From a virus: a stretch of 64,000 nt of DNA. Below, piece after piece: positions 1-64,000 of the stretch (position 1 is its first letter; each line of letters opens with the position of its first letter). The DNA lies in the IMG/VR virus record IMGVR_UViG_3300042261_000868, positions 16,665 to 80,664 of that record; one strand, 5' to 3'. The translations under genes were made by a program, and so were the position numbers. The notes under the pieces are model-generated. The model was not told the origin of the DNA and did no database searches. It was given only the letters and a program-made list of their open reading frames with translations.

Positions 1-381
1 CTCTGGGATATTTTGAAAGTTTTGCCAGAGAAGCAACTTGTTATGAAAATTAGAGAAAGTCTAAATAGAAAAGATGATGGTATTGGATATGTCTACGGTG
101 TAATTAGTGTAATATCATATTATGCCGCCAATAAACTTTCCGAGTCTACATTAGCTAAACCAATCTCTAATTTATTAAGGGAGTTATTAACGAAGTCAAG
201 CATTATGCAGATGAATGCAACGTATGAAAATAATGTTTTAAAATTTAAGTTAATTCACCCATTGACAATTAAAGAAGGTTTGATAAAATTAGACGGTGGA
301 CACAATTATTTCCGTGCCAGTTCTAAATCTGGACACAGATCAAGTCCTTCTGGCGGTATTGCTTTTAAATTACCAAATTGA
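1..381 (+). CDS. Hypothetical protein, 5'-truncated by the window edge
   Basis: The frame is open from base 1 to the TGA at 379-381, so the gene probably starts upstream; a TTG at 13 is only a possible internal start. The visible 126 residues are mixed alpha/beta and end with a basic Ser/Gly-rich stretch (SSKSGHRSSPSGG). I do not recognise the family. The next gene follows after 7 bases and has its SD overlapping this stop, so the two are probably co-transcribed. Confidence 0.6.
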   Translation, partial: LWDILKVLPEKQLVMKIRESLNRKDDGIGYVYGVISVISYYAANKLSESTLAKPISNLLRELLTKSSIMQMNATYENNVLKFKLIHPLTIKEGLIKLDGGHNYFRASSKSGHRSSPSGGIAFKLPN

Positions 382-388
382 GGTTAAT

Positions 389-547
389 ATGAAAATTAGA
401 AGATATAGAAATGGTGTTTTGGTTTCGGAAGAGGTTTCTAACACACCCGCACCAACACCCACACCAACAGAGTCACCACAAAAACAAAAGACTCAAATCC
501 CAACTGCACCTAAGAAGGATTGCGGTTGCGGAAAAAAGAAACCGTAA
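389..547 (+). CDS. Small protein with C-terminal Cys/Lys tail
   Basis: A 52-residue ORF starting at ATG 389, with GAGG at 380-383 as ribosome-binding site. A longer reading from 296 has no such site and would overlap the upstream gene. It has a basic N-terminus, a Pro/Thr-rich middle (TPAPTPTPTESP) and ends KKDCGCGKKKP. The CGCGKK ending resembles tails seen on small phage proteins and could bind metal, but this is inference. Function unknown. Confidence 0.55.
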   Translation: MKIRRYRNGVLVSEEVSNTPAPTPTPTESPQKQKTQIPTAPKKDCGCGKKKP

Positions 548-570
548 TTTTTGGCAATTGATTTTTCAGA

Positions 571-593
571 CTGAGTTGATAAAATTAACTCAG
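571..593. repeat. Inverted repeat in the gap before the reductase gene
   Basis: CTGAGTT (571-577) pairs with AACTCAG (587-593) around a 9-base loop. No T-tract follows, so it is a weak terminator candidate at best. The 9-base word GCAATTGAT occurs on both sides (554-562 and 610-618). Confidence 0.35.
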
Positions 594-682
594 AAAGAAA
601 TTATTTATAGCAATTGATCCTAGCACTCACTTGTAAAAATTTAATAAAAATTCAATAAATACACTAACCGAATTAGGAGGTA

Positions 683-3052
683 ATGATGTCCATTAAAGTT
701 TTAAGAGAATATACGAGATATGCCAAGTATGCGAAGTACAACAAAGAAGCAAAAAGAAGAGAAACATGGGAAGAACAAGTAAACCGTGTTTTTGGAATGC
801 ACGAAGAAAAATTTAAAGATAAAATTTCTACTTTTAAAGAAGAGTTTGATTTTGCAAAAGAAATGGTAAATAAAAAGCTTATCTTAGGTTCACAAAGAGC
901 TTTACAGTTTGGTGGAATTGCCATTCTTAGTAAAGAAGCCAGAATGTATAACTGCACGGTTAGTTACTGTGACCGCCCTAGATTCTTTCAAGAGGCAATG
1001 TGGTTATTACTTTGTGGTTGTGGTGTTGGGTTCAGTGTGCAAACACATCATATTGCAAAGTTGCCAAAATTAGCTCCATTAACTGGAAAAACAGTTACAT
1101 TTAAAGTACCTGATACCATTGAGGGTTGGAGTGATGCTATTGGTATCTTAATAAACTCCTATTTCGGAAAAGAAGGTATTTTCGAGGACTACAGAAGCAA
1201 GAGAGTGGAGTTTGATTTTTCTGAGATTCGTCCAGCGGGTGCTCCTCTCTCATGGGGTGGTAAAGCCCCAGGTCCAGATGGACTCAAGAGTTCGCTTGAA
1301 AAGATACGTTCAGTTCTAGAAACCGCTTTAAATAATAAACAAGAATATCTAAGACCAATTGATGCCTACGATGTTATTATGCATGCATCTGATGCCGTTC
1401 TTTCTGGTGGTATCCGCCGTAGTGCAACTATTTGTCTTTTCAGTGTTGATGACACCGAAATGATTAATGCTAAAACTGGTGATTGGTTTATTAAGAACCC
1501 ACAGCGCGGTCGCTCAAATAACTCTGCCATTTTAATTAGAAATAAGACATCTAGAGAACAGTTTGGTACTCTTATGAAAAGTGTTAAAGAGTTTGGTGAA
1601 CCAGGGTTCGTATGGGTCGATGATACTGAGGCACTCTATAATCCTTGTGTTGAAATCGGAATGAGAGCCTATGATGAACAAGGTAATACTGGTTGGCAAT
1701 TCTGCAACCTTTGTGAAATTAATATGAAGAAATGTAAGACAGAGAAAGACTTCCTCCTTGCTTGCAAGGGTGCCGCTATCCTTGGAACACTTCAAGCCGC
1801 ATATGATAACTTCCCATATTTGGGAGAAGTAACCAACCGTATCGTTAAGAGAGAAGCCCTTTTGGGTGTCTCAATGACAGGTATGATGGATAGCCCAGAA
1901 ATCGCATTTGATCCAGAGATTCAAAAGAAGGGGGCTAAAGAGGTACTTCGTGTCAATGCTGAGTTTGCACCAAAGGTCGGCATAAATGTTTGTGCTAGAG
2001 CAACTTGTGTCAAACCCGCTGGATCTACTTCGTGCTTACTTGGTACTGCTTCTGGTATCCACCCACATCATGCTCGTCGCTACTTCCGTAGAGTCCAATC
2101 AAATGTTATGGAATATCCTTTGCAATACTTTGAAGCTCACAATCCTCGTGCCGTTGAAAAGTCAGTCTGGTCTAATACTGGTACTGACAAGGTTATTACC
2201 TTCCTTTGCGAAGTTCCAGAAGGGGCTAGAACGAAGAATCAACTTGTGGCTACCGAGTTACTTGAACATGTTAAGTTAACCCAGCAAAATTGGGTTGAGT
2301 ATGGTACTCGTAAAGATGTTTGTGTTGCTCCTTGGTTAAGACACAATGTGTCAAATACCATTACAGTATTACCCGAGGAATGGGATGGGGTAGAAAATTT
2401 TATCTATGACAACCGTAAATGGTTTGCTGGTATCTCATTGCTCCCTGCTTCTGGTGACTTAGATTATCCTCAAGCTCCTTTCTGCAAGGTTCTTGATTAC
2501 AAGGAAATCGTAGCAGAGTATGGAGAAGGTGCTTTGTTTGCTTCTGGTTTGATTGTAGATGGTCAACGTGCTTTCAATGATAACTTATGGGCTGCTTGTG
2601 ATTGTGCCTTGGGAATAGGCGAAAAACTCGAACTACCGCCTAAGCCAGAGGAACCAGCAATGCCAGTTAAGAATGGATATACCGATAAAGTATTCGCTGA
2701 GAAACTTAAAGTTTATACCGAAGCATTGAACAAGTACCTTGTTGATAAAGAGAACCACGAAATTATCTCTTTAAAGTTGGATTGGAACAGAAGGTTTACT
2801 CAATTTGCTGATAGGTATGTTGAAGGTAATAAACGTAAATGCAGTCACCTTCTCAAGTATGTATCCCTTTGGAAACAGTGGATTGATTTAAAGAGGGAAT
2901 ATGTAGATGTTGATTGGTCATTGGCTTTAGAAGAAGAACACGAAATTGATGTCTCCACCATTGGCGGGGAGGCATGTGCTGGTGGGAAATGCGACATAGG
3001 CGATCTAGGCAAGAAGATTGAAGAGACTAAACAAGTTAAAAGAGAAGCTTAA
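683..3052 (+). CDS. nrdJ: Class II (adenosylcobalamin-dependent) ribonucleotide reductase
   Basis: Reduces ribonucleotides to deoxyribonucleotides in the cytoplasm using coenzyme B12. Visible motifs: YNCTVSY with the first redox Cys (C91), GCGVGFSV, the substrate-loop region GGIRRSA, the finger-loop NPCVEIG carrying N320, the thiyl-radical C322 and catalytic E324, then CNLCEIN, CVKPAGSTS and GIHPHHARRYFRR. The C-terminal pair C765/C770 (CAGGKC) is the shuttle dithiol re-reduced by thioredoxin or glutaredoxin; a thioredoxin gene lies at 59102-59401. At 789 residues it is close to the monomeric RTPR family (about 740), with no intein. AGGAGG at 675-680 sits 5 bases before ATG 686 but only 2 before ATG 683, so 686 may be the true start. 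The substrate level (NDP or NTP) cannot be decided by eye. Confidence 0.93.
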   Translation: MMSIKVLREYTRYAKYAKYNKEAKRRETWEEQVNRVFGMHEEKFKDKISTFKEEFDFAKEMVNKKLILGSQRALQFGGIAILSKEARMYNCTVSYCDRPRFFQEAMWLLLCGCGVGFSVQTHHIAKLPKLAPLTGKTVTFKVPDTIEGWSDAIGILINSYFGKEGIFEDYRSKRVEFDFSEIRPAGAPLSWGGKAPGPDGLKSSLEKIRSVLETALNNKQEYLRPIDAYDVIMHASDAVLSGGIRRSATICLFSVDDTEMINAKTGDWFIKNPQRGRSNNSAILIRNKTSREQFGTLMKSVKEFGEPGFVWVDDTEALYNPCVEIGMRAYDEQGNTGWQFCNLCEINMKKCKTEKDFLLACKGAAILGTLQAAYDNFPYLGEVTNRIVKREALLGVSMTGMMDSPEIAFDPEIQKKGAKEVLRVNAEFAPKVGINVCARATCVKPAGSTSCLLGTASGIHPHHARRYFRRVQSNVMEYPLQYFEAHNPRAVEKSVWSNTGTDKVITFLCEVPEGARTKNQLVATELLEHVKLTQQNWVEYGTRKDVCVAPWLRHNVSNTITVLPEEWDGVENFIYDNRKWFAGISLLPASGDLDYPQAPFCKVLDYKEIVAEYGEGALFASGLIVDGQRAFNDNLWAACDCALGIGEKLELPPKPEEPAMPVKNGYTDKVFAEKLKVYTEALNKYLVDKENHEIISLKLDWNRRFTQFADRYVEGNKRKCSHLLKYVSLWKQWIDLKREYVDVDWSLALEEEHEIDVSTIGGEACAGGKCDIGDLGKKIEETKQVKREA

Positions 3053-3092
3053 AAAAAATAATTTGTGATAAAATACATAAAAGGAGTTTAAA

Positions 3093-3356
3093 ATGAATAT
3101 TAATGATTTACAAAATGTGATTGCTCTTGCCCGTAAGGGTCTTTCAGTGGTTGCAGCAAATCTCTCATCCCAAGAGGGAGCTTCCGCATTCAATTCCATT
3201 GGAGAAGTTGAAAAATTCGTCAGTGGACTTATTGAGCAACAGAATAAACAAATGGAAGCCCAAAAGCAACTGGAAGCCCAAAAGCAACTGGAAGCCCAAA
3301 AGCAACTTGAAGCTCAGCCTAATGTTGAGGTAATTCAAGTTAATCAACAGCCCTAA
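3093..3356 (+). CDS. Hypothetical protein with KQLEAQ repeats
   Basis: An 87-residue protein with a strong SD (AAGGAG) before ATG 3093. The N-terminal 50 residues look helical; residues 54-75 are a Gln/Glu/Lys helix made of repeated KQLEAQ units, likely a short coiled coil, encoded by an 18-bp tandem repeat. It lies between the reductase and the sugar-transfer cassette. No family recognised. Confidence 0.6.
   Translation: MNINDLQNVIALARKGLSVVAANLSSQEGASAFNSIGEVEKFVSGLIEQQNKQMEAQKQLEAQKQLEAQKQLEAQPNVEVIQVNQQP
3254..3318 (+). repeat. 18-bp tandem repeat, about 3.5 copies
   Basis: The unit GGAAGCCCAAAAGCAACT starts at 3254, 3272 and 3290, with a diverged partial copy from 3308. It stays in frame and encodes KQLEAQ. 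The first copies are almost identical, suggesting recent slippage expansion. Confidence 0.8.
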
Positions 3357-3363
3357 TGTGATA

Positions 3364-4230
3364 ATGAGTAAGCCAATTTCATCTGAGACATCTATTAGCG
3401 ATTTTTATAAAATAAAGATAACTGATAAATGCTCTGGTAAGTATAGATTAACCGATAAGGAAGCAACGAGGTTTGGCTACAGCCAAACCTTTTTGCAGAA
3501 TTTGAAGGGTGTTATACTTATGCCCAATAGCCCAAATAACGATGCTGCGGTTAATAATATGTTAGTCGGCAAATATGATACCGACTTGGTTTTCACACAT
3601 CCAGGTCAAGGTGGGGCTTTTGGTGATTCGTTTGGATGGATTTCTTTCATTTGTAGACTTTCAGAAGCATCTGGGAAAAGAATAAAAGTAGCTAGGTTAC
3701 ATTCAAAGGCAATTCTTCTAGGTAAAGAGTTATTAAACACAACTGGTGTCTTTGAAGAGGTTAATACCGACAAGGTTTTCCGTTTACCAGGCGGAACCAA
3801 GGGAGGCTATAGAGAGGTTTATTCTACTTTATTCCTACCAGCAAAGACACAATGGGTATTCAATGAAAGCAAAGTTGTTGCTGTTCAGTTTGGTAAAAGA
3901 GGATTAGCAGATAGAAGAATCCAAGATCCTAAAGACGAGGAAAGAATCATCAAGGCACTTGAAGACAAAGGATATACTGTTAAGCAAATTGGTGGTCACT
4001 TATCAAACATTGAATGTATGGAATTGGCTGCCTCTTGTCAGTTTTTCGTGGGTACTTGTAGTGGTATGTCTCATCTTTGTCATTCGGTAGGAACTCCCGT
4101 ACATATGCTAACTAACAACCGAAGTCTTGAGAGAGTTTCTGCTGGTCATGTAAAAAATGTCCGATCCCCATATCCAACCATATTCTGGCAAACCCCAAAG
4201 GATTTTATTGAATATGTCAAATCACTCTAA
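3364..4230 (+). CDS. GT-B glycosyltransferase, heptosyltransferase (GT9)-like
   Basis: About 289 residues. The C-terminal half looks like the nucleotide-sugar-binding domain of GT9 enzymes: VVAVQFG strand, a GY-V-QIGG segment, then CMELAASCQFFVGTCSGMSH followed by VGTPVHML, matching the family pattern of a Ser/Thr-Gly loop before His and a conserved GTPV strand. The N-terminal half is shorter than in cellular heptosyltransferases (about 340 residues). ATG 3364 is preferred over GTG 3358. The gene overlaps the next by 17 bases and starts a three-gene sugar/methyl-transfer cassette. Acceptor unknown: phage DNA, virion protein and host surface are all possible. A terminator-like hairpin lies inside it (3469-3494). 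Confidence 0.65.
   Translation: MSKPISSETSISDFYKIKITDKCSGKYRLTDKEATRFGYSQTFLQNLKGVILMPNSPNNDAAVNNMLVGKYDTDLVFTHPGQGGAFGDSFGWISFICRLSEASGKRIKVARLHSKAILLGKELLNTTGVFEEVNTDKVFRLPGGTKGGYREVYSTLFLPAKTQWVFNESKVVAVQFGKRGLADRRIQDPKDEERIIKALEDKGYTVKQIGGHLSNIECMELAASCQFFVGTCSGMSHLCHSVGTPVHMLTNNRSLERVSAGHVKNVRSPYPTIFWQTPKDFIEYVKSL
3469..3494 (+). terminator. Terminator-like hairpin inside the GT9-like gene
   Basis: AGGTTTGGC (3469-3477) pairs perfectly with GCCAAACCT (3482-3490) around the tetraloop TACA, and T3490 starts a run of five T. This has the shape of an intrinsic terminator but lies about 105 bases inside the reading frame, where it could attenuate transcription coming from the reductase gene. 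Confidence 0.5.
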
Positions 4231-5059
4231 CACAGACGCAATTAGTTTAGTGGTTTTTTGTGTTGACAAGAAAAATCCCAATGCTCAATATGCATATCTT
4301 AAATCACTTGAAGACAGTATTGATGTTGTTTCACGAAGCCTAAAATCACAAATAGATATTCATCAACTTTTTAAGATACCAAATTTAGTTATATTAACCA
4401 ATTTTGATTTTACATATAAAGGTATAACTGCTATAAACATGCCACATGCGGTTTGTGAAAAAAACTTCTTTGGTAACAAATATACCCTTCCGTTCCAATA
4501 CATCAAAGAAAAAAACATAAATCAAGATATATGGTTACATGATTTTGATTGTTTCCCTCAATCAAATTTTCCATTTCCTCAAATAACAAAAGAACAAATT
4601 GGGGGTGTATTAACCAAACCCAATTACATTAACAGCGGAAGTCTTTTTATTAAAAAAGAAGACTTAGATTTCTTTACTTATTTTAAGCAAATATATGACA
4701 TCACACCTTATCATAAAATGGACGAATATCTCCTAAATGATCTCATATATAGAAAACAAATCATAATTGATAAATACTGCAACAAACACTTAACAGATAT
4801 ATTTAAAAGATTTAATAAGGGAATTTGTAGCTTGAATAGTACCTATAATTATTCAAATTCTATGGCTAAAAGAGTTAGAAAACTCGATTTCACACCTCTA
4901 GCAATACACTTCCATCCAGAGAAACCAGAACAACATCGATGCTTTGAAGGAAAAAATATAATTAAAGAAGAGTTAAACAAAATATTCCTTGAGCATTGTC
5001 CGATTGAATACCGTAATAGGAACTTAGAGCTTTATAATAAATGGAGACATCCGAAATGA
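4214..5059 (+). CDS. Putative glycosyltransferase (GT-A-like)
   Basis: 281 residues from ATG 4214, chosen because it overlaps the upstream stop by 17 bases and has AAAGGA about 11 bases before it. After an N-terminal strand (LVVFCVDKK) there is IWLHDFDCFPQ, which looks like the DxD metal/nucleotide-sugar site of GT-A enzymes, then INSGSLFIKK, a segment common in galactosyl- and glucosyl-transferase folds. Its place between a GT9-like enzyme and a methyltransferase supports glycan work. The family cannot be named; other nucleotide-binding functions remain possible. It ends in a 4-base ATGA overlap with the next gene. Confidence 0.45.
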   Translation: MSNHSNTDAISLVVFCVDKKNPNAQYAYLKSLEDSIDVVSRSLKSQIDIHQLFKIPNLVILTNFDFTYKGITAINMPHAVCEKNFFGNKYTLPFQYIKEKNINQDIWLHDFDCFPQSNFPFPQITKEQIGGVLTKPNYINSGSLFIKKEDLDFFTYFKQIYDITPYHKMDEYLLNDLIYRKQIIIDKYCNKHLTDIFKRFNKGICSLNSTYNYSNSMAKRVRKLDFTPLAIHFHPEKPEQHRCFEGKNIIKEELNKIFLEHCPIEYRNRNLELYNKWRHPK

Positions 5060-5805
5060 TTAAAAGAAAACCACCAACCCAAGTACCAGAATCATCAGAA
5101 CCAATGGATTATGGTTTCCTTAAGAACACCGAATTAACTGATTTCTTTAAGCAGAATCTACATAAAATTACATCAACCAAATATCTTGAAGATATTATTA
5201 AATTTAAAGTAGGGTTTGACCTTAGTAGAAAAGTAGTTAAGTTTTCCCCCGAATTGAAAACGGGTGGATTATGTGCTAACCAAGTTCCAAACGAGATTGC
5301 TGGCTTTCTTTTCCATATCCTCACTAACCACTACAGGATTGATCGTTATATGGAAGTTGGAGTCAACATGGGCGGAACCTTTTATTTAATTGATTCCTTC
5401 CTAAGAGCAATAAACCCAAACTATGCTGGTGCGGTTGCTGTTGATAAAAAGAATGTTCTATTGGATTCTGATAATTACTTTAAAAAATATCCAACCACCA
5501 AGATACTTATTGGTGATTCAAAAAGAATGATTATCCCAGAAAAATTTGACTTGATTTTTATAGATGGCGACCACACCTATCTTGGTGCTAAGGCTGACTA
5601 TTTAAATTTCAAATCTTGTTCAGATTTTATGGCATTTCACGATGTTGAAATACTCCATAGATCAACTAATGTTAAGAAGTTATGGGAAGAGATTAAGAAA
5701 GAGTATCCTAACAATACCATGGAGTTCTTTAATAAATCCTCCGAATTTCAAACAACTTTAGGCATAGGAGTCTTAATAAAGACCAAACCTAAAGTAATGG
5801 CTTGA
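5056..5805 (+). CDS. Class I SAM-dependent methyltransferase (Methyltransf_24 type)
   Basis: 249 residues from ATG 5056, which overlaps the previous stop as ATGA; an in-frame ATG at 5041 lies inside the upstream gene. Motif I is YMEVGVNMGGTFYLI, followed by AVAVDKK (acidic residue for SAM ribose), ILIGDSKRM and the diagnostic FDLIFIDGDHTY, then DYLNF. The FIDGDHTY signature is typical of the Methyltransf_24/CmcI group, often O-methyltransferases acting on sugars or natural products. It probably finishes the product of the two transferases upstream. Target unknown. Confidence 0.75.
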   Translation: MIKRKPPTQVPESSEPMDYGFLKNTELTDFFKQNLHKITSTKYLEDIIKFKVGFDLSRKVVKFSPELKTGGLCANQVPNEIAGFLFHILTNHYRIDRYMEVGVNMGGTFYLIDSFLRAINPNYAGAVAVDKKNVLLDSDNYFKKYPTTKILIGDSKRMIIPEKFDLIFIDGDHTYLGAKADYLNFKSCSDFMAFHDVEILHRSTNVKKLWEEIKKEYPNNTMEFFNKSSEFQTTLGIGVLIKTKPKVMA

Positions 5806-5858
5806 CATTTAAGAATAATAAATATAATAGTGCCACACCCATAACAAAAGGGGGATAT

Positions 5859-6428
5859 GTGCGTTGCATGGTTCTAAATCAAGATTACCAACTGTTGAAT
5901 ATTGCCGAGTGGAATAAGGCTCTCAACCTTATTCTTGAAGGCAAGGTCACTGTTCTAGAGAAGTACGACACGAAGATTAACTCAGCAACACAAAGCTGGG
6001 AAATGCCAGCCGTTGTATGCTTGAATTACTTCGTTCATGCTAAAAAGAAGAACAAAGTCTTTAATGCCCCAACAAAGAGGAACATCTTCATCAGAGATGA
6101 ATACACATGTCAATACTGTGGTATCAAAGTTAGCTTGACCACTGGTACACTTGATCACGTTATGCCTCTTTCTCGTGGTGGTCCAAACACGGTTGGCAAC
6201 ATTGTTTGTGCATGTAAGAAGTGTAACAACAACAAGGCTGACATGACTGCTAAGGAGTTTGAGAACTGGCAAGACAAGCACACAGGCGACCATGGCTATC
6301 CTCTCAAGAACCTACCTCGCTCTCTCAATGAGGATGAGAAACTTAAGTGTATCTTGAAGTCTTACAAGAGTAAGGAAAGACTCACTTGGTTGAAATGTTT
6401 GAAGGAGCATGGTATTGAACTATGGTAA
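5859..6428 (+). CDS. HNH endonuclease
   Basis: About 189 residues. It contains YTCQYCG, the HNH core LDHVMPLSRGGPN..NIV, then CKKCNNNKAD, i.e. two CxxC pairs for structural zinc and a His-Asn-type active site. The first part (MVLNQDYQLLNI) matches the N-terminus of the common family that starts VLNADYQPLN, so I prefer GTG 5859, with GGGGG 4 bases upstream; ATG 5868 and the overlapping TTG 5802 are alternatives. Proteins like this act as free-standing homing or DNA-processing nucleases. It overlaps the following gene by 7 bases. Confidence 0.8.
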   Translation: MRCMVLNQDYQLLNIAEWNKALNLILEGKVTVLEKYDTKINSATQSWEMPAVVCLNYFVHAKKKNKVFNAPTKRNIFIRDEYTCQYCGIKVSLTTGTLDHVMPLSRGGPNTVGNIVCACKKCNNNKADMTAKEFENWQDKHTGDHGYPLKNLPRSLNEDEKLKCILKSYKSKERLTWLKCLKEHGIELW

Positions 6429-6682
6429 AATATCATAAGGTGAAACTCGTACCCTTGAACGAGAGAGCTACCAAGATAGTTAACTACTATCAAAATAGCC
6501 TTCTCATTCAAGAGTATGATGTTTTAGGAAAACCATTATCTATTGCCCCTAACGGAAAACAAGGCATATATTGTGTCTCTCCAGATTTTTCTTGGAGGGG
6601 TTGGTTTGTTTTGGATGATGATGTTCGATTTAGCCTTGAACAAAACCAACTTGATGATATAATTGCTAAAGTGAAGGGATAA
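6422..6682 (+). CDS. Hypothetical protein with GWF-LD motif
   Basis: 86 residues, starting inside the end of the HNH gene. It ends with a predicted beta segment RGWFVLDDDVRF and a short helix. The next gene product carries a similar GWFHLDQKFF, so the two may be distant paralogues. No family recognised. Confidence 0.55.
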   Translation: MVKYHKVKLVPLNERATKIVNYYQNSLLIQEYDVLGKPLSIAPNGKQGIYCVSPDFSWRGWFVLDDDVRFSLEQNQLDDIIAKVKG

Positions 6683-6683
6683 A

Positions 6684-6935
6684 ATGAATAAAAAATTAAG
6701 AGGTTTTTTACGCCTTAAAAAAGGCATAGTTCAAAACTTACATCCCGATTTAAAAATATTAGATGAAACCAATATTCCATTTGAGGGTTGGTTTCATCTA
6801 GATCAGAAATTTTTCTATATAAATTATGGATACGACAATCTTGAGAAAGGGGTAATAACCCAAACCGTAAAATTTATCGTACAAGTTATAAAAGAATATG
6901 AACAAGATTATAAAGAACTTAAAACAGGAGTTTAA
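6684..6935 (+). CDS. Hypothetical protein, possible paralogue of its upstream neighbour
   Basis: 83 residues, ATG 6684 preceded by AAGGG. Basic N-terminus (NKKLRGFLRLKKG), central GWFHLDQKFFYIN, then an amphipathic helix rich in Glu/Lys. One base separates it from the upstream stop. Function unknown. Confidence 0.55.
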   Translation: MNKKLRGFLRLKKGIVQNLHPDLKILDETNIPFEGWFHLDQKFFYINYGYDNLEKGVITQTVKFIVQVIKEYEQDYKELKTGV

Positions 6936-6937
6936 CA

Positions 6938-7195
6938 ATGATTCTATATTGTGATGATGAAAAAGAAATTTATATAGGTGTTTGTGGGATTGATACTGAT
7001 GAGTCAAAAATAATCAAAAAAGTATCAAAAATTTTAGGAATTGATTTTGAAAAATCAGCGGTTGTTCCAGATGAAATTGAACCTCATATGATTCTTGATT
7101 TTGAAATGGATACAATTGTGGTTCAATATAATGACTATAATGAGGATTTTGCTGAACTCTCTGAGAAGGGTATTGCAATTTATATTATCCCATGA
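6938..7195 (+). CDS. Hypothetical acidic protein
   Basis: 85 residues, strongly acidic, with CAGGAG before ATG 6938. It looks like a small alpha/beta fold (ILYCDDEKEIYIGVCGI at the start, GIAIYIIP at the end). It overlaps the nuclease gene downstream by 4 bases (ATGA), so they are translationally coupled. No family recognised. Confidence 0.6.
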   Translation: MILYCDDEKEIYIGVCGIDTDESKIIKKVSKILGIDFEKSAVVPDEIEPHMILDFEMDTIVVQYNDYNEDFAELSEKGIAIYIIP

Positions 7196-7986
7196 CTGTT
7201 GTAAAACCAGAGGAAAAGGATAAAGACCTATGGATTAGTCATAGCTCCATGGAGTCTATGGAACAATGTCTTCTAAAATGGTACTTGCGATATATTGAGA
7301 AGAATAAGCCAGTTGTAGATAGTTTTGATGCCCTTCTAGGAGACATAACCCACAAGACCATCCAAGCTTATGAAGGGGTTAACTCAAAGTCGCTTAATGA
7401 AACTTTTAAGAAAGCACTTGCAGAAGCTAACCCCAAATCGGAGTTTTTAGATCAATATAAACCAAGACTCGCCAAGGCACTTAGAAACTTCGCCAAGTTT
7501 TGGAATGACCGCCTTAAGAATGTTGGATTAACCAAAAACGAAAAGGAAAGAAAATTCTTCCTTCCCGCTCCAGTTGAGGGATTCAAAATAATCGGTATTA
7601 TGGATATCTACTTTAAAAGAAACGATATCATTACCCTTTTAGATTGGAAGACCAGTAAGAAAGTTTCGGATCATACCGAACAGCTTGCTTTTTATTTCTT
7701 AATCCTTAAGTTGACCAATGAAATCCCTGAAGATGTAAATACTTTCGATGCTGAAATTGTCTATCTTTCATTAGTAGATGACAAAGATGATTATGTCACT
7801 GTCAAGTACCATCTTGATGAAAAAGACCTTGATGCAGCCTGTTATAGACTTGAATCTTATATTAGGCGAATCCAACAAAAAGGTGTTTTAAAAGAGAATT
7901 ACCCAAAGAAACCTGGACCTCTCTGCCCTTGGTGCGATTACTATAAAGCTGGTATTTGCAACGGAAAAGAAGACTTGCAATCTTGA
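7192..7986 (+). CDS. PD-(D/E)XK nuclease, RecB/Cas4-like with probable Fe-S cluster
   Basis: 264 residues. The PD-(D/E)XK core is visible as an early His (GDITHKTI), GIMDIYF for the Asp, then ITLLDWKTSK for the D-x-K strand and EQLAFYFLIL for the conserved Gln-x3-Tyr helix. A Cys in SMEQCLLKWYLRY plus CPWCDYYKAGIC near the C-terminus give the one-plus-three Cys pattern that holds a 4Fe-4S cluster in Cas4 and AddB nucleases. No cas1/cas2 or CRISPR array lies nearby, so a replication or recombination exonuclease role is likelier than spacer acquisition. Confidence 0.82.
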   Translation: MTVVKPEEKDKDLWISHSSMESMEQCLLKWYLRYIEKNKPVVDSFDALLGDITHKTIQAYEGVNSKSLNETFKKALAEANPKSEFLDQYKPRLAKALRNFAKFWNDRLKNVGLTKNEKERKFFLPAPVEGFKIIGIMDIYFKRNDIITLLDWKTSKKVSDHTEQLAFYFLILKLTNEIPEDVNTFDAEIVYLSLVDDKDDYVTVKYHLDEKDLDAACYRLESYIRRIQQKGVLKENYPKKPGPLCPWCDYYKAGICNGKEDLQS

Positions 7987-8002
7987 ATTTTTGGGTTATA
8001 AT
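7975..8002 (+). promoter_or_regulatory. Sigma-70-like promoter before ligA
   Basis: TTGCAA (7975-7980), 16-base spacer, perfect TATAAT (7997-8002). It ends 17 bases before the ligase ATG, with AAAGGA between. Confidence 0.5.
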
Positions 8003-8019
8003 TCCGCAAAGGATTCTAT

Positions 8020-9954
8020 ATGTCCCCAGCCATTCAAAGACTTATTAAGCAACTCCAAGATGCCGATAGTGCCTACTATAATGATGGTAGTTCAACCTTA
8101 ACCGATAAGGAATATGATCGCCTCAAGGATCTTTTAAGAAACCTTGATCCCGATAATGCTTATCTTAAAGAAGTTGCTCACGAAAACCTAACTGTAACTG
8201 AATGGGAGAAGGTTAAACACAAGTATCCTCTAGGTAGCTTAAATAAGTGTAACGAGGAAGATGAGCTTCGTAAATGGTTGGGGGACACACTAGTTGTCGG
8301 TCAAGAGAAACTTGATGGTCTTTCCATCGCCTTAACTTATCTTAACGGAAATATCTCAAGTGCTGTAACCCGTGGTGATGGCGAAGTTGGTGATAATATC
8401 CTTCAAAATGTTGTGAAGATGAAAGGTGTCCCGAGGCAAATTAAGTTTCAAAAGCCACTTGTGGTCCGTGCTGAAATTCTTTTAAAGCATTCCGAATGGT
8501 TTAAGATGCCAGTTGAGGATCGTGGTAAGAATCCTAGAAATACTGCTGCTGGTGCTGCTAAGGAACTTAATGGTTCCAAGTGCAAGTATTTGAGTGTGGT
8601 TGCTTATAGCATTCTCAATAGCGAAAGCGATAGTGAAATTGTTGACCTTGAGCTACTAGAGAAACTTGGGTTTGAGGTTGTCCCATATTTCATTCCAGTG
8701 AATATATATGCTTTAGTTACTCAGTATCATGTGTATAATGTAACTTCTCGTAATAAGCTTGATTATGACATTGATGGTCTTGTTATTAAATCAATTGAAA
8801 AGGATTCTTCTGATGATTGGAAGTATCCCAAGTCCCAAATTGCTTGGAAGTTTCCTCACCAGACCACTGAAACCATTTTACGGGATGTTGTTTGGCAAGT
8901 TAGTGGCGACCGTGTAACTCCAGTTGCGGTATTTGATCCCGTTGACTTGGCTGGTGTTACTATCAGTAGAGCAAGCCTCCATAACATGGAATACATCAAG
9001 CGACTTAATGTTCGCATTGGTGATAAGATTGAGATAACTCGCCGTAACGATGTCATTCCTCAAGTTGAGAGAGTCCTTATCTCTAATGGCGGTAATGAAA
9101 TCACCGCTCCAGAGAAATGCCCAATGTGTGGTAAACATGTCGCCTTTGATAAGAACATTAATGAAGATGATATGGCTTGGTTAGTATGCACCAACACTGA
9201 TTGTCCAGCCAAGGTTCTCAAGAATATCATCAAGTGGCTTGAAGTCCACGATACTAAAGGTGTTGCTGAGAAGATGGTTGAGACACTTTTCAATCACAGT
9301 GTTTTCTATTCTCTTCCTGACTTCCTTCAATTGGCAGGAATCGATTCGGTAAAGGAGAAGAATATCCTTTCTATTGAAGGTATGGGCGAGGCGAAACTCC
9401 AGATCCTTCAAGAGCAAATTAAAAAGACAATAAACTGTGACCTTATAAGTTTCTTTGGGGGGCTTAATGTGTCTGGGTTTGGTCGCAGGATGTGGGAGAG
9501 GATTATTAAGTACCTCCAAATTGAGAAAGACACGGTTACTGTAAACGATGTAATTGATTTTATTTCTCTCCCATATATGAAGGGGTTGGGTCATATTGAA
9601 GGTTTTGCTGAGACAAATACCAAGGAGCTTCAAAGCTACATTAAGACTCACACAACCTATATCAATGAAATGATTAATATTGTTAAGCCCCAAGACTATA
9701 GCAAGCCATCCTTGACCTCAGAAAACCTCAAAGGCAAGTCTTTCTGCTTTACGGGGGAGTTAACCGCTATGCCCCGTAAAGAGGCCCAAGATGCCGTTCT
9801 ACGCAATGGTGGAGAGATTAAGTCATCTGTAACCAAGGGTCTTACTTATCTTGTCACCAATGATCCCAACTCTGGCTCAACCAAAAATAAAAAGGCACAA
9901 GCTTTGGGGACCACAATAATTGGCGAAGTTGAGTTTTTAAAGTTAATTAAATAA
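8020..9954 (+). CDS. ligA: NAD-dependent DNA ligase
   Basis: 644 residues, near the usual 650-680 of bacterial LigA. It seals nicks in duplex DNA using NAD. Domains in order: Ia with the NMN-binding YY..D start (residues 1-60), adenylation domain with catalytic K97 in EKLDGLS and downstream TRGDG, OB fold (SGDRVTPVAVFDPV), Cys4 zinc finger C367/C370/C390/C395, helix-hairpin-helix region, and a BRCT domain from about residue 568 (GKSFCFTGEL). All parts are intact. T4 uses an ATP ligase; the NAD enzyme is found in some other large phages. Start at ATG 8020 with AAAGGA upstream and its own promoter. Confidence 0.95.
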   Translation: MSPAIQRLIKQLQDADSAYYNDGSSTLTDKEYDRLKDLLRNLDPDNAYLKEVAHENLTVTEWEKVKHKYPLGSLNKCNEEDELRKWLGDTLVVGQEKLDGLSIALTYLNGNISSAVTRGDGEVGDNILQNVVKMKGVPRQIKFQKPLVVRAEILLKHSEWFKMPVEDRGKNPRNTAAGAAKELNGSKCKYLSVVAYSILNSESDSEIVDLELLEKLGFEVVPYFIPVNIYALVTQYHVYNVTSRNKLDYDIDGLVIKSIEKDSSDDWKYPKSQIAWKFPHQTTETILRDVVWQVSGDRVTPVAVFDPVDLAGVTISRASLHNMEYIKRLNVRIGDKIEITRRNDVIPQVERVLISNGGNEITAPEKCPMCGKHVAFDKNINEDDMAWLVCTNTDCPAKVLKNIIKWLEVHDTKGVAEKMVETLFNHSVFYSLPDFLQLAGIDSVKEKNILSIEGMGEAKLQILQEQIKKTINCDLISFFGGLNVSGFGRRMWERIIKYLQIEKDTVTVNDVIDFISLPYMKGLGHIEGFAETNTKELQSYIKTHTTYINEMINIVKPQDYSKPSLTSENLKGKSFCFTGELTAMPRKEAQDAVLRNGGEIKSSVTKGLTYLVTNDPNSGSTKNKKAQALGTTIIGEVEFLKLIK

Positions 9955-9963
9955 TCTTGGTTA

Positions 9964-9991
9964 TTGAATTGTCAAGAGAATCTTCTATAAT
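9964..9991 (+). promoter_or_regulatory. Sigma-70-like promoter for the small basic protein
   Basis: TTGAAT (9964-9969), 16-base spacer, TATAAT (9986-9991), followed 12 bases later by a very strong SD (AAGGAGG). Confidence 0.6.
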
Positions 9992-10016
9992 ACACACATA
10001 GAAAAGGAGGAACAGT

Positions 10017-10208
10017 ATGAAAAATACCCGTTTCGTTGTTTATGGTCGTGACACTGGAGGTATGTACCTTGCACTCCGCAAGACTCGCAAGAGTGTTACC
10101 CAACCAAAGTATACTTGGTGCAAAGATCGCTCTCGTGCCGTTAGGCTTACCGCCGAAGCTGCCCGTAAGGTCGCTGCCCGTTACTATGGTTTAGTTAAGT
10201 CAATCTGA
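10017..10208 (+). CDS. Small basic protein in its own transcription unit
   Basis: 63 residues, very Arg/Lys-rich, compact (FVVYGRDTGGMYLALRKTRK, then a basic helix ending RYYGLVKSI). SD AAGGAGG is the best in the region. It is bounded by its own promoter (9964-9991) and an intrinsic terminator (10231-10263), unlike its neighbours, and its codons look more GC-rich. This monocistronic, high-expression layout suggests an early host-interacting or nucleic-acid-binding protein; that is inference. Family unknown. Confidence 0.65.
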   Translation: MKNTRFVVYGRDTGGMYLALRKTRKSVTQPKYTWCKDRSRAVRLTAEAARKVAARYYGLVKSI

Positions 10209-10230
10209 TTACTTTCGGAAACTTAAACCA

Positions 10231-10263
10231 AAAAAAGCCACCCCTAAAAAGGGTGGCTTTTTT
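10231..10263 (+). terminator. Strong intrinsic terminator
   Basis: AAAAAAGCCACCC (10231-10243) pairs with GGGTGGCTTTTTT (10251-10263), loop of 7, followed by another T. It closes the 10017 unit before the tail module. Confidence 0.9.
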
Positions 10264-10271
10264 GTTATAAT
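10263..10271 (+). promoter_or_regulatory. Extended -10 promoter at the head of the tail module
   Basis: TGTTATAAT: TG-N-TATAAT with no good -35, directly after the terminator and 20 bases before ATG 10291. Confidence 0.45.
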
Positions 10272-10290
10272 CATATATGGAGAATTTTTT

Positions 10291-10737
10291 ATGAGTTCAT
10301 TATCAATACCAATGGCTGAAGTTTTAGAGTTAATTAAATCAGATAAAACACTAAGAGCCGCTATTTTAGAAAAAGATGATGCAATCATTGATGATCTTTA
10401 TAAGTTTATAGGCACACCAAATTGCCCATCTTGTATTGCTAAAGTGCAAGATTTTGTAAATCAAAATATTGATTTTATAAATACATTAGTAAAGAGCATT
10501 CAGAAACCAATCCCCAGCCCAGAGAAAGTAACACCACCTAAAGTCACCGAATCTCACCCCGCTGTCCCCACACCAATGAAGGTAGCTGGTGAAGTATATG
10601 AGATAGATGCTGACCCAAACCAATATAAAGAGCTAATTGAGTTATCTCAATCTCAAAGGTGGTTATATAGAGGATTAACGGTAGTTGAGAAAATTAACGA
10701 TGAGGGTAAAAAGGTTTGGATGATAATGTTCTATTAA
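10291..10737 (+). CDS. Hypothetical protein at the head of the baseplate module
   Basis: 148 residues; GGAG 8 bases before ATG 10291. The helical N-terminal half contains CPSC, a Pro-rich linker follows (PIPSPEKVTPPKV), and the C-terminal 45 residues look like a small beta domain (QRWLYRGLTVVEKI). It lies 10 bases before the gp5-like spike gene, so a baseplate or assembly role is likely, but the sequence is not recognised. Confidence 0.6.
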   Translation: MSSLSIPMAEVLELIKSDKTLRAAILEKDDAIIDDLYKFIGTPNCPSCIAKVQDFVNQNIDFINTLVKSIQKPIPSPEKVTPPKVTESHPAVPTPMKVAGEVYEIDADPNQYKELIELSQSQRWLYRGLTVVEKINDEGKKVWMIMFY

Positions 10738-10747
10738 AGGAATATAA

Positions 10748-12535
10748 ATGGATGTAGATTATTCAAATTTTGAAAAAGAAGATTTTTCAATCAATGGGTT
10801 TTATAGAGCATTCGTTGAGGATAATGTAGATCCACTTAGCGTTGGGAGACTCAGAGTTCGTATTTTGGGCATCCATTCAATGGATATACTAGAAGCCCCT
10901 ACGGAAAATTTACCTTGGGCTGAACCAGTTATACCTATAGCTTATAGTGGGGGTGCTAATCTCCAGAATATTGATGTTAAGCCAGGTGTCTCCGCTGTTC
11001 CTCAAAGCAAATATGTACCAGCCCCAGTAGTCGCCCCATTAGCACAGCAAATTCCAACAACACCAACCGATAGTGTCAATAAAGCCACAACCGAATTTGT
11101 TACTATTCCAATACACCAAGATGCAAATCTTTGTAATAGTGGAACTGGTGGGCACTTTGCTGTTCCAGCCAAAGGCTCTCTTGTTTGGGTTTTCTTTGAT
11201 GGTGGGTGTCACTTAAGACCACATTATTTTGCTATGGCTACTCAAGCCAGAGATTGGAAAGCACAAAAACTTAAGATGCAAGGGGACATAGTTGACAGAG
11301 AGAATATAATTACTACATTATTTTCAACACTTTCAGCCGCCTCTGATGTAGCACCCCATAAATTTACTGGAACAGCAACCCCAAGCTCAGAAGTAAAAAC
11401 CGCACTCCAAGCACCTACTTATACCCCAACTGGTAATACCTTTGATCTCAATAATAGAACCGAAAATTTAACTTCGTGGACAACACCAGGCGGTACGACT
11501 ATCCTCGTAAACCATACTTGGGGGAAAGAACAGCTTTATATAATACACAAAGGTTATTCTCAATTTATTGACGAAAAAGGTCAAGTTACAAAAGTTGTTG
11601 GTCATACTGCCCCAACACCAGTAAATACAACAACCGCATTAAACCCAACAAATGCCAGTGGTCTTGCTAATGATGAAACGGAAATAAATGCTGGTTTAAA
11701 GAATCTTTATATCATTGGTGACTATAATATGCTTACTGTTGGCAATTGTGTTATTCAATGTAATAGTAATGTTCAAATAAACGCAATGTCAAATGTTGGA
11801 GTGGTTGCTCGCCAAGGTAATGTAAATGTACTTGCGGAATTAGGTTCAATAAACTTGGAAGCTAGTAAAGCTTCAATAAACTTAAAAGCACTTGATATTC
11901 AATTTGAAGCAGACAATAATATAACATTTAAATCAAAAAACTCAATAGATATGAATGCTGTTGCTGATGTTCAGATGAAAAGCAACGGTAAAATACTTTT
12001 AGAATCTACAAATATTGAAAGTAAAGCCACTGGTGCTTTTTCTGTAGATGCAACCAGTTCAGTTAATTTGAAAGCTGCTGGTATATCTACATATTCTTCC
12101 GATGGTGGACTAACCATTACCTCTTCAAAAACATCAGTTAATGGTGATACCTTAGTGTTGATTAATTCCGCTTTAGTTGAAATAAAAGGTACTGGTGGGG
12201 TCAATATAGAGGGAACAACCACGAATATTAAAGGTGCTACCGTTAATGTAAATGGGGATGGTGTGGTTAGTATTCTTGGTGCAACTACAAATGTTTACGG
12301 TACTGGTGCTGCTATGATTGGTGGCACTATTGCTACTATGGGTGGGGCTATAACCAATATAACGGGAATATTAACTTTGGGGATAGGTTCTGTTATTGCT
12401 GGACCTCCCGCTACACCCGTGTCTAATACTTTTACAAAACCAGAAATTCCTCCAGTAAACCCTTATGTAGAATCCCCATTCGTCCCTGCCGCTGCGGATA
12501 TACCAATAGTCGCAACACCATCTCAAATTGTATAA
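10748..12535 (+). CDS. Baseplate hub/spike protein, T4 gp5-like (no lysozyme domain)
   Basis: 595 residues. The N-terminus GFYRAFVEDNVDPLSVGRLR followed by LPWAEPV matches the OB-fold of gp5/VgrG spike proteins, continuing through HFAVPAKGSLVWVFFDGG. From about residue 320 to 520 it has many short beta repeats (GNVNVLAELGSINLEA, INLKALDIQFEA and similar), the triple-stranded beta-helix needle of gp5. I see no lysozyme domain between the two parts, unlike T4 gp5. The product forms the membrane-puncturing tip under the tail tube. Start ATG 10748 with AAAGGA upstream. Confidence 0.88.
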   Translation: MDVDYSNFEKEDFSINGFYRAFVEDNVDPLSVGRLRVRILGIHSMDILEAPTENLPWAEPVIPIAYSGGANLQNIDVKPGVSAVPQSKYVPAPVVAPLAQQIPTTPTDSVNKATTEFVTIPIHQDANLCNSGTGGHFAVPAKGSLVWVFFDGGCHLRPHYFAMATQARDWKAQKLKMQGDIVDRENIITTLFSTLSAASDVAPHKFTGTATPSSEVKTALQAPTYTPTGNTFDLNNRTENLTSWTTPGGTTILVNHTWGKEQLYIIHKGYSQFIDEKGQVTKVVGHTAPTPVNTTTALNPTNASGLANDETEINAGLKNLYIIGDYNMLTVGNCVIQCNSNVQINAMSNVGVVARQGNVNVLAELGSINLEASKASINLKALDIQFEADNNITFKSKNSIDMNAVADVQMKSNGKILLESTNIESKATGAFSVDATSSVNLKAAGISTYSSDGGLTITSSKTSVNGDTLVLINSALVEIKGTGGVNIEGTTTNIKGATVNVNGDGVVSILGATTNVYGTGAAMIGGTIATMGGAITNITGILTLGIGSVIAGPPATPVSNTFTKPEIPPVNPYVESPFVPAAADIPIVATPSQIV

Positions 12536-12538
12536 ATA
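12531..12538 (+). promoter_or_regulatory. T4-like late promoter octamer
   Basis: Perfect TATAAATA 16 bases before the gp25-like ATG, overlapping the end of the spike gene. Confidence 0.6.
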
Positions 12539-12554
12539 ATAAAAAGAGACTAAA

Positions 12555-12959
12555 ATGGCAAATACAAGTAACAACGAAAAGATTTTTGCTTCTGATTTAG
12601 CATTTAAGCCAACTGTATCAAACACAGGGGACTTATCTGTGGTTACTAATAGAGCAGCTATTAATCAATCTCTTTTTAACATAATTAAAACCAGAAAAGG
12701 TTCCCGTGTTGGGAATCCAGAATTTGGGGCTGGTGTGGAGACTTTTCTTTTTGAACCACTAACTCAAGATACAGCAGAAGCGATGGGTAAAGCTATCGTG
12801 AGTCAAATTACACTTTGGGAACCAAGAATAAATATATTATCTACTGAGATGAAAGTTTATGATGCTCCACAAGCAGGATATGAATTAAGTATAAGATATA
12901 TAATACTCCAGACATTCACCGAAGGGGATTATTCTTTGTTCTTAACTAAGCAAATTTAA
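12555..12959 (+). CDS. Baseplate wedge protein, gp25-like (GPW/gp25 family)
   Basis: 134 residues, the normal size of T4 gp25 and P2 gpW. Signature: INQSLFNIIKTRKGSRVGNP, then PEFGAGVETFLFEP, with the conserved Arg-Gly..NPEFG and F-EP. It joins the sheath initiation point to the wedge. It sits between the spike and gp6-like genes, the expected baseplate order, and has its own late-promoter octamer. Confidence 0.92.
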   Translation: MANTSNNEKIFASDLAFKPTVSNTGDLSVVTNRAAINQSLFNIIKTRKGSRVGNPEFGAGVETFLFEPLTQDTAEAMGKAIVSQITLWEPRINILSTEMKVYDAPQAGYELSIRYIILQTFTEGDYSLFLTKQI

Positions 12960-12968
12960 AGGTTTAAA

Positions 12969-15900
12969 ATGAAAAAAACAATAGACTATACAAAAATAGA
13001 ATTTTCAGATTTAAGAGCAGAATTAATCTCTTACTTAAAAGAAACGAACACTTTTAAGGATATTGATATTGAAGGTTCTAATATAAAGACATTCGTTGAT
13101 ATATTTGCTTACATTGGTCAATTATTTGGGTTTTATACATATGCATCAGCTAACGAACTTTTCCTTCCTACTGTCAAAAAATATAGTAATTTAATAAAAA
13201 TAGCAGAACTTTTAAAATATGAACCAAGAGGAATAACATCAGCCAAGTTAGATGTTGTTGGTTCATTAAATCCAGATTATGTTATTAGTAAAGATGGACA
13301 ACAAATTGAGATTCCAGCATATTCAATTTTCCCAGCTTCTCGTCAAACCGAATTAGGTAAAAACTTTCAATTTACCAATGTAGAACCAGTAAATTATATT
13401 ATTAGAAGTTATGGTGTTAAAGCTGTTGAACAAAGTGATATTTACTATGCTGGTTACAAGTTACCTTTAACTGCCCCAGCCGCTTTCTTCACTAACTCGA
13501 ATGCTGTTCAATTGCTCCCAACCGCTTTTACATTACCTCTTTCTAAAAATAAACAATTAAGAATACTTGAGAGAAACGATGTAACCAATTATCGTTCACC
13601 AGATATCTCAAACTACCCAGCATCTAATGGAACATCAAGTCAAGGGCAGCCATTTGAGAAAACAATCAATGCTATTGACTATGCAACCCCAATAACACCT
13701 AACACCATATGCTATTTGGTATTTAATTACTCTCAAAGTAACTCAGAACCATATCTTTCATTAACAATTGATTCAAACATATTTAACACAAAAGAGGACG
13801 ATGTTATATGTTCGTTGCAGCTAGTACCAACCGATAATACAAACACATATTATACCCTTCAAACAATTGATGTATTAACACACAATCGCTTCTATGTTGG
13901 CACCTTGGGATTATATAATCTTGAGAGTGTGAATCTAGAGTTCCAAACAATGCAAAATCGTCCAAAGTCTCTTGAAAAAATCATTATGCATATTAATAAG
14001 GATGGGACAAACCCAGAATTAGGTGTTCTAATTAACGGGAATACCTATACCTTTAGTTCTGGTACAATTGAATCACAGAAACTAAAACCAAATTCTTTTG
14101 ACTTATCAGTTACCGAATATAATGTAAATCTTTGTCTTGATTCACCCGACTCACCAGAAATAAATTATGGTGCAAGACTCGAAATAACAACAAACTCTCC
14201 AATAGACTCACAAGCAACCATAGCAAAAATATACACCCAAAGACAAGATACACTAACAGCCACCCCAACAATTACAAATACCAACGGTGGTAGATTCGGT
14301 GACATAGCTGTAGTCAGTGTCATTGAACCAGAAACCTCTAATCAAAAGAACGGAATAGTTACTTTCTCATCTGGACAAGACAACTCAAAAGTTGTTTTTA
14401 ATAAACCATTTAGTACAAATAACTATCATATTTCTTTAGGTTCCACACAAAATATCAGAAAATGGTATGCAAACCAAAACATAAATGGGTTCACTCTTTA
14501 TATTGAACCAGATTCCAACTTTAGTGGAGATATATCTTGGGTAGCCACCGAAACGATCCCAAATAATCTCACCGAAATAAAAGTGTTTTTTGATAAACCA
14601 CTTCCAAAAGTATTGGAAAACAACACATTAACCAGTAACTATATGGTTTCATTAACACCTAGCGAAAACATTGAGATTTGGTACGAAAACCTAACTCAAG
14701 ATGGGTTCACTATAAAAACAAGTCGCAATTATGCTGGTAGAGTTTCTTGGAGTGCTTATAATTATTTTGACAATGAATTTACACCAGTAGAAAACATAAG
14801 TCAATCTCTCCGTCAAACTGGTAAAGTTGTCTTGAGAGCAGTTAGTACATATAATATAGTTCTTGAGACGCCAATAAGTGACGAGAACTATTCCATACAA
14901 TTAACTACAGATAAAGATGTTAAAGTTTGGTACACAGACAAATTATCACAAGGTTTCACTATTAATGTTGAAGAAAGTGCCTCCTCAAGTGATACTACAG
15001 TTAACTGGACTGTAGAAAGTTCAGAAACAGATTATCTATATCAAGCACATGGAGAAGTTCAATTCGCTGGTCAAACCACCCTCCACAACTATATACCTGG
15101 CTATACTTTCACAAACATACCAGAATCATTCCAAATCAACAACCTTTACGAAGGCACCCCTAAAATATCACATATTAACTCAAACCTTGTTATTGACACG
15201 GTTGGTAATGCTCTTCAATTATCATTAGATCCACATAGAATTTATGAGGATGATGTAAAATTCATAATCGGTAATACTGTCATATCATCAAACACCATTA
15301 GAGTATTCGTCAAAAATAGCGAAGGTAAGTGGGACGAGTGGGAAAGAGCGGGGTTTGTATTCAATAAGACATTAAATGTCGGGGAGAAAATCTTTAAGAT
15401 ATCCATAAATTCTGATAGTAAACTTAGTATTGAATTTGGTAACGGGTCAAACTGGGGAACCAGTATTAAGGATACCGAGTTAATTGTATTTGGATTAGAG
15501 TCTGTGGGTAAAGAAGGAAACATCACAAAAGGCACCCTTTCATCAAATGTTATACTTTCCCAATATATCTTAGGTAATGATATTACATCGGTTGATTTTG
15601 AGCAAAACCTAATAAACTTAATCGGTTTAAAACAAAAACTCTATTTCTCTGGCAACTCTGTTGAAACATCAATTATAGACTCAGAAAATACAAAACTTGA
15701 ATTTACTGATATTACGGTTGAACAAAACAAAAATGCCTTCGGCGGAAATGAAATTGAATCAACTGAAGAGTTACGTCAAAACGCAAATAACTTTTTCGTA
15801 TCTCAAAGTAGACTTGTATCACTAGATGATTATAATAGATACATATCATCTGCATTCACTGATTATCTTTTAAAGACCAAGGTTTTGTCTTTCAAAGAAG

Positions 15901-16547
15901 CAAAGGAATTTGGTTTAATTCCATCAACCGAGCCAGCAAATTATTGGTTTAACTATATCTTTGTAATTGGTTTAAATAAAGACGGATCAAACATCATAAG
16001 TAAGATTCTTAAAGACTTCTTAATTGATTCCCTTGATAAATCAACATTTAAAATGGTTGGCGTTGACCACGAAATTATCAATGCAAATTGGGTGCCTATA
16101 GATATCGCTATTCGCTATAAGAAGTCTAAAGGCGGAAGCTACCAGAACATTGAAACACAAATGAAGAATAACCTTGAGCAATATTTTTCTGACTACTCAA
16201 TACACGAACTTGGTGAAACTATTTACCACTCCACTATCAGTTCACTAATCAAAGTAGATAATGTTGAAACTTTTGAAGTTATGCTTAACAAAAACCCAGA
16301 TAATAAACTACAAGCAAACGACTACAATGTTAACTTCTCAACATCAGATGCCGATGTAAATATTGCTAGAAGAAATAGATTGATGGAATTAGTTGCTAAA
16401 GATCCAAGTTTAGTTAAAATCTATCAACCTTTATTTGACACCCTAAATGTAGATGGTACGAGAGAATGGAATTACAGTCTTGATGTAACTCTCGAACAAT
16501 TTGAATATCCAAAGCTTGGAAGTGTTATAATCGAGAAACAAGGATAA
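12969..16547 (+). CDS. Baseplate wedge protein, gp6/baseplate J-like, with lectin-like inserts
   Basis: 1192 residues, much longer than T4 gp6 (660). The first 120 residues match gp6-type proteins: IDYTKIEFSDLRAELISYLK, IDIEGSNIKTFVDIFAYIG, ANELFLPTVKKYSN and LLKYEPRG. The last 300 (ELRQNANNFFVSQSRLVSLDDYNRYI onward) match the J-like C-terminus that dimerises to form the wedge ring. The middle (about residues 470-690) holds three copies of an 'SL/QL-T...W(Y)...GFTI...V.W' beta module like H-type lectins. Such inserts would be exposed on the baseplate surface. Confidence 0.85.
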   Translation: MKKTIDYTKIEFSDLRAELISYLKETNTFKDIDIEGSNIKTFVDIFAYIGQLFGFYTYASANELFLPTVKKYSNLIKIAELLKYEPRGITSAKLDVVGSLNPDYVISKDGQQIEIPAYSIFPASRQTELGKNFQFTNVEPVNYIIRSYGVKAVEQSDIYYAGYKLPLTAPAAFFTNSNAVQLLPTAFTLPLSKNKQLRILERNDVTNYRSPDISNYPASNGTSSQGQPFEKTINAIDYATPITPNTICYLVFNYSQSNSEPYLSLTIDSNIFNTKEDDVICSLQLVPTDNTNTYYTLQTIDVLTHNRFYVGTLGLYNLESVNLEFQTMQNRPKSLEKIIMHINKDGTNPELGVLINGNTYTFSSGTIESQKLKPNSFDLSVTEYNVNLCLDSPDSPEINYGARLEITTNSPIDSQATIAKIYTQRQDTLTATPTITNTNGGRFGDIAVVSVIEPETSNQKNGIVTFSSGQDNSKVVFNKPFSTNNYHISLGSTQNIRKWYANQNINGFTLYIEPDSNFSGDISWVATETIPNNLTEIKVFFDKPLPKVLENNTLTSNYMVSLTPSENIEIWYENLTQDGFTIKTSRNYAGRVSWSAYNYFDNEFTPVENISQSLRQTGKVVLRAVSTYNIVLETPISDENYSIQLTTDKDVKVWYTDKLSQGFTINVEESASSSDTTVNWTVESSETDYLYQAHGEVQFAGQTTLHNYIPGYTFTNIPESFQINNLYEGTPKISHINSNLVIDTVGNALQLSLDPHRIYEDDVKFIIGNTVISSNTIRVFVKNSEGKWDEWERAGFVFNKTLNVGEKIFKISINSDSKLSIEFGNGSNWGTSIKDTELIVFGLESVGKEGNITKGTLSSNVILSQYILGNDITSVDFEQNLINLIGLKQKLYFSGNSVETSIIDSENTKLEFTDITVEQNKNAFGGNEIESTEELRQNANNFFVSQSRLVSLDDYNRYISSAFTDYLLKTKVLSFKEAKEFGLIPSTEPANYWFNYIFVIGLNKDGSNIISKILKDFLIDSLDKSTFKMVGVDHEIINANWVPIDIAIRYKKSKGGSYQNIETQMKNNLEQYFSDYSIHELGETIYHSTISSLIKVDNVETFEVMLNKNPDNKLQANDYNVNFSTSDADVNIARRNRLMELVAKDPSLVKIYQPLFDTLNVDGTREWNYSLDVTLEQFEYPKLGSVIIEKQG

Positions 16548-16554
16548 ATTTTAA

Positions 16555-19500
16555 ATGGCATTTAACGCAGATTTTACTATTGATAATGATGGTATCCACG
16601 CCAACGAAAAGATTTATTTTAAAAACACATCAACAAGTGGGTTTTTGATAGACAGTGATTTCTTGGAGATTGATGGGGATGTTACAAAAGCAGATTTAGA
16701 CCTATCTAATTATATAGTAAGTAGTATTAGTAAATTACAATGGTCATTCACTGATGGTAACTTTTTTAATACTGACGATGTTATCCATAGATTTAAAGAA
16801 TCTAAAACTGAGAGAGTCACTCTAAAGATTTGGTCAGAGGCTTTCGTTTATCAAGGAACCACCTTTTACTTCACACATAACATAACTAAAGATGTAGATG
16901 TTCAGTCTAGATTCTATAAGTTTATAAAGGATCATTATCCAATCTACGACGACATTACATCAAACGAACTTGATGATTTAATGAAGTCGGCTGGTAAGTT
17001 TTTTGATAGAATGCATACCGATATTGGTGGATTAACTTCTCTAATAGATATTCATAGAATAGACCCAGAGTATCTTGAATATTGGGCACTTACTTTAGGA
17101 CACACAGAGTATGCAAAGAAGGTTGGATATCAACTTAAAACAAATGATTTTGACAACTATGATATCTTTGATAAAATTAAATATAATACAGCAACGAGTA
17201 AAGAGATAGATACATTAAGAAACTTTTTACTCTTTAGTGCTGATTTGTTTAGAAATAAGGGAACCCCCGATAATATTATTAAGTTCCTTAAGTTCTTTGG
17301 TGTTGATGCTAAAATCAAAGACCTATGGACACAATCTTGGACAGCTATTCTCAGACCATCTATCGTTGAAACATTTAGTGGTTATACAGACTTTGACGAT
17401 AACCAATTAAAATTAAAATGGGATAACATAAAGGTTGCCGATTTTGATAACTCAAAGAGTCACTTCATAAAGAACTTTAGTTCTATAATTCTTGATAGTT
17501 ACCATATCGTTGAGGAGATTGAGAATCCTTATGATGAAGTAGCAACTGTTGCTGTGTCTGGTGATAAACTTGGTTGGAAGGAATTTGAATTAACCACTAA
17601 TTACGGTTTAACTGCCTCTCCATCTATAATCTCGCATATCTTTAAAATAAACGGAAGCCCAGTATTAGACTCAGAAACCGATGACTTCACTCTTTATACA
17701 GATGTGGTTCCAAACAACCCAACCAGATTTGACTCAGAGAAGTATTCGGTATTACAAATTGATCCAACAGTAATAGCTGACGGAGATAGATTTAGCATAC
17801 TTTACGATTTACCATACGATGGTAAGAAAGACTGTATCGTTACCACAACAACTGAAAAGGTTAAAGATTTTGACTTAAAGGTTTCTTTTAGGACAAAACA
17901 AGAGAACACAAGGACCAATCTCTACAGGGCACCAGACAATGAAATATTCGTTTCATTTAGAGGAACAAAGAGTTCAATAGACAACAATTCAGATTATAAT
18001 AACTTCTATAAATTCTCTATTAACACAGATAGATCAACATTCTCCCTTTCAAAAATCATCTTAAGCGAAAGCATAAACGACTACTTGACTCAACACATTA
18101 GTCTTAGTTATAATAACGACGAAGTTTATGAGCCAATTATAATCTATCCAGAAACATCTTCTATCTCAGCCAGTGAGGTATTTGTATTTGATCGTGAAAA
18201 AGAATATGAGCTTCTTTTAATGGTCAATGGTTCTTCACTTTCAAGTTATGTTAGAGAAAAGAGAAACGAAAATGAAGTTAAAGCTGATATAAGCAACTTC
18301 AAAGGAAACAATAACATTTATGGTGTTACAGAAATTGAATGGACACCGCTCATTGAGAACTTCTCTTTTGATGTTCTTCCAAAAAAAGTAAAGACGGTTG
18401 ATGCTTATGGTAACGAGATGTATGCCGAGACATACAAAGTAATTAACGAGGCTGGATATTATGGATTTGGTGTTAAAGACGGTATAGTTGAATATACCAG
18501 AATTGAACTAAATAACCTTGACCCAGATACTCGTTTATATAACGAAGTTGAAAAGGAATTGGAATTAAAACCAAAACATCTTGAAAGAATACCATCCTAT
18601 GAAACCAGAATGGATAACTACGAGAATACAAAAAAGGACTTCTTAAAGGTTGTTTCAGAAGACTTTAAGACAAACTCCACATATGATGTATCAAAAGAGG
18701 AATCCAAATCCCTTGATATCTTATTCGTAGACAAGGCATCTGTTCCTCAAACATTAGGAACAAGACTTACTGTTAACTTCAACCAAAATTGGATTAATAG
18801 CAATTTCACAAGTGACGAAGATTTAATTAATAAAATAATTATTCCAATTGGTAGCCAAAGAAACTGGTTTATACCAGAACAAAGAGTCTTAAGTAGTTCA
18901 AACTACGAAAGTTACAACACAACAAGTGGAGCACCTGGCTTCTTCTCTGCTGATTTCTCCCCAATGCTTGGTGAATATTCCCTTGAGCCACTTGATAGTT
19001 TCTCGTCAGTGTCAAGAGCAAACATTGATACATATACACTCAACTTTAATAGCAGACTACAGCAATATATTGATTATAGGTCCGATGGGTTTACCCTTGA
19101 TGGTGTTTGGGAAGAGGTATATCCTTATTCAAATGTTTTTGAGTCTATTTCCAAAGATATTGTTTTAGATGACTCGTCCATATATGTGAATAAAATGTTC
19201 GTACCTATTACGGTTGACATTGCAGAGGGTACAAGAATATTGGGAGTCAAGTTCAAGAACTGCGATAACATAAAGTCCCTCATAAGCAGATATGGTACAG
19301 AGTTCAATAAAGAAGTCCAATTGTGGGGTAGCTTTACCTTCCATGTGCCTTGCAATACTACTCTTTATAAGCCATCTTCTTACCCATTAGAAGAATCCAA
19401 TAAGTTCCCTGGTCACTATATGATGACCATTTTCGTACCGCTTGGTATATTAAACGAAGCTGTTTTGAATTATAGTTTAGGTAGAGAGTTCACCCAACAG

Positions 19501-21912
19501 AGCGATAACTATCCTTCTGTGATTGATTTAAATGGTATTTTTGCTAAACTTGTCCCAGAGAAGCTAACTGTATCATCTAGTAGTGCTACCGTAATTGTAC
19601 CAAACCCCTATGAGAGTGCAGAAAAGGGTCTTATGGTGAAATATTTCGTTTCTGGAAAGATGGACTTATTAACCAAAATAACAAAACCAATTTCTTCCTC
19701 AAGCGAAAAAAGAAATTATGTCTTCACCCTAGACCAACAACCAAGAGAGTTCCTTGACAGTCTTTCATCATCTGAAAGTGATTTCAACTGGTGGGCACCA
19801 ACCGAAGTTTGGAGAAGAAGAGACTTTGAGATTCAGCAAGTAGATTTAGAAGAGGACATCGCTTCTGGTATTAATTTCGCTGATAAGTCAATGGATGAAA
19901 ACAACAACTCTAAGTTGTTCTTTGGTAAAGAAATCCCAACCAGTAACCCAAATGTTAAGAGTTTAAGCATCAAGTTAACCGATGGTGTTATAACCCCAGG
20001 TACTATGTATTATGCCAGAGTGAAGCTTAACATTACTTATTCTGGTGTGAGTTCCCAAAATCTAGATAGTTTGACAGAATCAGAAAAGAACAACATTAAG
20101 ATTAACGGACAGAAATACACAGATGATCTAAAACTTGCTGCTGTTAAAGTATGCAAAGAAATGATAGTTCCTATTGCTTGGTATGGGCAAGACGAGTTAA
20201 CGATATCAAACCCAAACTATGATAAGTGTTCAACCAATCCAGCAGTTTCCGCTACCTTTGTATTAAGCGATACCCTTGAATATGCTAACTTCATTGAGAG
20301 AAGTTTCAAAGGAAACGAAACCATTACTTTTGCTCCTATGGGTCTAATGACAGAGGCGATCAATCAGAAACCAATTTCCAACATTAATATCCTTTTAAAC
20401 AACGAAGATTTGGCTAAATTTGTTTCTGAATCCGAATGGAATCACAATAGTTGGAATAAGTTCTTTATTGAACATTTGGAAATTTCGGAAATTATTGAAG
20501 AGGTTCAACCAGAAAATTTCAAGTTATTTGATAAGTATATAATCCTTGCTCAAAGTAAAATAAACATTGGTGCTAACCTTGAGTTCTCTTATAACTCAGC
20601 AGAACTTGATTGGGATGTTTTAAAGAACTTCAGTTACTTTATAAACAACCATGTTAACGAGGATTTGATTTTTGACATACCATACGACTTAATAGACATC
20701 AACGATTGGAATAAGAATATTAAAGAGGTACTCTTAAACAGATATGTCATTGATAATTCCCTCTACACCATTGGTGATAGCACAATCACGGTTGGAACCA
20801 GTGACTTGTTAGAAAACCTCGTTGGGGGTATTCTAACTGCCAGATATAACTTTGATTTTTACTTTGATAAAGAAAGAAAATACAAAACAGTTGAAGATGA
20901 CTTCAATATAACCCGCCAAATTAAATGGATTCCATATGAGTCTAACTCAACCGAGATTTATGAGAACATGAAGAGAATACCATCTGATAACTTACTTCTT
21001 GGATTACCAGCAAATAATAGCACAAGTAGCCATGACATTATTGTTAAAGACAATGTTTATGCCTTCAGATCACTTAATAAGAACTCATTGTATCCATTTG
21101 AAGGAAGACAGAGTGGAACGAGAGTTAATAATCGTTCAGTTAACATAACTCAAAACGAACCAAATGCTCGTCGTATCTTTATGATAGATAACGATAATTT
21201 CATATTTGACATACAAGCAGATGTGTATTTTGATGCAAAACTTAATGACATTAAAAACTATAGAGGTAAGAAGTTTGAAATGATTCTCAAAGCAAGCGAA
21301 ACATTTGATACAGATTTAGGAAAAAATATCCTCAATAACTACTACTTTGCTGGTATTGGTTCATATGACTTTGATGTTGCTATGGGTGTTTCGCAATATA
21401 ACAAAGATACAAAAAAGAATGAAAGTTCCTTCGTAGCTGGTTTTGGTGACTATAACACTAAAAACATCAAATCAAATGTCTGGTATAGGCTAAGATGTAT
21501 CGTTACTAACGATTACATTAGAGTTCTTTTTAACGAAAAAGATGAATCAGAGAGACTTGTTATGAACTACTTTATTAACAAAGATTACCAGACAGATACC
21601 GCAAGGTATTTGTCGGGAGACTTTGAAGAATTAGTTTATAATGTTACTGGTCTTGATAAACTCAACATTGTATATCCAGAGAAGGCAGGAGAAAACACCA
21701 ATAATAAGTTCGTTAGAAGATATATTAATAATGAGCTTATTCCAACAGTTAGACCAACTGGCTCGCTTTGTGGGTTTAGAATTTATAATGAATATACCTA
21801 TATGACGAATGTTCAATATAAGTATCTTTCTGAGGATGGTTATCAAGTCGGTAATGCATTTGATGTTAGTAACTTAAGTGATATGATTTCGGACATAAAT
21901 AAGAAATATTGA
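16555..21912 (+). CDS. Large baseplate wedge protein, gp7 / P2 gpI-like
   Basis: 1785 residues. Residues about 120-260 contain FYKFIKDHYPIYDD, MHTDIGGL, IDPEYLEYWALTLG and LRNKGTPDN-style sequence (DLFRNKGTPDNIIKFLKFFG), the helical Tail_P2_I pattern that links wedge to fibre. The rest is a long chain of beta-rich domains without motifs I can name. Position directly after the gp6-like gene agrees with T4 gp7. The product probably carries fibre attachment points at the baseplate edge. Start ATG 16555, 7 bases after the upstream stop. Confidence 0.75.
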   Translation: MAFNADFTIDNDGIHANEKIYFKNTSTSGFLIDSDFLEIDGDVTKADLDLSNYIVSSISKLQWSFTDGNFFNTDDVIHRFKESKTERVTLKIWSEAFVYQGTTFYFTHNITKDVDVQSRFYKFIKDHYPIYDDITSNELDDLMKSAGKFFDRMHTDIGGLTSLIDIHRIDPEYLEYWALTLGHTEYAKKVGYQLKTNDFDNYDIFDKIKYNTATSKEIDTLRNFLLFSADLFRNKGTPDNIIKFLKFFGVDAKIKDLWTQSWTAILRPSIVETFSGYTDFDDNQLKLKWDNIKVADFDNSKSHFIKNFSSIILDSYHIVEEIENPYDEVATVAVSGDKLGWKEFELTTNYGLTASPSIISHIFKINGSPVLDSETDDFTLYTDVVPNNPTRFDSEKYSVLQIDPTVIADGDRFSILYDLPYDGKKDCIVTTTTEKVKDFDLKVSFRTKQENTRTNLYRAPDNEIFVSFRGTKSSIDNNSDYNNFYKFSINTDRSTFSLSKIILSESINDYLTQHISLSYNNDEVYEPIIIYPETSSISASEVFVFDREKEYELLLMVNGSSLSSYVREKRNENEVKADISNFKGNNNIYGVTEIEWTPLIENFSFDVLPKKVKTVDAYGNEMYAETYKVINEAGYYGFGVKDGIVEYTRIELNNLDPDTRLYNEVEKELELKPKHLERIPSYETRMDNYENTKKDFLKVVSEDFKTNSTYDVSKEESKSLDILFVDKASVPQTLGTRLTVNFNQNWINSNFTSDEDLINKIIIPIGSQRNWFIPEQRVLSSSNYESYNTTSGAPGFFSADFSPMLGEYSLEPLDSFSSVSRANIDTYTLNFNSRLQQYIDYRSDGFTLDGVWEEVYPYSNVFESISKDIVLDDSSIYVNKMFVPITVDIAEGTRILGVKFKNCDNIKSLISRYGTEFNKEVQLWGSFTFHVPCNTTLYKPSSYPLEESNKFPGHYMMTIFVPLGILNEAVLNYSLGREFTQQSDNYPSVIDLNGIFAKLVPEKLTVSSSSATVIVPNPYESAEKGLMVKYFVSGKMDLLTKITKPISSSSEKRNYVFTLDQQPREFLDSLSSSESDFNWWAPTEVWRRRDFEIQQVDLEEDIASGINFADKSMDENNNSKLFFGKEIPTSNPNVKSLSIKLTDGVITPGTMYYARVKLNITYSGVSSQNLDSLTESEKNNIKINGQKYTDDLKLAAVKVCKEMIVPIAWYGQDELTISNPNYDKCSTNPAVSATFVLSDTLEYANFIERSFKGNETITFAPMGLMTEAINQKPISNINILLNNEDLAKFVSESEWNHNSWNKFFIEHLEISEIIEEVQPENFKLFDKYIILAQSKINIGANLEFSYNSAELDWDVLKNFSYFINNHVNEDLIFDIPYDLIDINDWNKNIKEVLLNRYVIDNSLYTIGDSTITVGTSDLLENLVGGILTARYNFDFYFDKERKYKTVEDDFNITRQIKWIPYESNSTEIYENMKRIPSDNLLLGLPANNSTSSHDIIVKDNVYAFRSLNKNSLYPFEGRQSGTRVNNRSVNITQNEPNARRIFMIDNDNFIFDIQADVYFDAKLNDIKNYRGKKFEMILKASETFDTDLGKNILNNYYFAGIGSYDFDVAMGVSQYNKDTKKNESSFVAGFGDYNTKNIKSNVWYRLRCIVTNDYIRVLFNEKDESERLVMNYFINKDYQTDTARYLSGDFEELVYNVTGLDKLNIVYPEKAGENTNNKFVRRYINNELIPTVRPTGSLCGFRIYNEYTYMTNVQYKYLSEDGYQVGNAFDVSNLSDMISDINKKY

Positions 21913-21919
21913 GGGATAC

Positions 21920-22396
21920 ATGTCATCCAGTTCCATAAGCGATTCTAGTCTTTTTGATGAGTTTCCAGAATTAACCTATTTTGGTAAGACTCTTAATGGG
22001 ACGAATGTTCTTGTATACAACAATTCATTGTTCTACAAGAAGCAAGGACAGAATATCATCAAGTATTGTGATAATGTTCGTAAAGTAGAGGTTCATAATA
22101 ATCAAATAATCCTTCTTTATAACCAAAATAATTGGACCGAATCTTTAGATTTGGTTGTTTTAAAAGAAAATTTTTCAGATACTAAAAAAGTATTCGTAAA
22201 AGATAAAGCTTTTGATGTGGACGATATTAATAATTATTTAAAATACAGCAACCGAACTATTAAGGACTTCTATGTTACTGGGGGTGAATTATTCGTTGTA
22301 TTCCAAAATCTAGTTGGAGATGTTAGTTCGTCTAGTATATCTCTCAGTTCCTTCTCAAGCGATTCAGATTCAGAGAGTAGCTCCAGTTCATTGTAA
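21920..22396 (+). CDS. Hypothetical Ser-tailed tail protein
   Basis: 158 residues with Ser-rich segments at both ends (MSSSSISDSS at the start; SSSSISLSSFSSDSDSESS near the end) around a beta-rich core. GAGGGA lies before ATG 21920. Ser-rich ends recur in the adhesin encoded at 39885-42920, suggesting a flexible linker role in the tail tip. Family unknown. Confidence 0.55.
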   Translation: MSSSSISDSSLFDEFPELTYFGKTLNGTNVLVYNNSLFYKKQGQNIIKYCDNVRKVEVHNNQIILLYNQNNWTESLDLVVLKENFSDTKKVFVKDKAFDVDDINNYLKYSNRTIKDFYVTGGELFVVFQNLVGDVSSSSISLSSFSSDSDSESSSSSL

Positions 22397-22423
22397 ATCT
22401 TGAAAATTATATCTTATTAAAAG

Positions 22424-22431
22424 TATAAATA
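22424..22431 (+). promoter_or_regulatory. T4-like late promoter octamer (overlapping unit with TATAAT)
   Basis: Perfect TATAAATA 23 bases before ATG 22455. A TATAAT at 22435-22440 lies just after it, so either a late or a host-like start is possible. Confidence 0.55.
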
Positions 22432-22454
22432 GGGTATAATGAGACAAGATATTT

Positions 22455-25400
22455 ATGATAACTTATAGACCATCAATTGGTAATAATGAAACAAAAGTAG
22501 GCGTCACAAGTGACGGCAAATTCTTCGGTAAATCTACTGGAGGCAAGGTTCTTTTGAACCTCAGAACAAACGATGAGCCAAAGTCCACCTACTATAAAAA
22601 CAACTACACCGATTTATCAAATGACTCTTCTTGGTTTTTTAAATCAATAACCGACACTGATTTCTTGGGTGGATCAATAACCTATAGAGCAATCTATATT
22701 GGTGCCAACGAGAGATATGAAGAAAACGAAATCCTAGGCACTATTTCAACTTCGGTAACTAATGACGATGGTGATCCTTTATTAGTAAATTCGGTCACTA
22801 CAAGCCTCTGGGTGGAGGGTTTCTACACCGAGCTAACTAGTGATGGATCTTTAAGCCTTCAAGACGAGAATGACAGATATGACCAATTGGTTGCCGCTGG
22901 TGCCACATGGTCTAATAGTATTACATATACCAATACCCTTTTGCCTGGTCAATTTATTAAGGTTTGGGTTAAGACTGTTGTAACCGATAATGCTAGTATA
23001 ACAGATATAAACGATTTCAACTATTTGATTACCGTAGGTGACTTGACCTTTACTGTTAGAAAAACTCCAAGTCGCTTATCGTATAGTAGGTTATTCAAAG
23101 CCAAACTCAATGCCGAAACAATAACCCTTAAAGAAGCAATGTCAGCCGAATTTGGCACTACTAACTACGATGGTGTCTTTAAGGTAATTAAAAAAGATGA
23201 CTTTGTAAATCTCTTTTATATAACAAATTGCGAACAGGGTGATTTAGAAGACTATGATTCAAGTGTCAATGAATTAAGATTATTGGTTACAAAAACTGGC
23301 GATAATCTTGGTGAATATAAGTATATTGATGTTCCGTTAACCCCTCTCTTTAACAATTCAGAGATTTTAACTGATACCAATTACCAACAGTATCTTAAGG
23401 TAATGACTTGCGATCTTCCAATTACCATTCAAGCAACCGATTCTAATGGTGGAGTTACGACCAATGAACATGACGATATTAGCTTATCCGTTTCAACATC
23501 TGGTGATGGGGTGTATGTAACCAACATAGCCGAGAAATTGCCAGGCAGAAAGTTCATTGTAGATGTCTTCGTTTCTAGAAAAGAAGATATAAACTATGCC
23601 CATGTATTTTATGCTGAATTGCATACTGATTACACCACACGAGACATTCTTAACTATCAGCATATCTTTTACAAGTGGGTCTTTAAAGTCGCTACGATTG
23701 ATTTAAACCATATTAACAATAAACTATTTGACAGAGTAGAATATGGCTATTCAAATAAACATACTTCATTCATAACGGAGTGGTATGATGTGGTAATAAA
23801 GAGTTACTTTTATCCTACAAATATAATATTACAAGATGATTTGTTTACTGCGGTTGGGTTTGAAACAGAGGATTGCTACTTTAAAAACTATAAAGGTAAA
23901 CTCCTCTTCATTTGGGAAAAAGATTTAATTTTAAGAGACTTTAAGGTTCAAGAAAGTCACTTCCCAAGAAACGATTATAGTGACTTTAGAACTATAGAGA
24001 ATCTTACTCAAAAGCCAACCCTTTTGAAATTTGGTAATTTAGCACAAGTAGCACCAACAACAGATATTGAACGTGCTTTTATATCTGGTAGTTATAATTA
24101 TATTAATATGGGTCCACCTCATATTAAATCAGTAAATCACGGTGCTTCTTCCGTGTTCTATGATTTGGACAACTCAAAGATAAACGAATATAACACGACT
24201 TGGGCATTCAATATTAGTAGCGAGAACATCGCCGCTTCTGGAAGTAATGTCTCTCTTATGGTCTATGATTTGTTTGACCCTCGCTCAATGCATGCGGTAT
24301 ATGCCAGTGATTATACAAACATATCTGGCGGAGCAATCGTTGCTGTTTCTGGAAGTAACTTTATAGATGAAAATATCTCTATTTTCTCAATTAATTGCCA
24401 AGATGATATAACAGAAAAGGCACTTGAAGTTACTTATAATTTCAATACAGATGCTTGGGTAATCAACAGAAAAGATGCTGATTGTATTCCAATTACAGAG
24501 AGTATTAGTGGAGCAAGTCTTCCTTTATTAACTCCAGATCAACAGTCAGTCATAACTGTAGAATTATTCACACATGAGGTAAGTGGTGGAACAACAACTG
24601 AGTTCTTCCCAGGTGGATTTAGAATCAATAATGGTTGCATTAAAAGAACCATTATCAACTATCGTGTCTATGTAAACGGTAAGCTTTTGACCATTGGTGA
24701 TACGTGTTCATTAAATAATGTTAATATCTACCAAATAACACATAACCCTAACGGTGACTTTACTGGTAGTATTAGCTATTGGGACATTAGAGAACCAGTA
24801 GAAGATTTAGATACTTATGTCTCTGCTCTTCATAGGATTCATTTAAACATTGTTTGGGGACTTCTAGATATTGAGAAGCCAGTTAAGACCTCTGACCCAC
24901 GTTTCAACAACTTCAATGCTAGAAGAAAAGTCACCTTACAACACTTAACACCGTTTAAAGACACGATGATAGTTCCTTTGGTTCTTTATGGCAACTCATA
25001 TAGTGCTACTACCTATAATAACCAGACTCTAAACACAGAAGTAACCAGAAGTATCTTTGATTTCAATAAATTGAGTTTAAACAAGAAGTCATTTGGGTTC
25101 TTTATTGAGAAGACCTTTGTTCCAGTTGAGTTTAATGTGCAGCCATATGATTTTGACAATGATATTCTTGTTATTTGGTTAAGACTTGAGAATTGGCAAG
25201 GCGAGGCTATTCAAATGTTCTATTCTGATGCTATTTTAAATGTCAACGACCCACAAAACATCGTAAAAGACTATTATGGGTTCTGGAGAATGGATGACTT
25301 TATTAAAGAAAGCATCAACCGTTTCACCGACCAAAGGCTATTTAATGCTGGTGAAACTGTGCTAATGACCAAGAAAGATGAAAATGTTTATTTAACTTTA

Positions 25401-25619
25401 ATAAATAACATAGTAAGGTTTGGTGACTCTAAGTATTATAAGAGTAACTACTTTGATGTTGAATTTGATGATTTGGCTGTTACAAAAGACGAGATGCCTA
25501 AAATCCAAGAGTTCATCTCAGATAATGTTAAATTATTCAAACCTGGGTTTATGGAAATAAGAGATGTAAAGAGTCTCTATGATTACAAGTTAGAGACAAA
25601 CAATACAGGGGAGAATTAA
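22455..25619 (+). CDS. Large tail/adhesin protein with DUF2341-like C-terminal region
   Basis: 1054 residues, beta-rich. Near residues 815-965 it has RRKVTLQHLTPFKDTMIVPL, a central SFGFFIEKTFVPVEF, DILVIWLRLENWQGEAIQMF and YYGFWRMDD, matching the layout of DUF2341 domains (beta sandwich found in adhesins, ending in W-x-D). No signal peptide. It heads the adhesin section and is preceded by a late promoter. Likely a receptor-binding or fibre-connecting protein; binding target unknown. Confidence 0.6.
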   Translation: MITYRPSIGNNETKVGVTSDGKFFGKSTGGKVLLNLRTNDEPKSTYYKNNYTDLSNDSSWFFKSITDTDFLGGSITYRAIYIGANERYEENEILGTISTSVTNDDGDPLLVNSVTTSLWVEGFYTELTSDGSLSLQDENDRYDQLVAAGATWSNSITYTNTLLPGQFIKVWVKTVVTDNASITDINDFNYLITVGDLTFTVRKTPSRLSYSRLFKAKLNAETITLKEAMSAEFGTTNYDGVFKVIKKDDFVNLFYITNCEQGDLEDYDSSVNELRLLVTKTGDNLGEYKYIDVPLTPLFNNSEILTDTNYQQYLKVMTCDLPITIQATDSNGGVTTNEHDDISLSVSTSGDGVYVTNIAEKLPGRKFIVDVFVSRKEDINYAHVFYAELHTDYTTRDILNYQHIFYKWVFKVATIDLNHINNKLFDRVEYGYSNKHTSFITEWYDVVIKSYFYPTNIILQDDLFTAVGFETEDCYFKNYKGKLLFIWEKDLILRDFKVQESHFPRNDYSDFRTIENLTQKPTLLKFGNLAQVAPTTDIERAFISGSYNYINMGPPHIKSVNHGASSVFYDLDNSKINEYNTTWAFNISSENIAASGSNVSLMVYDLFDPRSMHAVYASDYTNISGGAIVAVSGSNFIDENISIFSINCQDDITEKALEVTYNFNTDAWVINRKDADCIPITESISGASLPLLTPDQQSVITVELFTHEVSGGTTTEFFPGGFRINNGCIKRTIINYRVYVNGKLLTIGDTCSLNNVNIYQITHNPNGDFTGSISYWDIREPVEDLDTYVSALHRIHLNIVWGLLDIEKPVKTSDPRFNNFNARRKVTLQHLTPFKDTMIVPLVLYGNSYSATTYNNQTLNTEVTRSIFDFNKLSLNKKSFGFFIEKTFVPVEFNVQPYDFDNDILVIWLRLENWQGEAIQMFYSDAILNVNDPQNIVKDYYGFWRMDDFIKESINRFTDQRLFNAGETVLMTKKDENVYLTLINNIVRFGDSKYYKSNYFDVEFDDLAVTKDEMPKIQEFISDNVKLFKPGFMEIRDVKSLYDYKLETNNTGEN

Positions 25620-25620
25620 T

Positions 25621-26418
25621 ATGTCAAGTGTCTTAGTTGATAACCAGAAGTTATCGGGTGGCCTCCTTGCCAATGCTGGAAACAATACCAATGCTTGGTA
25701 TACAAGATTAAGTAACGATGAGTTCCAAGTTAACGGTGCCTTTAATCCACTTGAAGGTGTCTTTGATTGGGTTTTAACCAAAACAACAAACACTCATTAT
25801 GTGAAATCCGATATAATTCGCTTTAAATCGCCCCGTCAGATCGTTCAAGTTACCTTTAAGTCAACATTTGCGGACGAAAACTACTATGTTTTCTTTACCT
25901 CTAATTCAAATGTTAACCTTTACTGGTCAAACAAGAAGAGAACTGGGTTCGTTATTAATTCAAGTGCCCCGTTTGAATCAGAAGTTACATGGTTAGCCAT
26001 CCACAAGTCCTTTGCTCAACTAACTGGGGTTAATAACCCAGGCACCATATACTCTGGAACTCGCTCCTTGGTCTATGACACCATTGACTGTAGTGAATTG
26101 GTTCCTAATTGCGGAGACAATGATCTCTGTATTGACCAAGAGCTTGATATAACCAAAGATTGCCATGCTAATCTCCAAGGCTGGTATGAAAATGAATATA
26201 TTATTAAACCAACAGCATATTCCGATAACCCAAACATCCCAATGAACTTTGATGATGGGCTGTTTTCTGTCCTCACAACAACTAATGTTAATATAAATAC
26301 ATATTGGCTTGAAAAAGCTAATGATAGGGCGAAAATTGGCACAAGTTTCCCCATTAAGTGTATAATAGATTATCTTTTTATAAAGAATGGTTACGATTGG
26401 TGGGATGAGTTGCCTTAA
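25621..26418 (+). CDS. Tail protein with H-type-lectin-like domain
   Basis: 265 residues. Residues about 70-125 read VQVTFKSTFADENYYVFF..VNLYWSNKKRTGFVI..VTWLAIH, the clearest copy of the lectin-like module shared with three other proteins here. The C-terminal half has several Cys (CSELVPNC, NDLCID, DCHAN) that may form a metal site or disulfides. It starts one base after the upstream stop, so it is co-translated. Probably part of the receptor-binding apparatus. Confidence 0.6.
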   Translation: MSSVLVDNQKLSGGLLANAGNNTNAWYTRLSNDEFQVNGAFNPLEGVFDWVLTKTTNTHYVKSDIIRFKSPRQIVQVTFKSTFADENYYVFFTSNSNVNLYWSNKKRTGFVINSSAPFESEVTWLAIHKSFAQLTGVNNPGTIYSGTRSLVYDTIDCSELVPNCGDNDLCIDQELDITKDCHANLQGWYENEYIIKPTAYSDNPNIPMNFDDGLFSVLTTTNVNINTYWLEKANDRAKIGTSFPIKCIIDYLFIKNGYDWWDELP

Positions 26419-26433
26419 GGAGCTATAAAGCAA

Positions 26434-27759
26434 ATGAATGACTTTAATAAAAATATTGACCTTTTAAATCCTACGTTATTTGTCAATGACACTAACTACA
26501 ATGCTCCTTTAAAGCAACTTCTTGAAAACGACGAATACATTCTAAAGTTTTTAAATGGAAACAGAATAGTTTTAAAAAGCTTCTTAGGCAACTTACTTGA
26601 CTACAACTCAACTGGAGAAAAGATTCTTTCTAACGGTGGGAGATTTAATACCTACAAGAAGTGTAACACCTGGAAGGCTTTAAAGAGTTTTGCAATTAAT
26701 AACGATGAAGACATAACCTTTGACGAAGCAAATGAGATGTTGGTTTATAAGGGATATTGCGATACGGCAACTTGTCTACCCGACTACAATGTAAACAGAG
26801 AGACTTGGATTGAGAGAGAAATCTATATCCCAGAGATGCTTAGAGGTCAACAGTTGTTGTTAGCCATAAAGGCTGCCAGCTTTGAGACTGATTCAAATTG
26901 GGATTTAGCAACAGCAGAAGCAATTTCCACCGCTTCTATTTCTGGTGGGTTTGAAACATTAGCAGTTGAGATCCTCAACGGTGAACAAACAGTTAGGGAA
27001 TTTAAAGTTGTTGGGCCATGGGACAATCATGCTGATTATGAACACCCATCAGCCGCCCCAGAAATGTTAACTGCCTCTGTTTCTTTTAGAGTTAAGCCAT
27101 CCACTAAGTCAATTAAGATAAAAATCTTTAGAACAGCCAATGTTGGATACCTACACATCAATAAAATTTTCTTGGGTGCTGTTACATTACCTTACGACAA
27201 CTCAATAGAATCATATGATTTAGATGGTATTGACATTAACAACTTCTATGACTTTGATAATGATGTTGCAAAAGTAACCGCAACAACAGTAGTTGGACAT
27301 AAAGTTGCTCGCTTAACCGATACTCCAAAGCAAAACGACTTACTTTTAATGTATCATATGTATGAGGAAATAAGGAAAAATTGGTCTTACAGAGCTATTC
27401 TTACGGGCACACCAGATTCTACATTGCCAGAACACGGTGTTATAAATTTGGATACAGCTAACAGGGTTTATACCATAACCCATCATCCAATTGAAATTGG
27501 CGAATCGCACCCATTAGTAACCCTAGTGGCACCAACAAGTGGTTCAACTCTTTATGTCCAATCTGTCTTTGATGTTCAAGCAAGTGACTTTAAGGTTGTT
27601 TTATCTGACTTCCCAGATAATAATAGCTATAAATTAAATTGGTTTATCCCAACAATTGAAACTGCCGATATAATAGATCAATGGACCGTTTCAGCCCCAG
27701 TTTCCGCTGCTGCCGCAACAATATACCCAGATATTTTTGATTACGAGAATGAATTTTAA
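26434..27759 (+). CDS. Tail structural protein, function unknown
   Basis: 441 residues, AGGAG before ATG 26434. The N-terminal ~70 residues are helical (PLKQLLENDEYILKFLNGN), then beta-rich with NRETWIEREIYIPEMLRGQQ, a carbohydrate-binding-like jelly-roll feel (VSFRVKPSTKSIKIKIFRT) but no diagnostic motif. The helical start may be a tail-attachment element. It lies in an adhesin run and is likely a virion component. Confidence 0.5.
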   Translation: MNDFNKNIDLLNPTLFVNDTNYNAPLKQLLENDEYILKFLNGNRIVLKSFLGNLLDYNSTGEKILSNGGRFNTYKKCNTWKALKSFAINNDEDITFDEANEMLVYKGYCDTATCLPDYNVNRETWIEREIYIPEMLRGQQLLLAIKAASFETDSNWDLATAEAISTASISGGFETLAVEILNGEQTVREFKVVGPWDNHADYEHPSAAPEMLTASVSFRVKPSTKSIKIKIFRTANVGYLHINKIFLGAVTLPYDNSIESYDLDGIDINNFYDFDNDVAKVTATTVVGHKVARLTDTPKQNDLLLMYHMYEEIRKNWSYRAILTGTPDSTLPEHGVINLDTANRVYTITHHPIEIGESHPLVTLVAPTSGSTLYVQSVFDVQASDFKVVLSDFPDNNSYKLNWFIPTIETADIIDQWTVSAPVSAAAATIYPDIFDYENEF

Positions 27760-27768
27760 GGTTAAACA

Positions 27769-30700
27769 ATGGAAGTAAATGATACCAAAAAGGCTCTATT
27801 AACAAAAGAGCTTAGACTTCAAACAGATAAACTTTTAGCTGAAGTATCAACTCAAAGTACATCTGGGTCTGAGGTAACAAATATAGACTCATTTAAGTTC
27901 TCCGATGAATGGACGAATAATAAAAATGTATTCTCCAATGCGACGGTTGAAAAAATTAAAAGCACAACTATTGCTGATTTGGTTAATATTCCCGAAGGGC
28001 TTGTATACAACAATGTCAATGATACTCTAACTTTCGTTGATGAAAGCCTTTCGAAATATTTTGGTTCATCTTGCAAAATTGAAGGATCAAACCAAATTAC
28101 TCTTAATGAGTTAGTTTCAGATATTGAGATTTTTGATACCCTTGACAAGATAAACAACTTCGGTGATGTGTATGATTTCCAATTTAGACAGCTTGATTTT
28201 AGTACGAATAAGTATTCAAATGTCAAACCTTTCGTTACCTTTGAGAAAATACTAGGATACTTCTCTATTGATAAGTTACTTAATGATGAATTAATAAGAA
28301 AGAACAGCCAAACGGCACTTAACGAAGAATATGCAAATACCGATAGGTCATCGGAGTTCCCACCATATAGTGGCTTCTTAATCAATTCAGAGTATTTGAA
28401 CAATGGTTGGGTAAGTATTGACCAGATTATCCGTTCAGCATATAACGACGATTATGCATACGACACGGAGGCTTCACTTGCTATAAGAACAACAAAGATT
28501 AAAGAAGCAAAAAGAGCTTTAATCGTGTTAACATTAAGCTATGTTTGTGATATCTTTAATCTCAACTCTTTCAATAAGCTTTCTGATTTTGGCGTGAGAA
28601 TAATTGATAGAACAACTGGTAAGGAATTATCTGTCACAAACACAAAAAACGAGTTAATTGAGAAAATCGCAACCACAATTGTTGCTACATACAGCGGACA
28701 GTTAGAAGAACCAACTAATGGTGAACAAATAAATGTCGCATCAAATTTAAATCAAACTAAAACCAAATGCAATAAAATCAAAACAAACAAATGCAACGGA
28801 ACATTGTTTACAACAAGTGATAAGCAAAACACAAATACAGAAGAAAACGGATTTATTCACGAAATTGATGCTCAAGTAAGATTAAATCCTTTTAGAGAAT
28901 TGTTACTAGCTAAACCAGATATTTTAAATACAATTGATCCTATTCACTGGACTTCTGGTGTAGATAATCTCACACAAACTGGAGAGCTTTATGATATCAT
29001 TAAAGAGTTTGGTGGAAACACATATAAGAGCGGTAAATTAAATCAAGATAGAGCATTTGCATATGGGTCTGGTGAATTTACTAATGGTATTGCTATTGGT
29101 GGATATTTTCATGACTCAAATAATATTGGTATAACCAACTCAACCGAATCTTGGAACGGAATTGCTTGGACAAATAGAGAAAATTGTCCATTAGATGCTG
29201 CCTGTGGATTAACTGGCGGAAACCAAGACCTCGCAGTTATGTCATATGGTCTTAGTAGTTCTTGGACAAACGAAGATAAAACCTTTGATAACTTTTTTAA
29301 ACCATCAATAAACACATTAACCACACAATCAGCTATTTTCCAAAACAATACTTGGAAGATAATTTCTGAAATTTCACCAGTATTACCAAGACATAGTGTA
29401 GCTGGAAAAATAAATATAAAGTATGACGAGTCTGTTCCAGGTGAAAACATAGAACAGATTTATGACAAAACTATCTTTCCTATGTGTAATGTGGCAATTT
29501 CACAAGCCAAGCAATTTGCTTCTCAAAAATTTGACTTCTCAACTGAAGCTAGTAGTTTAAGTGGTGCTGTTGAAACTCCAAACACAAGCCCTAGAGTCTG
29601 GTTTGATATTTGGCAATGCAACGGTGTTGCATTTGGCGGCTCTAATTCAGAACACCAACCAATGAATACAATAACAGATAAAAGCGAATTATCCACTGGC
29701 ATAACTGATGAATTTGAATCTATCAATTGGACACACATTAACAAAAACACTATCAATCCAGAAGATTCGGAATTAGTGGTTGAAACCCAAACCTTCGGCT
29801 GTTGGTTCGTTGATCCAACTAGAAAATATCCTATAAAGGCTCTTGGTGTTTCGTATGTCGGAACCAATGACAGTGGTTTAGCAACTGGCGGAAAAACATC
29901 AAATTCTCTTAGCAATGAGACAAGAGATAATGTTAAAGTTAATATGAAAACATATTACTTTGATGTTGAGAAATACAACCAGAACAATTTGTCAGTTATT
30001 CCATACTGCTATGAGAATAACGGTATCTCTTGGATTCGTAGAGACGATTTACCAGAAGCCGTATATTATCATGCTGGGGTTGGTGACAACGAATATGCTT
30101 TGTTCTTTGGTGGACTACATGGATCACTCGAAACACCACAAGTTTACACATCCTTCAAGAATTGTCAAGATTGGGAAACACTTATTAATCTATATGGTGG
30201 TGCATTTGCAAGAAACGGTGCCTTCTCGTTAAATGGAAATCTTCGTTACTCTTCTTTCTCAAATATCTACGACGGTAATTCGGTTGGTGCGGAAAACAGT
30301 TATGGTAACTCCTACTTCAAGAATAGAAACAATCAAACCACCGATACATCTACTGTTATATATTCCTCTGAATATTTAAATTCAGAAAACCAAACATTAC
30401 AAGACATATATCCAAATATAACAGATTTCCTCTCAGTACAAGACCCTGAGTTTACATTCCCAAATAAGCAGATACATACAAATGTTTATAAAAAATTAAT
30501 CTATACATACAACAAATTATATTTTAAGGCAACCCATTATTCCATCGTTTATGATCTTGTTTTTGACCAAAAGATCGTATCAGATTATGAAAAAATAACA
30601 GTTAATATGATTGATGGTACAATAACCGTTTTAGCAACTGAAGACAATGAAGAAGCAGTCAAGCAATACTTTGGTACTTTGAATAACATATTACTAACTA

Positions 30701-33700
30701 GTGAAGATTATATAGTTATCTCGTCTGTATTCAAAAGCGGAACTAATAAGTTAATATCCCTTAGAGAAGATTCTCCAGCTAATAAAACATCAGTTTTAGA
30801 TATTTGGGAAGAAAAATTAACAGATGCCAATATTGGTACATTGGGGGAATTCACATATTATATTGCAAACCACCCACAAAAATTCATTGAAACTTATACA
30901 CCAAGTGGTTTAATACCATACGGTGTTGCGGCATCTCCAGAAAACTATCTAAGTAATTTAGGTGCAATTTATGCTGGACATCCATCCGATGGCGGGTTGT
31001 GGTTGTGTTCTAGACCAACCATTGGTGAAGTTCTATATGATCCAAAAAACTTCTTAAACGAAAACTGTCCAAAGAATGAATTAATCCAACACGGATTTAA
31101 TGCTGTCAGTGGCTCCGAAAAATATACTTATTTCGTCTCTCCTGCATTATTTGAAACATACACTAACACGATTAACGGTAATAAAACACAATATCCAAAT
31201 TATATATATACTGGGCTTTATCAGTATCTTGAAAAAGAAAATGACGAATATACTATTAATGAAACTTGGAAAAGCAATATCCAAAGAAATCCAGCTTTAC
31301 TTGTCAACATAAAAAAGAAAGTAACCAGAGACGGATATAGCCCAACAGAAAAACGCGAGTTAATTAAGTTCCCATACTATGGAACTGATTGCTCTGGTTC
31401 ATTTGTGTTTTATAATACAGAAAAATACAATTCATTTAATCAGGTGTTTTCGGAATTCATTTCAGATCAATTTATTTCCCCAGAAATTATACTTGATAGA
31501 GACTTAATACATATTCATATGTATGATAACGACTCAACTGGATATCTTGGTTATGGTGATAAGAAGTCAAGTAGTATAAGAGATAAGGCTGGACTTTGGC
31601 CTTGGGTTGATTTGTTAGGCGCGGACGCATCAAATGATTGTGTTGTTGGTGAATACACATATCGCTGGGATCTTAGTGGTAATCTTTATTTTGCCTTAGT
31701 TGAAGAAGTTAATACCCTCACTGACGAAATTGTTGGTGCATATAAGCAGGAGAAAATTAAGATAACCAAATATCTTTCAAATGGCAAGAAGGCATTTGAT
31801 TACACCATAGATTATAGAGAAAATCTTGATATCACTAAGATGACCAAAATAAGCAAGAACGATATGGTTTATGCGGGAGAAGGCACAAAAACATTCCAAG
31901 ACCACCTTGCGGAAAAAAATAACGAGTATGGTATCTTCAACATCTTCGGTAATTCAATAAAACGTCAAATAATTAAAAACAATCTTTACAATAGCTTACA
32001 TGTTTATGGGAATAAACAGAATTACGAAAATACCGACAGAACTGTTATTTCTTACAATTGGGACGAAGTTTGCAAAGACGAATTTAATGAGAGCAGTATT
32101 AGTGGATATCCTTTCAAGTACACCAATATTTGTGAACTTATAAAAGAGAATGATTTGTATAACAATCCAAAAAGATATCAGTTTTACCTCGAATCTTATT
32201 CTTTTGGTGACGGTTCATTTAGTATTACTCCAGCAACCGAATGGTACACTCCAATATATCACCAAGAAAACACTAAGGTAAAAACAATAATACCTCCACA
32301 AATTCTAACAGAAAATCTCTGTGGAATACGCGAGAACCTCATAAAGCTCCGTTACAATCTATTTTCCCTTGTCGCACACAATGGTCTATTCTTTGGTGAT
32401 ATTCGTGTAATGGGCGAAGACCTAGATCGTTGCTATATGCCAAGCAATTGCTCAACAATTGCTTGTGGTGATGCTCCAACTTTCGTATTTGATTATGATG
32501 CAACAAAGGGACAACCAGAATATTATATGGATAAGCTAACAAATCCAAATAATCTTGAATGGCGTGACACTGGTATCGCAACTGATTTTACTTCTAATAT
32601 GTTTGCAAGATTCAGAAGAGATGTGTTAGCGGATAATAGACTTGATACAGAATTCTTAGTATCAAATGGATTGAATGTATATCCTCTAACATACAAAGAC
32701 TCTAATAATAAATACTGGAGTCCTCTTGATATTGCCACAAATAGTGCTATAACTAATAAAACACTTGATGCTAAAGCAAATGCGGTAATTTTCTGTGGTG
32801 GTGTTTTTGATGTGATGTACGACAAAAACTTCTATGAAACCATTTACTTCCTTGAAGAAATGGCTAAATTAGCACAAAATGAGCATGTTTGGGTTATATT
32901 CTTAACTATTCCACCAAGAGCAATGATGCAATATGATGTTGCCATTGAGAGACATGTTTGGTATAATAATTTAGTCGGCGGCGGAAGATTAGATGATCCA
33001 GCGGGACAGGTTAGAATGAGTATTAAAGAACAACCAATCACTGGTGACACTTGGAATGTTCCAATGGGATTTGGACCATATAGTGGCTTAGTTGATCCGT
33101 TCATTGGCAAGACAAAACTTGAAAAACTTGTTGCTATAAACGAATGGATGAAATCTAAACTCACTTCATATGACCACGATGTTTTGGATCTTTATGATTT
33201 CTTTGCAGATAAGACTACCCCAGCAATAAATCAACAGAAGTATGTTTTCAACCCAGCAGATAACACAATAAGCCCAACGGGTGAAGAGATTTATGGTTTT
33301 ATTAACCCAGAATACACCAATGGAAGATTCTCAAATGATGCACAGAATCAATTCAATGGGTTAATCTCTTATGTTGGTAATGAAGCAATGATTAACTTTA
33401 TCTATGAATCTGTTGACTTAACACCAAGATTTAATGCAAAAATAATGGACTTTGATGGAAACATAATTGATCCAAAGCAAATCTTTGACTATGAATACCC
33501 ACATTTATCCAGAAACCAAAGAGATGTTTATTATGACTTACACAAAGTTGGAGTTGAAAATACTTTCCATGAAACCCCAGGCGATTATGATCCGTCCATT
33601 GATATTGAATCAGTTAGATTGAAGCCAGGCGAAAATGGAAGCTTTAGTAACTTAATCCACAAAGTATGCTATGAAACCCTTTACTTTGATTTGCTATGCT

Positions 33701-35250
33701 GCTTATTAAAGCAAGATACTTGTTATGCCTCTTGTTACGAAACAATTTGTGATATATTGGGAGATAATAAGGACGATCCAAAGTACAAATGGAAGCAACA
33801 CAATCACGAAGAATGGACCACCCCAATCCTTGAATCACCATTTGCTGGACCATTCAGCACCGACGAATTCAATGTTTGGTTAGCTTCTGGTAATACCAAA
33901 GGCAACCGTTGGGGTACTAATATTTGGGCATCAGATGAGGGTGGAGTCATAACGGTTCATCACAAGAAGCAAAGAATCGGTATTAATGACCCACAAGCTG
34001 GTTATGCCGTTGAAGACGGTGTTTGGAAGCAAATTGAAAAATCCGCAAATCGCGGACATCTATACTATGCTACAATTACCACAGAAGTTAAGATTTCACA
34101 TATTGAAGTATCAGAACTTGAGAAACCAACTGCTTGTAGAGTCTTCTATGACGAGTTTATCTTTGATTTAGATGCTTATTCCGAACAAGGAATAGATACG
34201 TTAGTTAAAGACATAATTAGTGTATCTTATCCTAGCTACAGTGGTACTGAATTAGTCCCACATGCACAAGAATACAACACTAAGTATGAGATTCTAGGGC
34301 TTGAATGCGACGAGAATGTAAATGCATACCAGCCAGCGGAAAGCCAACTAAATCCATATGTCGGTGGAGATTCCCTTTGTAACTCAGAGTCGTTCTCATA
34401 CACTGAATGGGTAACAAGCTTCTTACAAGAGATGAAGAACAATGTTGGCTTAAGAAAAATTGTTGACCAAAAGGAAAACAAATACTTCTTTAAGTATGAC
34501 ATTAACAGACCTTTCGGAAGTACCACCTATAAGGATTCCGATTCCATTGAGTTAACCAATGATATTAAGATCGTTGAAACTGAGTGGAGACGTTATCAAG
34601 ATGGTGTTGGATTGGGTGGTGATGTCCCAATTCTCAATGTCAGTAGTGACAATAAGTTGGTTTGTAACGATTTGAACTCTTGGTTCATCGGCCAAACCGC
34701 ATTTGGTACACCAGACAGAGCAGTTGTGTTTGGTGGATTTGAATTCCCAGCAGACGGTAAGGTTAATGTAAGTACCCTCTGGTGGGAGAATCTTACAACA
34801 GACCTTACATTTAAATGGAATAAGTTTGCTATAAGCCCAGAAGATACCTTTAATAAAAATTATTCTAATAGAATTCTATCTTCAGTTTTTACAAATAAAG
34901 AGCCAACTACAGCCAAATCCTCATTAGGGGCTGTAATATTTGACTTAACTAACAACATTCTTGTTGAAAGACATGGCACAGCTATATTTGATAAGCAGAA
35001 TTCAGTCCAGGTAACTGTTGAGTTGCCAGAAATTTTGGTCAATAAAGATAAATACAGTATAACATTGACACCTAGTGATAACATCAACTGCTGGTGGGAA
35101 AATAAGACTCCAAGCAGCTTTACAATTAAAATAGATGCAGAGGAATGGTCTGGGTCGGTTGAGTGGTTTGTTACCTTAAACGACAAAGTTACTAGTGAAG
35201 ATGTAGATAAGGACTCAAATAAGGCTTTCAATAGCTACGAGGAACTCTAA
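27769..35250 (+). CDS. Giant adhesin with kelch-like, SGNH-like and lectin-like regions
   Basis: 2493 residues, the longest gene in the window. Residues about 424-790 show kelch-type blades: GIAIGGYF with ESWNGIAWTNRENCP, and NGISWIRRDDLP with ALFFGG. Residues about 1535-1880 resemble an SGNH/GDSL hydrolase: FFGDIRVMG where GDS is expected, VIFCGGVFDV for the GxND block, VWVIFLTIPPR, then INEWMKSKL and DVLDLYDFF. The nucleophile Ser appears replaced by Ile, so the fold may be kept for binding rather than catalysis. Residues about 2387-2482 are a lectin-like module. Cys-rich segments occur near residue 1985. Likely a receptor-binding tail protein. Confidence 0.65.
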   Translation: MEVNDTKKALLTKELRLQTDKLLAEVSTQSTSGSEVTNIDSFKFSDEWTNNKNVFSNATVEKIKSTTIADLVNIPEGLVYNNVNDTLTFVDESLSKYFGSSCKIEGSNQITLNELVSDIEIFDTLDKINNFGDVYDFQFRQLDFSTNKYSNVKPFVTFEKILGYFSIDKLLNDELIRKNSQTALNEEYANTDRSSEFPPYSGFLINSEYLNNGWVSIDQIIRSAYNDDYAYDTEASLAIRTTKIKEAKRALIVLTLSYVCDIFNLNSFNKLSDFGVRIIDRTTGKELSVTNTKNELIEKIATTIVATYSGQLEEPTNGEQINVASNLNQTKTKCNKIKTNKCNGTLFTTSDKQNTNTEENGFIHEIDAQVRLNPFRELLLAKPDILNTIDPIHWTSGVDNLTQTGELYDIIKEFGGNTYKSGKLNQDRAFAYGSGEFTNGIAIGGYFHDSNNIGITNSTESWNGIAWTNRENCPLDAACGLTGGNQDLAVMSYGLSSSWTNEDKTFDNFFKPSINTLTTQSAIFQNNTWKIISEISPVLPRHSVAGKINIKYDESVPGENIEQIYDKTIFPMCNVAISQAKQFASQKFDFSTEASSLSGAVETPNTSPRVWFDIWQCNGVAFGGSNSEHQPMNTITDKSELSTGITDEFESINWTHINKNTINPEDSELVVETQTFGCWFVDPTRKYPIKALGVSYVGTNDSGLATGGKTSNSLSNETRDNVKVNMKTYYFDVEKYNQNNLSVIPYCYENNGISWIRRDDLPEAVYYHAGVGDNEYALFFGGLHGSLETPQVYTSFKNCQDWETLINLYGGAFARNGAFSLNGNLRYSSFSNIYDGNSVGAENSYGNSYFKNRNNQTTDTSTVIYSSEYLNSENQTLQDIYPNITDFLSVQDPEFTFPNKQIHTNVYKKLIYTYNKLYFKATHYSIVYDLVFDQKIVSDYEKITVNMIDGTITVLATEDNEEAVKQYFGTLNNILLTSEDYIVISSVFKSGTNKLISLREDSPANKTSVLDIWEEKLTDANIGTLGEFTYYIANHPQKFIETYTPSGLIPYGVAASPENYLSNLGAIYAGHPSDGGLWLCSRPTIGEVLYDPKNFLNENCPKNELIQHGFNAVSGSEKYTYFVSPALFETYTNTINGNKTQYPNYIYTGLYQYLEKENDEYTINETWKSNIQRNPALLVNIKKKVTRDGYSPTEKRELIKFPYYGTDCSGSFVFYNTEKYNSFNQVFSEFISDQFISPEIILDRDLIHIHMYDNDSTGYLGYGDKKSSSIRDKAGLWPWVDLLGADASNDCVVGEYTYRWDLSGNLYFALVEEVNTLTDEIVGAYKQEKIKITKYLSNGKKAFDYTIDYRENLDITKMTKISKNDMVYAGEGTKTFQDHLAEKNNEYGIFNIFGNSIKRQIIKNNLYNSLHVYGNKQNYENTDRTVISYNWDEVCKDEFNESSISGYPFKYTNICELIKENDLYNNPKRYQFYLESYSFGDGSFSITPATEWYTPIYHQENTKVKTIIPPQILTENLCGIRENLIKLRYNLFSLVAHNGLFFGDIRVMGEDLDRCYMPSNCSTIACGDAPTFVFDYDATKGQPEYYMDKLTNPNNLEWRDTGIATDFTSNMFARFRRDVLADNRLDTEFLVSNGLNVYPLTYKDSNNKYWSPLDIATNSAITNKTLDAKANAVIFCGGVFDVMYDKNFYETIYFLEEMAKLAQNEHVWVIFLTIPPRAMMQYDVAIERHVWYNNLVGGGRLDDPAGQVRMSIKEQPITGDTWNVPMGFGPYSGLVDPFIGKTKLEKLVAINEWMKSKLTSYDHDVLDLYDFFADKTTPAINQQKYVFNPADNTISPTGEEIYGFINPEYTNGRFSNDAQNQFNGLISYVGNEAMINFIYESVDLTPRFNAKIMDFDGNIIDPKQIFDYEYPHLSRNQRDVYYDLHKVGVENTFHETPGDYDPSIDIESVRLKPGENGSFSNLIHKVCYETLYFDLLCCLLKQDTCYASCYETICDILGDNKDDPKYKWKQHNHEEWTTPILESPFAGPFSTDEFNVWLASGNTKGNRWGTNIWASDEGGVITVHHKKQRIGINDPQAGYAVEDGVWKQIEKSANRGHLYYATITTEVKISHIEVSELEKPTACRVFYDEFIFDLDAYSEQGIDTLVKDIISVSYPSYSGTELVPHAQEYNTKYEILGLECDENVNAYQPAESQLNPYVGGDSLCNSESFSYTEWVTSFLQEMKNNVGLRKIVDQKENKYFFKYDINRPFGSTTYKDSDSIELTNDIKIVETEWRRYQDGVGLGGDVPILNVSSDNKLVCNDLNSWFIGQTAFGTPDRAVVFGGFEFPADGKVNVSTLWWENLTTDLTFKWNKFAISPEDTFNKNYSNRILSSVFTNKEPTTAKSSLGAVIFDLTNNILVERHGTAIFDKQNSVQVTVELPEILVNKDKYSITLTPSDNINCWWENKTPSSFTIKIDAEEWSGSVEWFVTLNDKVTSEDVDKDSNKAFNSYEEL

Positions 35251-35251
35251 T

Positions 35252-36526
35252 ATGACTGAAGAAGCAAAGAAATTTACATCAGACGGTGTGGTATTAAGAG
35301 GTCCAGCATCTTTTGGCTCTAATGGCTACTTAACCGATGTTGAGATGGGCATTTTTATAAACGAAAAAGGTGATTTGATTTTTAGAGACAATTATGTTAA
35401 AAATGTACTTAAAAAAGATGCCATATCCCTTAGAGAACTTTATAATAAAAACAAAGGTGTATTTTCAGAAGTATCAGATGGAGTTGAAAAACTCTTTTTT
35501 AAAGATTCCACCGTTAGTAGAGCCTATTCCTTAGAAGAAATTGTTAACCTCTGTCAGAGTGCTAGAAAGAGCCTCATCACTGGTCCTCTTTGGTGGGTTG
35601 GTAGAACAGAAATTGATCATACTGAATGTGCAAACATTACTATTGAAACCGAAAAGGATAATCCAGATGCTCCACACCTTCTATGGAGCTTGGATAGATA
35701 CTTGTCGGAAGTTACCAATACGAAACCTTGTGATTCTCCAAGCCCAATGACTTTCTATGAGAAAACCATAGACCCAAAAACTGGCGAATGGATTTGGTGG
35801 GATGTTCAGAACCTTGAGATAGTTGTTCCTCCAGTTTCAGATCCATATAAACTTGCGACAATCATTGCTAAGTTAAGTTACCAAACATATAACTCAGAAG
35901 AACCAGTTATTTTCAGACTATATGATGCAACTATTGGTAAGGAATTAACCAGAACCGCCGTAATCCAAGCAAACAAGGGTAAATTGCTAACCCCAGTTAC
36001 TATGACTTATTTTGGAAATATATACGACCAAAATAGCCTTATAAATTCAACAACAAACTGTTCTACTGATGATTGTAGTTGCACCACGGTTGATTGCTTT
36101 GACGGTGATGGTAACTGCTTCGTTCCTAATGTTAAATATGTGAACAGCACATATATGACCCAATCACACATTATTAAGGTTCAATTCCATGTTACTAATT
36201 ATCAACCTAACCATTGGGAAAGAGTGATGGGTGCGGCATATGGGACGGAATCGGTTACTAAATCAAGTATTGAAGCAGTAATGTTTGATATCAACCCAAG
36301 TTCCCGTATTAGCAGAAAACAAGGAACAGCAGAAATAGCAAATTCAGACACCTTTAAAGTTACTCTTGACAGCAATTTTGCCACTTCATCATATTCCATT
36401 CAATTAACCCCAAATAAAAATGTAAAAGTTTGGGTCATTGACAAGTCTGAAAGTGGATTCACTATTAAATGCTCCAAAAAAATAACTTGTTCAGTTGATT
36501 GGACTGCGATACTTTTAAATAAATAG
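35252..36526 (+). CDS. Tail fibre/adhesin protein with C-terminal lectin-like module
   Basis: 424 residues, starting one base after the giant adhesin. The N-terminus has INEKGDLIFRDNYVK followed by ISLRELYN, similar to segments at the N-termini of the two neighbouring adhesins. The centre has a Cys-rich loop (CSTDDCSCTTVDCF), and the last 55 residues are a lectin-like module (YSIQLTPNKNVKVW..GFTIK..SVDWTAI). Probably trimeric or accessory fibre; not assigned to a named family. Confidence 0.6.
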   Translation: MTEEAKKFTSDGVVLRGPASFGSNGYLTDVEMGIFINEKGDLIFRDNYVKNVLKKDAISLRELYNKNKGVFSEVSDGVEKLFFKDSTVSRAYSLEEIVNLCQSARKSLITGPLWWVGRTEIDHTECANITIETEKDNPDAPHLLWSLDRYLSEVTNTKPCDSPSPMTFYEKTIDPKTGEWIWWDVQNLEIVVPPVSDPYKLATIIAKLSYQTYNSEEPVIFRLYDATIGKELTRTAVIQANKGKLLTPVTMTYFGNIYDQNSLINSTTNCSTDDCSCTTVDCFDGDGNCFVPNVKYVNSTYMTQSHIIKVQFHVTNYQPNHWERVMGAAYGTESVTKSSIEAVMFDINPSSRISRKQGTAEIANSDTFKVTLDSNFATSSYSIQLTPNKNVKVWVIDKSESGFTIKCSKKITCSVDWTAILLNK

Positions 36527-36543
36527 ATAAATAAGGATACATT

Positions 36544-39102
36544 ATGGCTGGCACACCCTTTTTAGCATCAGAAATAAATATTGGCGACTTAGCAAACAAA
36601 ATAAGTATTGCTAGTGATGGGAGTATGACATTCACCGATCCATATGTCCCTACTATAAAATTAAAGGATTTATCGATCATTAATGAAAGAAGTGCTAGAA
36701 TAAGTGGAGATGCTATTCTCCAAGATCAAATTTCCGACTTAGCAAGTATAACTGGTGACTATACATTACTCACCACTACTGAAAGCATCTCTGGTGACTT
36801 ACAATCTCAAATTGACTCAAACTCTATTTCAATTAATAACTTAGCAAGTATAACTGGTAACTATACATTACTCACCACTACTGAAAGCATCTCTGGTGAC
36901 TTACAATCTCAAATTGACTCAAACTCTATTTCAATTAATAACTTAGCAAGTATAACTGGTAACTATACATTACTCACCACTACTGAAAGTATCTCTGGTG
37001 ACTTACAATCTCAAATTGACTCAAAGCAACCTCATATAACTCTTGTTGCTGGAAGTAATATAAGTATCGTAGAGTCACCTATAGATACTTGGACAATTGG
37101 TTCCAATGGTAGCATTGCGGCAACTACTAATGCTACGAATACCACAAGGTATCCTTTGTTTGCGAGTAGCATAAGTGGTGATGTATCTCTCTACACGGAT
37201 GGTGACTTAACATATAATCCTTCAACAAACTTATGGACAGTTAAGGCAATATCTTCACCGAAGTCGGTAGATTCAAGTCAAGGGTTTGGACTTGATGCTC
37301 TAAAAAATAATACGGGGGCAAATAATACTGCTGTTGGTTATCAAGGACTCTTTACTAACATCACTGGAGGTGGCAACGTTGCCATAGGATACCAAGCGGG
37401 GTATTACGAAACTGGAAGCAACAAACTCCACATTGCCAATAACTCTAGCAGTTCCCTGGTCTACGGTGACTTCGATGCAGGTACTCTTGCGATCAACCTC
37501 GCATCGTCTAGGCAGGCCCTTTTCAGTCTACAGGGATCAACATATGCTGACCTGAATCTCGGTGGCGGCGCTGGTGCGCTGGGGCAACTCACGCTCCATA
37601 GCGATGGGGCACCGACCACCGCAGATCGTGCCAGAATCAGATTCACCACGAGCAGCGTAGGCGATGATTGGGCTATTCAGCGCGTGGGGGCGGGTTCCCC
37701 GAATCTCGGGAAGCGCATATCCTTCTGCTATGGAAATCTGTCCGGTGCACCGCTCGAAGTGATGGGTCTGTACCAGGACGGCGGCGTGCAGATCGGCGGC
37801 ACCTACGGCACCAGCCCAGGTGCCGGTAATCTTTCAATTAACAGTAATTCAGCGGCATTACCATCATTAACAGTAAAAGGTGCAACTGGTCAGACTGCCG
37901 ACCTCCAGCAATGGCAGGACAGCTCTGGAAACTCGCTAGTCGCGGTCCACAGTGAAGGGTTCAGCGTCCGCACTCGTCCTGGTGGCGCCAACCAGCGAAT
38001 CTACATCCGCCCGATTGCTGGGAATGAAACGGGCGAGATGGAGATTGCCGCCGACAGCGTGATGTCCCTCAAAGCTGCTAGTTTCTACCAGTACTACATC
38101 GGCGGCAGTAGTTATCGAGTCGATCTGTACAATAGTCGATTCCGCTTCAAGGACAACCTCACGTTTGGCGAAGCGGCAGCCGGATTGTCTGCCAATGTGC
38201 AGTTCGAGGTTGCGACTCAGATCCGCAGCAACAATGCGGCGGCGATCCCCTTGTACGTTCGCGGATTCACCGGGCAGACCGCCAACCTGCAAGAGTGGCA
38301 GAACAGCGCCGGGCAAATCCTGGCCTTCGTAGCGAGTAACGGAGCGGTCTCGCTCAACCCCCTCCAGGCCGCAATAACCCCGCTCACAGTCAATATGGGT
38401 TCCACCAGAACTGCCATATTCAGTCTGAACTCGTCGACGTATGCCGACTTGAATCTTGGTGGTGGCGCTGGGGCATTGGGTCAGCTAACGCTTCATTCGG
38501 ACGGCCTCCCTACCACCGTAAATCAAGCCAGGATCAGATTCACCACGAACACCGGGTCCGACAGCTGGTTGATTCAGCGTGTCGGGCAGGGCAGTCCCAA
38601 CCTCAACAAGCGTCTCGCCTTCCAGTACGGGACCATCGGTGGAACGCTTCTTGAACCCCTCGGCCTGTACCAGGACGGTGGCGTTCAGGTCGGTGGCACC
38701 TTCAGCACTAGTCCAGGTTCCGGCAATCTCGCAATCAACAGTAATTCAGCGGCACTACCATCATTGACAGTAAAAGGTGCGGCTGCCCAGACGGCCAACC
38801 TCCAAGAGTGGCGGAATTCAACGAATAGTATATTAACATCTATAGCATCTGATGGTAACATATCTTTAATAAAAGGAGTTCCTTATAGTTGGCCTTCCAG
38901 CAACTCAATAGGAACTTTAACAAATAATGGATCTGGTGGATTATCGTGGCAACAACCAAGTTCATCATTTATAAACCTAGATTCTGTTCCAACCCCAACA
39001 ACTAGTGGCTCATTTGGTCAAATGGGTGTAATTAGTGGCTACATGTATATATGGACTGGAATAAATACTGTCGTTAGACAAGTAGTAGAAACTTCATGGT
39101 AA
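36544..39102 (+). CDS. Chimeric tail fibre protein with GC-rich insert
   Basis: 852 residues. Order: N-terminal attachment segment (SDGSMTFTDPYVPTIKLKDL), three 34-residue repeats of the type 'ASITGNYTLLTTTESISGDL' that look like trimeric coiled-coil/stalk units, a YadA-type beta-roll element (NTAVGYQGLF, NVAIGYQAGY), then a long module present twice, 299 codons apart (DLNLGGGAGALGQLTLHSDG). LTVKG..GQTA-LQ-W fibre motifs occur three times. The segment of about 37440-38815 is strikingly GC-rich while both ends are AT-rich, so it looks like imported fibre sequence. No S74 chaperone domain is seen at the C-terminus. Confidence 0.75.
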   Translation: MAGTPFLASEINIGDLANKISIASDGSMTFTDPYVPTIKLKDLSIINERSARISGDAILQDQISDLASITGDYTLLTTTESISGDLQSQIDSNSISINNLASITGNYTLLTTTESISGDLQSQIDSNSISINNLASITGNYTLLTTTESISGDLQSQIDSKQPHITLVAGSNISIVESPIDTWTIGSNGSIAATTNATNTTRYPLFASSISGDVSLYTDGDLTYNPSTNLWTVKAISSPKSVDSSQGFGLDALKNNTGANNTAVGYQGLFTNITGGGNVAIGYQAGYYETGSNKLHIANNSSSSLVYGDFDAGTLAINLASSRQALFSLQGSTYADLNLGGGAGALGQLTLHSDGAPTTADRARIRFTTSSVGDDWAIQRVGAGSPNLGKRISFCYGNLSGAPLEVMGLYQDGGVQIGGTYGTSPGAGNLSINSNSAALPSLTVKGATGQTADLQQWQDSSGNSLVAVHSEGFSVRTRPGGANQRIYIRPIAGNETGEMEIAADSVMSLKAASFYQYYIGGSSYRVDLYNSRFRFKDNLTFGEAAAGLSANVQFEVATQIRSNNAAAIPLYVRGFTGQTANLQEWQNSAGQILAFVASNGAVSLNPLQAAITPLTVNMGSTRTAIFSLNSSTYADLNLGGGAGALGQLTLHSDGLPTTVNQARIRFTTNTGSDSWLIQRVGQGSPNLNKRLAFQYGTIGGTLLEPLGLYQDGGVQVGGTFSTSPGSGNLAINSNSAALPSLTVKGAAAQTANLQEWRNSTNSILTSIASDGNISLIKGVPYSWPSSNSIGTLTNNGSGGLSWQQPSSSFINLDSVPTPTTSGSFGQMGVISGYMYIWTGINTVVRQVVETSW
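36739..37026 (+). repeat. 102-bp tandem repeat, about 2.8 copies
   Basis: Copies begin at 36739, 36841 and 36943 with TTAGCAAGTATAACTGGT and are nearly identical at base level; each adds 34 residues to the fibre stalk. Confidence 0.85.
37440..38815 (+). other. GC-rich mosaic segment within the tail fibre gene
   Basis: GC content rises sharply near 37440 and falls again near 38815 while the frame stays open. The segment carries two copies of the LGGGAGALGQ module 897 bases apart. Short AT-rich islands (about 37831-37885 and 38732-38785) are almost identical to each other, suggesting segments joined by recombination at shared words. Confidence 0.75.
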
Positions 39103-39123
39103 TCAAATAATAAGGAGAAAAAT

Positions 39124-39495
39124 ATGCCAACAAATTATAAACAATCAGATGTAGTAGGTACTTTCTGGAAACGTGCCAATTCTGTTAGTATACAAAATAC
39201 ACTAAACGGTACACCAAGTATCACTTATCACGAGTTTGATGCAATTCAAATCGCAGATAAAATAATAGAAAACTCTGTTAGTAGTGTTTCGCAAACAATG
39301 ATTGACGAAAATGTGACATTTCCTTTAGTCAATTCAGAGAATTGGTCAGAACCTATGATCCAATCATATAAAGATGCAATGGTCGCTGCTATTCAATCTG
39401 GTGAAGTTCCTATTTGGGTAATTTATCAATTACTCAATAGCCATTATGCACATCTAGCAACAACAAGAGATTTAGCCCCAGAGAATAATCAATAA
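39124..39495 (+). CDS. Hypothetical protein downstream of the fibre gene
   Basis: 123 residues, AAGGAG before ATG 39124. Mostly helical in the second half (QTMIDENVTF.. MIQSYKDAMVAAIQSGEVPIW). Its position immediately after a fibre gene would suit a fibre assembly factor or an accessory structural subunit, but the sequence does not show which. Confidence 0.55.
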   Translation: MPTNYKQSDVVGTFWKRANSVSIQNTLNGTPSITYHEFDAIQIADKIIENSVSSVSQTMIDENVTFPLVNSENWSEPMIQSYKDAMVAAIQSGEVPIWVIYQLLNSHYAHLATTRDLAPENNQ

Positions 39496-39509
39496 ATATA
39501 TTATATGAT

Positions 39510-39761
39510 ATGAGTCATATCCAAATAGTAAATACTAATGATGGGATTGGTAAGTCCCTAGAAGAAAATTTAGGTATATCAACTGTTGCTACCTCCACCG
39601 AATCTTTATCTTTTGAACCAACTGATATAAGAGGCGGGATAGCAATAAAATCAGATTCCTTACCCACCGATCCAACCCCAGGTACTATTTCTATAGATTC
39701 AAACGATGGAAATACTCTTAAGTGGTGGAACGGAACAATCTGGAAGTCCGCTGGGCAGTAA
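39510..39761 (+). CDS. Small fibre-type protein with WWNGT-W ending
   Basis: 83 residues from ATG 39510. The C-terminal part PGTISIDSNDGNTLKWWNGT then WKSAG is a pattern often found in phage fibre proteins (a strand pair ending 'LKWWNGTTWK'). No clear SD. Probably a minor virion protein. Confidence 0.5.
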   Translation: MSHIQIVNTNDGIGKSLEENLGISTVATSTESLSFEPTDIRGGIAIKSDSLPTDPTPGTISIDSNDGNTLKWWNGTIWKSAGQ

Positions 39762-39860
39762 GTTATTAATAACCCCAATATAATATACAAGATTTCAATA
39801 TAATAATTAATAAACCATTATTATTTTTAATAAACTTAAAGAGATGACATATAAGGAAAA

Positions 39861-39868
39861 TATAAATA
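39861..39868 (+). promoter_or_regulatory. T4-like late promoter octamer
   Basis: Perfect TATAAATA 16 bases before ATG 39885. The 123-base gap upstream is very AT-rich and also holds TATAAT at 39779-39784 and 39799-39804 without clear -35 boxes. Confidence 0.65.
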
Positions 39869-39884
39869 GATAAGAGCATGAATT

Positions 39885-42800
39885 ATGCAGTTTCCATATA
39901 AAATTTATCAAGTAAGAAATCCATCTGTTCCAGCATATGTCTATATGGGTAAGGCCACCATCGCTGGATATTATGGTGCAAAATCATCTAATTTCCCCCA
40001 CCAAGTCCGTAAGGACTGTCAAGATATTTTTCTTTTTGCTACTATAGTTGGTGGTAAGAATATTAAAATAACAGCAGCAACCGAAACCGACCCATATATG
40101 TATATTGATACAAGATGGACTAATTTTGTATCATCTGCCGATACTTCAGCATCTTATAGTTTTCTTAAAGAAGCAACAACCGATTCTAATTTTACCTTAA
40201 AAGCATCTTTCCGCTCCCTTAATAGCGATGGATCATTGTTAATAAAATCTGGAGCAAATTCCAAATTTTTCTGGAATGGTGTTGAAAATGTAGTTGATCC
40301 AGACTTACCTTCAAATTTAACATGTCAAACCGATGATGTCACAGAAGAAGACGGTCAGATAATAATTAAAAGATATGACTATACTCTAGTTGATAACCCA
40401 ATCACCAAGCCATATTGGGATAAGAAATCAGTATCGTTGATTGATACTAAACTAGTGGATCAAGATAACTATAAAGTCTTAATGCAATTAAAGTCAATTG
40501 TTGGTAGTGAATGTATCAAAGTTGAAGATACCGATAGAGGAACAATTAGAATAAGTTATAACAAAGAATTGTGTCCATGTGGCTGCTTCGACTTTGACAC
40601 CAGTGTTTCGTCTAGTTCAAGCTCTATCGAGGTCTGTGCTGGTTTAAGCTCCTTCTGCGATTCTTCGTCCTCCTTGTCCAGTAGTTCAAGTTCCTCCAGC
40701 TCCTCAAGTTCCTCCAGCTCCTCAAGTTCCTCCAGCTCCTCAAGTTCCTCAAGTTCCTCCAGCTCCTCAAGTTCCTCCAGCTCCTCAAGTTCCTCAAGCA
40801 GTACCAGTGAATCCAGCACTTCTTCATCAAGTACCTCAAGCAACTCTAGCTCCAGTTCTTCTTTTGATGAGCGATGTGAGCCGTTTGTTTATGCTTCTAC
40901 TCCAGTTGTGGATTCGTTATTTGGGCAGAGTATTGCAGTATCCGAAGACGGTGAATGGGTAGCGGTTGGAGCACCAGGCGAAAAGGCTGTTTATATTTTC
41001 CAAACCCCAGTAAGTCTCCCAACTGGTTTACCTGGATATACACAAATCGCAAAGATAACAAGTACAGACAAAGACTTTGGCTGGAGTGTTGACTTCTCAT
41101 CTGATGCCGAATGGTTAGTTGTTGGTGCCCCAGGATACAACAATGATCAAGGCCGTATACATATCTTCTCAGAAACCGCCATTGGTGGTTGGGCATTGGC
41201 ATCGGTCCCAACATATACCATTTCTGGTACAGGTACACTTCAAAGGGGATTAACGCTAAACCTTATTGGTCATAGATTCGGCCAGAGTGTGTGTATTAAC
41301 AACGGTGCTACGGTTGGTGCTGCTAGTGTATTAGTCGGTTGCCCATACTTCACCGAAAATCCAAATGTATATGGCATAAATGCTGGTTCAGCATTTAGTT
41401 ACAAGTATTCTGGTGGTCCTTGGGTTGAAGAAAGAATCATACCATTTGATGCAGAACAACAAGATAAATTTGGTTGGGATGTTGCATTAACATCAGACGG
41501 CCTTTCAGCAGTAATAGGTAGCTATGAAGATGCTGACAATGGCATTCAAAGTGGCTCTGCTTATGTTTATAGTTATTCTGGGTCTTGGACTTTGAATACA
41601 AAATTATTAGCATCTGATGGTCAAGAAGGCGACAGATATGGAAGTGCAGTAGCTATTGCCGATAATAGCGGCACACTTCACGTTGCTATCGGTTCACCTC
41701 AACATAATAGCGACTTGGGTGCTGTTTATATGTATAACAATGCCTCTGGTTGGCAAGAGCAGAAGATGACATCAATAAACCCAATTTCAAATGAGAGATT
41801 TGGTTTTGATGTTTCTCTTAATAGTTGTGGAAGTATGGCTGCTATTTCTTCTGTTCCTAGAAATTATTCATATGAGCCATTCTCTGGGTTTGCTAAGTTA
41901 TTAACAAGAGACACATTAACTCATTGGACAATAGATGAAGAGCTTATGTTCTCTGGTCAAACCATTAACGATGGTTATGCTTTTGCAGTTGACTTATCCG
42001 AAACTGGAAGTCATGTTGGTATTGCTGCACCTTACTACGATTCAAAAACTGGTTATATTAGATTAATCAGTCTTGAATCGGACTGTTATAATTGGATAGT
42101 TCCTTGTGTCGGAGAGGAGAGATCAAGTTCATCATCAAGTTCTTCTTCAAATTTATCATCAAATTCTTCTTCAAGTTCATCATCAAGTTCTTCTTCAAGT
42201 TCATCATCAAGTTCTTCTTCAAGTTCATCATCAAGTTCTTCTTCAAGTTCATCATCAAGTTCTTCCACAAGTAGCTCAAGTTCCTCTTATTATGAAACAT
42301 ATGGGTCGCAAGGTATTAATATTGGAACTGGAAGTCCACCAGGAAGTTCCACTTGTTCTGGTGGTATATGGACTATAGTTGGTGGCGGTGGTGGTACTAT
42401 TGGTGGTGTTTCTAATTTCCCCGTTGAAAATTCATATATGCATTATAGATATATGGAAGTTTCTGGTGATTTCTACTTGGGGGCACGTATTACCTCTTTT
42501 TCAGCAGATGGAATAAATAGGATGGGTGGAATAATATTCCGCGAAACCCTAGAACCCGATTCGAGAGAAATGGCTTTTGTATTGTCAGATATCCCAGGAG
42601 GAGTATATAATAAAATACATACTTCTCATCGTGGCAATATTGATAATATCTATTATTGGTCAGATGGACAATACGCTCCTGATTTGTCCACAACACCACC
42701 TAATATATGGTTGGGAATAGAGAGATATGGAGATGAGTTCTTTACTTATTATTCTATAGATGGAACAAACTGGCATGGGTGGGTATTTGCTAACATACCA

Positions 42801-42920
42801 ATGAATTCTAATTATTTTGTTGGATTGGCTGCATCTAATTTAGATGGAAATGTATCAATTACCTTCTCTGATGTTTATCCACAAATAGGAAACAGTATTG
42901 ATGTTCCTCCCAACCCATAA
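39885..42920 (+). CDS. Adhesin: FG-GAP propeller between poly-serine linkers, concanavalin-like C-terminus
   Basis: 1011 residues. Residues 1-240 are a beta-rich base domain ending in a CPCGCF cluster. Residues about 242-325 are almost pure Ser. Residues about 335-720 are six or seven FG-GAP-type blades (FGQSIAVSEDGEWVAVGAPG, FGWSVDFSSDAEWLVVGAPG, RYGSAVAIAD). A second Ser linker spans about 746-802. The C-terminal 190 residues (GDFYLGARITSF, GGIIFRETLEPDSREMAF, FFTYYSIDGTNWHGW) match DUF1349/xylosidase C-terminal concanavalin-like folds. Together this is a bead-on-string receptor-binding protein, the last gene before the convergent terminator. Confidence 0.8.
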   Translation: MQFPYKIYQVRNPSVPAYVYMGKATIAGYYGAKSSNFPHQVRKDCQDIFLFATIVGGKNIKITAATETDPYMYIDTRWTNFVSSADTSASYSFLKEATTDSNFTLKASFRSLNSDGSLLIKSGANSKFFWNGVENVVDPDLPSNLTCQTDDVTEEDGQIIIKRYDYTLVDNPITKPYWDKKSVSLIDTKLVDQDNYKVLMQLKSIVGSECIKVEDTDRGTIRISYNKELCPCGCFDFDTSVSSSSSSIEVCAGLSSFCDSSSSLSSSSSSSSSSSSSSSSSSSSSSSSSSSSSSSSSSSSSSSSSSTSESSTSSSSTSSNSSSSSSFDERCEPFVYASTPVVDSLFGQSIAVSEDGEWVAVGAPGEKAVYIFQTPVSLPTGLPGYTQIAKITSTDKDFGWSVDFSSDAEWLVVGAPGYNNDQGRIHIFSETAIGGWALASVPTYTISGTGTLQRGLTLNLIGHRFGQSVCINNGATVGAASVLVGCPYFTENPNVYGINAGSAFSYKYSGGPWVEERIIPFDAEQQDKFGWDVALTSDGLSAVIGSYEDADNGIQSGSAYVYSYSGSWTLNTKLLASDGQEGDRYGSAVAIADNSGTLHVAIGSPQHNSDLGAVYMYNNASGWQEQKMTSINPISNERFGFDVSLNSCGSMAAISSVPRNYSYEPFSGFAKLLTRDTLTHWTIDEELMFSGQTINDGYAFAVDLSETGSHVGIAAPYYDSKTGYIRLISLESDCYNWIVPCVGEERSSSSSSSSSNLSSNSSSSSSSSSSSSSSSSSSSSSSSSSSSSSSSSSSTSSSSSSYYETYGSQGINIGTGSPPGSSTCSGGIWTIVGGGGGTIGGVSNFPVENSYMHYRYMEVSGDFYLGARITSFSADGINRMGGIIFRETLEPDSREMAFVLSDIPGGVYNKIHTSHRGNIDNIYYWSDGQYAPDLSTTPPNIWLGIERYGDEFFTYYSIDGTNWHGWVFANIPMNSNYFVGLAASNLDGNVSITFSDVYPQIGNSIDVPPNP
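40609..40860 (+). repeat. Poly-serine-coding repeat 1
   Basis: Degenerate 9/18/27-base units built from AGTTCCTCC, AGCTCCTCA and AGTTCCTCA, encoding an almost unbroken serine run. Confidence 0.85.
42120..42290 (+). repeat. Poly-serine-coding repeat 2
   Basis: Near-perfect 24-base units mixing TCATCATCAAGT and TCTTCTTCAAGT, a different codon pattern from repeat 1 although the protein is also poly-Ser, so the two arose separately. Confidence 0.85.
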
Positions 42921-42922
42921 AG

Positions 42923-42961
42923 GGATTGGGCTTCTAAAGTAAAACTTTAGAAGCCCAATCC
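42923..42961. terminator. Perfect 18-bp hairpin after the adhesin gene
   Basis: GGATTGGGCTTCTAAAGT (42923-42940) and its exact reverse complement (42944-42961) enclose AAA. It starts 2 bases after the adhesin stop. No T-tract follows, so it may protect the mRNA 3' end rather than terminate. Confidence 0.65.
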
Positions 42962-42980
42962 GACATTCATCCCATCGGCT

Positions 42981-43008
42981 AAACCCATCGGCTAAAGCCA
43001 ATGGGTTT
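42981..43008 (+). terminator. Second hairpin with short T-run
   Basis: AAACCCAT (42981-42988) pairs with ATGGGTTT (43001-43008); inside, GGC/GCC pair around TAAA. Just upstream the 13-mer CCCATCGGCTAAA occurs twice in tandem (42971 and 42984). Confidence 0.55.
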
Positions 43009-43025
43009 TCTGGTGGGACAATGAT

Positions 43026-43055
43026 AAAAAAGGAGGCTTTTATGCCTCCTTTTTT
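43026..43055. terminator. Bidirectional intrinsic terminator
   Basis: AAAAAAGGAGGC (43026-43037) pairs with GCCTCCTTTTTT (43044-43055), 6-base loop. A-run on one side and T-run on the other make it work for both converging units. Confidence 0.9.
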
Positions 43056-43056
43056 G

Positions 43057-43782
43057 TTAAATATTCTTTTTCGCTTTATCAAATAAAAGTCGCTTTAATG
43101 TATTCATCTGTGACATTAGATTAGATTTAGTTTTCTCATCAGTTGCTTTAGAGATTTCATATTCTAATTTTTTATAAATGGTTTCTACCATACCCTCTTG
43201 TTTATTGTTAAGACTATACTTACAGTCTTTAACAAGAGTCCCAGCAATAGAACACCAATCAGTGACTTCCTCAATACGATACTTCGTATTTTTCTCCATT
43301 AACTTCATTTCAAAAGCGATGCTTTCGCGTTTAATTTGAAGTCTTTTTAAATCAAACTTCATTAACATTGGATCACCCATTTCTTTAGGAACTTCATTTG
43401 ATTCAATAAGAGCGTGGAGTGCGCCTATTTTATAATCTAATTCTTCTATGTCAACTTTAATAGACTCAATTTTATAAACATTCCTAACGAGTTCATTAAA
43501 GTGGACCTCTGCCTCTGCCTTACATTGCCAAAATTTAGCATCGGCTGTGGGGAATTGACCATCTGAAAGCACAGATGCCAATTTAACAATCATTGGTCTA
43601 TATTGTGGGGTGTCCACAAAAGATGATATAGCAAAATCCTTAGCAGCATTGAGTGCCTTAATATCCTCTGGGGATATTAAGGTTTGCTCAACGAAAACCT
43701 TAAGGATATTTTTAGTCTCTTCGGCTACTTGGGTACTTGCTTCAAGTTTCTTAAGTGGAACTATGCTCTGATTATCTGTCAT
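43057..43782 (-). CDS. Hypothetical coiled-coil protein
   Basis: 241 residues, almost fully helical with long charged heptad-like stretches (VDIEELDYKIGALHALIES, LKRLQIKRESIAFEMKLMEK). No catalytic motif seen. It overlaps the ClpP-like gene by 4 bases (ATGA) and is the last gene of the - strand unit. Possibly a structural or scaffold partner of the protease; this is inference from position only. Confidence 0.6.
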   Translation of the reverse strand: MTDNQSIVPLKKLEASTQVAEETKNILKVFVEQTLISPEDIKALNAAKDFAISSFVDTPQYRPMIVKLASVLSDGQFPTADAKFWQCKAEAEVHFNELVRNVYKIESIKVDIEELDYKIGALHALIESNEVPKEMGDPMLMKFDLKRLQIKRESIAFEMKLMEKNTKYRIEEVTDWCSIAGTLVKDCKYSLNNKQEGMVETIYKKLEYEISKATDEKTKSNLMSQMNTLKRLLFDKAKKNI

Positions 43783-44414
43783 TTTTTTCCTTTTTTATGT
43801 TTCTTATTTTTATTTGGGATAACCTCATCTGCAATATTAAACTTCAAGGCTTCTTGGGCTGTTAACCAGATGTCGTGTTCAGCAAGTAATTCTTTTTCAA
43901 TCTCTTTCTTTCTAAGACCCGTGCAGTTCATATAATGAGCAAGCATACGATCATATGTGCTTTTGAATTCTTTATTAACAGAGATAAGGTTATTATGACC
44001 ACCAGCGGCACCCCAACTATAAAGATGACTCATGATGGATGTTTTTTCGGTAACAACTCTTTTTCCAGGTTCACCATTCATAAAAATCATTAAAGCGGCA
44101 CTTGCGATTTGCCCTAAACCAGTTGTGTAAACTGGAGTAGTAATATAATCCATAACATCACAAATTTGCCAAGCAGCATTAATAGAACCACCGCCACTAT
44201 TAATAATCATTGTAATTGGGTGGAAGTTATTAGTCATATTGTTTATTTTGTCTAATGCGACCATTTGTTGTGTTGCCGCAACTGCTGTTTGAAGGGTAAT
44301 TTCACCGACAATGTAAACGATATAATCAAGTGGATTTATTCTAATGACTGATTCTTCGTGCTCATCATCCTGATCTTGCTCGTTAACTACTTCTTCGTTT
44401 GGTTTTTTAATCAT
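43779..44414 (-). CDS. ClpP-like serine protease
   Basis: 211 residues. Ser-type protease of the ClpP fold: IVGEIT start of the core, INSGGGSINAAW oxyanion-strand region, nucleophile S105 in GQIAS, H130 in MSHLYSW and D181 in EHDIWLTAQEAL. All three catalytic residues are present. Acidic N-terminus (about 20 residues) and a Lys-rich C-terminus are extra. In some phages a ClpP-like enzyme is the prohead protease; elsewhere it may tune host proteolysis. No capsid or Clp ATPase gene is seen in the window, so the role stays open. Confidence 0.85.
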   Translation of the reverse strand: MIKKPNEEVVNEQDQDDEHEESVIRINPLDYIVYIVGEITLQTAVAATQQMVALDKINNMTNNFHPITMIINSGGGSINAAWQICDVMDYITTPVYTTGLGQIASAALMIFMNGEPGKRVVTEKTSIMSHLYSWGAAGGHNNLISVNKEFKSTYDRMLAHYMNCTGLRKKEIEKELLAEHDIWLTAQEALKFNIADEVIPNKNKKHKKGKK

Positions 44415-44423
44415 TGAAGCCTT

Positions 44424-44660
44424 TCATTGTTTTGGGGGTGCTTGTCCGATATTCTCGTTTGGAGTCATAACTGTTGATATATCTATCATTAAAGATAATT
44501 CTTTATAGTTTTTTCCTTTTCTTTCTAGAAAGTGCGAACCGCCTCGAATTGCGAGCGACCCACACGAACACTTCTCATATTTATTTGCATCTTTGGAGAT
44601 AAGAATATCTCCACAATCCAAACATTTTGCTTTATTTAACTTTACCATTCCTAAGCTCAT
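44424..44660 (-). CDS. Small zinc-ribbon protein (DUF7695-like)
   Basis: 78 residues with AKCLDCGDILISKDANKYEK followed by CSCGSLAIRGG: a CxxC...CxC zinc ribbon like the small family with CxxCGD..S....F..C.CG..I..GG. GGAG precedes ATG 44660, which overlaps the dNMP kinase stop as ATGA. Function of the family is unknown. Confidence 0.65.
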   Translation of the reverse strand: MSLGMVKLNKAKCLDCGDILISKDANKYEKCSCGSLAIRGGSHFLERKGKNYKELSLMIDISTVMTPNENIGQAPPKQ

Positions 44661-45274
44661 AATATTTTCTCCATGTGCATTATACTGAATACTTGTTCTT
44701 TAAGGCGATCTATCCATCCGTCGCGGTCTTCGTTAATTACAATGTAATCCCAAACTTCAGGCTTTTCAATATCTGGTAACTCACCATCAGCCCCGTCATT
44801 TTTAAATACTCCACCAGGGCGATGAATTAAAATCTTTAATAATCTTGGTGTGGGTTCATCCTTTATATATTTCTTTTTATAAAATTCAAAAGAGCGAGTA
44901 AAACAAGCACTTTCATTTGGGAATCTATAATCAGATACGATACCAATTTTTGCATCTGAAAGGAGTAATTCTTGATAAACACTATTGGCCCACACATCAG
45001 ACCAGATCGCTCTTGCTGCACAACCCTCTTTAATAAGAACATCTCTGACACTTAAACCACCTAGATGCTCTGGCTTAGACATTTTATAGTTATTATCGTC
45101 CATCTTATAAAAGTCTAAATTATACCTTTCAGCGACTTGCTGTTTCAATAGTTTTGCAAAATAACTCCTACAATATGGAATTTTTTTATCTTTAAAAGTC
45201 TCTTCAAGGATATTACAACAAGTATCTTTACCGTGCTGTTGACGGTGGCCGAACAAAAGAATATGGGACAACAT
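44657..45274 (-). CDS. Deoxynucleoside monophosphate kinase, T4 gp1-like
   Basis: 205 residues. P-loop GHRQQHGKDT at the N-terminus, GLSVRDVLIKEG (gp1-type QLRDVL region), and IVSDYRFPNE, the conserved D-x-RF-NE signature of the dNMP kinase family. It phosphorylates dNMPs to dNDPs for phage dNTP synthesis, complementing the reductase at 683-3052. It has its own promoter with a palindrome over the -10 (45298-45329) and a strong SD (AAGGAG). Confidence 0.82.
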   Translation of the reverse strand: MLSHILLFGHRQQHGKDTCCNILEETFKDKKIPYCRSYFAKLLKQQVAERYNLDFYKMDDNNYKMSKPEHLGGLSVRDVLIKEGCAARAIWSDVWANSVYQELLLSDAKIGIVSDYRFPNESACFTRSFEFYKKKYIKDEPTPRLLKILIHRPGGVFKNDGADGELPDIEKPEVWDYIVINEDRDGWIDRLKEQVFSIMHMEKIL

Positions 45275-45297
45275 AAACGACTCCTTCGCTATTATTA

Positions 45298-45312
45298 CAC
45301 TTATTATAAGTG
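45298..45312 (-). promoter_or_regulatory. Palindrome over the -10 box (operator-like)
   Basis: CACTTATTATAAGTG, two perfect 7-base arms around one central base, covering the TATAAT. It is flanked by a further pair CTATTAT/ATAATAG. Confidence 0.55.
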
Positions 45313-45329
45313 CAAGATAATAGTTTCAA
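45303..45329 (-). promoter_or_regulatory. Sigma-70-like promoter for the dNMP kinase gene
   Basis: TTGAAA (45329-45324), 15-base spacer, TATAAT (45308-45303), followed by AAGGAG and ATG 45274. Confidence 0.55.
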
Positions 45330-45517
45330 TCACTGTTTTTTGATTTACGGAAGAAGCCATCGCCCAAATTTTCATTTTGCTCGCTTTTTTGTTCAAGCAT
45401 CACAGAGCTAATACCTTCACGAAGGCATTTTGGACAAATGATATTCTGATTACAACTTCCAGCTTTTACTGAAATAGTTACACTCTGACATGTTGGACAT
45501 CTAAACATTATTTCCAT
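45326..45517 (-). CDS. Small zinc-ribbon protein
   Basis: 63 residues: FRCPTCQSVTISVKAGSCNQ then IICPKCLREG, two CxxC pairs plus an extra Cys. AAGGA precedes ATG 45517; the second Met (residue 4) is an alternative. One base separates it from its upstream neighbour. Probably a nucleic-acid or protein adaptor; no named family. Confidence 0.55.
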   Translation of the reverse strand: MEIMFRCPTCQSVTISVKAGSCNQNIICPKCLREGISSVMLEQKSEQNENLGDGFFRKSKNSD

Positions 45518-45518
45518 A

Positions 45519-45896
45519 TTATTTCCTTAAACCAAACCTCTGATATAGTAATTGATCTTGAGTTAACTTTGGTTTGTTTAAATAGCTCAAGTTAGAATTA
45601 GATTGCTGCTCTTGGAATCGTGCCATCTGAATTCGCTGTTGTGGGCGTAAGTGTTGTATGTTTGGAGGAGGTGGTGCTTGACGTTTGATACCAAGCATTT
45701 CTGGACTAATATCAGCGGGTAAACCATTTTCTTGAATAATACCCATTGCTATTTGCTTCCTAATAGCTTGTTTAGTTTCTTCTTGCTCTTTAATGGTGTG
45801 ATTAAGATTAGCTCTTACGACAAACCATTTTGTTTGCTTAGGATCGTATGGCAATTCTTCTGGGTTGTCAAAATCTGTTTCTGAGCTAATATACAT
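45519..45896 (-). CDS. Hypothetical protein
   Basis: 125 residues, Gln/Pro-rich: acidic start (SETDFDNPEELPYDP), a helix (KEQEETKQAIRKQIAMG), a Pro-rich turn (RQAPPPPN) and a basic tail ending YQRFGLRK. GGAG is placed 5 bases before ATG 45896. Looks like a flexible structural or adaptor protein; no family recognised. Confidence 0.55.
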   Translation of the reverse strand: MYISSETDFDNPEELPYDPKQTKWFVVRANLNHTIKEQEETKQAIRKQIAMGIIQENGLPADISPEMLGIKRQAPPPPNIQHLRPQQRIQMARFQEQQSNSNLSYLNKPKLTQDQLLYQRFGLRK

Positions 45897-45905
45897 AACA
45901 TCTCC

Positions 45906-45913
45906 TATTTATA
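45906..45913 (-). promoter_or_regulatory. T4-like late promoter octamer
   Basis: TATAAATA (read on the - strand), followed by GGAGATGTT and ATG 45896. Transcription starting 6-7 bases downstream would leave almost no leader. Confidence 0.45.
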
Positions 45914-45917
45914 AGAG

Positions 45918-46913
45918 TCAGAGTACCAAGTATCCATGTGTTGTAACATTCATGCAATACTTATAGACGGTTTCATACTCTTTAAGTAATTGCACTATTT
46001 TAACAGTTTTCTCTAATTTATCTCCATTAACTTCATAGAGACTTAAAATTTTAAGTTGCTTGTGGGCATGGAGAAGATAATTATAGAAGTTAATAACCCC
46101 ATGCACAGTTCGAGCCAATAAACGATTATTAAATGCCATAGCAACTTGTGGGTGCTTAACAATGTTCTCTGGGAGTGTCTTATGGGAAACTTCTGTCCAA
46201 ATTTTTCCAATGTTGTTGCAAGTATCCCTAATATCAGCGGAAACCGATCTAGCGGGATTGTTCTGTTTTTGGAGTGCTATGTTTTCCCTCTGCATCTGAA
46301 TGATGTTCTCCATTAAATCGTCAGGAATAAAAAACTCTGGCTCATCACAACCGATTAGATAAAGATAGTCCCTTGATTTATCATTAGCTTTTATGCTGGC
46401 AACATATTGAATCGTCTGTGGTTTGTTTGTCCAATTATTGCAGATAAGAGCATATCTCTTAAACTCTTCCTCATCGGAGCCGCTATTGCACTTATTGATA
46501 ATTGTTTGTTTGCTTCCTTTCATCTGAAAGCAACCAAAAAAGGTAGATGTGCTGGACTCTGAACGTCTCCCAAACAACTGATCCAAGGTTTTAATTTTAC
46601 GGTTCTTAAGATATTTCGTGGAGTTACCTCCAAAGAAATCTGGAGTGTTGATTCGCTCATGCTGGCTAGTAAACCCAACATTCCAGATGGTAGAAAGCCC
46701 AATGTGGTCAAATGGATTACCTTGCTCCTTTTCCAATTCAGACAATTCAAAAAACATATTCAAGTATGACTTAGCAGAAATTGAAGCAGTTGGAGTATTG
46801 GTACTATCTGTACCCGATGCTGGGTCAAGGCTAATAATAGTCCCACCCATAATTGCGGTACGGAGATTGTTTATTTTAAAAGTCTCTTCAATTTTCTTGA
46901 TGGGATCACTCAT
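45918..46913 (-). CDS. Unknown protein coupled to the MoxR-like ATPase
   Basis: 331 residues, overlapping the ATPase gene by 8 bases, hence translationally coupled. N-terminal GGTIISLDPASGTDS is glycine/serine-rich; then a Ser/Thr-rich middle (GRRSESSTSTFFG), KCNSGSDEEEF, and a helical C-terminus (LLARTVHGVINFYNYLLHAH). I find no catalytic motif. Because it travels with the MoxR/VWA pair, it may be their substrate, adaptor or third subunit. Confidence 0.6.
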   Translation of the reverse strand: MSDPIKKIEETFKINNLRTAIMGGTIISLDPASGTDSTNTPTASISAKSYLNMFFELSELEKEQGNPFDHIGLSTIWNVGFTSQHERINTPDFFGGNSTKYLKNRKIKTLDQLFGRRSESSTSTFFGCFQMKGSKQTIINKCNSGSDEEEFKRYALICNNWTNKPQTIQYVASIKANDKSRDYLYLIGCDEPEFFIPDDLMENIIQMQRENIALQKQNNPARSVSADIRDTCNNIGKIWTEVSHKTLPENIVKHPQVAMAFNNRLLARTVHGVINFYNYLLHAHKQLKILSLYEVNGDKLEKTVKIVQLLKEYETVYKYCMNVTTHGYLVL

Positions 46914-48096
46914 ATGTCATCCATTCCTTAAGGTTTTTGGGTTCTGTTAGGACTCCTTTTTTAACAAGGTAATCGCATACCTTTATGTTAAACTCTACAT
47001 CCATAAGTATTCTGTCTTTAATAATAGGATTGCCGTTGAATATAGCAGCACAAGAGTCAGATGGTACGATAGCATTGTTAAAGAACTTAAACATCCAATC
47101 CATGTCATTAATGGTCAATGTATCCTTACGATCATTGATCCAATTATTGATTGAATCAATGAGTTTTCCAAGGATATCAACACGTTCTGTCTTAACACCT
47201 TCAATCTTGGTAGTTAATGCTTCGGTAATCAACTGTTCATTATTATCATAGTCAAGCAAATGGTCAATAGTTATATTACAACCCCTCTTTGAGAATTCGG
47301 CCAACCATTCATCGGCAAATTGTTCACCCAAATAGGTTTCAATAATGTGCTTACCATGCTGACGAACCCAATCTGCGGGCTTCTTACCAATAACCCGCAT
47401 GGTGTGGTCAATGGAACGACGAGTTGGTTTAATCTGGAAATCAAGTTTAAAATTACCAATTGTCATAAACTCTGGATTCTTTTTAAGGACATTAATAGTA
47501 ACTTGGTCCATTCCAGTTGATTTAAGGAAATTGATGTATTCAGTATTGGTCGGCTTAAAGATACAGTGACCGACACGGTTTAACATAGCCTCATCACTGA
47601 TGGTATTAACCTCATACTCATCGGTAGGTGGGTTCATCGCACAGATAATGGCATCTTCTTTATTAACACTATGGGTATGCAACTTGCCACCAATTAAAAA
47701 AGGAAGCATAGCAGACAAGACGAACCGATTGCCTCTATTAAATTCGTCTAAAAAGAAGAGGTTAGGCATACCAGTAGCCTTAGAATTCTCAAGTGCCTTA
47801 TGTAGCCACTCAGGGCACGACCAAACAGTGGCATTGCCGATTACCTTCCCATTCTCGTCCTTATACTCCACTGACTTAGGAATGCCTATTAGATCGCAAA
47901 TGTCGCCTTGGGTAGCCAAGTGGACCACCACGAGGTTATAGCCCCGCTTTTGAGCTATCTGGGTCACGAATTCAGTCTTTCCTACACCCGCAAGGCCCCA
48001 TAGAGCTACAGGGAGCTTATAATCGCCCTTGGAGGAGTCTAAAGAGAAGTTAATAATCTCTTCAATCTGGGTACAGTCGAATACTTGTGTTGGCAT
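46906..48096 (-). CDS. MoxR-type AAA+ ATPase
   Basis: 396 residues. Walker A GLAGVGKT (residues 34-41), Walker B LFFLDEFNRG with D117/E118, sensor-1 Asn in IICAMNPPTDEY, then MLNRVGHCIF in the region of the arginine finger. The E-F-N-R ending of Walker B is typical of the MoxR/AAA_5 group, chaperone-like ATPases that nearly always act with a VWA-domain protein; such a partner is encoded just upstream (48143-50071). Own promoter at 48115-48141. Confidence 0.85.
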   Translation of the reverse strand: MPTQVFDCTQIEEIINFSLDSSKGDYKLPVALWGLAGVGKTEFVTQIAQKRGYNLVVVHLATQGDICDLIGIPKSVEYKDENGKVIGNATVWSCPEWLHKALENSKATGMPNLFFLDEFNRGNRFVLSAMLPFLIGGKLHTHSVNKEDAIICAMNPPTDEYEVNTISDEAMLNRVGHCIFKPTNTEYINFLKSTGMDQVTINVLKKNPEFMTIGNFKLDFQIKPTRRSIDHTMRVIGKKPADWVRQHGKHIIETYLGEQFADEWLAEFSKRGCNITIDHLLDYDNNEQLITEALTTKIEGVKTERVDILGKLIDSINNWINDRKDTLTINDMDWMFKFFNNAIVPSDSCAAIFNGNPIIKDRILMDVEFNIKVCDYLVKKGVLTEPKNLKEWMTYE

Positions 48097-48114
48097 ATCG
48101 GTCCTCTGGAGGGT

Positions 48115-48141
48115 ATTATATGGTTATTTTTTTAAAGTCAA
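48115..48141 (-). promoter_or_regulatory. Sigma-70-like promoter for the AAA+ gene
   Basis: TTGACT (48141-48136), 15-base A/T spacer, TATAAT (48120-48115), then GAGG and ATG 48096. Confidence 0.6.
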
Positions 48142-48142
48142 T

Positions 48143-50071
48143 TTATTCTTCGTCTTGGCATATGACTTTGTGCCCAAGACTCTCAAGTACGGTTTTGTAG
48201 CGGGAATGTCCTCTACTTAAAAACATAAGTATCTTGAAGTTATATTGACTAGCGGGGAAGTAATCAATTTCACCATCGGTAAAAAGGATAACTGGTTTTT
48301 TATTTCTTTCTGCTTTAAGTCTCTCAAAGAGAACTTGCATAATTGTTCCGCCAGTTTCTCTAACGAGCATTTTATGTATTTTGGAGATATTAACCATACC
48401 ATCAAACGAGACACGAGTATGGCATTGCATAACTCGTAACTTATCGGCATTGAAGTCTTTAGATATACGGATAACTTGGTTGCAGAAGTCGTTCCAATCC
48501 GATCCACAAATAGAACCAGAAGTGTCCATACCAATGATGCAGTCTAAGCCCCTTTCCATTTTCTTGCCTGGGAAGTAATCTGGCTTGATTCTATTTTCTC
48601 TGGACATAGTAAAGTCTGCTTCGGAGACATTGATGGCAAGATTCATAAAGTTTTGAAGCATCTGTTTCCAGTTTTTGGTTTTCACTTTAAAGAAGTTAGC
48701 CAACTCCGCTCCAAACTTGTCAAGCCCAGGAATTGAGTTTAACCCCTTCAAGACCTCATTGAAGTCAGACATATCAACACCAGACCGCTTAAGGCTCTCT
48801 TTAAGGGCGCTTCTGGCTTCTGATCGTTGTGTTGCATTATCCAAGGCATCAAACCCTTGGTGAACATTCTCACCAGAGAATTTTTTCCCACGCTCACTTG
48901 CCTTTTCTTTTGTTGGAGCCGTATCACCATTGAGGGATTTAGATTCTTTTTCCTCTTTATCATCACTAGCTTCAGCATCATCTTCGCCGTTTTCTTCATC
49001 CTCATCATTTTCGGATTCTTCCGTTTCCATTTCTTCGTCCATTTCAACATCAACAATGTCCCATTCAGCATGGTCATCATAACCACTATCTTCGCCTTCA
49101 TCCTCTTCTGATGGGGGTGTCTCTGAAAGAATACGGTAATATTCGTCAGCACTTTTACCCAAATAACAGTTCAACATAAATGCTGGATCTCTACTAAATC
49201 GATCCTTAAGAGTCGGAAGATGCTTCTGTATGTCACTGTAAACATCATCTTGGTTAATAGTGAATAACTCATTAATCTTCTGCGCCATCTCATTATCAGT
49301 CTTATATTGATAGGTGATAGCAGATATAACAAACTTCTTGAACCACTTCTTGTTTGCTGGGGTAATAAGAACTTTTTTAATGGGTTGAGTAAAAATACAC
49401 GACTGATTGATTGCAAAGTCAGTAGCATAATTCCACAGACGCATATCTTTTGATTCCTGGCGACCAGAAATATGATTCAAAATAACGTGAAGGTATTCGT
49501 GGATAAATGCAGAAACCATGTTCCTTAAAAGGGCATCGTCAGTAATGAGTACCATACCCCACCAACGAAAAGAGGTTTCGTCCCATTCTCCCCTCACAGA
49601 GCAATCATAGAGCATCTTAAGTAACTTAAAGTTAACTCCAGTCACTTCGGAGGTAATTTCTTTGCCCTCCGCAATCTTCTCCGCGACTTTGGTAAGGTAA
49701 TTCTTTAAATCCTCTGGGTTCATAGTTTCTTCCAATATGGAAGAAATATGCATTTCATACATTCTCAATGGATTAAATTTTATCTTATACCGATTTGCTG
49801 ATGCAACATACGACACAGCAGCGGCTTTTTTAAATTTGAAATCATCCTTCTGCCAAATACGGCGACTAAAATACTTCCAAAAGTTATTACCTATAAAATC
49901 ACGCGGAGTCTTTTCGCCGCCCCCATATGTGCCAAAAAAGCTGGTAGCTGTAGAACCCCGTGCGAGAGCATTTAATATATTATTTTCTTCAACCCAATCA
50001 TTATCATTTTTAAACCAAAAACTCCTATTACAAAATAGGAGTTCACTAGTTGAGTATAAGATTTTGTCCAT
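48143..50071 (-). CDS. VWA-like metallopeptidase (DUF2201 type), MoxR partner
   Basis: 642 residues. Zincin-like motif H191-E192-Y-L-H195 in AFIHEYLHVILNHISG, typical of the N-terminal putative metallopeptidase of DUF2201 proteins. Residues about 305-370 are an extremely acidic linker (runs such as DEDEENGEDDAEASDD). From about residue 505 a VWA-like domain has IIGMDTSGSI with the MIDAS DxSxS, plus GGT and FTDGEID. This is the expected binding partner of the MoxR-type ATPase that follows. Its target is unknown; protein remodelling in virion assembly or interference with host complexes are both possible. Confidence 0.82.
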   Translation of the reverse strand: MDKILYSTSELLFCNRSFWFKNDNDWVEENNILNALARGSTATSFFGTYGGGEKTPRDFIGNNFWKYFSRRIWQKDDFKFKKAAAVSYVASANRYKIKFNPLRMYEMHISSILEETMNPEDLKNYLTKVAEKIAEGKEITSEVTGVNFKLLKMLYDCSVRGEWDETSFRWWGMVLITDDALLRNMVSAFIHEYLHVILNHISGRQESKDMRLWNYATDFAINQSCIFTQPIKKVLITPANKKWFKKFVISAITYQYKTDNEMAQKINELFTINQDDVYSDIQKHLPTLKDRFSRDPAFMLNCYLGKSADEYYRILSETPPSEEDEGEDSGYDDHAEWDIVDVEMDEEMETEESENDEDEENGEDDAEASDDKEEKESKSLNGDTAPTKEKASERGKKFSGENVHQGFDALDNATQRSEARSALKESLKRSGVDMSDFNEVLKGLNSIPGLDKFGAELANFFKVKTKNWKQMLQNFMNLAINVSEADFTMSRENRIKPDYFPGKKMERGLDCIIGMDTSGSICGSDWNDFCNQVIRISKDFNADKLRVMQCHTRVSFDGMVNISKIHKMLVRETGGTIMQVLFERLKAERNKKPVILFTDGEIDYFPASQYNFKILMFLSRGHSRYKTVLESLGHKVICQDEE

Positions 50072-50088
50072 TGAAAGCTCCTTGGGTT

Positions 50089-50115
50089 ATTATAGGAACT
50101 TTCTAAAAAAGTCAA
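50089..50115 (-). promoter_or_regulatory. Sigma-70-like promoter for the VWA gene
   Basis: TTGACT (50115-50110), 15-base spacer, TATAAT (50094-50089), AAGGAG, ATG 50071. Confidence 0.6.
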
Positions 50116-50552
50116 GTTTTCTTTTGTGATAATCTCCACTTGGTATATTCATCCATATAAGGCACAAAGATCACATTAGGTGGTGCTACTATATAATTAC
50201 TGCCGTTAATTTCTGTCTCGTTTCTTGACTCATAAAACTTAACCCAGTAAGAGTTTAGCAACTTACCTGGGCAACAAACCCTACATATTTGTCTAGTATT
50301 ACCAGACCAATTTTTTGGAACGAGGGTGGTTCCACTGGTAAATTTATCTTTTGCTTTATCCCACCAAGAAAGCTTCGGTGGTGGATTTGGACGAAGACCA
50401 GTAACGAATTTTTTGTTACCAGTAGTGGTTTCCATTTCGGCATCTAATGATGATCTTATGCTACTTAAGTCATCCTCTGAGAGTTGTTCTTGGTTTGTGA
50501 TTTCATCGCCAAAGGGTGCTGTATCCTCTTCTCCGTATTTCTTTTTAGGCAT
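50112..50552 (-). CDS. Hypothetical protein
   Basis: 146 residues from ATG 50552 (AAGGA 8 bases upstream); a TTG 21 bases earlier is less likely. Acidic N-terminus, then PNPPPKLSWWDKAKDKF and a Cys cluster ICRVCCPGK that could bind metal. It overlaps the upstream gene by 8 bases. No family recognised. Confidence 0.55.
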   Translation of the reverse strand: MPKKKYGEEDTAPFGDEITNQEQLSEDDLSSIRSSLDAEMETTTGNKKFVTGLRPNPPPKLSWWDKAKDKFTSGTTLVPKNWSGNTRQICRVCCPGKLLNSYWVKFYESRNETEINGSNYIVAPPNVIFVPYMDEYTKWRLSQKKT

Positions 50553-50799
50553 TAAGTGGTTCCTTTTCGTCAATTGGGGTTATAAGGTCTTCTTCGTCAA
50601 CTAATTCGGCTAATTTGAAAAGGGGTTTTACTTTTTCTAACTCTTCGTACTTAAACAATCCCCTGCCTTGTGGATAGAAGTGAACACTATAACGAACGGG
50701 TAATGTGGGTTCAATGAAAACCACTACACCTTCCTTATCCATTTTTAAGTGTTTTATCTTATCTCCAACTTTTAGAACATTTGATCTCGGTCTTGACAT
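50545..50799 (-). CDS. Small beta-barrel-like protein (KOW/SH3-type)
   Basis: 84 residues. VLKVGDKIKHLKMDKEGVVV then VRYSVHF reads like an SH3/KOW-type barrel that sets clearance and viscosity-like 'G-x-V' turns, often found in nucleic-acid- or protein-binding adaptors. AAAGGA precedes ATG 50799; the start lies 28 bases inside the upstream gene. Assignment by pattern only. Confidence 0.5.
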   Translation of the reverse strand: MSRPRSNVLKVGDKIKHLKMDKEGVVVFIEPTLPVRYSVHFYPQGRGLFKYEELEKVKPLFKLAELVDEEDLITPIDEKEPLNA

Positions 50800-51911
50800 A
50801 ATTTGGTCCTTTCACTGTTTAGGTATAATAATATTTTGGACACATCATTGAATTCAGCATTAACTGAAATTTTTGCTTTTGCCATTTCAAGTAAGTTATT
50901 AATCTCTAATGGATCGCTTATCCCGAAAGCATTTCTTATCATGCTTTCGGTGATACATAATTCTGTCTTAGCAAATAATTTTACTTTTTGTTTTCTTAGA
51001 TTTCTTGCTAGTAACTTGAAATTCATTGCTTTCAATAAGCGACACATACTAACAACTCTAGTTTTATCAACATTAAATAGAACCTTCTCAAGTTGCTCAT
51101 CAGACTCATCAACGATTTCTCGTATTAATGAGGTTATTTTTAATACTTGTTCAACATCTTTTAGAAGGAAACCACATTTCTCAACGAAAAAGTTCTCAAG
51201 ATTAGCAAGTTCAATGTTATCAAATAATATACTAAATAACTCGTATGTGTCGTTATATTTTAAATGATTAAGTATTGGTGACTCAATAAGATTGACTCCG
51301 AAAAGTTCCTTTGAGATACCAAAGGTATTCACGAATGAGACATATTTTCTTGGGTAATTCTTCTTGAGGATATCCTTAAGGAAGTTATAAATTTTTCTTT
51401 TTTCTATCTTTGAGAATACTGCTCTTTTCGTGAAGATGAAGTAAGCGGTGTTTGGGTCAATATAGAAATCAGTTAAGTCTAGTGCATTTAATACAGTAAA
51501 GACATTGTAAGGCGAATTATCAAAACTCTGTTTTGCCTTTTCTGTTAACTTAATAACCCCCTTGTTAAAGTCTCTTAATCCATTGTTAAACGATTGGATA
51601 TTATCTATACCAGCTAGAATATCGTTTAAATCAATATAAAGGCAATTAACTGTCAATAGTTCCTTATCTGCATTTATCTTCTTACCACAATAAAATTTAC
51701 ATTGTTTATTACCACACACCACATTTAATCTTGGAAGTAATTTTTCAAAGGTTTCTTCGTCTTTTGTTTCAACAAAAAATTCAAAGGCCGTTGGCTTTCT
51801 TTTTAAGAGAGATTCCCTTAGAGATTCACCTATGAGGTAAACCTTCGCTGTTGGAATAACCGATAATATAAAATCCTTTATATTACTGAAAAGCTCTTTA
51901 GCCGAATTCAT
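50772..51911 (-). CDS. Degenerate nucleotidyltransferase (poly(A) polymerase / CCA-enzyme-like)
   Basis: 379 residues. The N-terminus VYLIGESLRESLLKRKPTAF followed by EFFVE lines up with the class II nucleotidyltransferase start GGxxRDxLLGxxPxDxDFVV seen intact at 60860-62554. Key positions differ: GG is G28-E29, RD is R32-E33, and the DxD metal pair is A42/E44. The helical remainder (residues 140-379) is the right size for the neck/body/tail of CCA enzymes. It is probably catalytically dead, perhaps a tRNA-binding or regulatory protein. Homology is inferred from one motif region and the general layout. Confidence 0.5.
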   Translation of the reverse strand: MNSAKELFSNIKDFILSVIPTAKVYLIGESLRESLLKRKPTAFEFFVETKDEETFEKLLPRLNVVCGNKQCKFYCGKKINADKELLTVNCLYIDLNDILAGIDNIQSFNNGLRDFNKGVIKLTEKAKQSFDNSPYNVFTVLNALDLTDFYIDPNTAYFIFTKRAVFSKIEKRKIYNFLKDILKKNYPRKYVSFVNTFGISKELFGVNLIESPILNHLKYNDTYELFSILFDNIELANLENFFVEKCGFLLKDVEQVLKITSLIREIVDESDEQLEKVLFNVDKTRVVSMCRLLKAMNFKLLARNLRKQKVKLFAKTELCITESMIRNAFGISDPLEINNLLEMAKAKISVNAEFNDVSKILLYLNSERTKLCQDRDQMF

Positions 51912-51914
51912 AAC

Positions 51915-52184
51915 TTATTTCTTTGGCTTCCCTTGTGGTTTGGCTGGTTCTTGGTTTTCATTTGAGTTAACCACCATTTCTTCAACAATTACACCTATTG
52001 GTATGTTTTGGCGCAACTCTTCAATTGCCTTTTCTAACTTTGGGTAGTTAGCTTCATAAAACTTTAAGTGGGTGAGTGCGGTAAGAATAATACTGCTCTT
52101 TTGTCCAAACATACCAAGTCTTGCCCATCCAATCAAATCATCTGTATTGTAAGTAGTTAAACCAGTTCTAGCGTCGAATGCCAT
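51915..52184 (-). CDS. Hypothetical protein
   Basis: 89 residues; GGAGG before ATG 52184. Folded-looking first 65 residues (DDLIGWARLGMFGQKSS, LKFYEANYPKLEKAIEELRQ), then a flexible Pro/Lys tail (EPAKPQGKPKK). It overlaps the membrane-protein gene by 17 bases. Not recognised. Confidence 0.55.
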   Translation of the reverse strand: MAFDARTGLTTYNTDDLIGWARLGMFGQKSSIILTALTHLKFYEANYPKLEKAIEELRQNIPIGVIVEEMVVNSNENQEPAKPQGKPKK

Positions 52185-52425
52185 TCTCTACCTCCATATT
52201 GTTATTACTCGTATTATATCCAACTTTTGTAATCATCAAGGTACAAGATAATAACATAAGAATAAAGATAGTTACTGCGAATAGATTTGTAATTAAATTG
52301 AGTTTTTTAACATCAGATTCGTTCTGATAGAGAATCATATAATGTTTTATTCCAGCCTTTGCAACTACATACAAAACCGCTGTTGCCATTAAGGCAAGCA
52401 CATTCATTAAAATTATTAACAACAT
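52168..52425 (-). CDS. Small two-helix membrane protein
   Basis: 85 residues with two hydrophobic helices: LLIILMNVLALMATAVLYVV (about 2-21) and LFAVTIFILMLLSCTLMI (about 48-65), joined by a charged loop. GAGG before ATG 52425. Size and topology would suit a holin-like or superinfection-exclusion protein, but no endolysin lies beside it, so the role is open. Confidence 0.6.
   Translation of the reverse strand: MLLIILMNVLALMATAVLYVVAKAGIKHYMILYQNESDVKKLNLITNLFAVTIFILMLLSCTLMITKVGYNTSNNNMEVENGIRR
52213..52239 (-). promoter_or_regulatory. Possible promoter inside the membrane-protein gene
   Basis: TTGATG (52239-52234), 15-base spacer, TATAAT (52218-52213), before GGAGG and ATG 52184. Weaker because it lies in coding sequence. 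Confidence 0.3.
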
Positions 52426-52439
52426 AAATTACCTCAAAG

Positions 52440-52742
52440 TTAATGGAGTTTATTGCCCCATTTCATATTAAATTCTTGTGCCAATGACCTTAGATTAGGT
52501 AATGCTTTAACTAAGCATTTAATTTGGGTAGGTGGACGCAAATCATAAAGCGATTTTGGTTTTTCGTTCACATTTAAACGAATACTTGGATTAATATGTT
52601 TCTTTAAAACAAGCCAAGCAATAAAGGTCTTTAAATTATCACAAAGAGATACACCAGTAACTTCAAAGAAAAGATCCTCTGGGGATTCTTTTACCTCAAC
52701 ATCGGGACCATTTTCAAAAAAATCTTTAAAGGACTTAATCAT
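52440..52742 (-). CDS. Hypothetical protein
   Basis: 100 residues, starting MIKSFKDFFENG and ending in a basic helix. No SD is visible; instead a perfect TATAAATA ends 5 bases before the ATG (see 52748-52755), so translation may be leaderless or re-initiated. No family recognised. Confidence 0.55.
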   Translation of the reverse strand: MIKSFKDFFENGPDVEVKESPEDLFFEVTGVSLCDNLKTFIAWLVLKKHINPSIRLNVNEKPKSLYDLRPPTQIKCLVKALPNLRSLAQEFNMKWGNKLH

Positions 52743-52746
52743 ACTA

Positions 52747-53079
52747 CTATTTATACAATTTTTGCATCATATCTAAAAACTCAGATTCTTGAGGTTCCTC
52801 TGAATTATGGAGTTTAAAAAGGATATATGCATGTTGAAAATATTCGCCTGGTGTTATTGTAAGGAATTTTGTTTCGTCCACCAAGCGTGCCTTCGTGGCA
52901 ATTAAACCAGCAAGACCTATCATAATTAATATATCTTGGGTAAACTTGTTTTCGTGATTAATAAGAGCAAATGCCTGCACCGTAGGTTCTATGAAAGAAA
53001 TATCTGGCATATAGGGAACCAATTCCCCAAGCCACTTAAGGGTTTCTTCGGTTGATTTTTTTAATTCTTCGGGAGACAT
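52747..53079 (-). CDS. Hypothetical helical protein
   Basis: 110 residues from ATG 53079 with AAAGG 5 bases upstream; GTG 53085 is the alternative. All-helical appearance with a central hydrophobic helix (ILIMIGLAGLIATKARL). It overlaps the upstream gene by 44 bases. Function unknown. Confidence 0.55.
   Translation of the reverse strand: MSPEELKKSTEETLKWLGELVPYMPDISFIEPTVQAFALINHENKFTQDILIMIGLAGLIATKARLVDETKFLTITPGEYFQHAYILFKLHNSEEPQESEFLDMMQKLYK
52748..52755 (-). promoter_or_regulatory. T4-like late promoter octamer abutting a start codon
   Basis: TATAAATA, then GTAGT and ATG 52742. The 12-mer TATAAATAGTAG recurs before ATG 53903. Confidence 0.45.
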
Positions 53080-53443
53080 GAGCACCTTTCTTTTTCCTCC
53101 AGATCACTTCTGCTAACTTAACATCCCAACACATTTCTAGTATACCAGCATCCACCAACTTGTTTAAGACTCTTTCAACTAATTCTTTGTAAATGTTCTT
53201 AATAATTTTTTCAATATCATCCTCATAAACTAGCATTTGTGACGGATTTTCTGGATTTTCAAATATATACTTATTCACTTCAAATTGTACTAAATCATCT
53301 GATAGGAGACACTCTTCGTATATATCCAAAAACTCTTGTGTTTTTTGAAAGATAAAAAGAAATGTATTTGTTGCTTCTTTTCTGACGAAATTTAAGAAAT
53401 AAATACGATTGTTTATTTTATAAACTTCTTGTTGATATTTCAT
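53036..53443 (-). CDS. Hypothetical protein, paralogue of 53487-53903
   Basis: 135 residues. The C-terminal half VLNKLVDAGILEMCWDVKLA..IWRKKKG matches ALNKMVDKGFMDLCWDNKAK..IWLEKKK of the next upstream gene, so the pair arose by duplication. The shared unit looks like a helix followed by a winged-helix-like hairpin. This copy has an extra basic tail that overlaps the downstream gene. Not recognised beyond that. Confidence 0.6.
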   Translation of the reverse strand: MKYQQEVYKINNRIYFLNFVRKEATNTFLFIFQKTQEFLDIYEECLLSDDLVQFEVNKYIFENPENPSQMLVYEDDIEKIIKNIYKELVERVLNKLVDAGILEMCWDVKLAEVIWRKKKGAHVSRRIKKINRRNP

Positions 53444-53486
53444 GACTCATATTTTCTCCTATCAGTATTTATTAGTATTATACCCT

Positions 53487-53903
53487 CTATTTCTTTTTTT
53501 CTAACCAGATAAAATCCTTGGCTTTATTGTCCCAGCAAAGATCCATAAAGCCTTTATCTACCATCTTGTTCAAAGCAAATGAGACTATATCATTTGCTAT
53601 TAATGATATAAGTCGCCCGATATCATTCTTAAATACATATATATCTTCTGATTGAAAATCAAGTTCTTTGGACATTTTTGCAAATAAAAACCTATTAGCA
53701 TAGAACATTAGTTTTTCTTCTGTTATACTCCCATCAACGATTTCTGTTATATGGTCAAGTACAATAGGGTTAAGACTTAACTTAGTAAAAGCTAAACTGG
53801 TCGCATTATGTTGGATGAATATCATAAACTCATTAATATCAAGTATCTGACAAACATCCTTCTCTTTTTCTTCTTTATGGTTTTTATGGTTTTTATCTTC
53901 CAT
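53487..53903 (-). CDS. Hypothetical protein, paralogue of 53036-53443
   Basis: 138 residues with a His/Lys/Glu-rich start (EDKNHKNHKEEKEKD), a helical middle, and the shared CWDNKAKDFIWLEKKK end. An ORF-start context without SD: TATAAATA lies 6 bases before the ATG. It is followed by its paralogue after a 43-base gap. Confidence 0.6.
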   Translation of the reverse strand: MEDKNHKNHKEEKEKDVCQILDINEFMIFIQHNATSLAFTKLSLNPIVLDHITEIVDGSITEEKLMFYANRFLFAKMSKELDFQSEDIYVFKNDIGRLISLIANDIVSFALNKMVDKGFMDLCWDNKAKDFIWLEKKK

Positions 53904-53909
53904 GGCTAC

Positions 53910-53917
53910 TATTTATA
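53910..53917 (-). promoter_or_regulatory. T4-like late promoter octamer abutting a start codon
   Basis: TATAAATA, then GTAGCC and ATG 53903; same TATAAATAGTAG context as at 52748. Confidence 0.45.
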
Positions 53918-54155
53918 TAATCTTATTTTTCTCTTTTTTCTTAACCCAAGCACGAATAAATGCTTTTGTTTCTCGTGCTTCATCACCCCTCCAATCTTTA
54001 CAATTCTCTAAAATGTAGAGTAGCTGAATACAAAGACCATCGGTTCCGCCACATTCAATAGCATCGGGGATTCCCTCAAGATACTTTTTGGCATATGGGT
54101 CTTTACAGTTTTCCTTGAGTGCCTTTATAGCCTCATTTATGCTTCTCACTGACAT
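53913..54155 (-). CDS. Hypothetical protein
   Basis: 80 residues, helical, with several Cys (NCKDPYAKKYLEG, ECGGTDGLCIQLL, ENCKDWRG). It overlaps the upstream gene by 10 bases. The CKDPYAK...CKDW pattern suggests a repeated helical hairpin. No family recognised. Confidence 0.55.
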   Translation of the reverse strand: MSVRSINEAIKALKENCKDPYAKKYLEGIPDAIECGGTDGLCIQLLYILENCKDWRGDEARETKAFIRAWVKKKEKNKII

Positions 54156-54547
54156 GTATATTCAACTTTGTCCATAATACTTTGAGAGAATTCTTCTGGT
54201 GTTGAAAACTGAATACTGTGCTTATTTGCTACCTTTGACCAGATAATTGTCTTGTTGGAATTCTTTATGGCTTCACAGTTTCGCATCCACTCTTTGATGA
54301 CATTATTTCTAAAATTCAACAAGTCACTCTTGGAAGAAAATGGATATTTAATTTTAAAAATGTTATGACCAATTTGGTTCGCTCTGCCTAAATTGGTGGT
54401 AATTTTCTGACTGACAACTTTAAGATTCTTCTCTTTACCAAGCAATATATACTTATGTGAATCCTTTTCGGAACAAAGAGCTAAAACACCCTTCTCACAC
54501 TTCATAAGGTATACATCAACAATTTCACGGACAACTTCATCTGTCAT
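54146..54547 (-). CDS. Hypothetical protein
   Basis: 133 residues, mixed alpha/beta (GVLALCSEKDSHKYILLGKE, NIFKIKYPF). An AAGGAG-like site lies before ATG 54547. Start is 15 bases after the SprT-like gene stop. Function unknown. Confidence 0.55.
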   Translation of the reverse strand: MTDEVVREIVDVYLMKCEKGVLALCSEKDSHKYILLGKEKNLKVVSQKITTNLGRANQIGHNIFKIKYPFSSKSDLLNFRNNVIKEWMRNCEAIKNSNKTIIWSKVANKHSIQFSTPEEFSQSIMDKVEYTCQ

Positions 54548-54562
54548 AATAAACTCCTTTGT

Positions 54563-55024
54563 TTAGGTTATTGTTGCTTTTCCAGAACCGCCCATAGCTT
54601 TATGAAGCTGTTTCCAGAATAGGTCATGGAACCCTTTTTTTCTTTTCTTTCCATTTATATAATGGAAACCACGAATAACAAAATCAATGCAATGGGCTAA
54701 TTCATGTGATACGGTATCATAAACCTCCTCTGGTGGATCTGACTGTGCTAAGTCTTTGTTAATTTCTATTATAAGGTATTTTCTGGCACAGTCAACAAGA
54801 TAACGTTTGTATCTCATGTCAATATCCATCTTTAGAGCTTCTTTATAAGTCACCGCATTTGCTTGACCAGCACAAATTTTAAGTCTTGGATTAAAAATAA
54901 TAAAAACTCTTAGTTCACTAACAAGTTTCTTAACCTCATAACTGAAAGAGGATGATTTAGCAAAGTTTCTTTTACTTCGCTGAACCATCCTCCCAATAAC
55001 TTTATGAGTTACCTTGATATCCAT
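54563..55024 (-). CDS. SprT-like zinc metallopeptidase
   Basis: 153 residues. H107-E-L-A-H111 in TVSHELAHCIDF, followed by GFHDLFWKQLHKAMGG, where the later His supplies the third zinc ligand: the SprT/Spartan catalytic layout. Family members cut proteins crosslinked to DNA or act as small cytosolic proteases. The N-terminal 95 residues are basic and helical. It lies among small unknown genes, 3 bases from its upstream neighbour. Confidence 0.75.
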   Translation of the reverse strand: MDIKVTHKVIGRMVQRSKRNFAKSSSFSYEVKKLVSELRVFIIFNPRLKICAGQANAVTYKEALKMDIDMRYKRYLVDCARKYLIIEINKDLAQSDPPEEVYDTVSHELAHCIDFVIRGFHYINGKKRKKGFHDLFWKQLHKAMGGSGKATIT

Positions 55025-55027
55025 AAA

Positions 55028-55345
55028 TCAGAAGATTTTTTGCTGCCCTGGAATATCGTTGTTAGGTGCTTGACCAAATTCTTTAATAACACCAACAGCC
55101 CCATTTTCTGCAACCTTGGTATCTTCATATGGTGCAGCAATTGCTCTATATAACTCAAGCTTGCAACATTCTAATGCACCAACCACCTCGTTGATATTAG
55201 CATACTTAGTCCCTTTTTCTGCGAGGTAGGTGTGGGTAATTAGTGAAATGAGGTAATTCAAGTCACCAGCACACTGTGCTTGCATACCAAGATATTGTGC
55301 AGCCGCTTTAAATTTGGTGCGATCTTCTGGCTTAATGTATGGCAT
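55028..55345 (-). CDS. Conserved small protein (DUF6899-like)
   Basis: 105 residues. MPYIKPEDR start, GDLNYLISLI, YANINEVVGALECCKLELYR and PYEDTKVAENG are the features of a small conserved family common in phages and bacteria (pattern 'ELNY..T......Y..INEV.G.LE..K.E.YRR...PYED.K...NGDV'). The family function is unknown. Only three bases separate it from the neighbours on both sides. Confidence 0.75.
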   Translation of the reverse strand: MPYIKPEDRTKFKAAAQYLGMQAQCAGDLNYLISLITHTYLAEKGTKYANINEVVGALECCKLELYRAIAAPYEDTKVAENGAVGVIKEFGQAPNNDIPGQQKIF

Positions 55346-55347
55346 AA

Positions 55348-55536
55348 TTAAGCCTCTGATTTGGCTGGCTCGGTGAGGTCGGACTCCTCTTCCGCAAAGA
55401 AGAAGATAAATCCACTCTCGGGAGTGCCTTCAACATTGGTCACTTTCTTGTTGGTTTTCTTCTCAACGAAGCGGGTAAGAAGTTTCTTGGCCTCGTCTGT
55501 GGATACTTTAACTGATAAGTTTGTAACTAGCTTCAT
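55348..55536 (-). CDS. Small hypothetical protein
   Basis: 62 residues from ATG 55536, chosen because AAGGAG lies 5 bases upstream; a 20-residue upstream extension has no SD. Starts KLVTNLSVKVSTDEAKKLL and ends in an acidic tail. Looks like a small ferredoxin-like alpha/beta fold. Unknown. Confidence 0.55.
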   Translation of the reverse strand: MKLVTNLSVKVSTDEAKKLLTRFVEKKTNKKVTNVEGTPESGFIFFFAEEESDLTEPAKSEA

Positions 55537-55546
55537 GTGTTCTCCT

Positions 55547-56071
55547 TTATAATGTCCAGTAGGAAATATCAAAGTTGCCTGCATCAATTGATGCAAGATG
55601 AGTCAACACTGATTCCCAACTGTTATGTAAATATGGTGTTTTGATTAGACAGCACATCCATGGGTTAAACTTGTTAAGATGCTCAACGTCATATTTCAAA
55701 AGTATAGGCTTTTTTTGCCAGTTGGCATTAACTAATTCGTGTATAGTGCCAATAGTGGGAATATTTGGATCGTAGTAGCAAATCAAAAAGTCTGCTTTAT
55801 CTACTGCCCTTAAGTCTTTTCTAACGATAGGCCAGAATTCTTCTTTAAGGTCTTCCCAATATTCCCCCCGTACCAATTCTCTAAATTTCTTCTTATCATC
55901 ATCAACTTCACCAACTCCGTTAGCGGTGGTTTTGGTTGGATCTATGACCTCAATACCAAATTCTTGTAACTTTGGTGTAAGCATATCTCGCCAAGCGGCA
56001 CCGTTATCATTATAACCTTGCATTGCTCCACAAAGATAAACAGATTTTCCTTTTAGATAATTCACATTCAC
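55547..56071 (-). CDS. Nucleoside 2-deoxyribosyltransferase-like protein
   Basis: 174 residues. VYLCGAMQ at the N-terminus, GIEVIDP, then IVRKDLRAVDKADFLICYYD and PTIGTIHELVNA, where the Glu of G-T-x-x-E would be the catalytic nucleophile; this is the nucleoside deoxyribosyltransferase / DUF4406 pattern. Such enzymes swap bases or hydrolyse (deoxy)nucleotides and in phages may help base salvage or modified-base synthesis. Start is GTG 56071 in a GTGA overlap with the FmdB-like gene. Confidence 0.72.
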   Translation of the reverse strand: MNVNYLKGKSVYLCGAMQGYNDNGAAWRDMLTPKLQEFGIEVIDPTKTTANGVGEVDDDKKKFRELVRGEYWEDLKEEFWPIVRKDLRAVDKADFLICYYDPNIPTIGTIHELVNANWQKKPILLKYDVEHLNKFNPWMCCLIKTPYLHNSWESVLTHLASIDAGNFDISYWTL

Positions 56072-56304
56072 TCCATAAAGTTTGATGAGTCCATATCTGG
56101 CGCACCAGTTGGTTTAGCAATACCCCTAGAATCATTAGTTTGCCACCCAGGTCCATCAAATCGGACATATGGGGCCGAAATTACTTTTTCTAATTTCGTG
56201 GATTCGCAATCTTTACATTTGATTTTTGAGGATGGTCCAGACATGGGATGTTCAATTTCTTGAACACACCCACATTCTGAACACTTATAATCATACCTTG
56301 GCAT
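56068..56304 (-). CDS. FmdB-like zinc-ribbon protein
   Basis: 78 residues from ATG 56304. MPRYDYKCSECG followed by KIKCKDC..LEKVISAP is the FmdB/CxxC_CxxC_SSSS zinc ribbon of putative regulatory proteins. The second CxxC is intact. Overlaps its upstream neighbour by 14 bases. Role unknown; proteins like this often bind nucleic acid. Confidence 0.75.
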   Translation of the reverse strand: MPRYDYKCSECGCVQEIEHPMSGPSSKIKCKDCESTKLEKVISAPYVRFDGPGWQTNDSRGIAKPTGAPDMDSSNFME

Positions 56305-56659
56305 CGGCAATCTTCTCCCTAAGCCTTTGGGCTAATTCTTCTGCACGTTCAACTTTATCCTTGGTTCGCTGAACAAGTGCCATAGCCTCATTAAACCTAT
56401 GTTCAGATGCAGCTATTTCTTCTGGTGTCTTTTCACGATAGAAGTTAAAGTCAACATCGTCGATCGTAAAGATTGGTAAATCAAAAGGAGGCTTTTCTGC
56501 CTCATATATGTAGCAATCCATTGGAATACGGTTCTCTTTAATCATCATATTACGAATCTGGTCAAGTTCAGACTTCGCAGACTCAAGAGTTTTATGTCCA
56601 TCCCACTTAACATGGCACTCTTGAGCATTTTCTGGAAACAAAGCGAGGAAAATAGCCAT
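56291..56659 (-). CDS. Hypothetical protein with C-terminal coiled coil
   Basis: 122 residues. N-terminal alpha/beta part (MAIFLALFPENAQECHVKW), a Pro-rich turn (EKPPFDLPIFTIDD), then a long helix (TKDKVERAEELAQRLREKI). ATG overlaps the previous stop as TAATG. No family recognised. Confidence 0.55.
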   Translation of the reverse strand: MAIFLALFPENAQECHVKWDGHKTLESAKSELDQIRNMMIKENRIPMDCYIYEAEKPPFDLPIFTIDDVDFNFYREKTPEEIAASEHRFNEAMALVQRTKDKVERAEELAQRLREKIADAKV

Positions 56660-56895
56660 TACTTGAACTCCCCATAAACTTCGGGATACACAACATAGCC
56701 TCTGCTAGTATGTTCATACTTCACACGAACACGGGTTTCAAAACAAATATCTTGAAGTTCTGTTAGGTTAGCGATATTAACCGCTGGTCCCTTCCAGAAA
56801 GCAACCCCTTCGTGATGGAAGATTTTGCGGTCAGCTTTACGCATATCTGCAAGAAACTGACAGTGTTCTTTGTTTAAATACTTGGGTAATGCCAT
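56659..56895 (-). CDS. Hypothetical protein, first gene behind a palindromic promoter
   Basis: 78 residues (PKYLNKEHCQFLADMRKADR..VYPEVYGEF), small mixed fold. It is the first gene after the strong promoter with the palindromic spacer at 56923-56950; AAAAGG lies before the ATG. It heads a run of overlapping genes down to at least 55547. Function unknown; as the first product of a regulated unit it deserves testing as a regulator. Confidence 0.55.
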   Translation of the reverse strand: MALPKYLNKEHCQFLADMRKADRKIFHHEGVAFWKGPAVNIANLTELQDICFETRVRVKYEHTSRGYVVYPEVYGEFK

Positions 56896-56922
56896 AGGTT
56901 TTTCCTTTTTGGTTATGGGTTT

Positions 56923-56950
56923 ATTATACTGATAAATTTATCAGTGTCAA
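56923..56950 (-). promoter_or_regulatory. Consensus sigma-70 promoter with palindromic spacer
   Basis: Perfect TTGACA (56950-56945) and TATAAT (56928-56923). The 16-base spacer CTGATAAATTTATCAG is itself a perfect palindrome (56929-56944), an operator-like placement. The -35 shares its TGA with the stop codon of the upstream gene. Confidence 0.8.
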
Positions 56951-57297
56951 GTTGGTTTATTAAAGTCTTTTTCGGTTGGGCAATATGATAATGTTGGATC
57001 ACGACCTAGTTTGCGTAAACTTTGCCCGTTTGGACAAATGCAAAACACCTTTGCATCAATTGGAAGACCCATTGGAGTAAAACATTTTGAATGAATAACT
57101 CCATTGCCCCCACAAAGAGCACATGCTGGGAAAGTGAAACCTCTTTCTGGATCGGAGACAGGTACATTATAATATGCCATCCAATAATTGTCAATAACCT
57201 CGTTGCAGAAAGCCTCTGCCCAAGCAAGTTTCTCGTCTGAGTCTTCTATGTTATTAAGATTCTCAATTAACTTTTCGGCTAGTTCTTTTCTTTTCAT
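56947..57297 (-). CDS. Hypothetical protein with CxxCGGxG zinc motif
   Basis: 116 residues. Helical N-terminus, then FPACALCGGNGVIHSKCFTP and VFCICPNGQSLR: a DnaJ-type CxxCGGxG knuckle and a second Cys pair that together could bind zinc. ATGA overlap with the gene upstream. The family looks conserved in phages by pattern, but I cannot name it. Confidence 0.6.
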   Translation of the reverse strand: MKRKELAEKLIENLNNIEDSDEKLAWAEAFCNEVIDNYWMAYYNVPVSDPERGFTFPACALCGGNGVIHSKCFTPMGLPIDAKVFCICPNGQSLRKLGRDPTLSYCPTEKDFNKPT

Positions 57298-57713
57298 TTG
57301 AATTTCCTTTTAAGTTTCTTTAAAGCAACTCGACAATATCTTTTAAATCTTGGTTTTGGTTTCCTATTGGCAACTTGTAGCATTATTTTAACTTCTTTTA
57401 TTTGTTTTAATGCTTCGCTCTCTACTGTAGAATTAACACTCGGACAGTCAAAAGTAACATTACCTTTAAAAACAATTCCACTATCGTTTATAGTTATCAT
57501 ATTACCGTTAGGGGATTGAGCAACAAAGGTATGAGATTGAGCAACATTTGACATTGATATACCCGATAACGGACCGAAAGCAACGGTATCATTTGGGTTC
57601 GTAGGGAATTCAACAATAGGTTTTAATTCACCATAACGGTCAATATACTTACCAAGAGCCTCTTCAAGTCTCTTGTTAACGTCTTCAAGTTTTTTGATAT
57701 ATTCTTCGTTCAT
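57294..57713 (-). CDS. Hypothetical protein with coiled coil and fibre-like strand region
   Basis: 139 residues: coiled coil (YIKKLEDVNKRLEEALGKYI), a beta segment (NGNMITINDSGIVFKGNVTF) that resembles virion-type strand repeats, and a very basic C-terminus (KPKPRFKRYCRVALKKLKRK). ATGA overlaps on both sides. Possibly a DNA-binding structural protein; unproven. Confidence 0.55.
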   Translation of the reverse strand: MNEEYIKKLEDVNKRLEEALGKYIDRYGELKPIVEFPTNPNDTVAFGPLSGISMSNVAQSHTFVAQSPNGNMITINDSGIVFKGNVTFDCPSVNSTVESEALKQIKEVKIMLQVANRKPKPRFKRYCRVALKKLKRKFK

Positions 57714-58195
57714 TTGACTACAATAATATCATCCCAGCCTTCGTCATAGTCAACTGGGTTTTCTAAGAGTATTTTACTCTGTCTTTCTATTATTTCAAGA
57801 GGTATCTTTTTAGATGATTTTTTTAATCTCTCTATACATATCTCTGGATTCGTAGCAAAATAAATTGCCGTAGTTTTATATTTAAATTCCTTGCATATCT
57901 TAACGATATCAATTCTATTATCTTTATCTAAGTTCAAATCATCATAATAGATTATAGGAATCTTATAACTTAAAAAGTTCTTAAGGTTACTTAAAGTGAC
58001 TTTATTAACCATATCATCTTTACTGTGGTCCAAAACATCGCCAGATAAATCATTTCTAATAATATCAACATGAATTCTCTTGGACTTCTTAGCAGGCAAG
58101 AGTTTCTTTTTAACGGCGGATTCCCACCAATAACTTTTGCCACTTGCAGGCAACCCCACAGAGACATACACCGTTGGAATTATTTGTAATTTCAT
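57710..58195 (-). CDS. P-loop kinase, polynucleotide-kinase-like (AAA_33)
   Basis: 161 residues. Walker A VGLPASGKSYW, then IHVDIIRNDLSGDV, where D-x-x-R is the signature of the T4 Pnk 5'-kinase domain, and a lid region (CIERLKKSS). There is no phosphatase domain, unlike T4 Pnk (301 residues). Likely phosphorylates RNA/DNA 5'-OH ends or a small nucleotide. It could work with repair of cleaved tRNA, but no RNA ligase is seen in the window. Confidence 0.7.
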   Translation of the reverse strand: MKLQIIPTVYVSVGLPASGKSYWWESAVKKKLLPAKKSKRIHVDIIRNDLSGDVLDHSKDDMVNKVTLSNLKNFLSYKIPIIYYDDLNLDKDNRIDIVKICKEFKYKTTAIYFATNPEICIERLKKSSKKIPLEIIERQSKILLENPVDYDEGWDDIIVVK

Positions 58196-58551
58196 TTTTC
58201 AATAAAAGGGTTTAAGTCTCTGAGAATTTCAATAGGAATATTAGCACCATCAACATCTAATTCTTCCAATTTGATTTTTTCAGTTTCCACTTCTACTTCA
58301 ATATCAGCCATTTCTCTCCATTCTTTAAAGAATGGAAGAGCCTTTGGATCTTCTGGTTTTACTTTTTCAGTAATATCGTGTTTAGAAAGCAACTGTGCTT
58401 TGGTCATTTCTATTATTGAAGCCTGACTTCTGATTGAAATAGATATTTGTGCCAATTTATAATTGGTTCTGACCTTTAAAGGCAATTTAAGTGCAATAAG
58501 AGCCTCAATTGCCTTATCAGCAATGACAATCTGAATATTTTTTAATTTCAT
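58192..58551 (-). CDS. Hypothetical protein
   Basis: 119 residues from ATG 58551 (GAGG 6 bases upstream); an upstream 39-residue extension overlaps the next gene and has no SD. Strand-helix start (MKLKNIQIVIADKAIEALIA) and acidic end. Overlaps the kinase gene by 4 bases. Unknown. Confidence 0.55.
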   Translation of the reverse strand: MKLKNIQIVIADKAIEALIALKLPLKVRTNYKLAQISISIRSQASIIEMTKAQLLSKHDITEKVKPEDPKALPFFKEWREMADIEVEVETEKIKLEELDVDGANIPIEILRDLNPFIEK

Positions 58552-58566
58552 ATACACCTCAACAAT

Positions 58567-58575
58567 ATTATAACA
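58567..58575 (-). promoter_or_regulatory. Extended -10 promoter
   Basis: TGTTATAAT (TG-N-TATAAT) with GAGG and ATG 58551 downstream; same form as at 10263. Confidence 0.4.
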
Positions 58576-58579
58576 AAAA

Positions 58580-59092
58580 TTATAATATGTTATCGGTGTT
58601 ATTTTCAGGAGGTGCAGCATTTGGATCTGCTGCTGGAGCGGCCTCTGGTTCTGGTGATGTGAGGCCACTTAAATCGTCTTGGCCTGGTTCGCCAGTTGCT
58701 TGTGTTGCTGCTGGGTCTGCTGTTGGGGCTTGTTGTCCAGAACCACTTAAGTAACTATGAATAAATTCAATAAGTCCTGGCTTTTTCATTGCACCGATTT
58801 GATTAATGACTTCTTCTGATGACTTCCCAGCATCTTTCTCTGCCAATGCCCACTGAACGGTGCCTTTGAGAACTTCCATTGAAATCTCTGGATCTTTAGC
58901 TTTGCCGCTTGGTCCTTTGGGTTGTTGTTGACCGCCAGTAGCGGGGGCTGGAGCTGGGGTTGTTGGAGCAGCGGGTTGGTCAAGTCCTAAGTCGCTTTGG
59001 CTAACTTGAGCGGGATCGACTTCACGAAGAGTATATCTTTCCTGAATTCTTTTGTTTAATCCTTCTTTATATTCATTGATGTCAAAAGCCAT
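58580..59092 (-). CDS. Ala/Pro-rich hypothetical protein
   Basis: 170 residues. A helical core (about 70-115: MEVLKGTVQWALAEKDAGKS, PGLIEFIHSYLSG) sits between two long Ala/Pro/Gly/Gln linkers (APTTPAPAPATGGQQQPKG; EPEAAPAADPNAAPPENN). Similar linkers occur in the 59410 product. Strong SD AAGGAG. Looks like a tethered virion or scaffold protein; no family recognised. Confidence 0.55.
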   Translation of the reverse strand: MAFDINEYKEGLNKRIQERYTLREVDPAQVSQSDLGLDQPAAPTTPAPAPATGGQQQPKGPSGKAKDPEISMEVLKGTVQWALAEKDAGKSSEEVINQIGAMKKPGLIEFIHSYLSGSGQQAPTADPAATQATGEPGQDDLSGLTSPEPEAAPAADPNAAPPENNTDNIL

Positions 59093-59101
59093 TTGAACTC
59101 C

Positions 59102-59401
59102 TTAATTTTTATATCTGTTAATAAGTGTTGTAATGTCTTTAGCACTACGAATGCCAGTGAAGTTTTCTACAATCTTCCCATCCTTCATAATGAAGGTGGC
59201 TGGAATGCCATTTACATTAAACTTTGCAGCAAGGTCTGGGTGTTCGTCTGTGTTTACTGAATAGAAAGAGACTGAATCAATATTTTTAGAAACATTTTCC
59301 ATGATGGGTGTATACACTCTGCAAGGACCACACCAATCAGCGAAAAACTTAACGACACTTACACCTTGTGCTAATTCTTCAATTTTTTCAAGTTTCTTCA
59401 T
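59102..59401 (-). CDS. trxA: Thioredoxin
   Basis: 99 residues with the complete thioredoxin fold: VVKFFADWCGPCRVYTPIME with active-site CGPC, then VNTDEHPDLAAKFNVNGIPA with the cis-Pro, and FTGIRSAKDITTLI. It reduces disulfides in the cytoplasm and is a natural electron donor for the class II reductase at 683-3052. SD AAGGAA before ATG 59401. Ten bases follow the previous gene. Confidence 0.95.
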   Translation of the reverse strand: MKKLEKIEELAQGVSVVKFFADWCGPCRVYTPIMENVSKNIDSVSFYSVNTDEHPDLAAKFNVNGIPATFIMKDGKIVENFTGIRSAKDITTLINRYKN

Positions 59402-59409
59402 ATTGTTCC

Positions 59410-60183
59410 TTATGGTTGTTGCGGGCCTTTAACGGGTTGTCCAGCTTGTTGTCCAGGAAGCTGTCCAGCATCAGCCAATCTCTTCTTCATGATGTCTCTC
59501 CACTTTGGATATGTCTCGTACATATTCTCGCAGGCCATATGCATAAGGTATTTTTCGTTTTGGTCTTCGCAACCACTGTGGATTTGCTTAATCTGTTGAA
59601 CAATCTTATCAAAGATATTTGAAAGTTTAAACTCAAACTCCATTTCTGGACTTAAGCCACCAATGATATCACCCGATGGTGCTCCTTGGGTTGCGGCCAC
59701 AGGAGCACCGCCTACTGGTGTGCCTGGTTGCTGACCTGGAAGCTGGGTTCCTGGGGCTGGTGATGGTGATGTTGGGTATGCATCAAGTTCCTTAATGATT
59801 TCTTCATAGGACTTTTGAGCGAATGGGATTTGGCTTTCAGTAAGCTTGGCACGAAGGGTATTGTTCTTAACCCCATAGATAGCATCCATATAGAAGAGTC
59901 TGTCATCAATAGCACTCTCTGTAAGGTTCTTTGATTGGCAGTATTTAACTACCTTATTAAAATCTTCAATATTCTTAATATTGATATCAACAATCTTCCC
60001 CACTAACTCAAGCGGGTTAGATCCATATGCTAAAATGTCCTTTGAAGCATTTTCTTCGATGACATACCATCTCTGAATTTTATTGTCATCAAAATAGTGG
60101 ATAGTTGCGGTCTTAACTTCTTTATCCATTCCAACTGATTCTTTAAGCTTATTTTGATAATTAACTTTGTCAATCTTTTGCAT
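59410..60183 (-). CDS. Hypothetical protein with Pro/Gly linkers
   Basis: 257 residues. Folded N-terminal ~140 (IHYFDDNKIQRWYVIEENAS), a Pro/Gly/Gln linker (PAPGTQLPGQQPGTPVGGAP), a helical C-terminal domain with CENMYETYPKWRDIMKKRL, and another GQ-rich tail. Late octamer TATAAATA at 60207-60214 with TAGGAG before ATG 60183 gives a good late expression signal, so it is probably a virion or assembly protein. Unrecognised. Confidence 0.6.
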   Translation of the reverse strand: MQKIDKVNYQNKLKESVGMDKEVKTATIHYFDDNKIQRWYVIEENASKDILAYGSNPLELVGKIVDINIKNIEDFNKVVKYCQSKNLTESAIDDRLFYMDAIYGVKNNTLRAKLTESQIPFAQKSYEEIIKELDAYPTSPSPAPGTQLPGQQPGTPVGGAPVAATQGAPSGDIIGGLSPEMEFEFKLSNIFDKIVQQIKQIHSGCEDQNEKYLMHMACENMYETYPKWRDIMKKRLADAGQLPGQQAGQPVKGPQQP

Positions 60184-60206
60184 ATGCTTCTCCTAAAGTA
60201 TATTGG

Positions 60207-60214
60207 TATTTATA
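60207..60214 (-). promoter_or_regulatory. T4-like late promoter octamer
   Basis: TATAAATA 23 bases before ATG 60183 with TAGGAG between: the best-spaced late promoter on this strand. Confidence 0.65.
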
Positions 60215-60218
60215 TATT

Positions 60219-60779
60219 TTAGGGTTGCTTATGGGGAATCAAAACATATTGCCCACCCGCATATTCCATTCTGGAACAATTTACTAACAATGTAGCAAGT
60301 CGTTTGGCAGTATCTTCAACTATATTGGGGATATATCTTTCTCGCCCCTCTAATTTAACTTGAATCTTAACTTTACAATTCTCGTCTAAAAACTCTTTAA
60401 CTTTTTTTGCTTTAATTTGAAGGTCGTGGTCTTGAATTGTGGGGGACATTCTAATTTCGTGGTCCTCTGACCTATTTAATGCCTCGTTATGCTTTTTCTT
60501 TTTCTTAAGATGATAAAGATGCTTTTTATAATCCATCAATTTACATACGGGTGGGTGTGCATTGGGGGCAACCTCAACTAAATCAAGACTCTTTAGATTC
60601 GCTCTAGAAAGTGCTTCGGTAATAGTTAGGATGCCTTGTTTTTGATCATTCTCATCAATAAGGAGTACCTTTGGTACTCGTATTTCAAAATTAATTCTAT
60701 GCTCCTTTTCACTAACAGAGTTATTAATTTGATATTTTTTATTAAATTCTTTCATAGGCATCATTTGAGCGGTAGACAC
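60219..60779 (-). CDS. infC: Translation initiation factor IF-3
   Basis: 186 residues, full-length for IF-3 (about 175-180). N-domain: INFEIRVPKVLLIDENDQKQ then LDLVEVAPNAHPPVCKLMDY, the family hallmark. A Lys-rich linker (LKKKKKH) leads to the C-domain IRMSPTIQDHDLQIKAKKVK, then VKIQVKLEGRERYIP. IF-3 binds the 30S subunit and controls start-codon and initiator tRNA choice. A phage copy could bias initiation toward phage mRNAs. Start is GTG 60779 with AAGGAG 5 bases upstream. Both a host-like promoter and a late octamer precede it. Confidence 0.92.
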   Translation of the reverse strand: MSTAQMMPMKEFNKKYQINNSVSEKEHRINFEIRVPKVLLIDENDQKQGILTITEALSRANLKSLDLVEVAPNAHPPVCKLMDYKKHLYHLKKKKKHNEALNRSEDHEIRMSPTIQDHDLQIKAKKVKEFLDENCKVKIQVKLEGRERYIPNIVEDTAKRLATLLVNCSRMEYAGGQYVLIPHKQP

Positions 60780-60798
60780 TTAATCTCCTTGGTGGGGT

Positions 60799-60806
60799 TA
60801 TTTATA
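60799..60806 (-). promoter_or_regulatory. T4-like late promoter octamer before infC
   Basis: TATAAATA 19 bases before the GTG start, leaving AAGGAG intact in the leader. Confidence 0.6.
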
Positions 60807-60824
60807 AAATTGATTTCTAATAGT

Positions 60825-60852
60825 ATTATACGACAAATGTAAATTTTTACAA
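60825..60852 (-). promoter_or_regulatory. Host-like promoter before infC
   Basis: TTGTAA (60852-60847), 16-base spacer, TATAAT (60830-60825), between the end of the fusion gene and infC. Confidence 0.45.
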
Positions 60853-60859
60853 TCCAAGA

Positions 60860-62554
60860 TTATAGATCGTATATTTCTTTTACTTTCTTGCCGTAACTCT
60901 TGATTATTTGGCCGCCAACAGCATTGGCTTCATCTTCTAAATCTCCACCGACATCTTGATATTGAGTATTAAGTTCAATTTTACCAACTTTGCGCTGATG
61001 GAAATGCACCAATTCATGAGCTAAGGTTCTCAAAAAGTCCGCTAATGACCTTCCCTTAACATATACCATGATTTCTTCATTGGTTGGGTTGAATGCTCCA
61101 TGTGTCATTCCACCCTTACGAGTAACTAAAAAACTAATCTTAGGCAATTCAGTTAATCTAAGGTAACTTAATGCGTGTTGGATGAAGTTCTCAATGATGG
61201 TTGAGATAGTTTCATCAAATTCTTGCTCAGTTACGAAGGAATAACTATCCTTAGTTATAGGATTTGGTTTAAAATACTCCTCTTGTATCATTGAACTCTT
61301 TATAAACTCAGCGATTTCGCCTGGATTGTTGTTAATTTGACCATCCCATAAGGCAGAAAGCACTTTTTTCTGTGCAACTCCAATCTTTGGGAAGTCTTTT
61401 TTGTCCTTAATACCCATAAATTGGGCCAAAGTAGGTCCATCAACCGCTAACTCCTTGCCACGTAAAGGTACTTGACGCATCTTTTCGATTTTTTGTTGAA
61501 TTTCTTCATCAATTTCTTTAAAAACTTCTGATAAGACTGCTAAATCTTGGTCAGTTAAATTTCCAACATAACTATGTGGGTACTCTTTTGTGTTTTTTAT
61601 TAACTTTGCGGTTTCAATAAGTTTGATGTATTTAGCATCTGGCTTCATAATGTTGTAATTACCACCATTAATAAAGAAAGCAACCATTTGCCCAGAGATT
61701 TTATCCTCTGGTTTGGTTAAATGAGGTAATTTTACAATGAAAGGATTAAATTCAGCACCGAAAAGCTTTTCACCCACCTCTAACTTCCAGAGAAGGGTAA
61801 TAAATGTCTCGCTATCGGCCTTTCCTTTCGTCCACGCCTTCTTAAATTCCTCAAAGATTCTCTCGCCAGATACACTAGAAAGTTCGCTAGAAAGGTTTCT
61901 AATGGCATTGGCAGTCTCACCACTGATATCAAACCCCATTCTCGTAGCAAATTGAATGGCACGAAGCATCCTTAAGTGATCCTCACCAAAACGAGCAAGA
62001 GGATCACCTACAGCCTTTAATACGCCACCTTCTAAATCCTTTAATCCACCGTTGGGGTCAATGACAGCATCTTTTAAAAGTGCAATTGCTTTCTCTTTAG
62101 GGTATGCTTGGACATTTATAAAGACACTTAAAGGAACTGCCATGGCATTCCAAGTAAAGTCGCGCCTCTTTAAATCATCCTCAACAGATGCATTGGGGTC
62201 AACTTGAACAGTGAAATCCGTATGCTTATCGCCAGTACGGTCTTCCTTGGTTCTAGGAATTGCAAAATCAAATTCTTCTTTATCTATATTCGCCTTAACA
62301 ATACCAAACTGTTGACCAACTTCTTTTGGTTTGCCTATTTGGACTAAAGCGTGTTGAATTTCCTCAAGACTTAATTTCCTTACAAGGAAATCAATATCCT
62401 TGGGGTCATGACCTAACACAAAGTCTCTTATGGGTCCACCAACAACAAATATCTCACCACCAGCTTGAGTGATAGCATTATTAATCTTTTGTAAGGTACT
62501 TATATCAACCTTACTCTCATCGAGAACCTTGAAGAAACTTTGAAAATTATCCAT
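60860..62554 (-). CDS. tRNA nucleotidyltransferase (CCA-adding/poly(A) polymerase family) fused to a zincin domain
   Basis: 564 residues. Residues 1-230: class II nucleotidyltransferase with VVGGPIRDFVLGHDPKDIDF (G39/G40, R43/D44, metal-binding D53/D55), the RRDFTWNAMAV motif, and ARFGEDHLRMLRAIQFATRM. Residues 230-430 are the helical body. Residues about 440-564 form an extra domain with LRTLAHELVHFHQRKVGKIE (H513-E514-x-x-H517) and DLEDEANAVGG, which looks like a zinc metallopeptidase site with a downstream acidic ligand. Cellular CCA enzymes of this class have no such domain. The nucleotidyltransferase would mature or repair tRNA 3' ends; the zincin target is unknown. No SD; TATAAATA lies 9 bases before ATG. 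Confidence 0.85.
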   Translation of the reverse strand: MDNFQSFFKVLDESKVDISTLQKINNAITQAGGEIFVVGGPIRDFVLGHDPKDIDFLVRKLSLEEIQHALVQIGKPKEVGQQFGIVKANIDKEEFDFAIPRTKEDRTGDKHTDFTVQVDPNASVEDDLKRRDFTWNAMAVPLSVFINVQAYPKEKAIALLKDAVIDPNGGLKDLEGGVLKAVGDPLARFGEDHLRMLRAIQFATRMGFDISGETANAIRNLSSELSSVSGERIFEEFKKAWTKGKADSETFITLLWKLEVGEKLFGAEFNPFIVKLPHLTKPEDKISGQMVAFFINGGNYNIMKPDAKYIKLIETAKLIKNTKEYPHSYVGNLTDQDLAVLSEVFKEIDEEIQQKIEKMRQVPLRGKELAVDGPTLAQFMGIKDKKDFPKIGVAQKKVLSALWDGQINNNPGEIAEFIKSSMIQEEYFKPNPITKDSYSFVTEQEFDETISTIIENFIQHALSYLRLTELPKISFLVTRKGGMTHGAFNPTNEEIMVYVKGRSLADFLRTLAHELVHFHQRKVGKIELNTQYQDVGGDLEDEANAVGGQIIKSYGKKVKEIYDL

Positions 62555-62563
62555 ATGTTATCT

Positions 62564-62571
62564 TATTTATA
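62564..62571 (-). promoter_or_regulatory. T4-like late promoter octamer
   Basis: TATAAATA ending 9 bases before ATG 62554; leader would be nearly absent. Confidence 0.45.
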
Positions 62572-63085
62572 CTATCTTTTTCCAAACCTTTGTATAGTTT
62601 AGAGTTAATAAGTCTTTATTGTTAATCATACCAGTTAATTCATTTGGACGATTCCAACGACGATACCCCTTGTATTTAGCATCGCAAGATTTTTTTACTA
62701 TAGTATTTCGGTCAATAAGCCTTTCACTGAGGTCTGCTAGTTCTTGTCTATCAACAAACAAAAAATGGGTTTTAAATTCAAAAGCAACTAAATCAGCTTT
62801 TCCATAAAGCCAACCAGGGTTTCCCCTAACATTTTTAAATTCAACCCAAATCCACTCATCCCGCTGTTCACCAGAACGACTAAGTTTCTTCATCGCCTTC
62901 ACTTCAACTTTTTTAGTGCCTTCTTTGTGGTGAAAGAAGTAATCAAAATGTTCCTTCATATCGTTGTGTCTAGATGATTTCTCAATAGTCACCTTCTCGG
63001 CAGCAGCAATCTTCTTTAACTCATTCTCGGCATTGTTACCAATTTCAAGGCACTTACCATCGGTGTCGTACTTATTAGGTTGCAT
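62567..63085 (-). CDS. Putative PD-(D/E)XK-type nuclease or DNA-binding protein
   Basis: 172 residues from ATG 63085 (TAATG overlap with the membrane-protein gene); an upstream extension lacks an SD. HFDYFFHHKEG then KKVEVKAMKKL gives D...E-x-K spacing like a PD-(D/E)XK core, followed by DEWIWVEFKNVRGNPGWLYG and HFLFVDRQEL. The pattern resembles small phage nuclease-like proteins, but the fit is weak and function is unproven. Confidence 0.45.
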   Translation of the reverse strand: MQPNKYDTDGKCLEIGNNAENELKKIAAAEKVTIEKSSRHNDMKEHFDYFFHHKEGTKKVEVKAMKKLSRSGEQRDEWIWVEFKNVRGNPGWLYGKADLVAFEFKTHFLFVDRQELADLSERLIDRNTIVKKSCDAKYKGYRRWNRPNELTGMINNKDLLTLNYTKVWKKIV

Positions 63086-63288
63086 TATGCTTCCCACATA
63101 ATAAAAGCAAATGTTGCCAATAATGGCAATATCACAAGAACCACCGCTGCTGCTATTAAGATTATGGATGCCATCAAAGCAAATGCCAAGGCACATAATG
63201 AAATAAGTATTCCAACTACTATCACTGTTGCTAACGCGGAAAGCAATAAAACAAACGGTGATAACAAGATTCGGAGAAATATATTCAT
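63085..63288 (-). CDS. Small hydrophobic membrane protein
   Basis: 67 residues, nearly all hydrophobic: two membrane helices (ILLSPFVLLLSALATVIVVG and IILIAAAVVLVILPLLATF) with a single Arg near the N-terminus. SD AAGAGG before ATG 63288 and a promoter at 63313-63339. Similar in form to small phage membrane effectors or holins. Confidence 0.6.
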   Translation of the reverse strand: MNIFLRILLSPFVLLLSALATVIVVGILISLCALAFALMASIILIAAAVVLVILPLLATFAFIMWEA

Positions 63289-63312
63289 TTTTTTGTTTTA
63301 CCTCTTGGTGTT

Positions 63313-63339
63313 ATTATATCTTCTTTTTTTTAAAGTCAA
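63313..63339 (-). promoter_or_regulatory. Sigma-70-like promoter for the membrane-protein gene
   Basis: TTGACT (63339-63334), 15-base A-rich spacer, TATAAT (63318-63313). It overlaps the end of the HTH fragment. Confidence 0.55.
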
Positions 63340-63559
63340 CATCAAGTTTTTTACACCTTTTTCTTATTGCATTATCAGAAACTCCAAACATTTTTCCTAT
63401 GGTTGTCATTGGATATTGAGAAACCAATTTTTCTAGTTCCTCTTTAGATACTTCAAATTTTTTGGGTTCGTTTTGGAAATGCGTGGGGGAGTCGAACCCC
63501 GAAACCTTAACAGTTTTGCAGACTGCTCCCAGAAACCCCCTGAGATTAAGGACACGCAT
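63314..63559 (-). CDS. HTH-domain ORF fragment whose 5' end overlaps the tRNA
   Basis: The frame runs 81 codons from an ATG that is bases 2-4 of the tRNA-Cys gene. Only the last 50 residues look like protein: KFEVSKEELEKLVSQYP then IGKMFGVSDNAIRKRCKKL, an HTH often found at the C-terminus of phage HNH endonucleases. No ATG, GTG or TTG with an SD lies between the tRNA and this domain. I read it as the 3' remnant of a longer nuclease or regulator gene, possibly not translated. A real short protein is the alternative. Confidence 0.4.
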   Translation of the reverse strand: MRVLNLRGFLGAVCKTVKVSGFDSPTHFQNEPKKFEVSKEELEKLVSQYPMTTIGKMFGVSDNAIRKRCKKLDVDFKKKKI

Positions 63560-63560
63560 C
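63474..63560 (-). tRNA. tRNA-Cys(GCA), 87 nt, unusual 8/4 acceptor branch
   Basis: Read on the - strand: an 8-bp acceptor GAUGCGUG/CACGCAUU (first pair G-U), anticodon arm GCAGU-CUGCAAA-ACUGU with GCA anticodon and U33, T arm GGGG-UUCGACU-CCCC (4 bp, consensus T loop), discriminator U73 as in tRNA-Cys, and encoded CCA (63476-63474). The 8+4 bp branch replaces the usual 7+5. The segment between acceptor and anticodon arms is 26 nt, 8-9 longer than normal, and can form a 6-bp hairpin (UCUCAG/CUGGGA). CCUUAA in that segment is also complementary to UUAAGG after the anticodon arm. Preceded by its own promoter. Confidence 0.7.
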
Positions 63561-63567
63561 TATGCTA

Positions 63568-63595
63568 ATTATATCAGTATCCGTGGACTTGTCAA
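63568..63595 (-). promoter_or_regulatory. Consensus sigma-70 promoter for the tRNA
   Basis: TTGACA (63595-63590), 16-base spacer, TATAAT (63573-63568). Seven bases after the -10 is the first base of the tRNA. The -35 contains the TGA stop of the upstream gene, as at 56945-56950. Confidence 0.75.
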
Positions 63596-63948
63596 CGACT
63601 GCGTTTCTTACCGTAGACACTTCCAGTAGAAGTGAACCCATCATCATAATGTTGTGGTGGCGGCAAAGGCTTAACCTCTGGTGGCTTAGGTGGCTCAGGT
63701 ATAACTACCTCAACCTTAATCTCATCCACTGGTTTAACCACAGCAATCGTAACTTCTGCTTTAACTACTACTTCGGGCTTCTCAACCTTTGGAGTAACAC
63801 TGATATTCTTTAAAATATCCTGAGCAGCTTGATTATTATCAAGCTCCTTAATTTCAACCTCAGTAAGAGGATGATCCCCGTCTACTAAAACAATAGGATC
63901 TTCGTCCCCTTGTTGTTTCGTGAAAAGCCACTTAAGTAAGTTTCTCAT
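63592..63948 (-). CDS. Hypothetical Pro/Val-rich protein
   Basis: 118 residues. Basic start (RNLLKWLFTKQQG), then a long low-complexity Val/Glu/Lys/Pro region (PEVVVKAEVTIAVVKPVDEI, PEPPKPPEVKPLPPP) and a basic tail ending GKKRSR. AGGA before ATG 63948. It lies between two tRNA genes. Likely an extended or tethering protein; no family recognised. Confidence 0.55.
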   Translation of the reverse strand: MRNLLKWLFTKQQGDEDPIVLVDGDHPLTEVEIKELDNNQAAQDILKNISVTPKVEKPEVVVKAEVTIAVVKPVDEIKVEVVIPEPPKPPEVKPLPPPQHYDDGFTSTGSVYGKKRSR

Positions 63949-63963
63949 ATATTCCTAAAATCT

Positions 63964-64000
63964 TGGTGCCCATTAGAGGACTTGCGCCCCTCTCTGAAGT
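63964..64000 (-). tRNA. 3' end of a tRNA, cut by the window edge
   Basis: On the - strand the last 37 bases read as T arm AGGGG-CGCAAGU-CCUCU, acceptor 3' strand AAUGGGC, discriminator A and encoded CCA (63966-63964). The T loop CGCAAGU lacks the usual UU at positions 54-55. Anticodon lies outside the window, so identity is unknown. Confidence 0.55.

What the first reader, a model, noticed from the sequence alone, without database searches (positions are those of the whole stretch)
60860..62554. tRNA nucleotidyltransferase fused to a zincin metallopeptidase domain
An apparently active CCA/poly(A) polymerase-family domain (GG..RD, DxD, RRDFTWNA) continues in frame into about 125 residues with HELVH and a downstream acidic cluster. 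I know of no standard CCA enzyme with this domain. It may couple RNA 3' end work to proteolysis, or the zincin part may be a structural add-on used for virion packing.
Basis: partly seen in the sequence, partly recalled or inferred. Interest (0 to 1): 0.78.

Follow-up and report, generated by a model that had tools for sequence, protein, structure and literature searches.

The report
Phage tRNA-repair enzyme carrying a protease
A large tailed phage makes one protein that joins an enzyme finishing the 3' ends of tRNAs to a zinc-dependent protease, and relatives suggest that both are packed in the virus head, cut apart by the head-maturation protease and injected into the host cell with the DNA.

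Summary
ORF 60860-62554 (-) is one uninterrupted 564-aa frame holding a class II CCA-adding/poly(A)-polymerase enzyme with intact motifs (about residues 18-409) and a C-terminal HExxH...E zincin (about 436-564). It is not an assembly join: zincin and CCA modules share one chain in four other viral loci (three of them close kin), in the opposite order and in a separate CCA clade. The zincin is an almost virus-only module (at least 580 IMG/VR stretches against 6 hits in 84,980 prokaryote genomes), found alone or in polyproteins of up to 2,100 aa. This fits the published 'polyvalent protein' theme, whose main paper never mentions CCA enzymes. New here: the T4-type prohead-protease consensus [LI]xE lies just before the zincin in 34/36 non-redundant fused proteins (17.3 expected), and [LI]xE[ASGND] just before phage CCA modules in 29/68 (6.7 expected). 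The window protein also has a short N-terminal extension resembling a T4 capsid-targeting peptide. The closest phage with a long contig has a solo CCA enzyme without peptide or zincin, and encodes a gp21-type protease. Best reading: a head-packaged polyprotein cut into a CCA enzyme and a peptidase and injected with the DNA. Packaging, cutting and both activities are untested.

The parts
60860..62554 (-). Whole ORF, 564 aa: CCA-adding nucleotidyltransferase + zincin
62516..62554 (-). Residues 1-13 MDNFQSFFKVLDE: N-terminal extension resembling a T4-type capsid-targeting peptide (aromatics at 4 and 7, ending LDE|S); absent from the closest solo homologues
   Evidence: disordered in the model (block 1-10 pLDDT 31). 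Inferred function.
61280..62515 (-). Residues 14-425: CCA-adding enzyme module (homology covers 18-409)
62423..62440 (-). GGPIRD (39-44), nucleotidyltransferase head motif
   Evidence: position; invariance
62390..62398 (-). D53-I-D55, catalytic DxD
62159..62167 (-). R130-R131-D132
61970..61984 (-). E191-D192-x-x-R195 (EDxxR motif of CCA-adding enzymes)
   Evidence: motif meaning from established knowledge
61280..61288 (-). I423-Q424-E425|E426, predicted prohead-protease site between the modules
   Evidence: group enrichment of [LI]xE before the zincin; the individual site is inferred
60863..61249 (-). Residues 436-564: zincin (HExxH...E) module
61004..61018 (-). H513-E514-L-V-H517, zinc ligands and general base
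60935..60937 (-). E540, predicted third zinc ligand (first E of LEDEA)
60219..60779 (-). Neighbour: translation initiation factor IF3 homologue (IF3 also lies close to the CCA gene in huge phage LR756504)
57710..58195 (-). Neighbour: AAA_33/polynucleotide-kinase-like P-loop kinase
1..381 (+). C-terminal end of a second giant multi-domain protein of the same phage (begins 4,413 bases upstream of the window, in L087), with a pol-beta-like motif and a HIGH-superfamily nucleotidyltransferase

Best explanation
This is a small 'polyvalent' polyprotein of a T4-like (contractile-tail, large-genome) phage: capsid-targeting peptide (1-13), CCA-adding enzyme (14 to about 425), prohead-protease site, zincin peptidase (about 426-564). 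Proposed steps: (1) the N-terminal peptide takes the protein into the prohead core; (2) the gp21/S77-type prohead protease cuts after LDE13, removing the peptide, and after IQE425, separating the two enzymes; (3) both enzymes go into the host with the DNA; (4) the CCA enzyme rebuilds the 3' CCA of host tRNAs (or repaired tRNA halves) attacked by host anti-phage RNases, before phage genes are expressed; (5) the zincin cuts one or more host proteins, perhaps a defence factor. Shown here: domain identities, intact active-site residues, recurrence of the association, near-restriction of the zincin to viruses, enrichment of protease-consensus sites at the module boundaries of relatives, presence of an S77 protease in the nearest kin. 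Inferred: steps 1-5 for this protein.
For: CCA enzyme by sequence and fold. Zincin by fold and invariant HExxH...E. Zincin family almost virus-only: at least 580 IMG/VR stretches against 6 loci in 84,980 genomes. It is a mobile module: alone, or with HIGH nucleotidyltransferases and a 5'-nucleotidase-like domain. [LI]xE just before the zincin in 34/36 non-redundant fused proteins against 17.3 +/- 2.7 shuffled; [LI]xD, xQ, xN, [LI]E, [LI]xxE, [VFM]xE, [AS]xE not enriched. [LI]xE[ASGND] just before phage CCA modules in 29/68 against 6.7 +/- 2.3, controls flat. Polyproteins with unlike upstream sequence keep GLDE|S, RLGE|N, IITE|A or SLQE|A at that boundary. T4 internal proteins enter heads through a 10-residue N-terminal signal read mainly at residues 4 and 7 and are cut by gp21 (PMC9026906); T4 IpI begins MKTFKEF and the window protein MDNFQSF. 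Other phage CCA enzymes begin MKIIKFITE|A, MRFSQYLRE|D, MKPFKKFLYE|S, MKSFKQIIHE|N. S77 protease in 14/20 polyprotein- or zincin-bearing records. CCA+zincin polyproteins lie three genes upstream of terminase, near portal, protease and capsid genes. The nearest kin with a long contig (G030; 48% over the whole gp6-like protein) has a solo CCA enzyme lacking both the N-terminal extension and the zincin and encodes an S77 protease.
Against: No virion proteomics. The window's 80.7-kb record is a fragment in which no S77 protease, major capsid protein or terminase was found. The loose targeting-peptide pattern also occurs in 2.8% of background genes and [LI]xE in 36% of background N-termini. IQE425 lies 24 residues before the zincin core, farther than the usual 1-13, and [LI]xE occurs about ten times in this protein, so each single site is weak. 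In the zincin-boundary test [LI]xK and Ex[LI] were also somewhat enriched. S77 co-occurrence did not clearly separate CCA genes with sites (6/9) from those without (7/18). The closest CCA homologues (L134 67%, L135 57%) are plain solo enzymes.
Confidence: 0.6

Rival explanations
1. Autoprocessing polyvalent protein: the zincin cuts its own chain (before packaging or after injection) to free the CCA enzyme, as proposed for phage P1 DdrB and other polyvalent proteins; no capsid protease is needed.
For: Iyer et al. 2017 propose autoproteolysis for zincin-bearing polyvalent proteins (PMC5512222). The active-site residues are invariant.
Against: Module boundaries carry the prohead-protease consensus rather than an unrelated one. 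CCA modules without any zincin in the chain have the same boundary sites. Zincins also occur as about 120-aa stand-alone proteins with nothing to free.
Confidence: 0.15
2. Ordinary cytoplasmic bifunctional enzyme made during infection: CCA addition for tRNA upkeep plus a peptidase acting on an infection-stage target, without virion packaging.
For: CCA enzymes are common in jumbo phages as RNA-repair factors (PMC7824862). Many homologues, including the two closest, are solo and lack targeting peptides. The gene lies beside IF3, thioredoxin and a kinase, not beside head genes in this contig.
Against: The N-terminal extension and the zincin are both absent from the nearest kin, and the boundary-site enrichment in relatives has no reason to exist for a cytoplasmic enzyme.
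Confidence: 0.2
3. The zincin-fold domain is not a protease but a metal-dependent RNase or RNA-binding part (YbeY-like) that works with the CCA enzyme on RNA 3' ends.
For: YbeY from S. aureus is among the PDB fold neighbours.
Against: YbeY-type enzymes use three histidines and no HExxH glutamate (established knowledge); here HExxH plus a distal Glu are invariant. The best fold neighbours are selecase and IrrE. The zincin is joined to many non-RNA enzymes.
Confidence: 0.03
4. Assembly or annotation artefact joining two genes.
For: The exact two-domain CCA-zincin order was seen only in this contig; L134 and L135 are solo.
Against: One open frame with no stop, uniform GC3, and other frames closed. 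The same two modules share a chain in L024, L107, L109 and L120. No public-read check was possible.
Confidence: 0.02

Closest known systems
Phage polyvalent proteins with zincin-like MPTase domains (Iyer et al. 2017, PMC5512222)
   Same: Phage-encoded multi-domain chain with an HExxH...E zincin, the commonest domain of that class; modular shuffling with nucleotidyltransferases; presumed delivery with the DNA.
   Different: That paper's main text does not contain the term CCA; its pol-beta NTases are minimal toxin-like domains, mainly of firmicute mobile elements. Here the partner is a full class II CCA-adding enzyme, and boundaries carry T4-type prohead-protease sites. Relation to its 12 MPTase clades was not tested.
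T4 internal head proteins (IpI-III) with capsid-targeting sequence and gp21 cleavage (PMC9026906, PMC3012670)
   Same: Short N-terminal peptide with aromatics at 4 and 7 followed by an [LI]xE-type site; S77 protease present in kin.
   Different: T4 internal proteins are small anti-restriction proteins; here the predicted cargo is an RNA-repair enzyme plus a peptidase. Packaging not shown.
Class II CCA-adding enzymes / bacterial poly(A) polymerases (e.g. PDB 7oqx, 6ibp, 1miv)
   Same: Head, neck and motifs GG..RD, DxD, RRD, EDxxR; fold match E 2e-17.
   Different: Extra N-terminal peptide and C-terminal zincin; weakly modelled body/tail (blocks beyond residue 270 pLDDT about 40-75).
Peptidase M78 / IrrE-PprI and DUF6782 putative metallopeptidases
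   Same: HExxH...E zincin; weak Pfam matches (E 0.0009-0.01); IrrE 3dti among fold neighbours.
   Different: Below Pfam cut-offs (M78 16.3-19.5 against 22; DUF6782 12.3-15.7 against 27); best viewed as a separate phage zincin family.

Membership tests
Class II CCA-adding / poly(A) polymerase nucleotidyltransferase | Pfam PolyA_pol head domain above curated cut-off | tested here: met
   PF01743 73.4 bits against 23; PF12627 38.6 against 22
Class II CCA-adding / poly(A) polymerase nucleotidyltransferase | Catalytic DxD, GG..RD, RRD, EDxxR | tested here: met
   All present and invariant in alignment A7
Class II CCA-adding / poly(A) polymerase nucleotidyltransferase | Fold match to solved CCA-adding enzymes | tested here: met
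   7oqx E 2e-17, probability 1.00; rmsd is high because the body/tail is modelled poorly
Class II CCA-adding / poly(A) polymerase nucleotidyltransferase | Adds CCA (not poly(A)) to tRNA | not testable with these tools
   Needs an enzyme assay
Zincin (HExxH + Glu) metallopeptidase | HExxH plus third ligand Glu on the next helix | tested here: met
   H513, E514, H517, E540 invariant in 57 sequences; helices 82-100 and 116-135 of the 142-aa model, i.e. residues 504-522 and 538-557
Zincin (HExxH + Glu) metallopeptidase | Zincin fold | tested here: met
   AF2 pLDDT 89, pTM 0.85; BFVD 'IrrE N-terminal-like' phage proteins E 1.5e-8; PDB matches weak, E 0.04 and above
Zincin (HExxH + Glu) metallopeptidase | Proteolytic activity | not testable with these tools
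   Needs an enzyme assay
Peptidase M78 (IrrE) | Pfam PF06114 above curated cut-off | tested here: not met
   16.3-19.5 bits against 22
Phage polyvalent proteins | Two or more effector-type enzymatic domains in one phage-encoded chain, with zincin MPTase as hub domain | tested here: met
   Two domains here; relatives with up to five by Pfam, profile and motif
Phage polyvalent proteins | Virion incorporation / delivery with DNA | not testable with these tools
   Indirect only: head-gene neighbourhood and protease sites in relatives
Phage polyvalent proteins | MPTase belongs to one of the 12 published clades | not tested
   Published alignments not at hand
T4-type capsid-targeted, gp21-cleaved internal protein | N-terminal targeting peptide (aromatics 4 and 7) ending at [LI]xE | tested here: inconclusive
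   MDNFQSFFKVLDE|S fits; loose pattern in 12.5% of zincin ORFs and 2.8% of background
T4-type capsid-targeted, gp21-cleaved internal protein | S77 (gp21-like) protease in the same phage | tested here: inconclusive
   Not found in the 80.7-kb fragment; present in the nearest kin G030, E 2.2e-26, and in 14/20 other records

The most novel reading that the evidence does not exclude
Many large tailed phages carry CCA-adding enzymes as head-packaged modules of polyproteins that the prohead protease cuts apart, so that a tRNA 3'-end repair enzyme and a zinc peptidase enter the host with the DNA and act before any phage gene is expressed, as a pre-emptive answer to tRNA-cutting defences.
Probability: 0.5. 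Interest if true: 0.85.

Novelty: new variant of a known kind. Interest (0 to 1): 0.68.

Why it matters
Phage-encoded CCA enzymes are usually read as infection-stage RNA-repair or tRNA-upkeep genes. If they are packed in the head and injected, tRNA 3'-end repair becomes an entry-stage counter-defence, in line with the many host systems that cut tRNAs. The boundary-site statistic also gives a simple way to predict which phage multi-domain proteins are virion cargo and where they are cut, which makes the open question of how polyvalent proteins are processed (self-cutting or prohead protease) directly testable.

Tried and rejected
(1) Coupled RNA-end/proteolysis machine: rejected as main reading, because the zincin is shuffled among unrelated partners. 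(2) M78/IrrE membership: below cut-off. (3) search for related loci with the whole protein and with a two-row CCA alignment gave almost nothing because of poor peptide patterns; a trimmed five-row alignment worked. (4) Modelling the full-length protein: MAFFT misplaced the CCA rows in mixed alignments, so the two modules were folded apart. (5) S77 co-occurrence as a discriminator between CCA genes with and without sites: 6/9 against 7/18, not significant. (6) Distance of zincin genes from the protease gene: mostly under 27 kb, but not clearly better than random placement on related, incomplete records. (7) A ligase-like domain at the C end of the giant polyproteins (KTDG motif): no Pfam support, left as a motif-only remark. 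(8) An internal start at Met422 (AAAGAG four bases upstream) could yield a free zincin; too weak to use. (9) Paper searches for a CCA enzyme-metalloprotease fusion and for virion-associated CCA enzymes found no report of either (hits judged from titles and abstracts).

Full report
OBSERVATION. The frame 60860-62554 on the minus strand reads without a stop for 564 residues. The virus record that holds the window is 80,664 bases long and has this gene once. Both other frames of the strand carry many stops through the junction, and third-position GC is 0.32 before and 0.33 after residue 440, so nothing suggests a frameshift or chimera. The window carries T4-like baseplate proteins (gp5- and gp6-like), a ribonucleotide reductase and an NAD-dependent DNA ligase; it is a large myovirus fragment. 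No S77 protease, gp23 or terminase was found in the record, so the head region is probably missing.

THE CCA MODULE. Residues 35-264 match Pfam PolyA_pol and PolyA_pol_RNAbd well above cut-off, the tRNA nucleotidyltransferase PHROG and solved CCA enzymes. The model of residues 1-429 (head and neck mostly pLDDT about 80-95; body and tail weaker) finds only CCA-adding enzymes and relatives at E below 0.001. All catalytic motifs are present and invariant in 16 viral modules. A plain 388-aa CCA enzyme of a 636-kb huge phage aligns with residues 18-409 and lacks both ends of our protein; it too has IF3 close by. The closest matches in IMG/VR, L134 (67%) and L135 (57% over the scanned 191 residues), are solo enzymes. 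L135 lies in a 214-kb record (G030) that is real kin of the window phage: its gp6-like protein is 48% identical over the full length. Its CCA enzyme begins MDNKETLEKILSTLESVGAEIFVVGG, the window's MDNFQSFFKVLDESKVDISTLQKINNAITQAGGEIFVVGG. The window protein thus has both a short N-terminal extension and a C-terminal zincin that its kin lack.

THE ZINCIN MODULE. Residues 436-564 form a compact zincin in the model (helix, three strands, HExxH helix, Glu helix; pLDDT 89). PDB neighbours are selecase, IrrE/PprI and YbeY, all weak; the best matches among predicted viral structures are 'IrrE N-terminal-like' phage proteins and multi-domain phage proteins. Pfam M78 and DUF6782 match below cut-off. 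In 57 relatives H513, E514, H517 and E540 never vary, nor do R502, D506, R509, Q520 and A543. The family is almost restricted to viruses: at least 580 stretches in IMG/VR but 6 loci in one genome each of 84,980 species (pattern-limited scans, so counts are lower bounds).

MODULARITY. Among 80 viral loci the zincin stands alone (about 120-147 aa) or sits in chains of 230-2,100 aa, often behind a HIGH-superfamily nucleotidyltransferase, or with a 5'-nucleotidase-like domain; a pol-beta-like nucleotidyltransferase is seen by motif in L034 and in the Flavobacterium phage immuto protein. Among isolates it is stand-alone in cyanophages B23 and S-SRM01 (near tRNA genes) and part of a 907-aa NadR-annotated protein in immuto. 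Zincin and CCA share a chain in L024, L107, L109 and L120, in the order HIGH-NTase, zincin, (HD) CCA. A tree of CCA modules puts these in one clade (100/99) and the window's module in another with solo phage enzymes (98/98), so the association probably arose at least twice; several branches are long, so this is not certain. The giant CCA polyproteins lie three genes upstream of a terminase, followed by a portal gene; in L109's record the S77 protease and gp23 genes lie within about 18 kb of the zincin.

PREDICTED CLEAVAGE SITES. T4-type prohead proteases cut after [LI]xE; T4 internal proteins are taken into the head by a 10-residue N-terminal signal in which residues 4 and 7 matter most (PMC9026906; the exact [LI]xE consensus is established knowledge). 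In 36 non-redundant chains with a zincin behind other sequence, [LI]xE occurs in the 40 residues before the zincin core in 34, against 17.3 +/- 2.7 in composition-preserving shuffles, mostly 1-13 residues before it; [LI]xD, [LI]xQ, [LI]xN, [LI]E, [LI]xxE, [VFM]xE and [AS]xE are not enriched, while [LI]xK and Ex[LI] are mildly so. The same test before 68 non-redundant phage CCA modules gives [LI]xE[ASGND] in 29 against 6.7 +/- 2.3, and 23/45 against 5.4 +/- 2.1 for CCA modules in long chains. Polyproteins with quite different upstream sequence keep GLDE|S, RLGE|N, IITE|A or SLQE|A at the CCA boundary; the window protein has VLDE|SK at the same place. Several short phage CCA enzymes begin like T4 internal proteins: MKIIKFITE|A, MRFSQYLRE|D, MKPFKKFLYE|S, MKSFKQIIHE|N. 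An S77 protease was found in 14 of 20 records that carry the zincin or a CCA polyprotein; the six without one are fragments under 103 kb. The nearest kin G030 has one.

MECHANISM. The best reading is a head-packaged polyprotein cut into a CCA enzyme and a peptidase by the prohead protease. Shown: the domains, their intact active-site residues, the family-wide boundary sites. Inferred: packaging, cutting, injection and the targets. A plausible role for the CCA enzyme is tRNA 3'-end repair (its role in jumbo phages according to PMC7824862), here at entry. The target of the peptidase is unknown; a host defence or regulatory protein is the likeliest kind.

KNOWN KIND. The closest concept is the polyvalent protein (Iyer et al. 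2017): zincins are its commonest domain and are proposed to self-process. That paper does not mention CCA enzymes and describes other pol-beta nucleotidyltransferases. The window protein meets the testable definition, except virion delivery, which could not be tested. I therefore file it as a new variant: a CCA-adding enzyme as cargo, and a capsid protease rather than self-cutting as the likely processor.

LIMITS. The individual sites in this protein are weak on their own; the case rests on the family. S77 presence did not separate CCA genes with sites from those without (6/9 against 7/18). All phages with the fusion are uncultured. No proteomics was available.

Noticed in passing
50772-51911 (-): A second, highly diverged CCA/poly(A)-polymerase-like protein (379 aa; PHROG 2244 E 2e-6) that has lost the GG..RD and DxD residues: possibly a catalytically dead paralogue or partner subunit.
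   Followed up: partly
L087:12252-16664 continuing to window 381: Giant multi-domain protein (about 1,600 aa) of the same phage with a pol-beta-like motif (FGDLDIDIV) and a HIGH-superfamily nucleotidyltransferase (WVGRAQPWHKGH); no match among isolate phages by tblastn.
   Followed up: partly
52440-52742 (-): 100-aa protein starting MIKSFKDFFENGPDVEVKES, which resembles a capsid-targeting peptide followed by a possible cut site.
   Followed up: no
58580-60183 (-): Two low-complexity, Pro/Gln-rich proteins (170 and 257 aa) with [LI]xE sites near their N-termini (IQE, LKES), next to the CCA-zincin gene; may be further head cargo.
   Followed up: no
L024, L107, L109, L120 and L097-L114: 1,650-2,100 aa T4-like phage polyproteins with HIGH-NTase, (zincin), HD, CCA and a C-terminal part with a KTDG ligase-like motif and a recurring GTFAPLNQILGIF-type end; several lie just upstream of the terminase gene.
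   Followed up: partly
L155:173-6271: 2,033-aa polyprotein with a CCA module and a weak Acb1 (anti-CBASS) match (E 0.0016), suggesting mixed counter-defence cargo.
   Followed up: no
L018, L015: Zincin polyproteins (810-910 aa); L018 carries additional HExxH motifs upstream (HEYIH, HELGH): several metallopeptidases in one chain.
   Followed up: no
54563-55024 (-) and 46906-50071 (-): The window phage also encodes a SprT-like zincin and an AAA+ ATPase next to a DUF2201 metallopeptidase-VWA protein, like the MoxR-VWA-peptidase pair described for jumbo phages (PMC7824862).
   Followed up: partly
43779-44414 (-): A ClpP-family protease (PF00574 E 1e-32), annotated in PHROGs as head maturation protease; could be an alternative processing enzyme in this phage.
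   Followed up: partly
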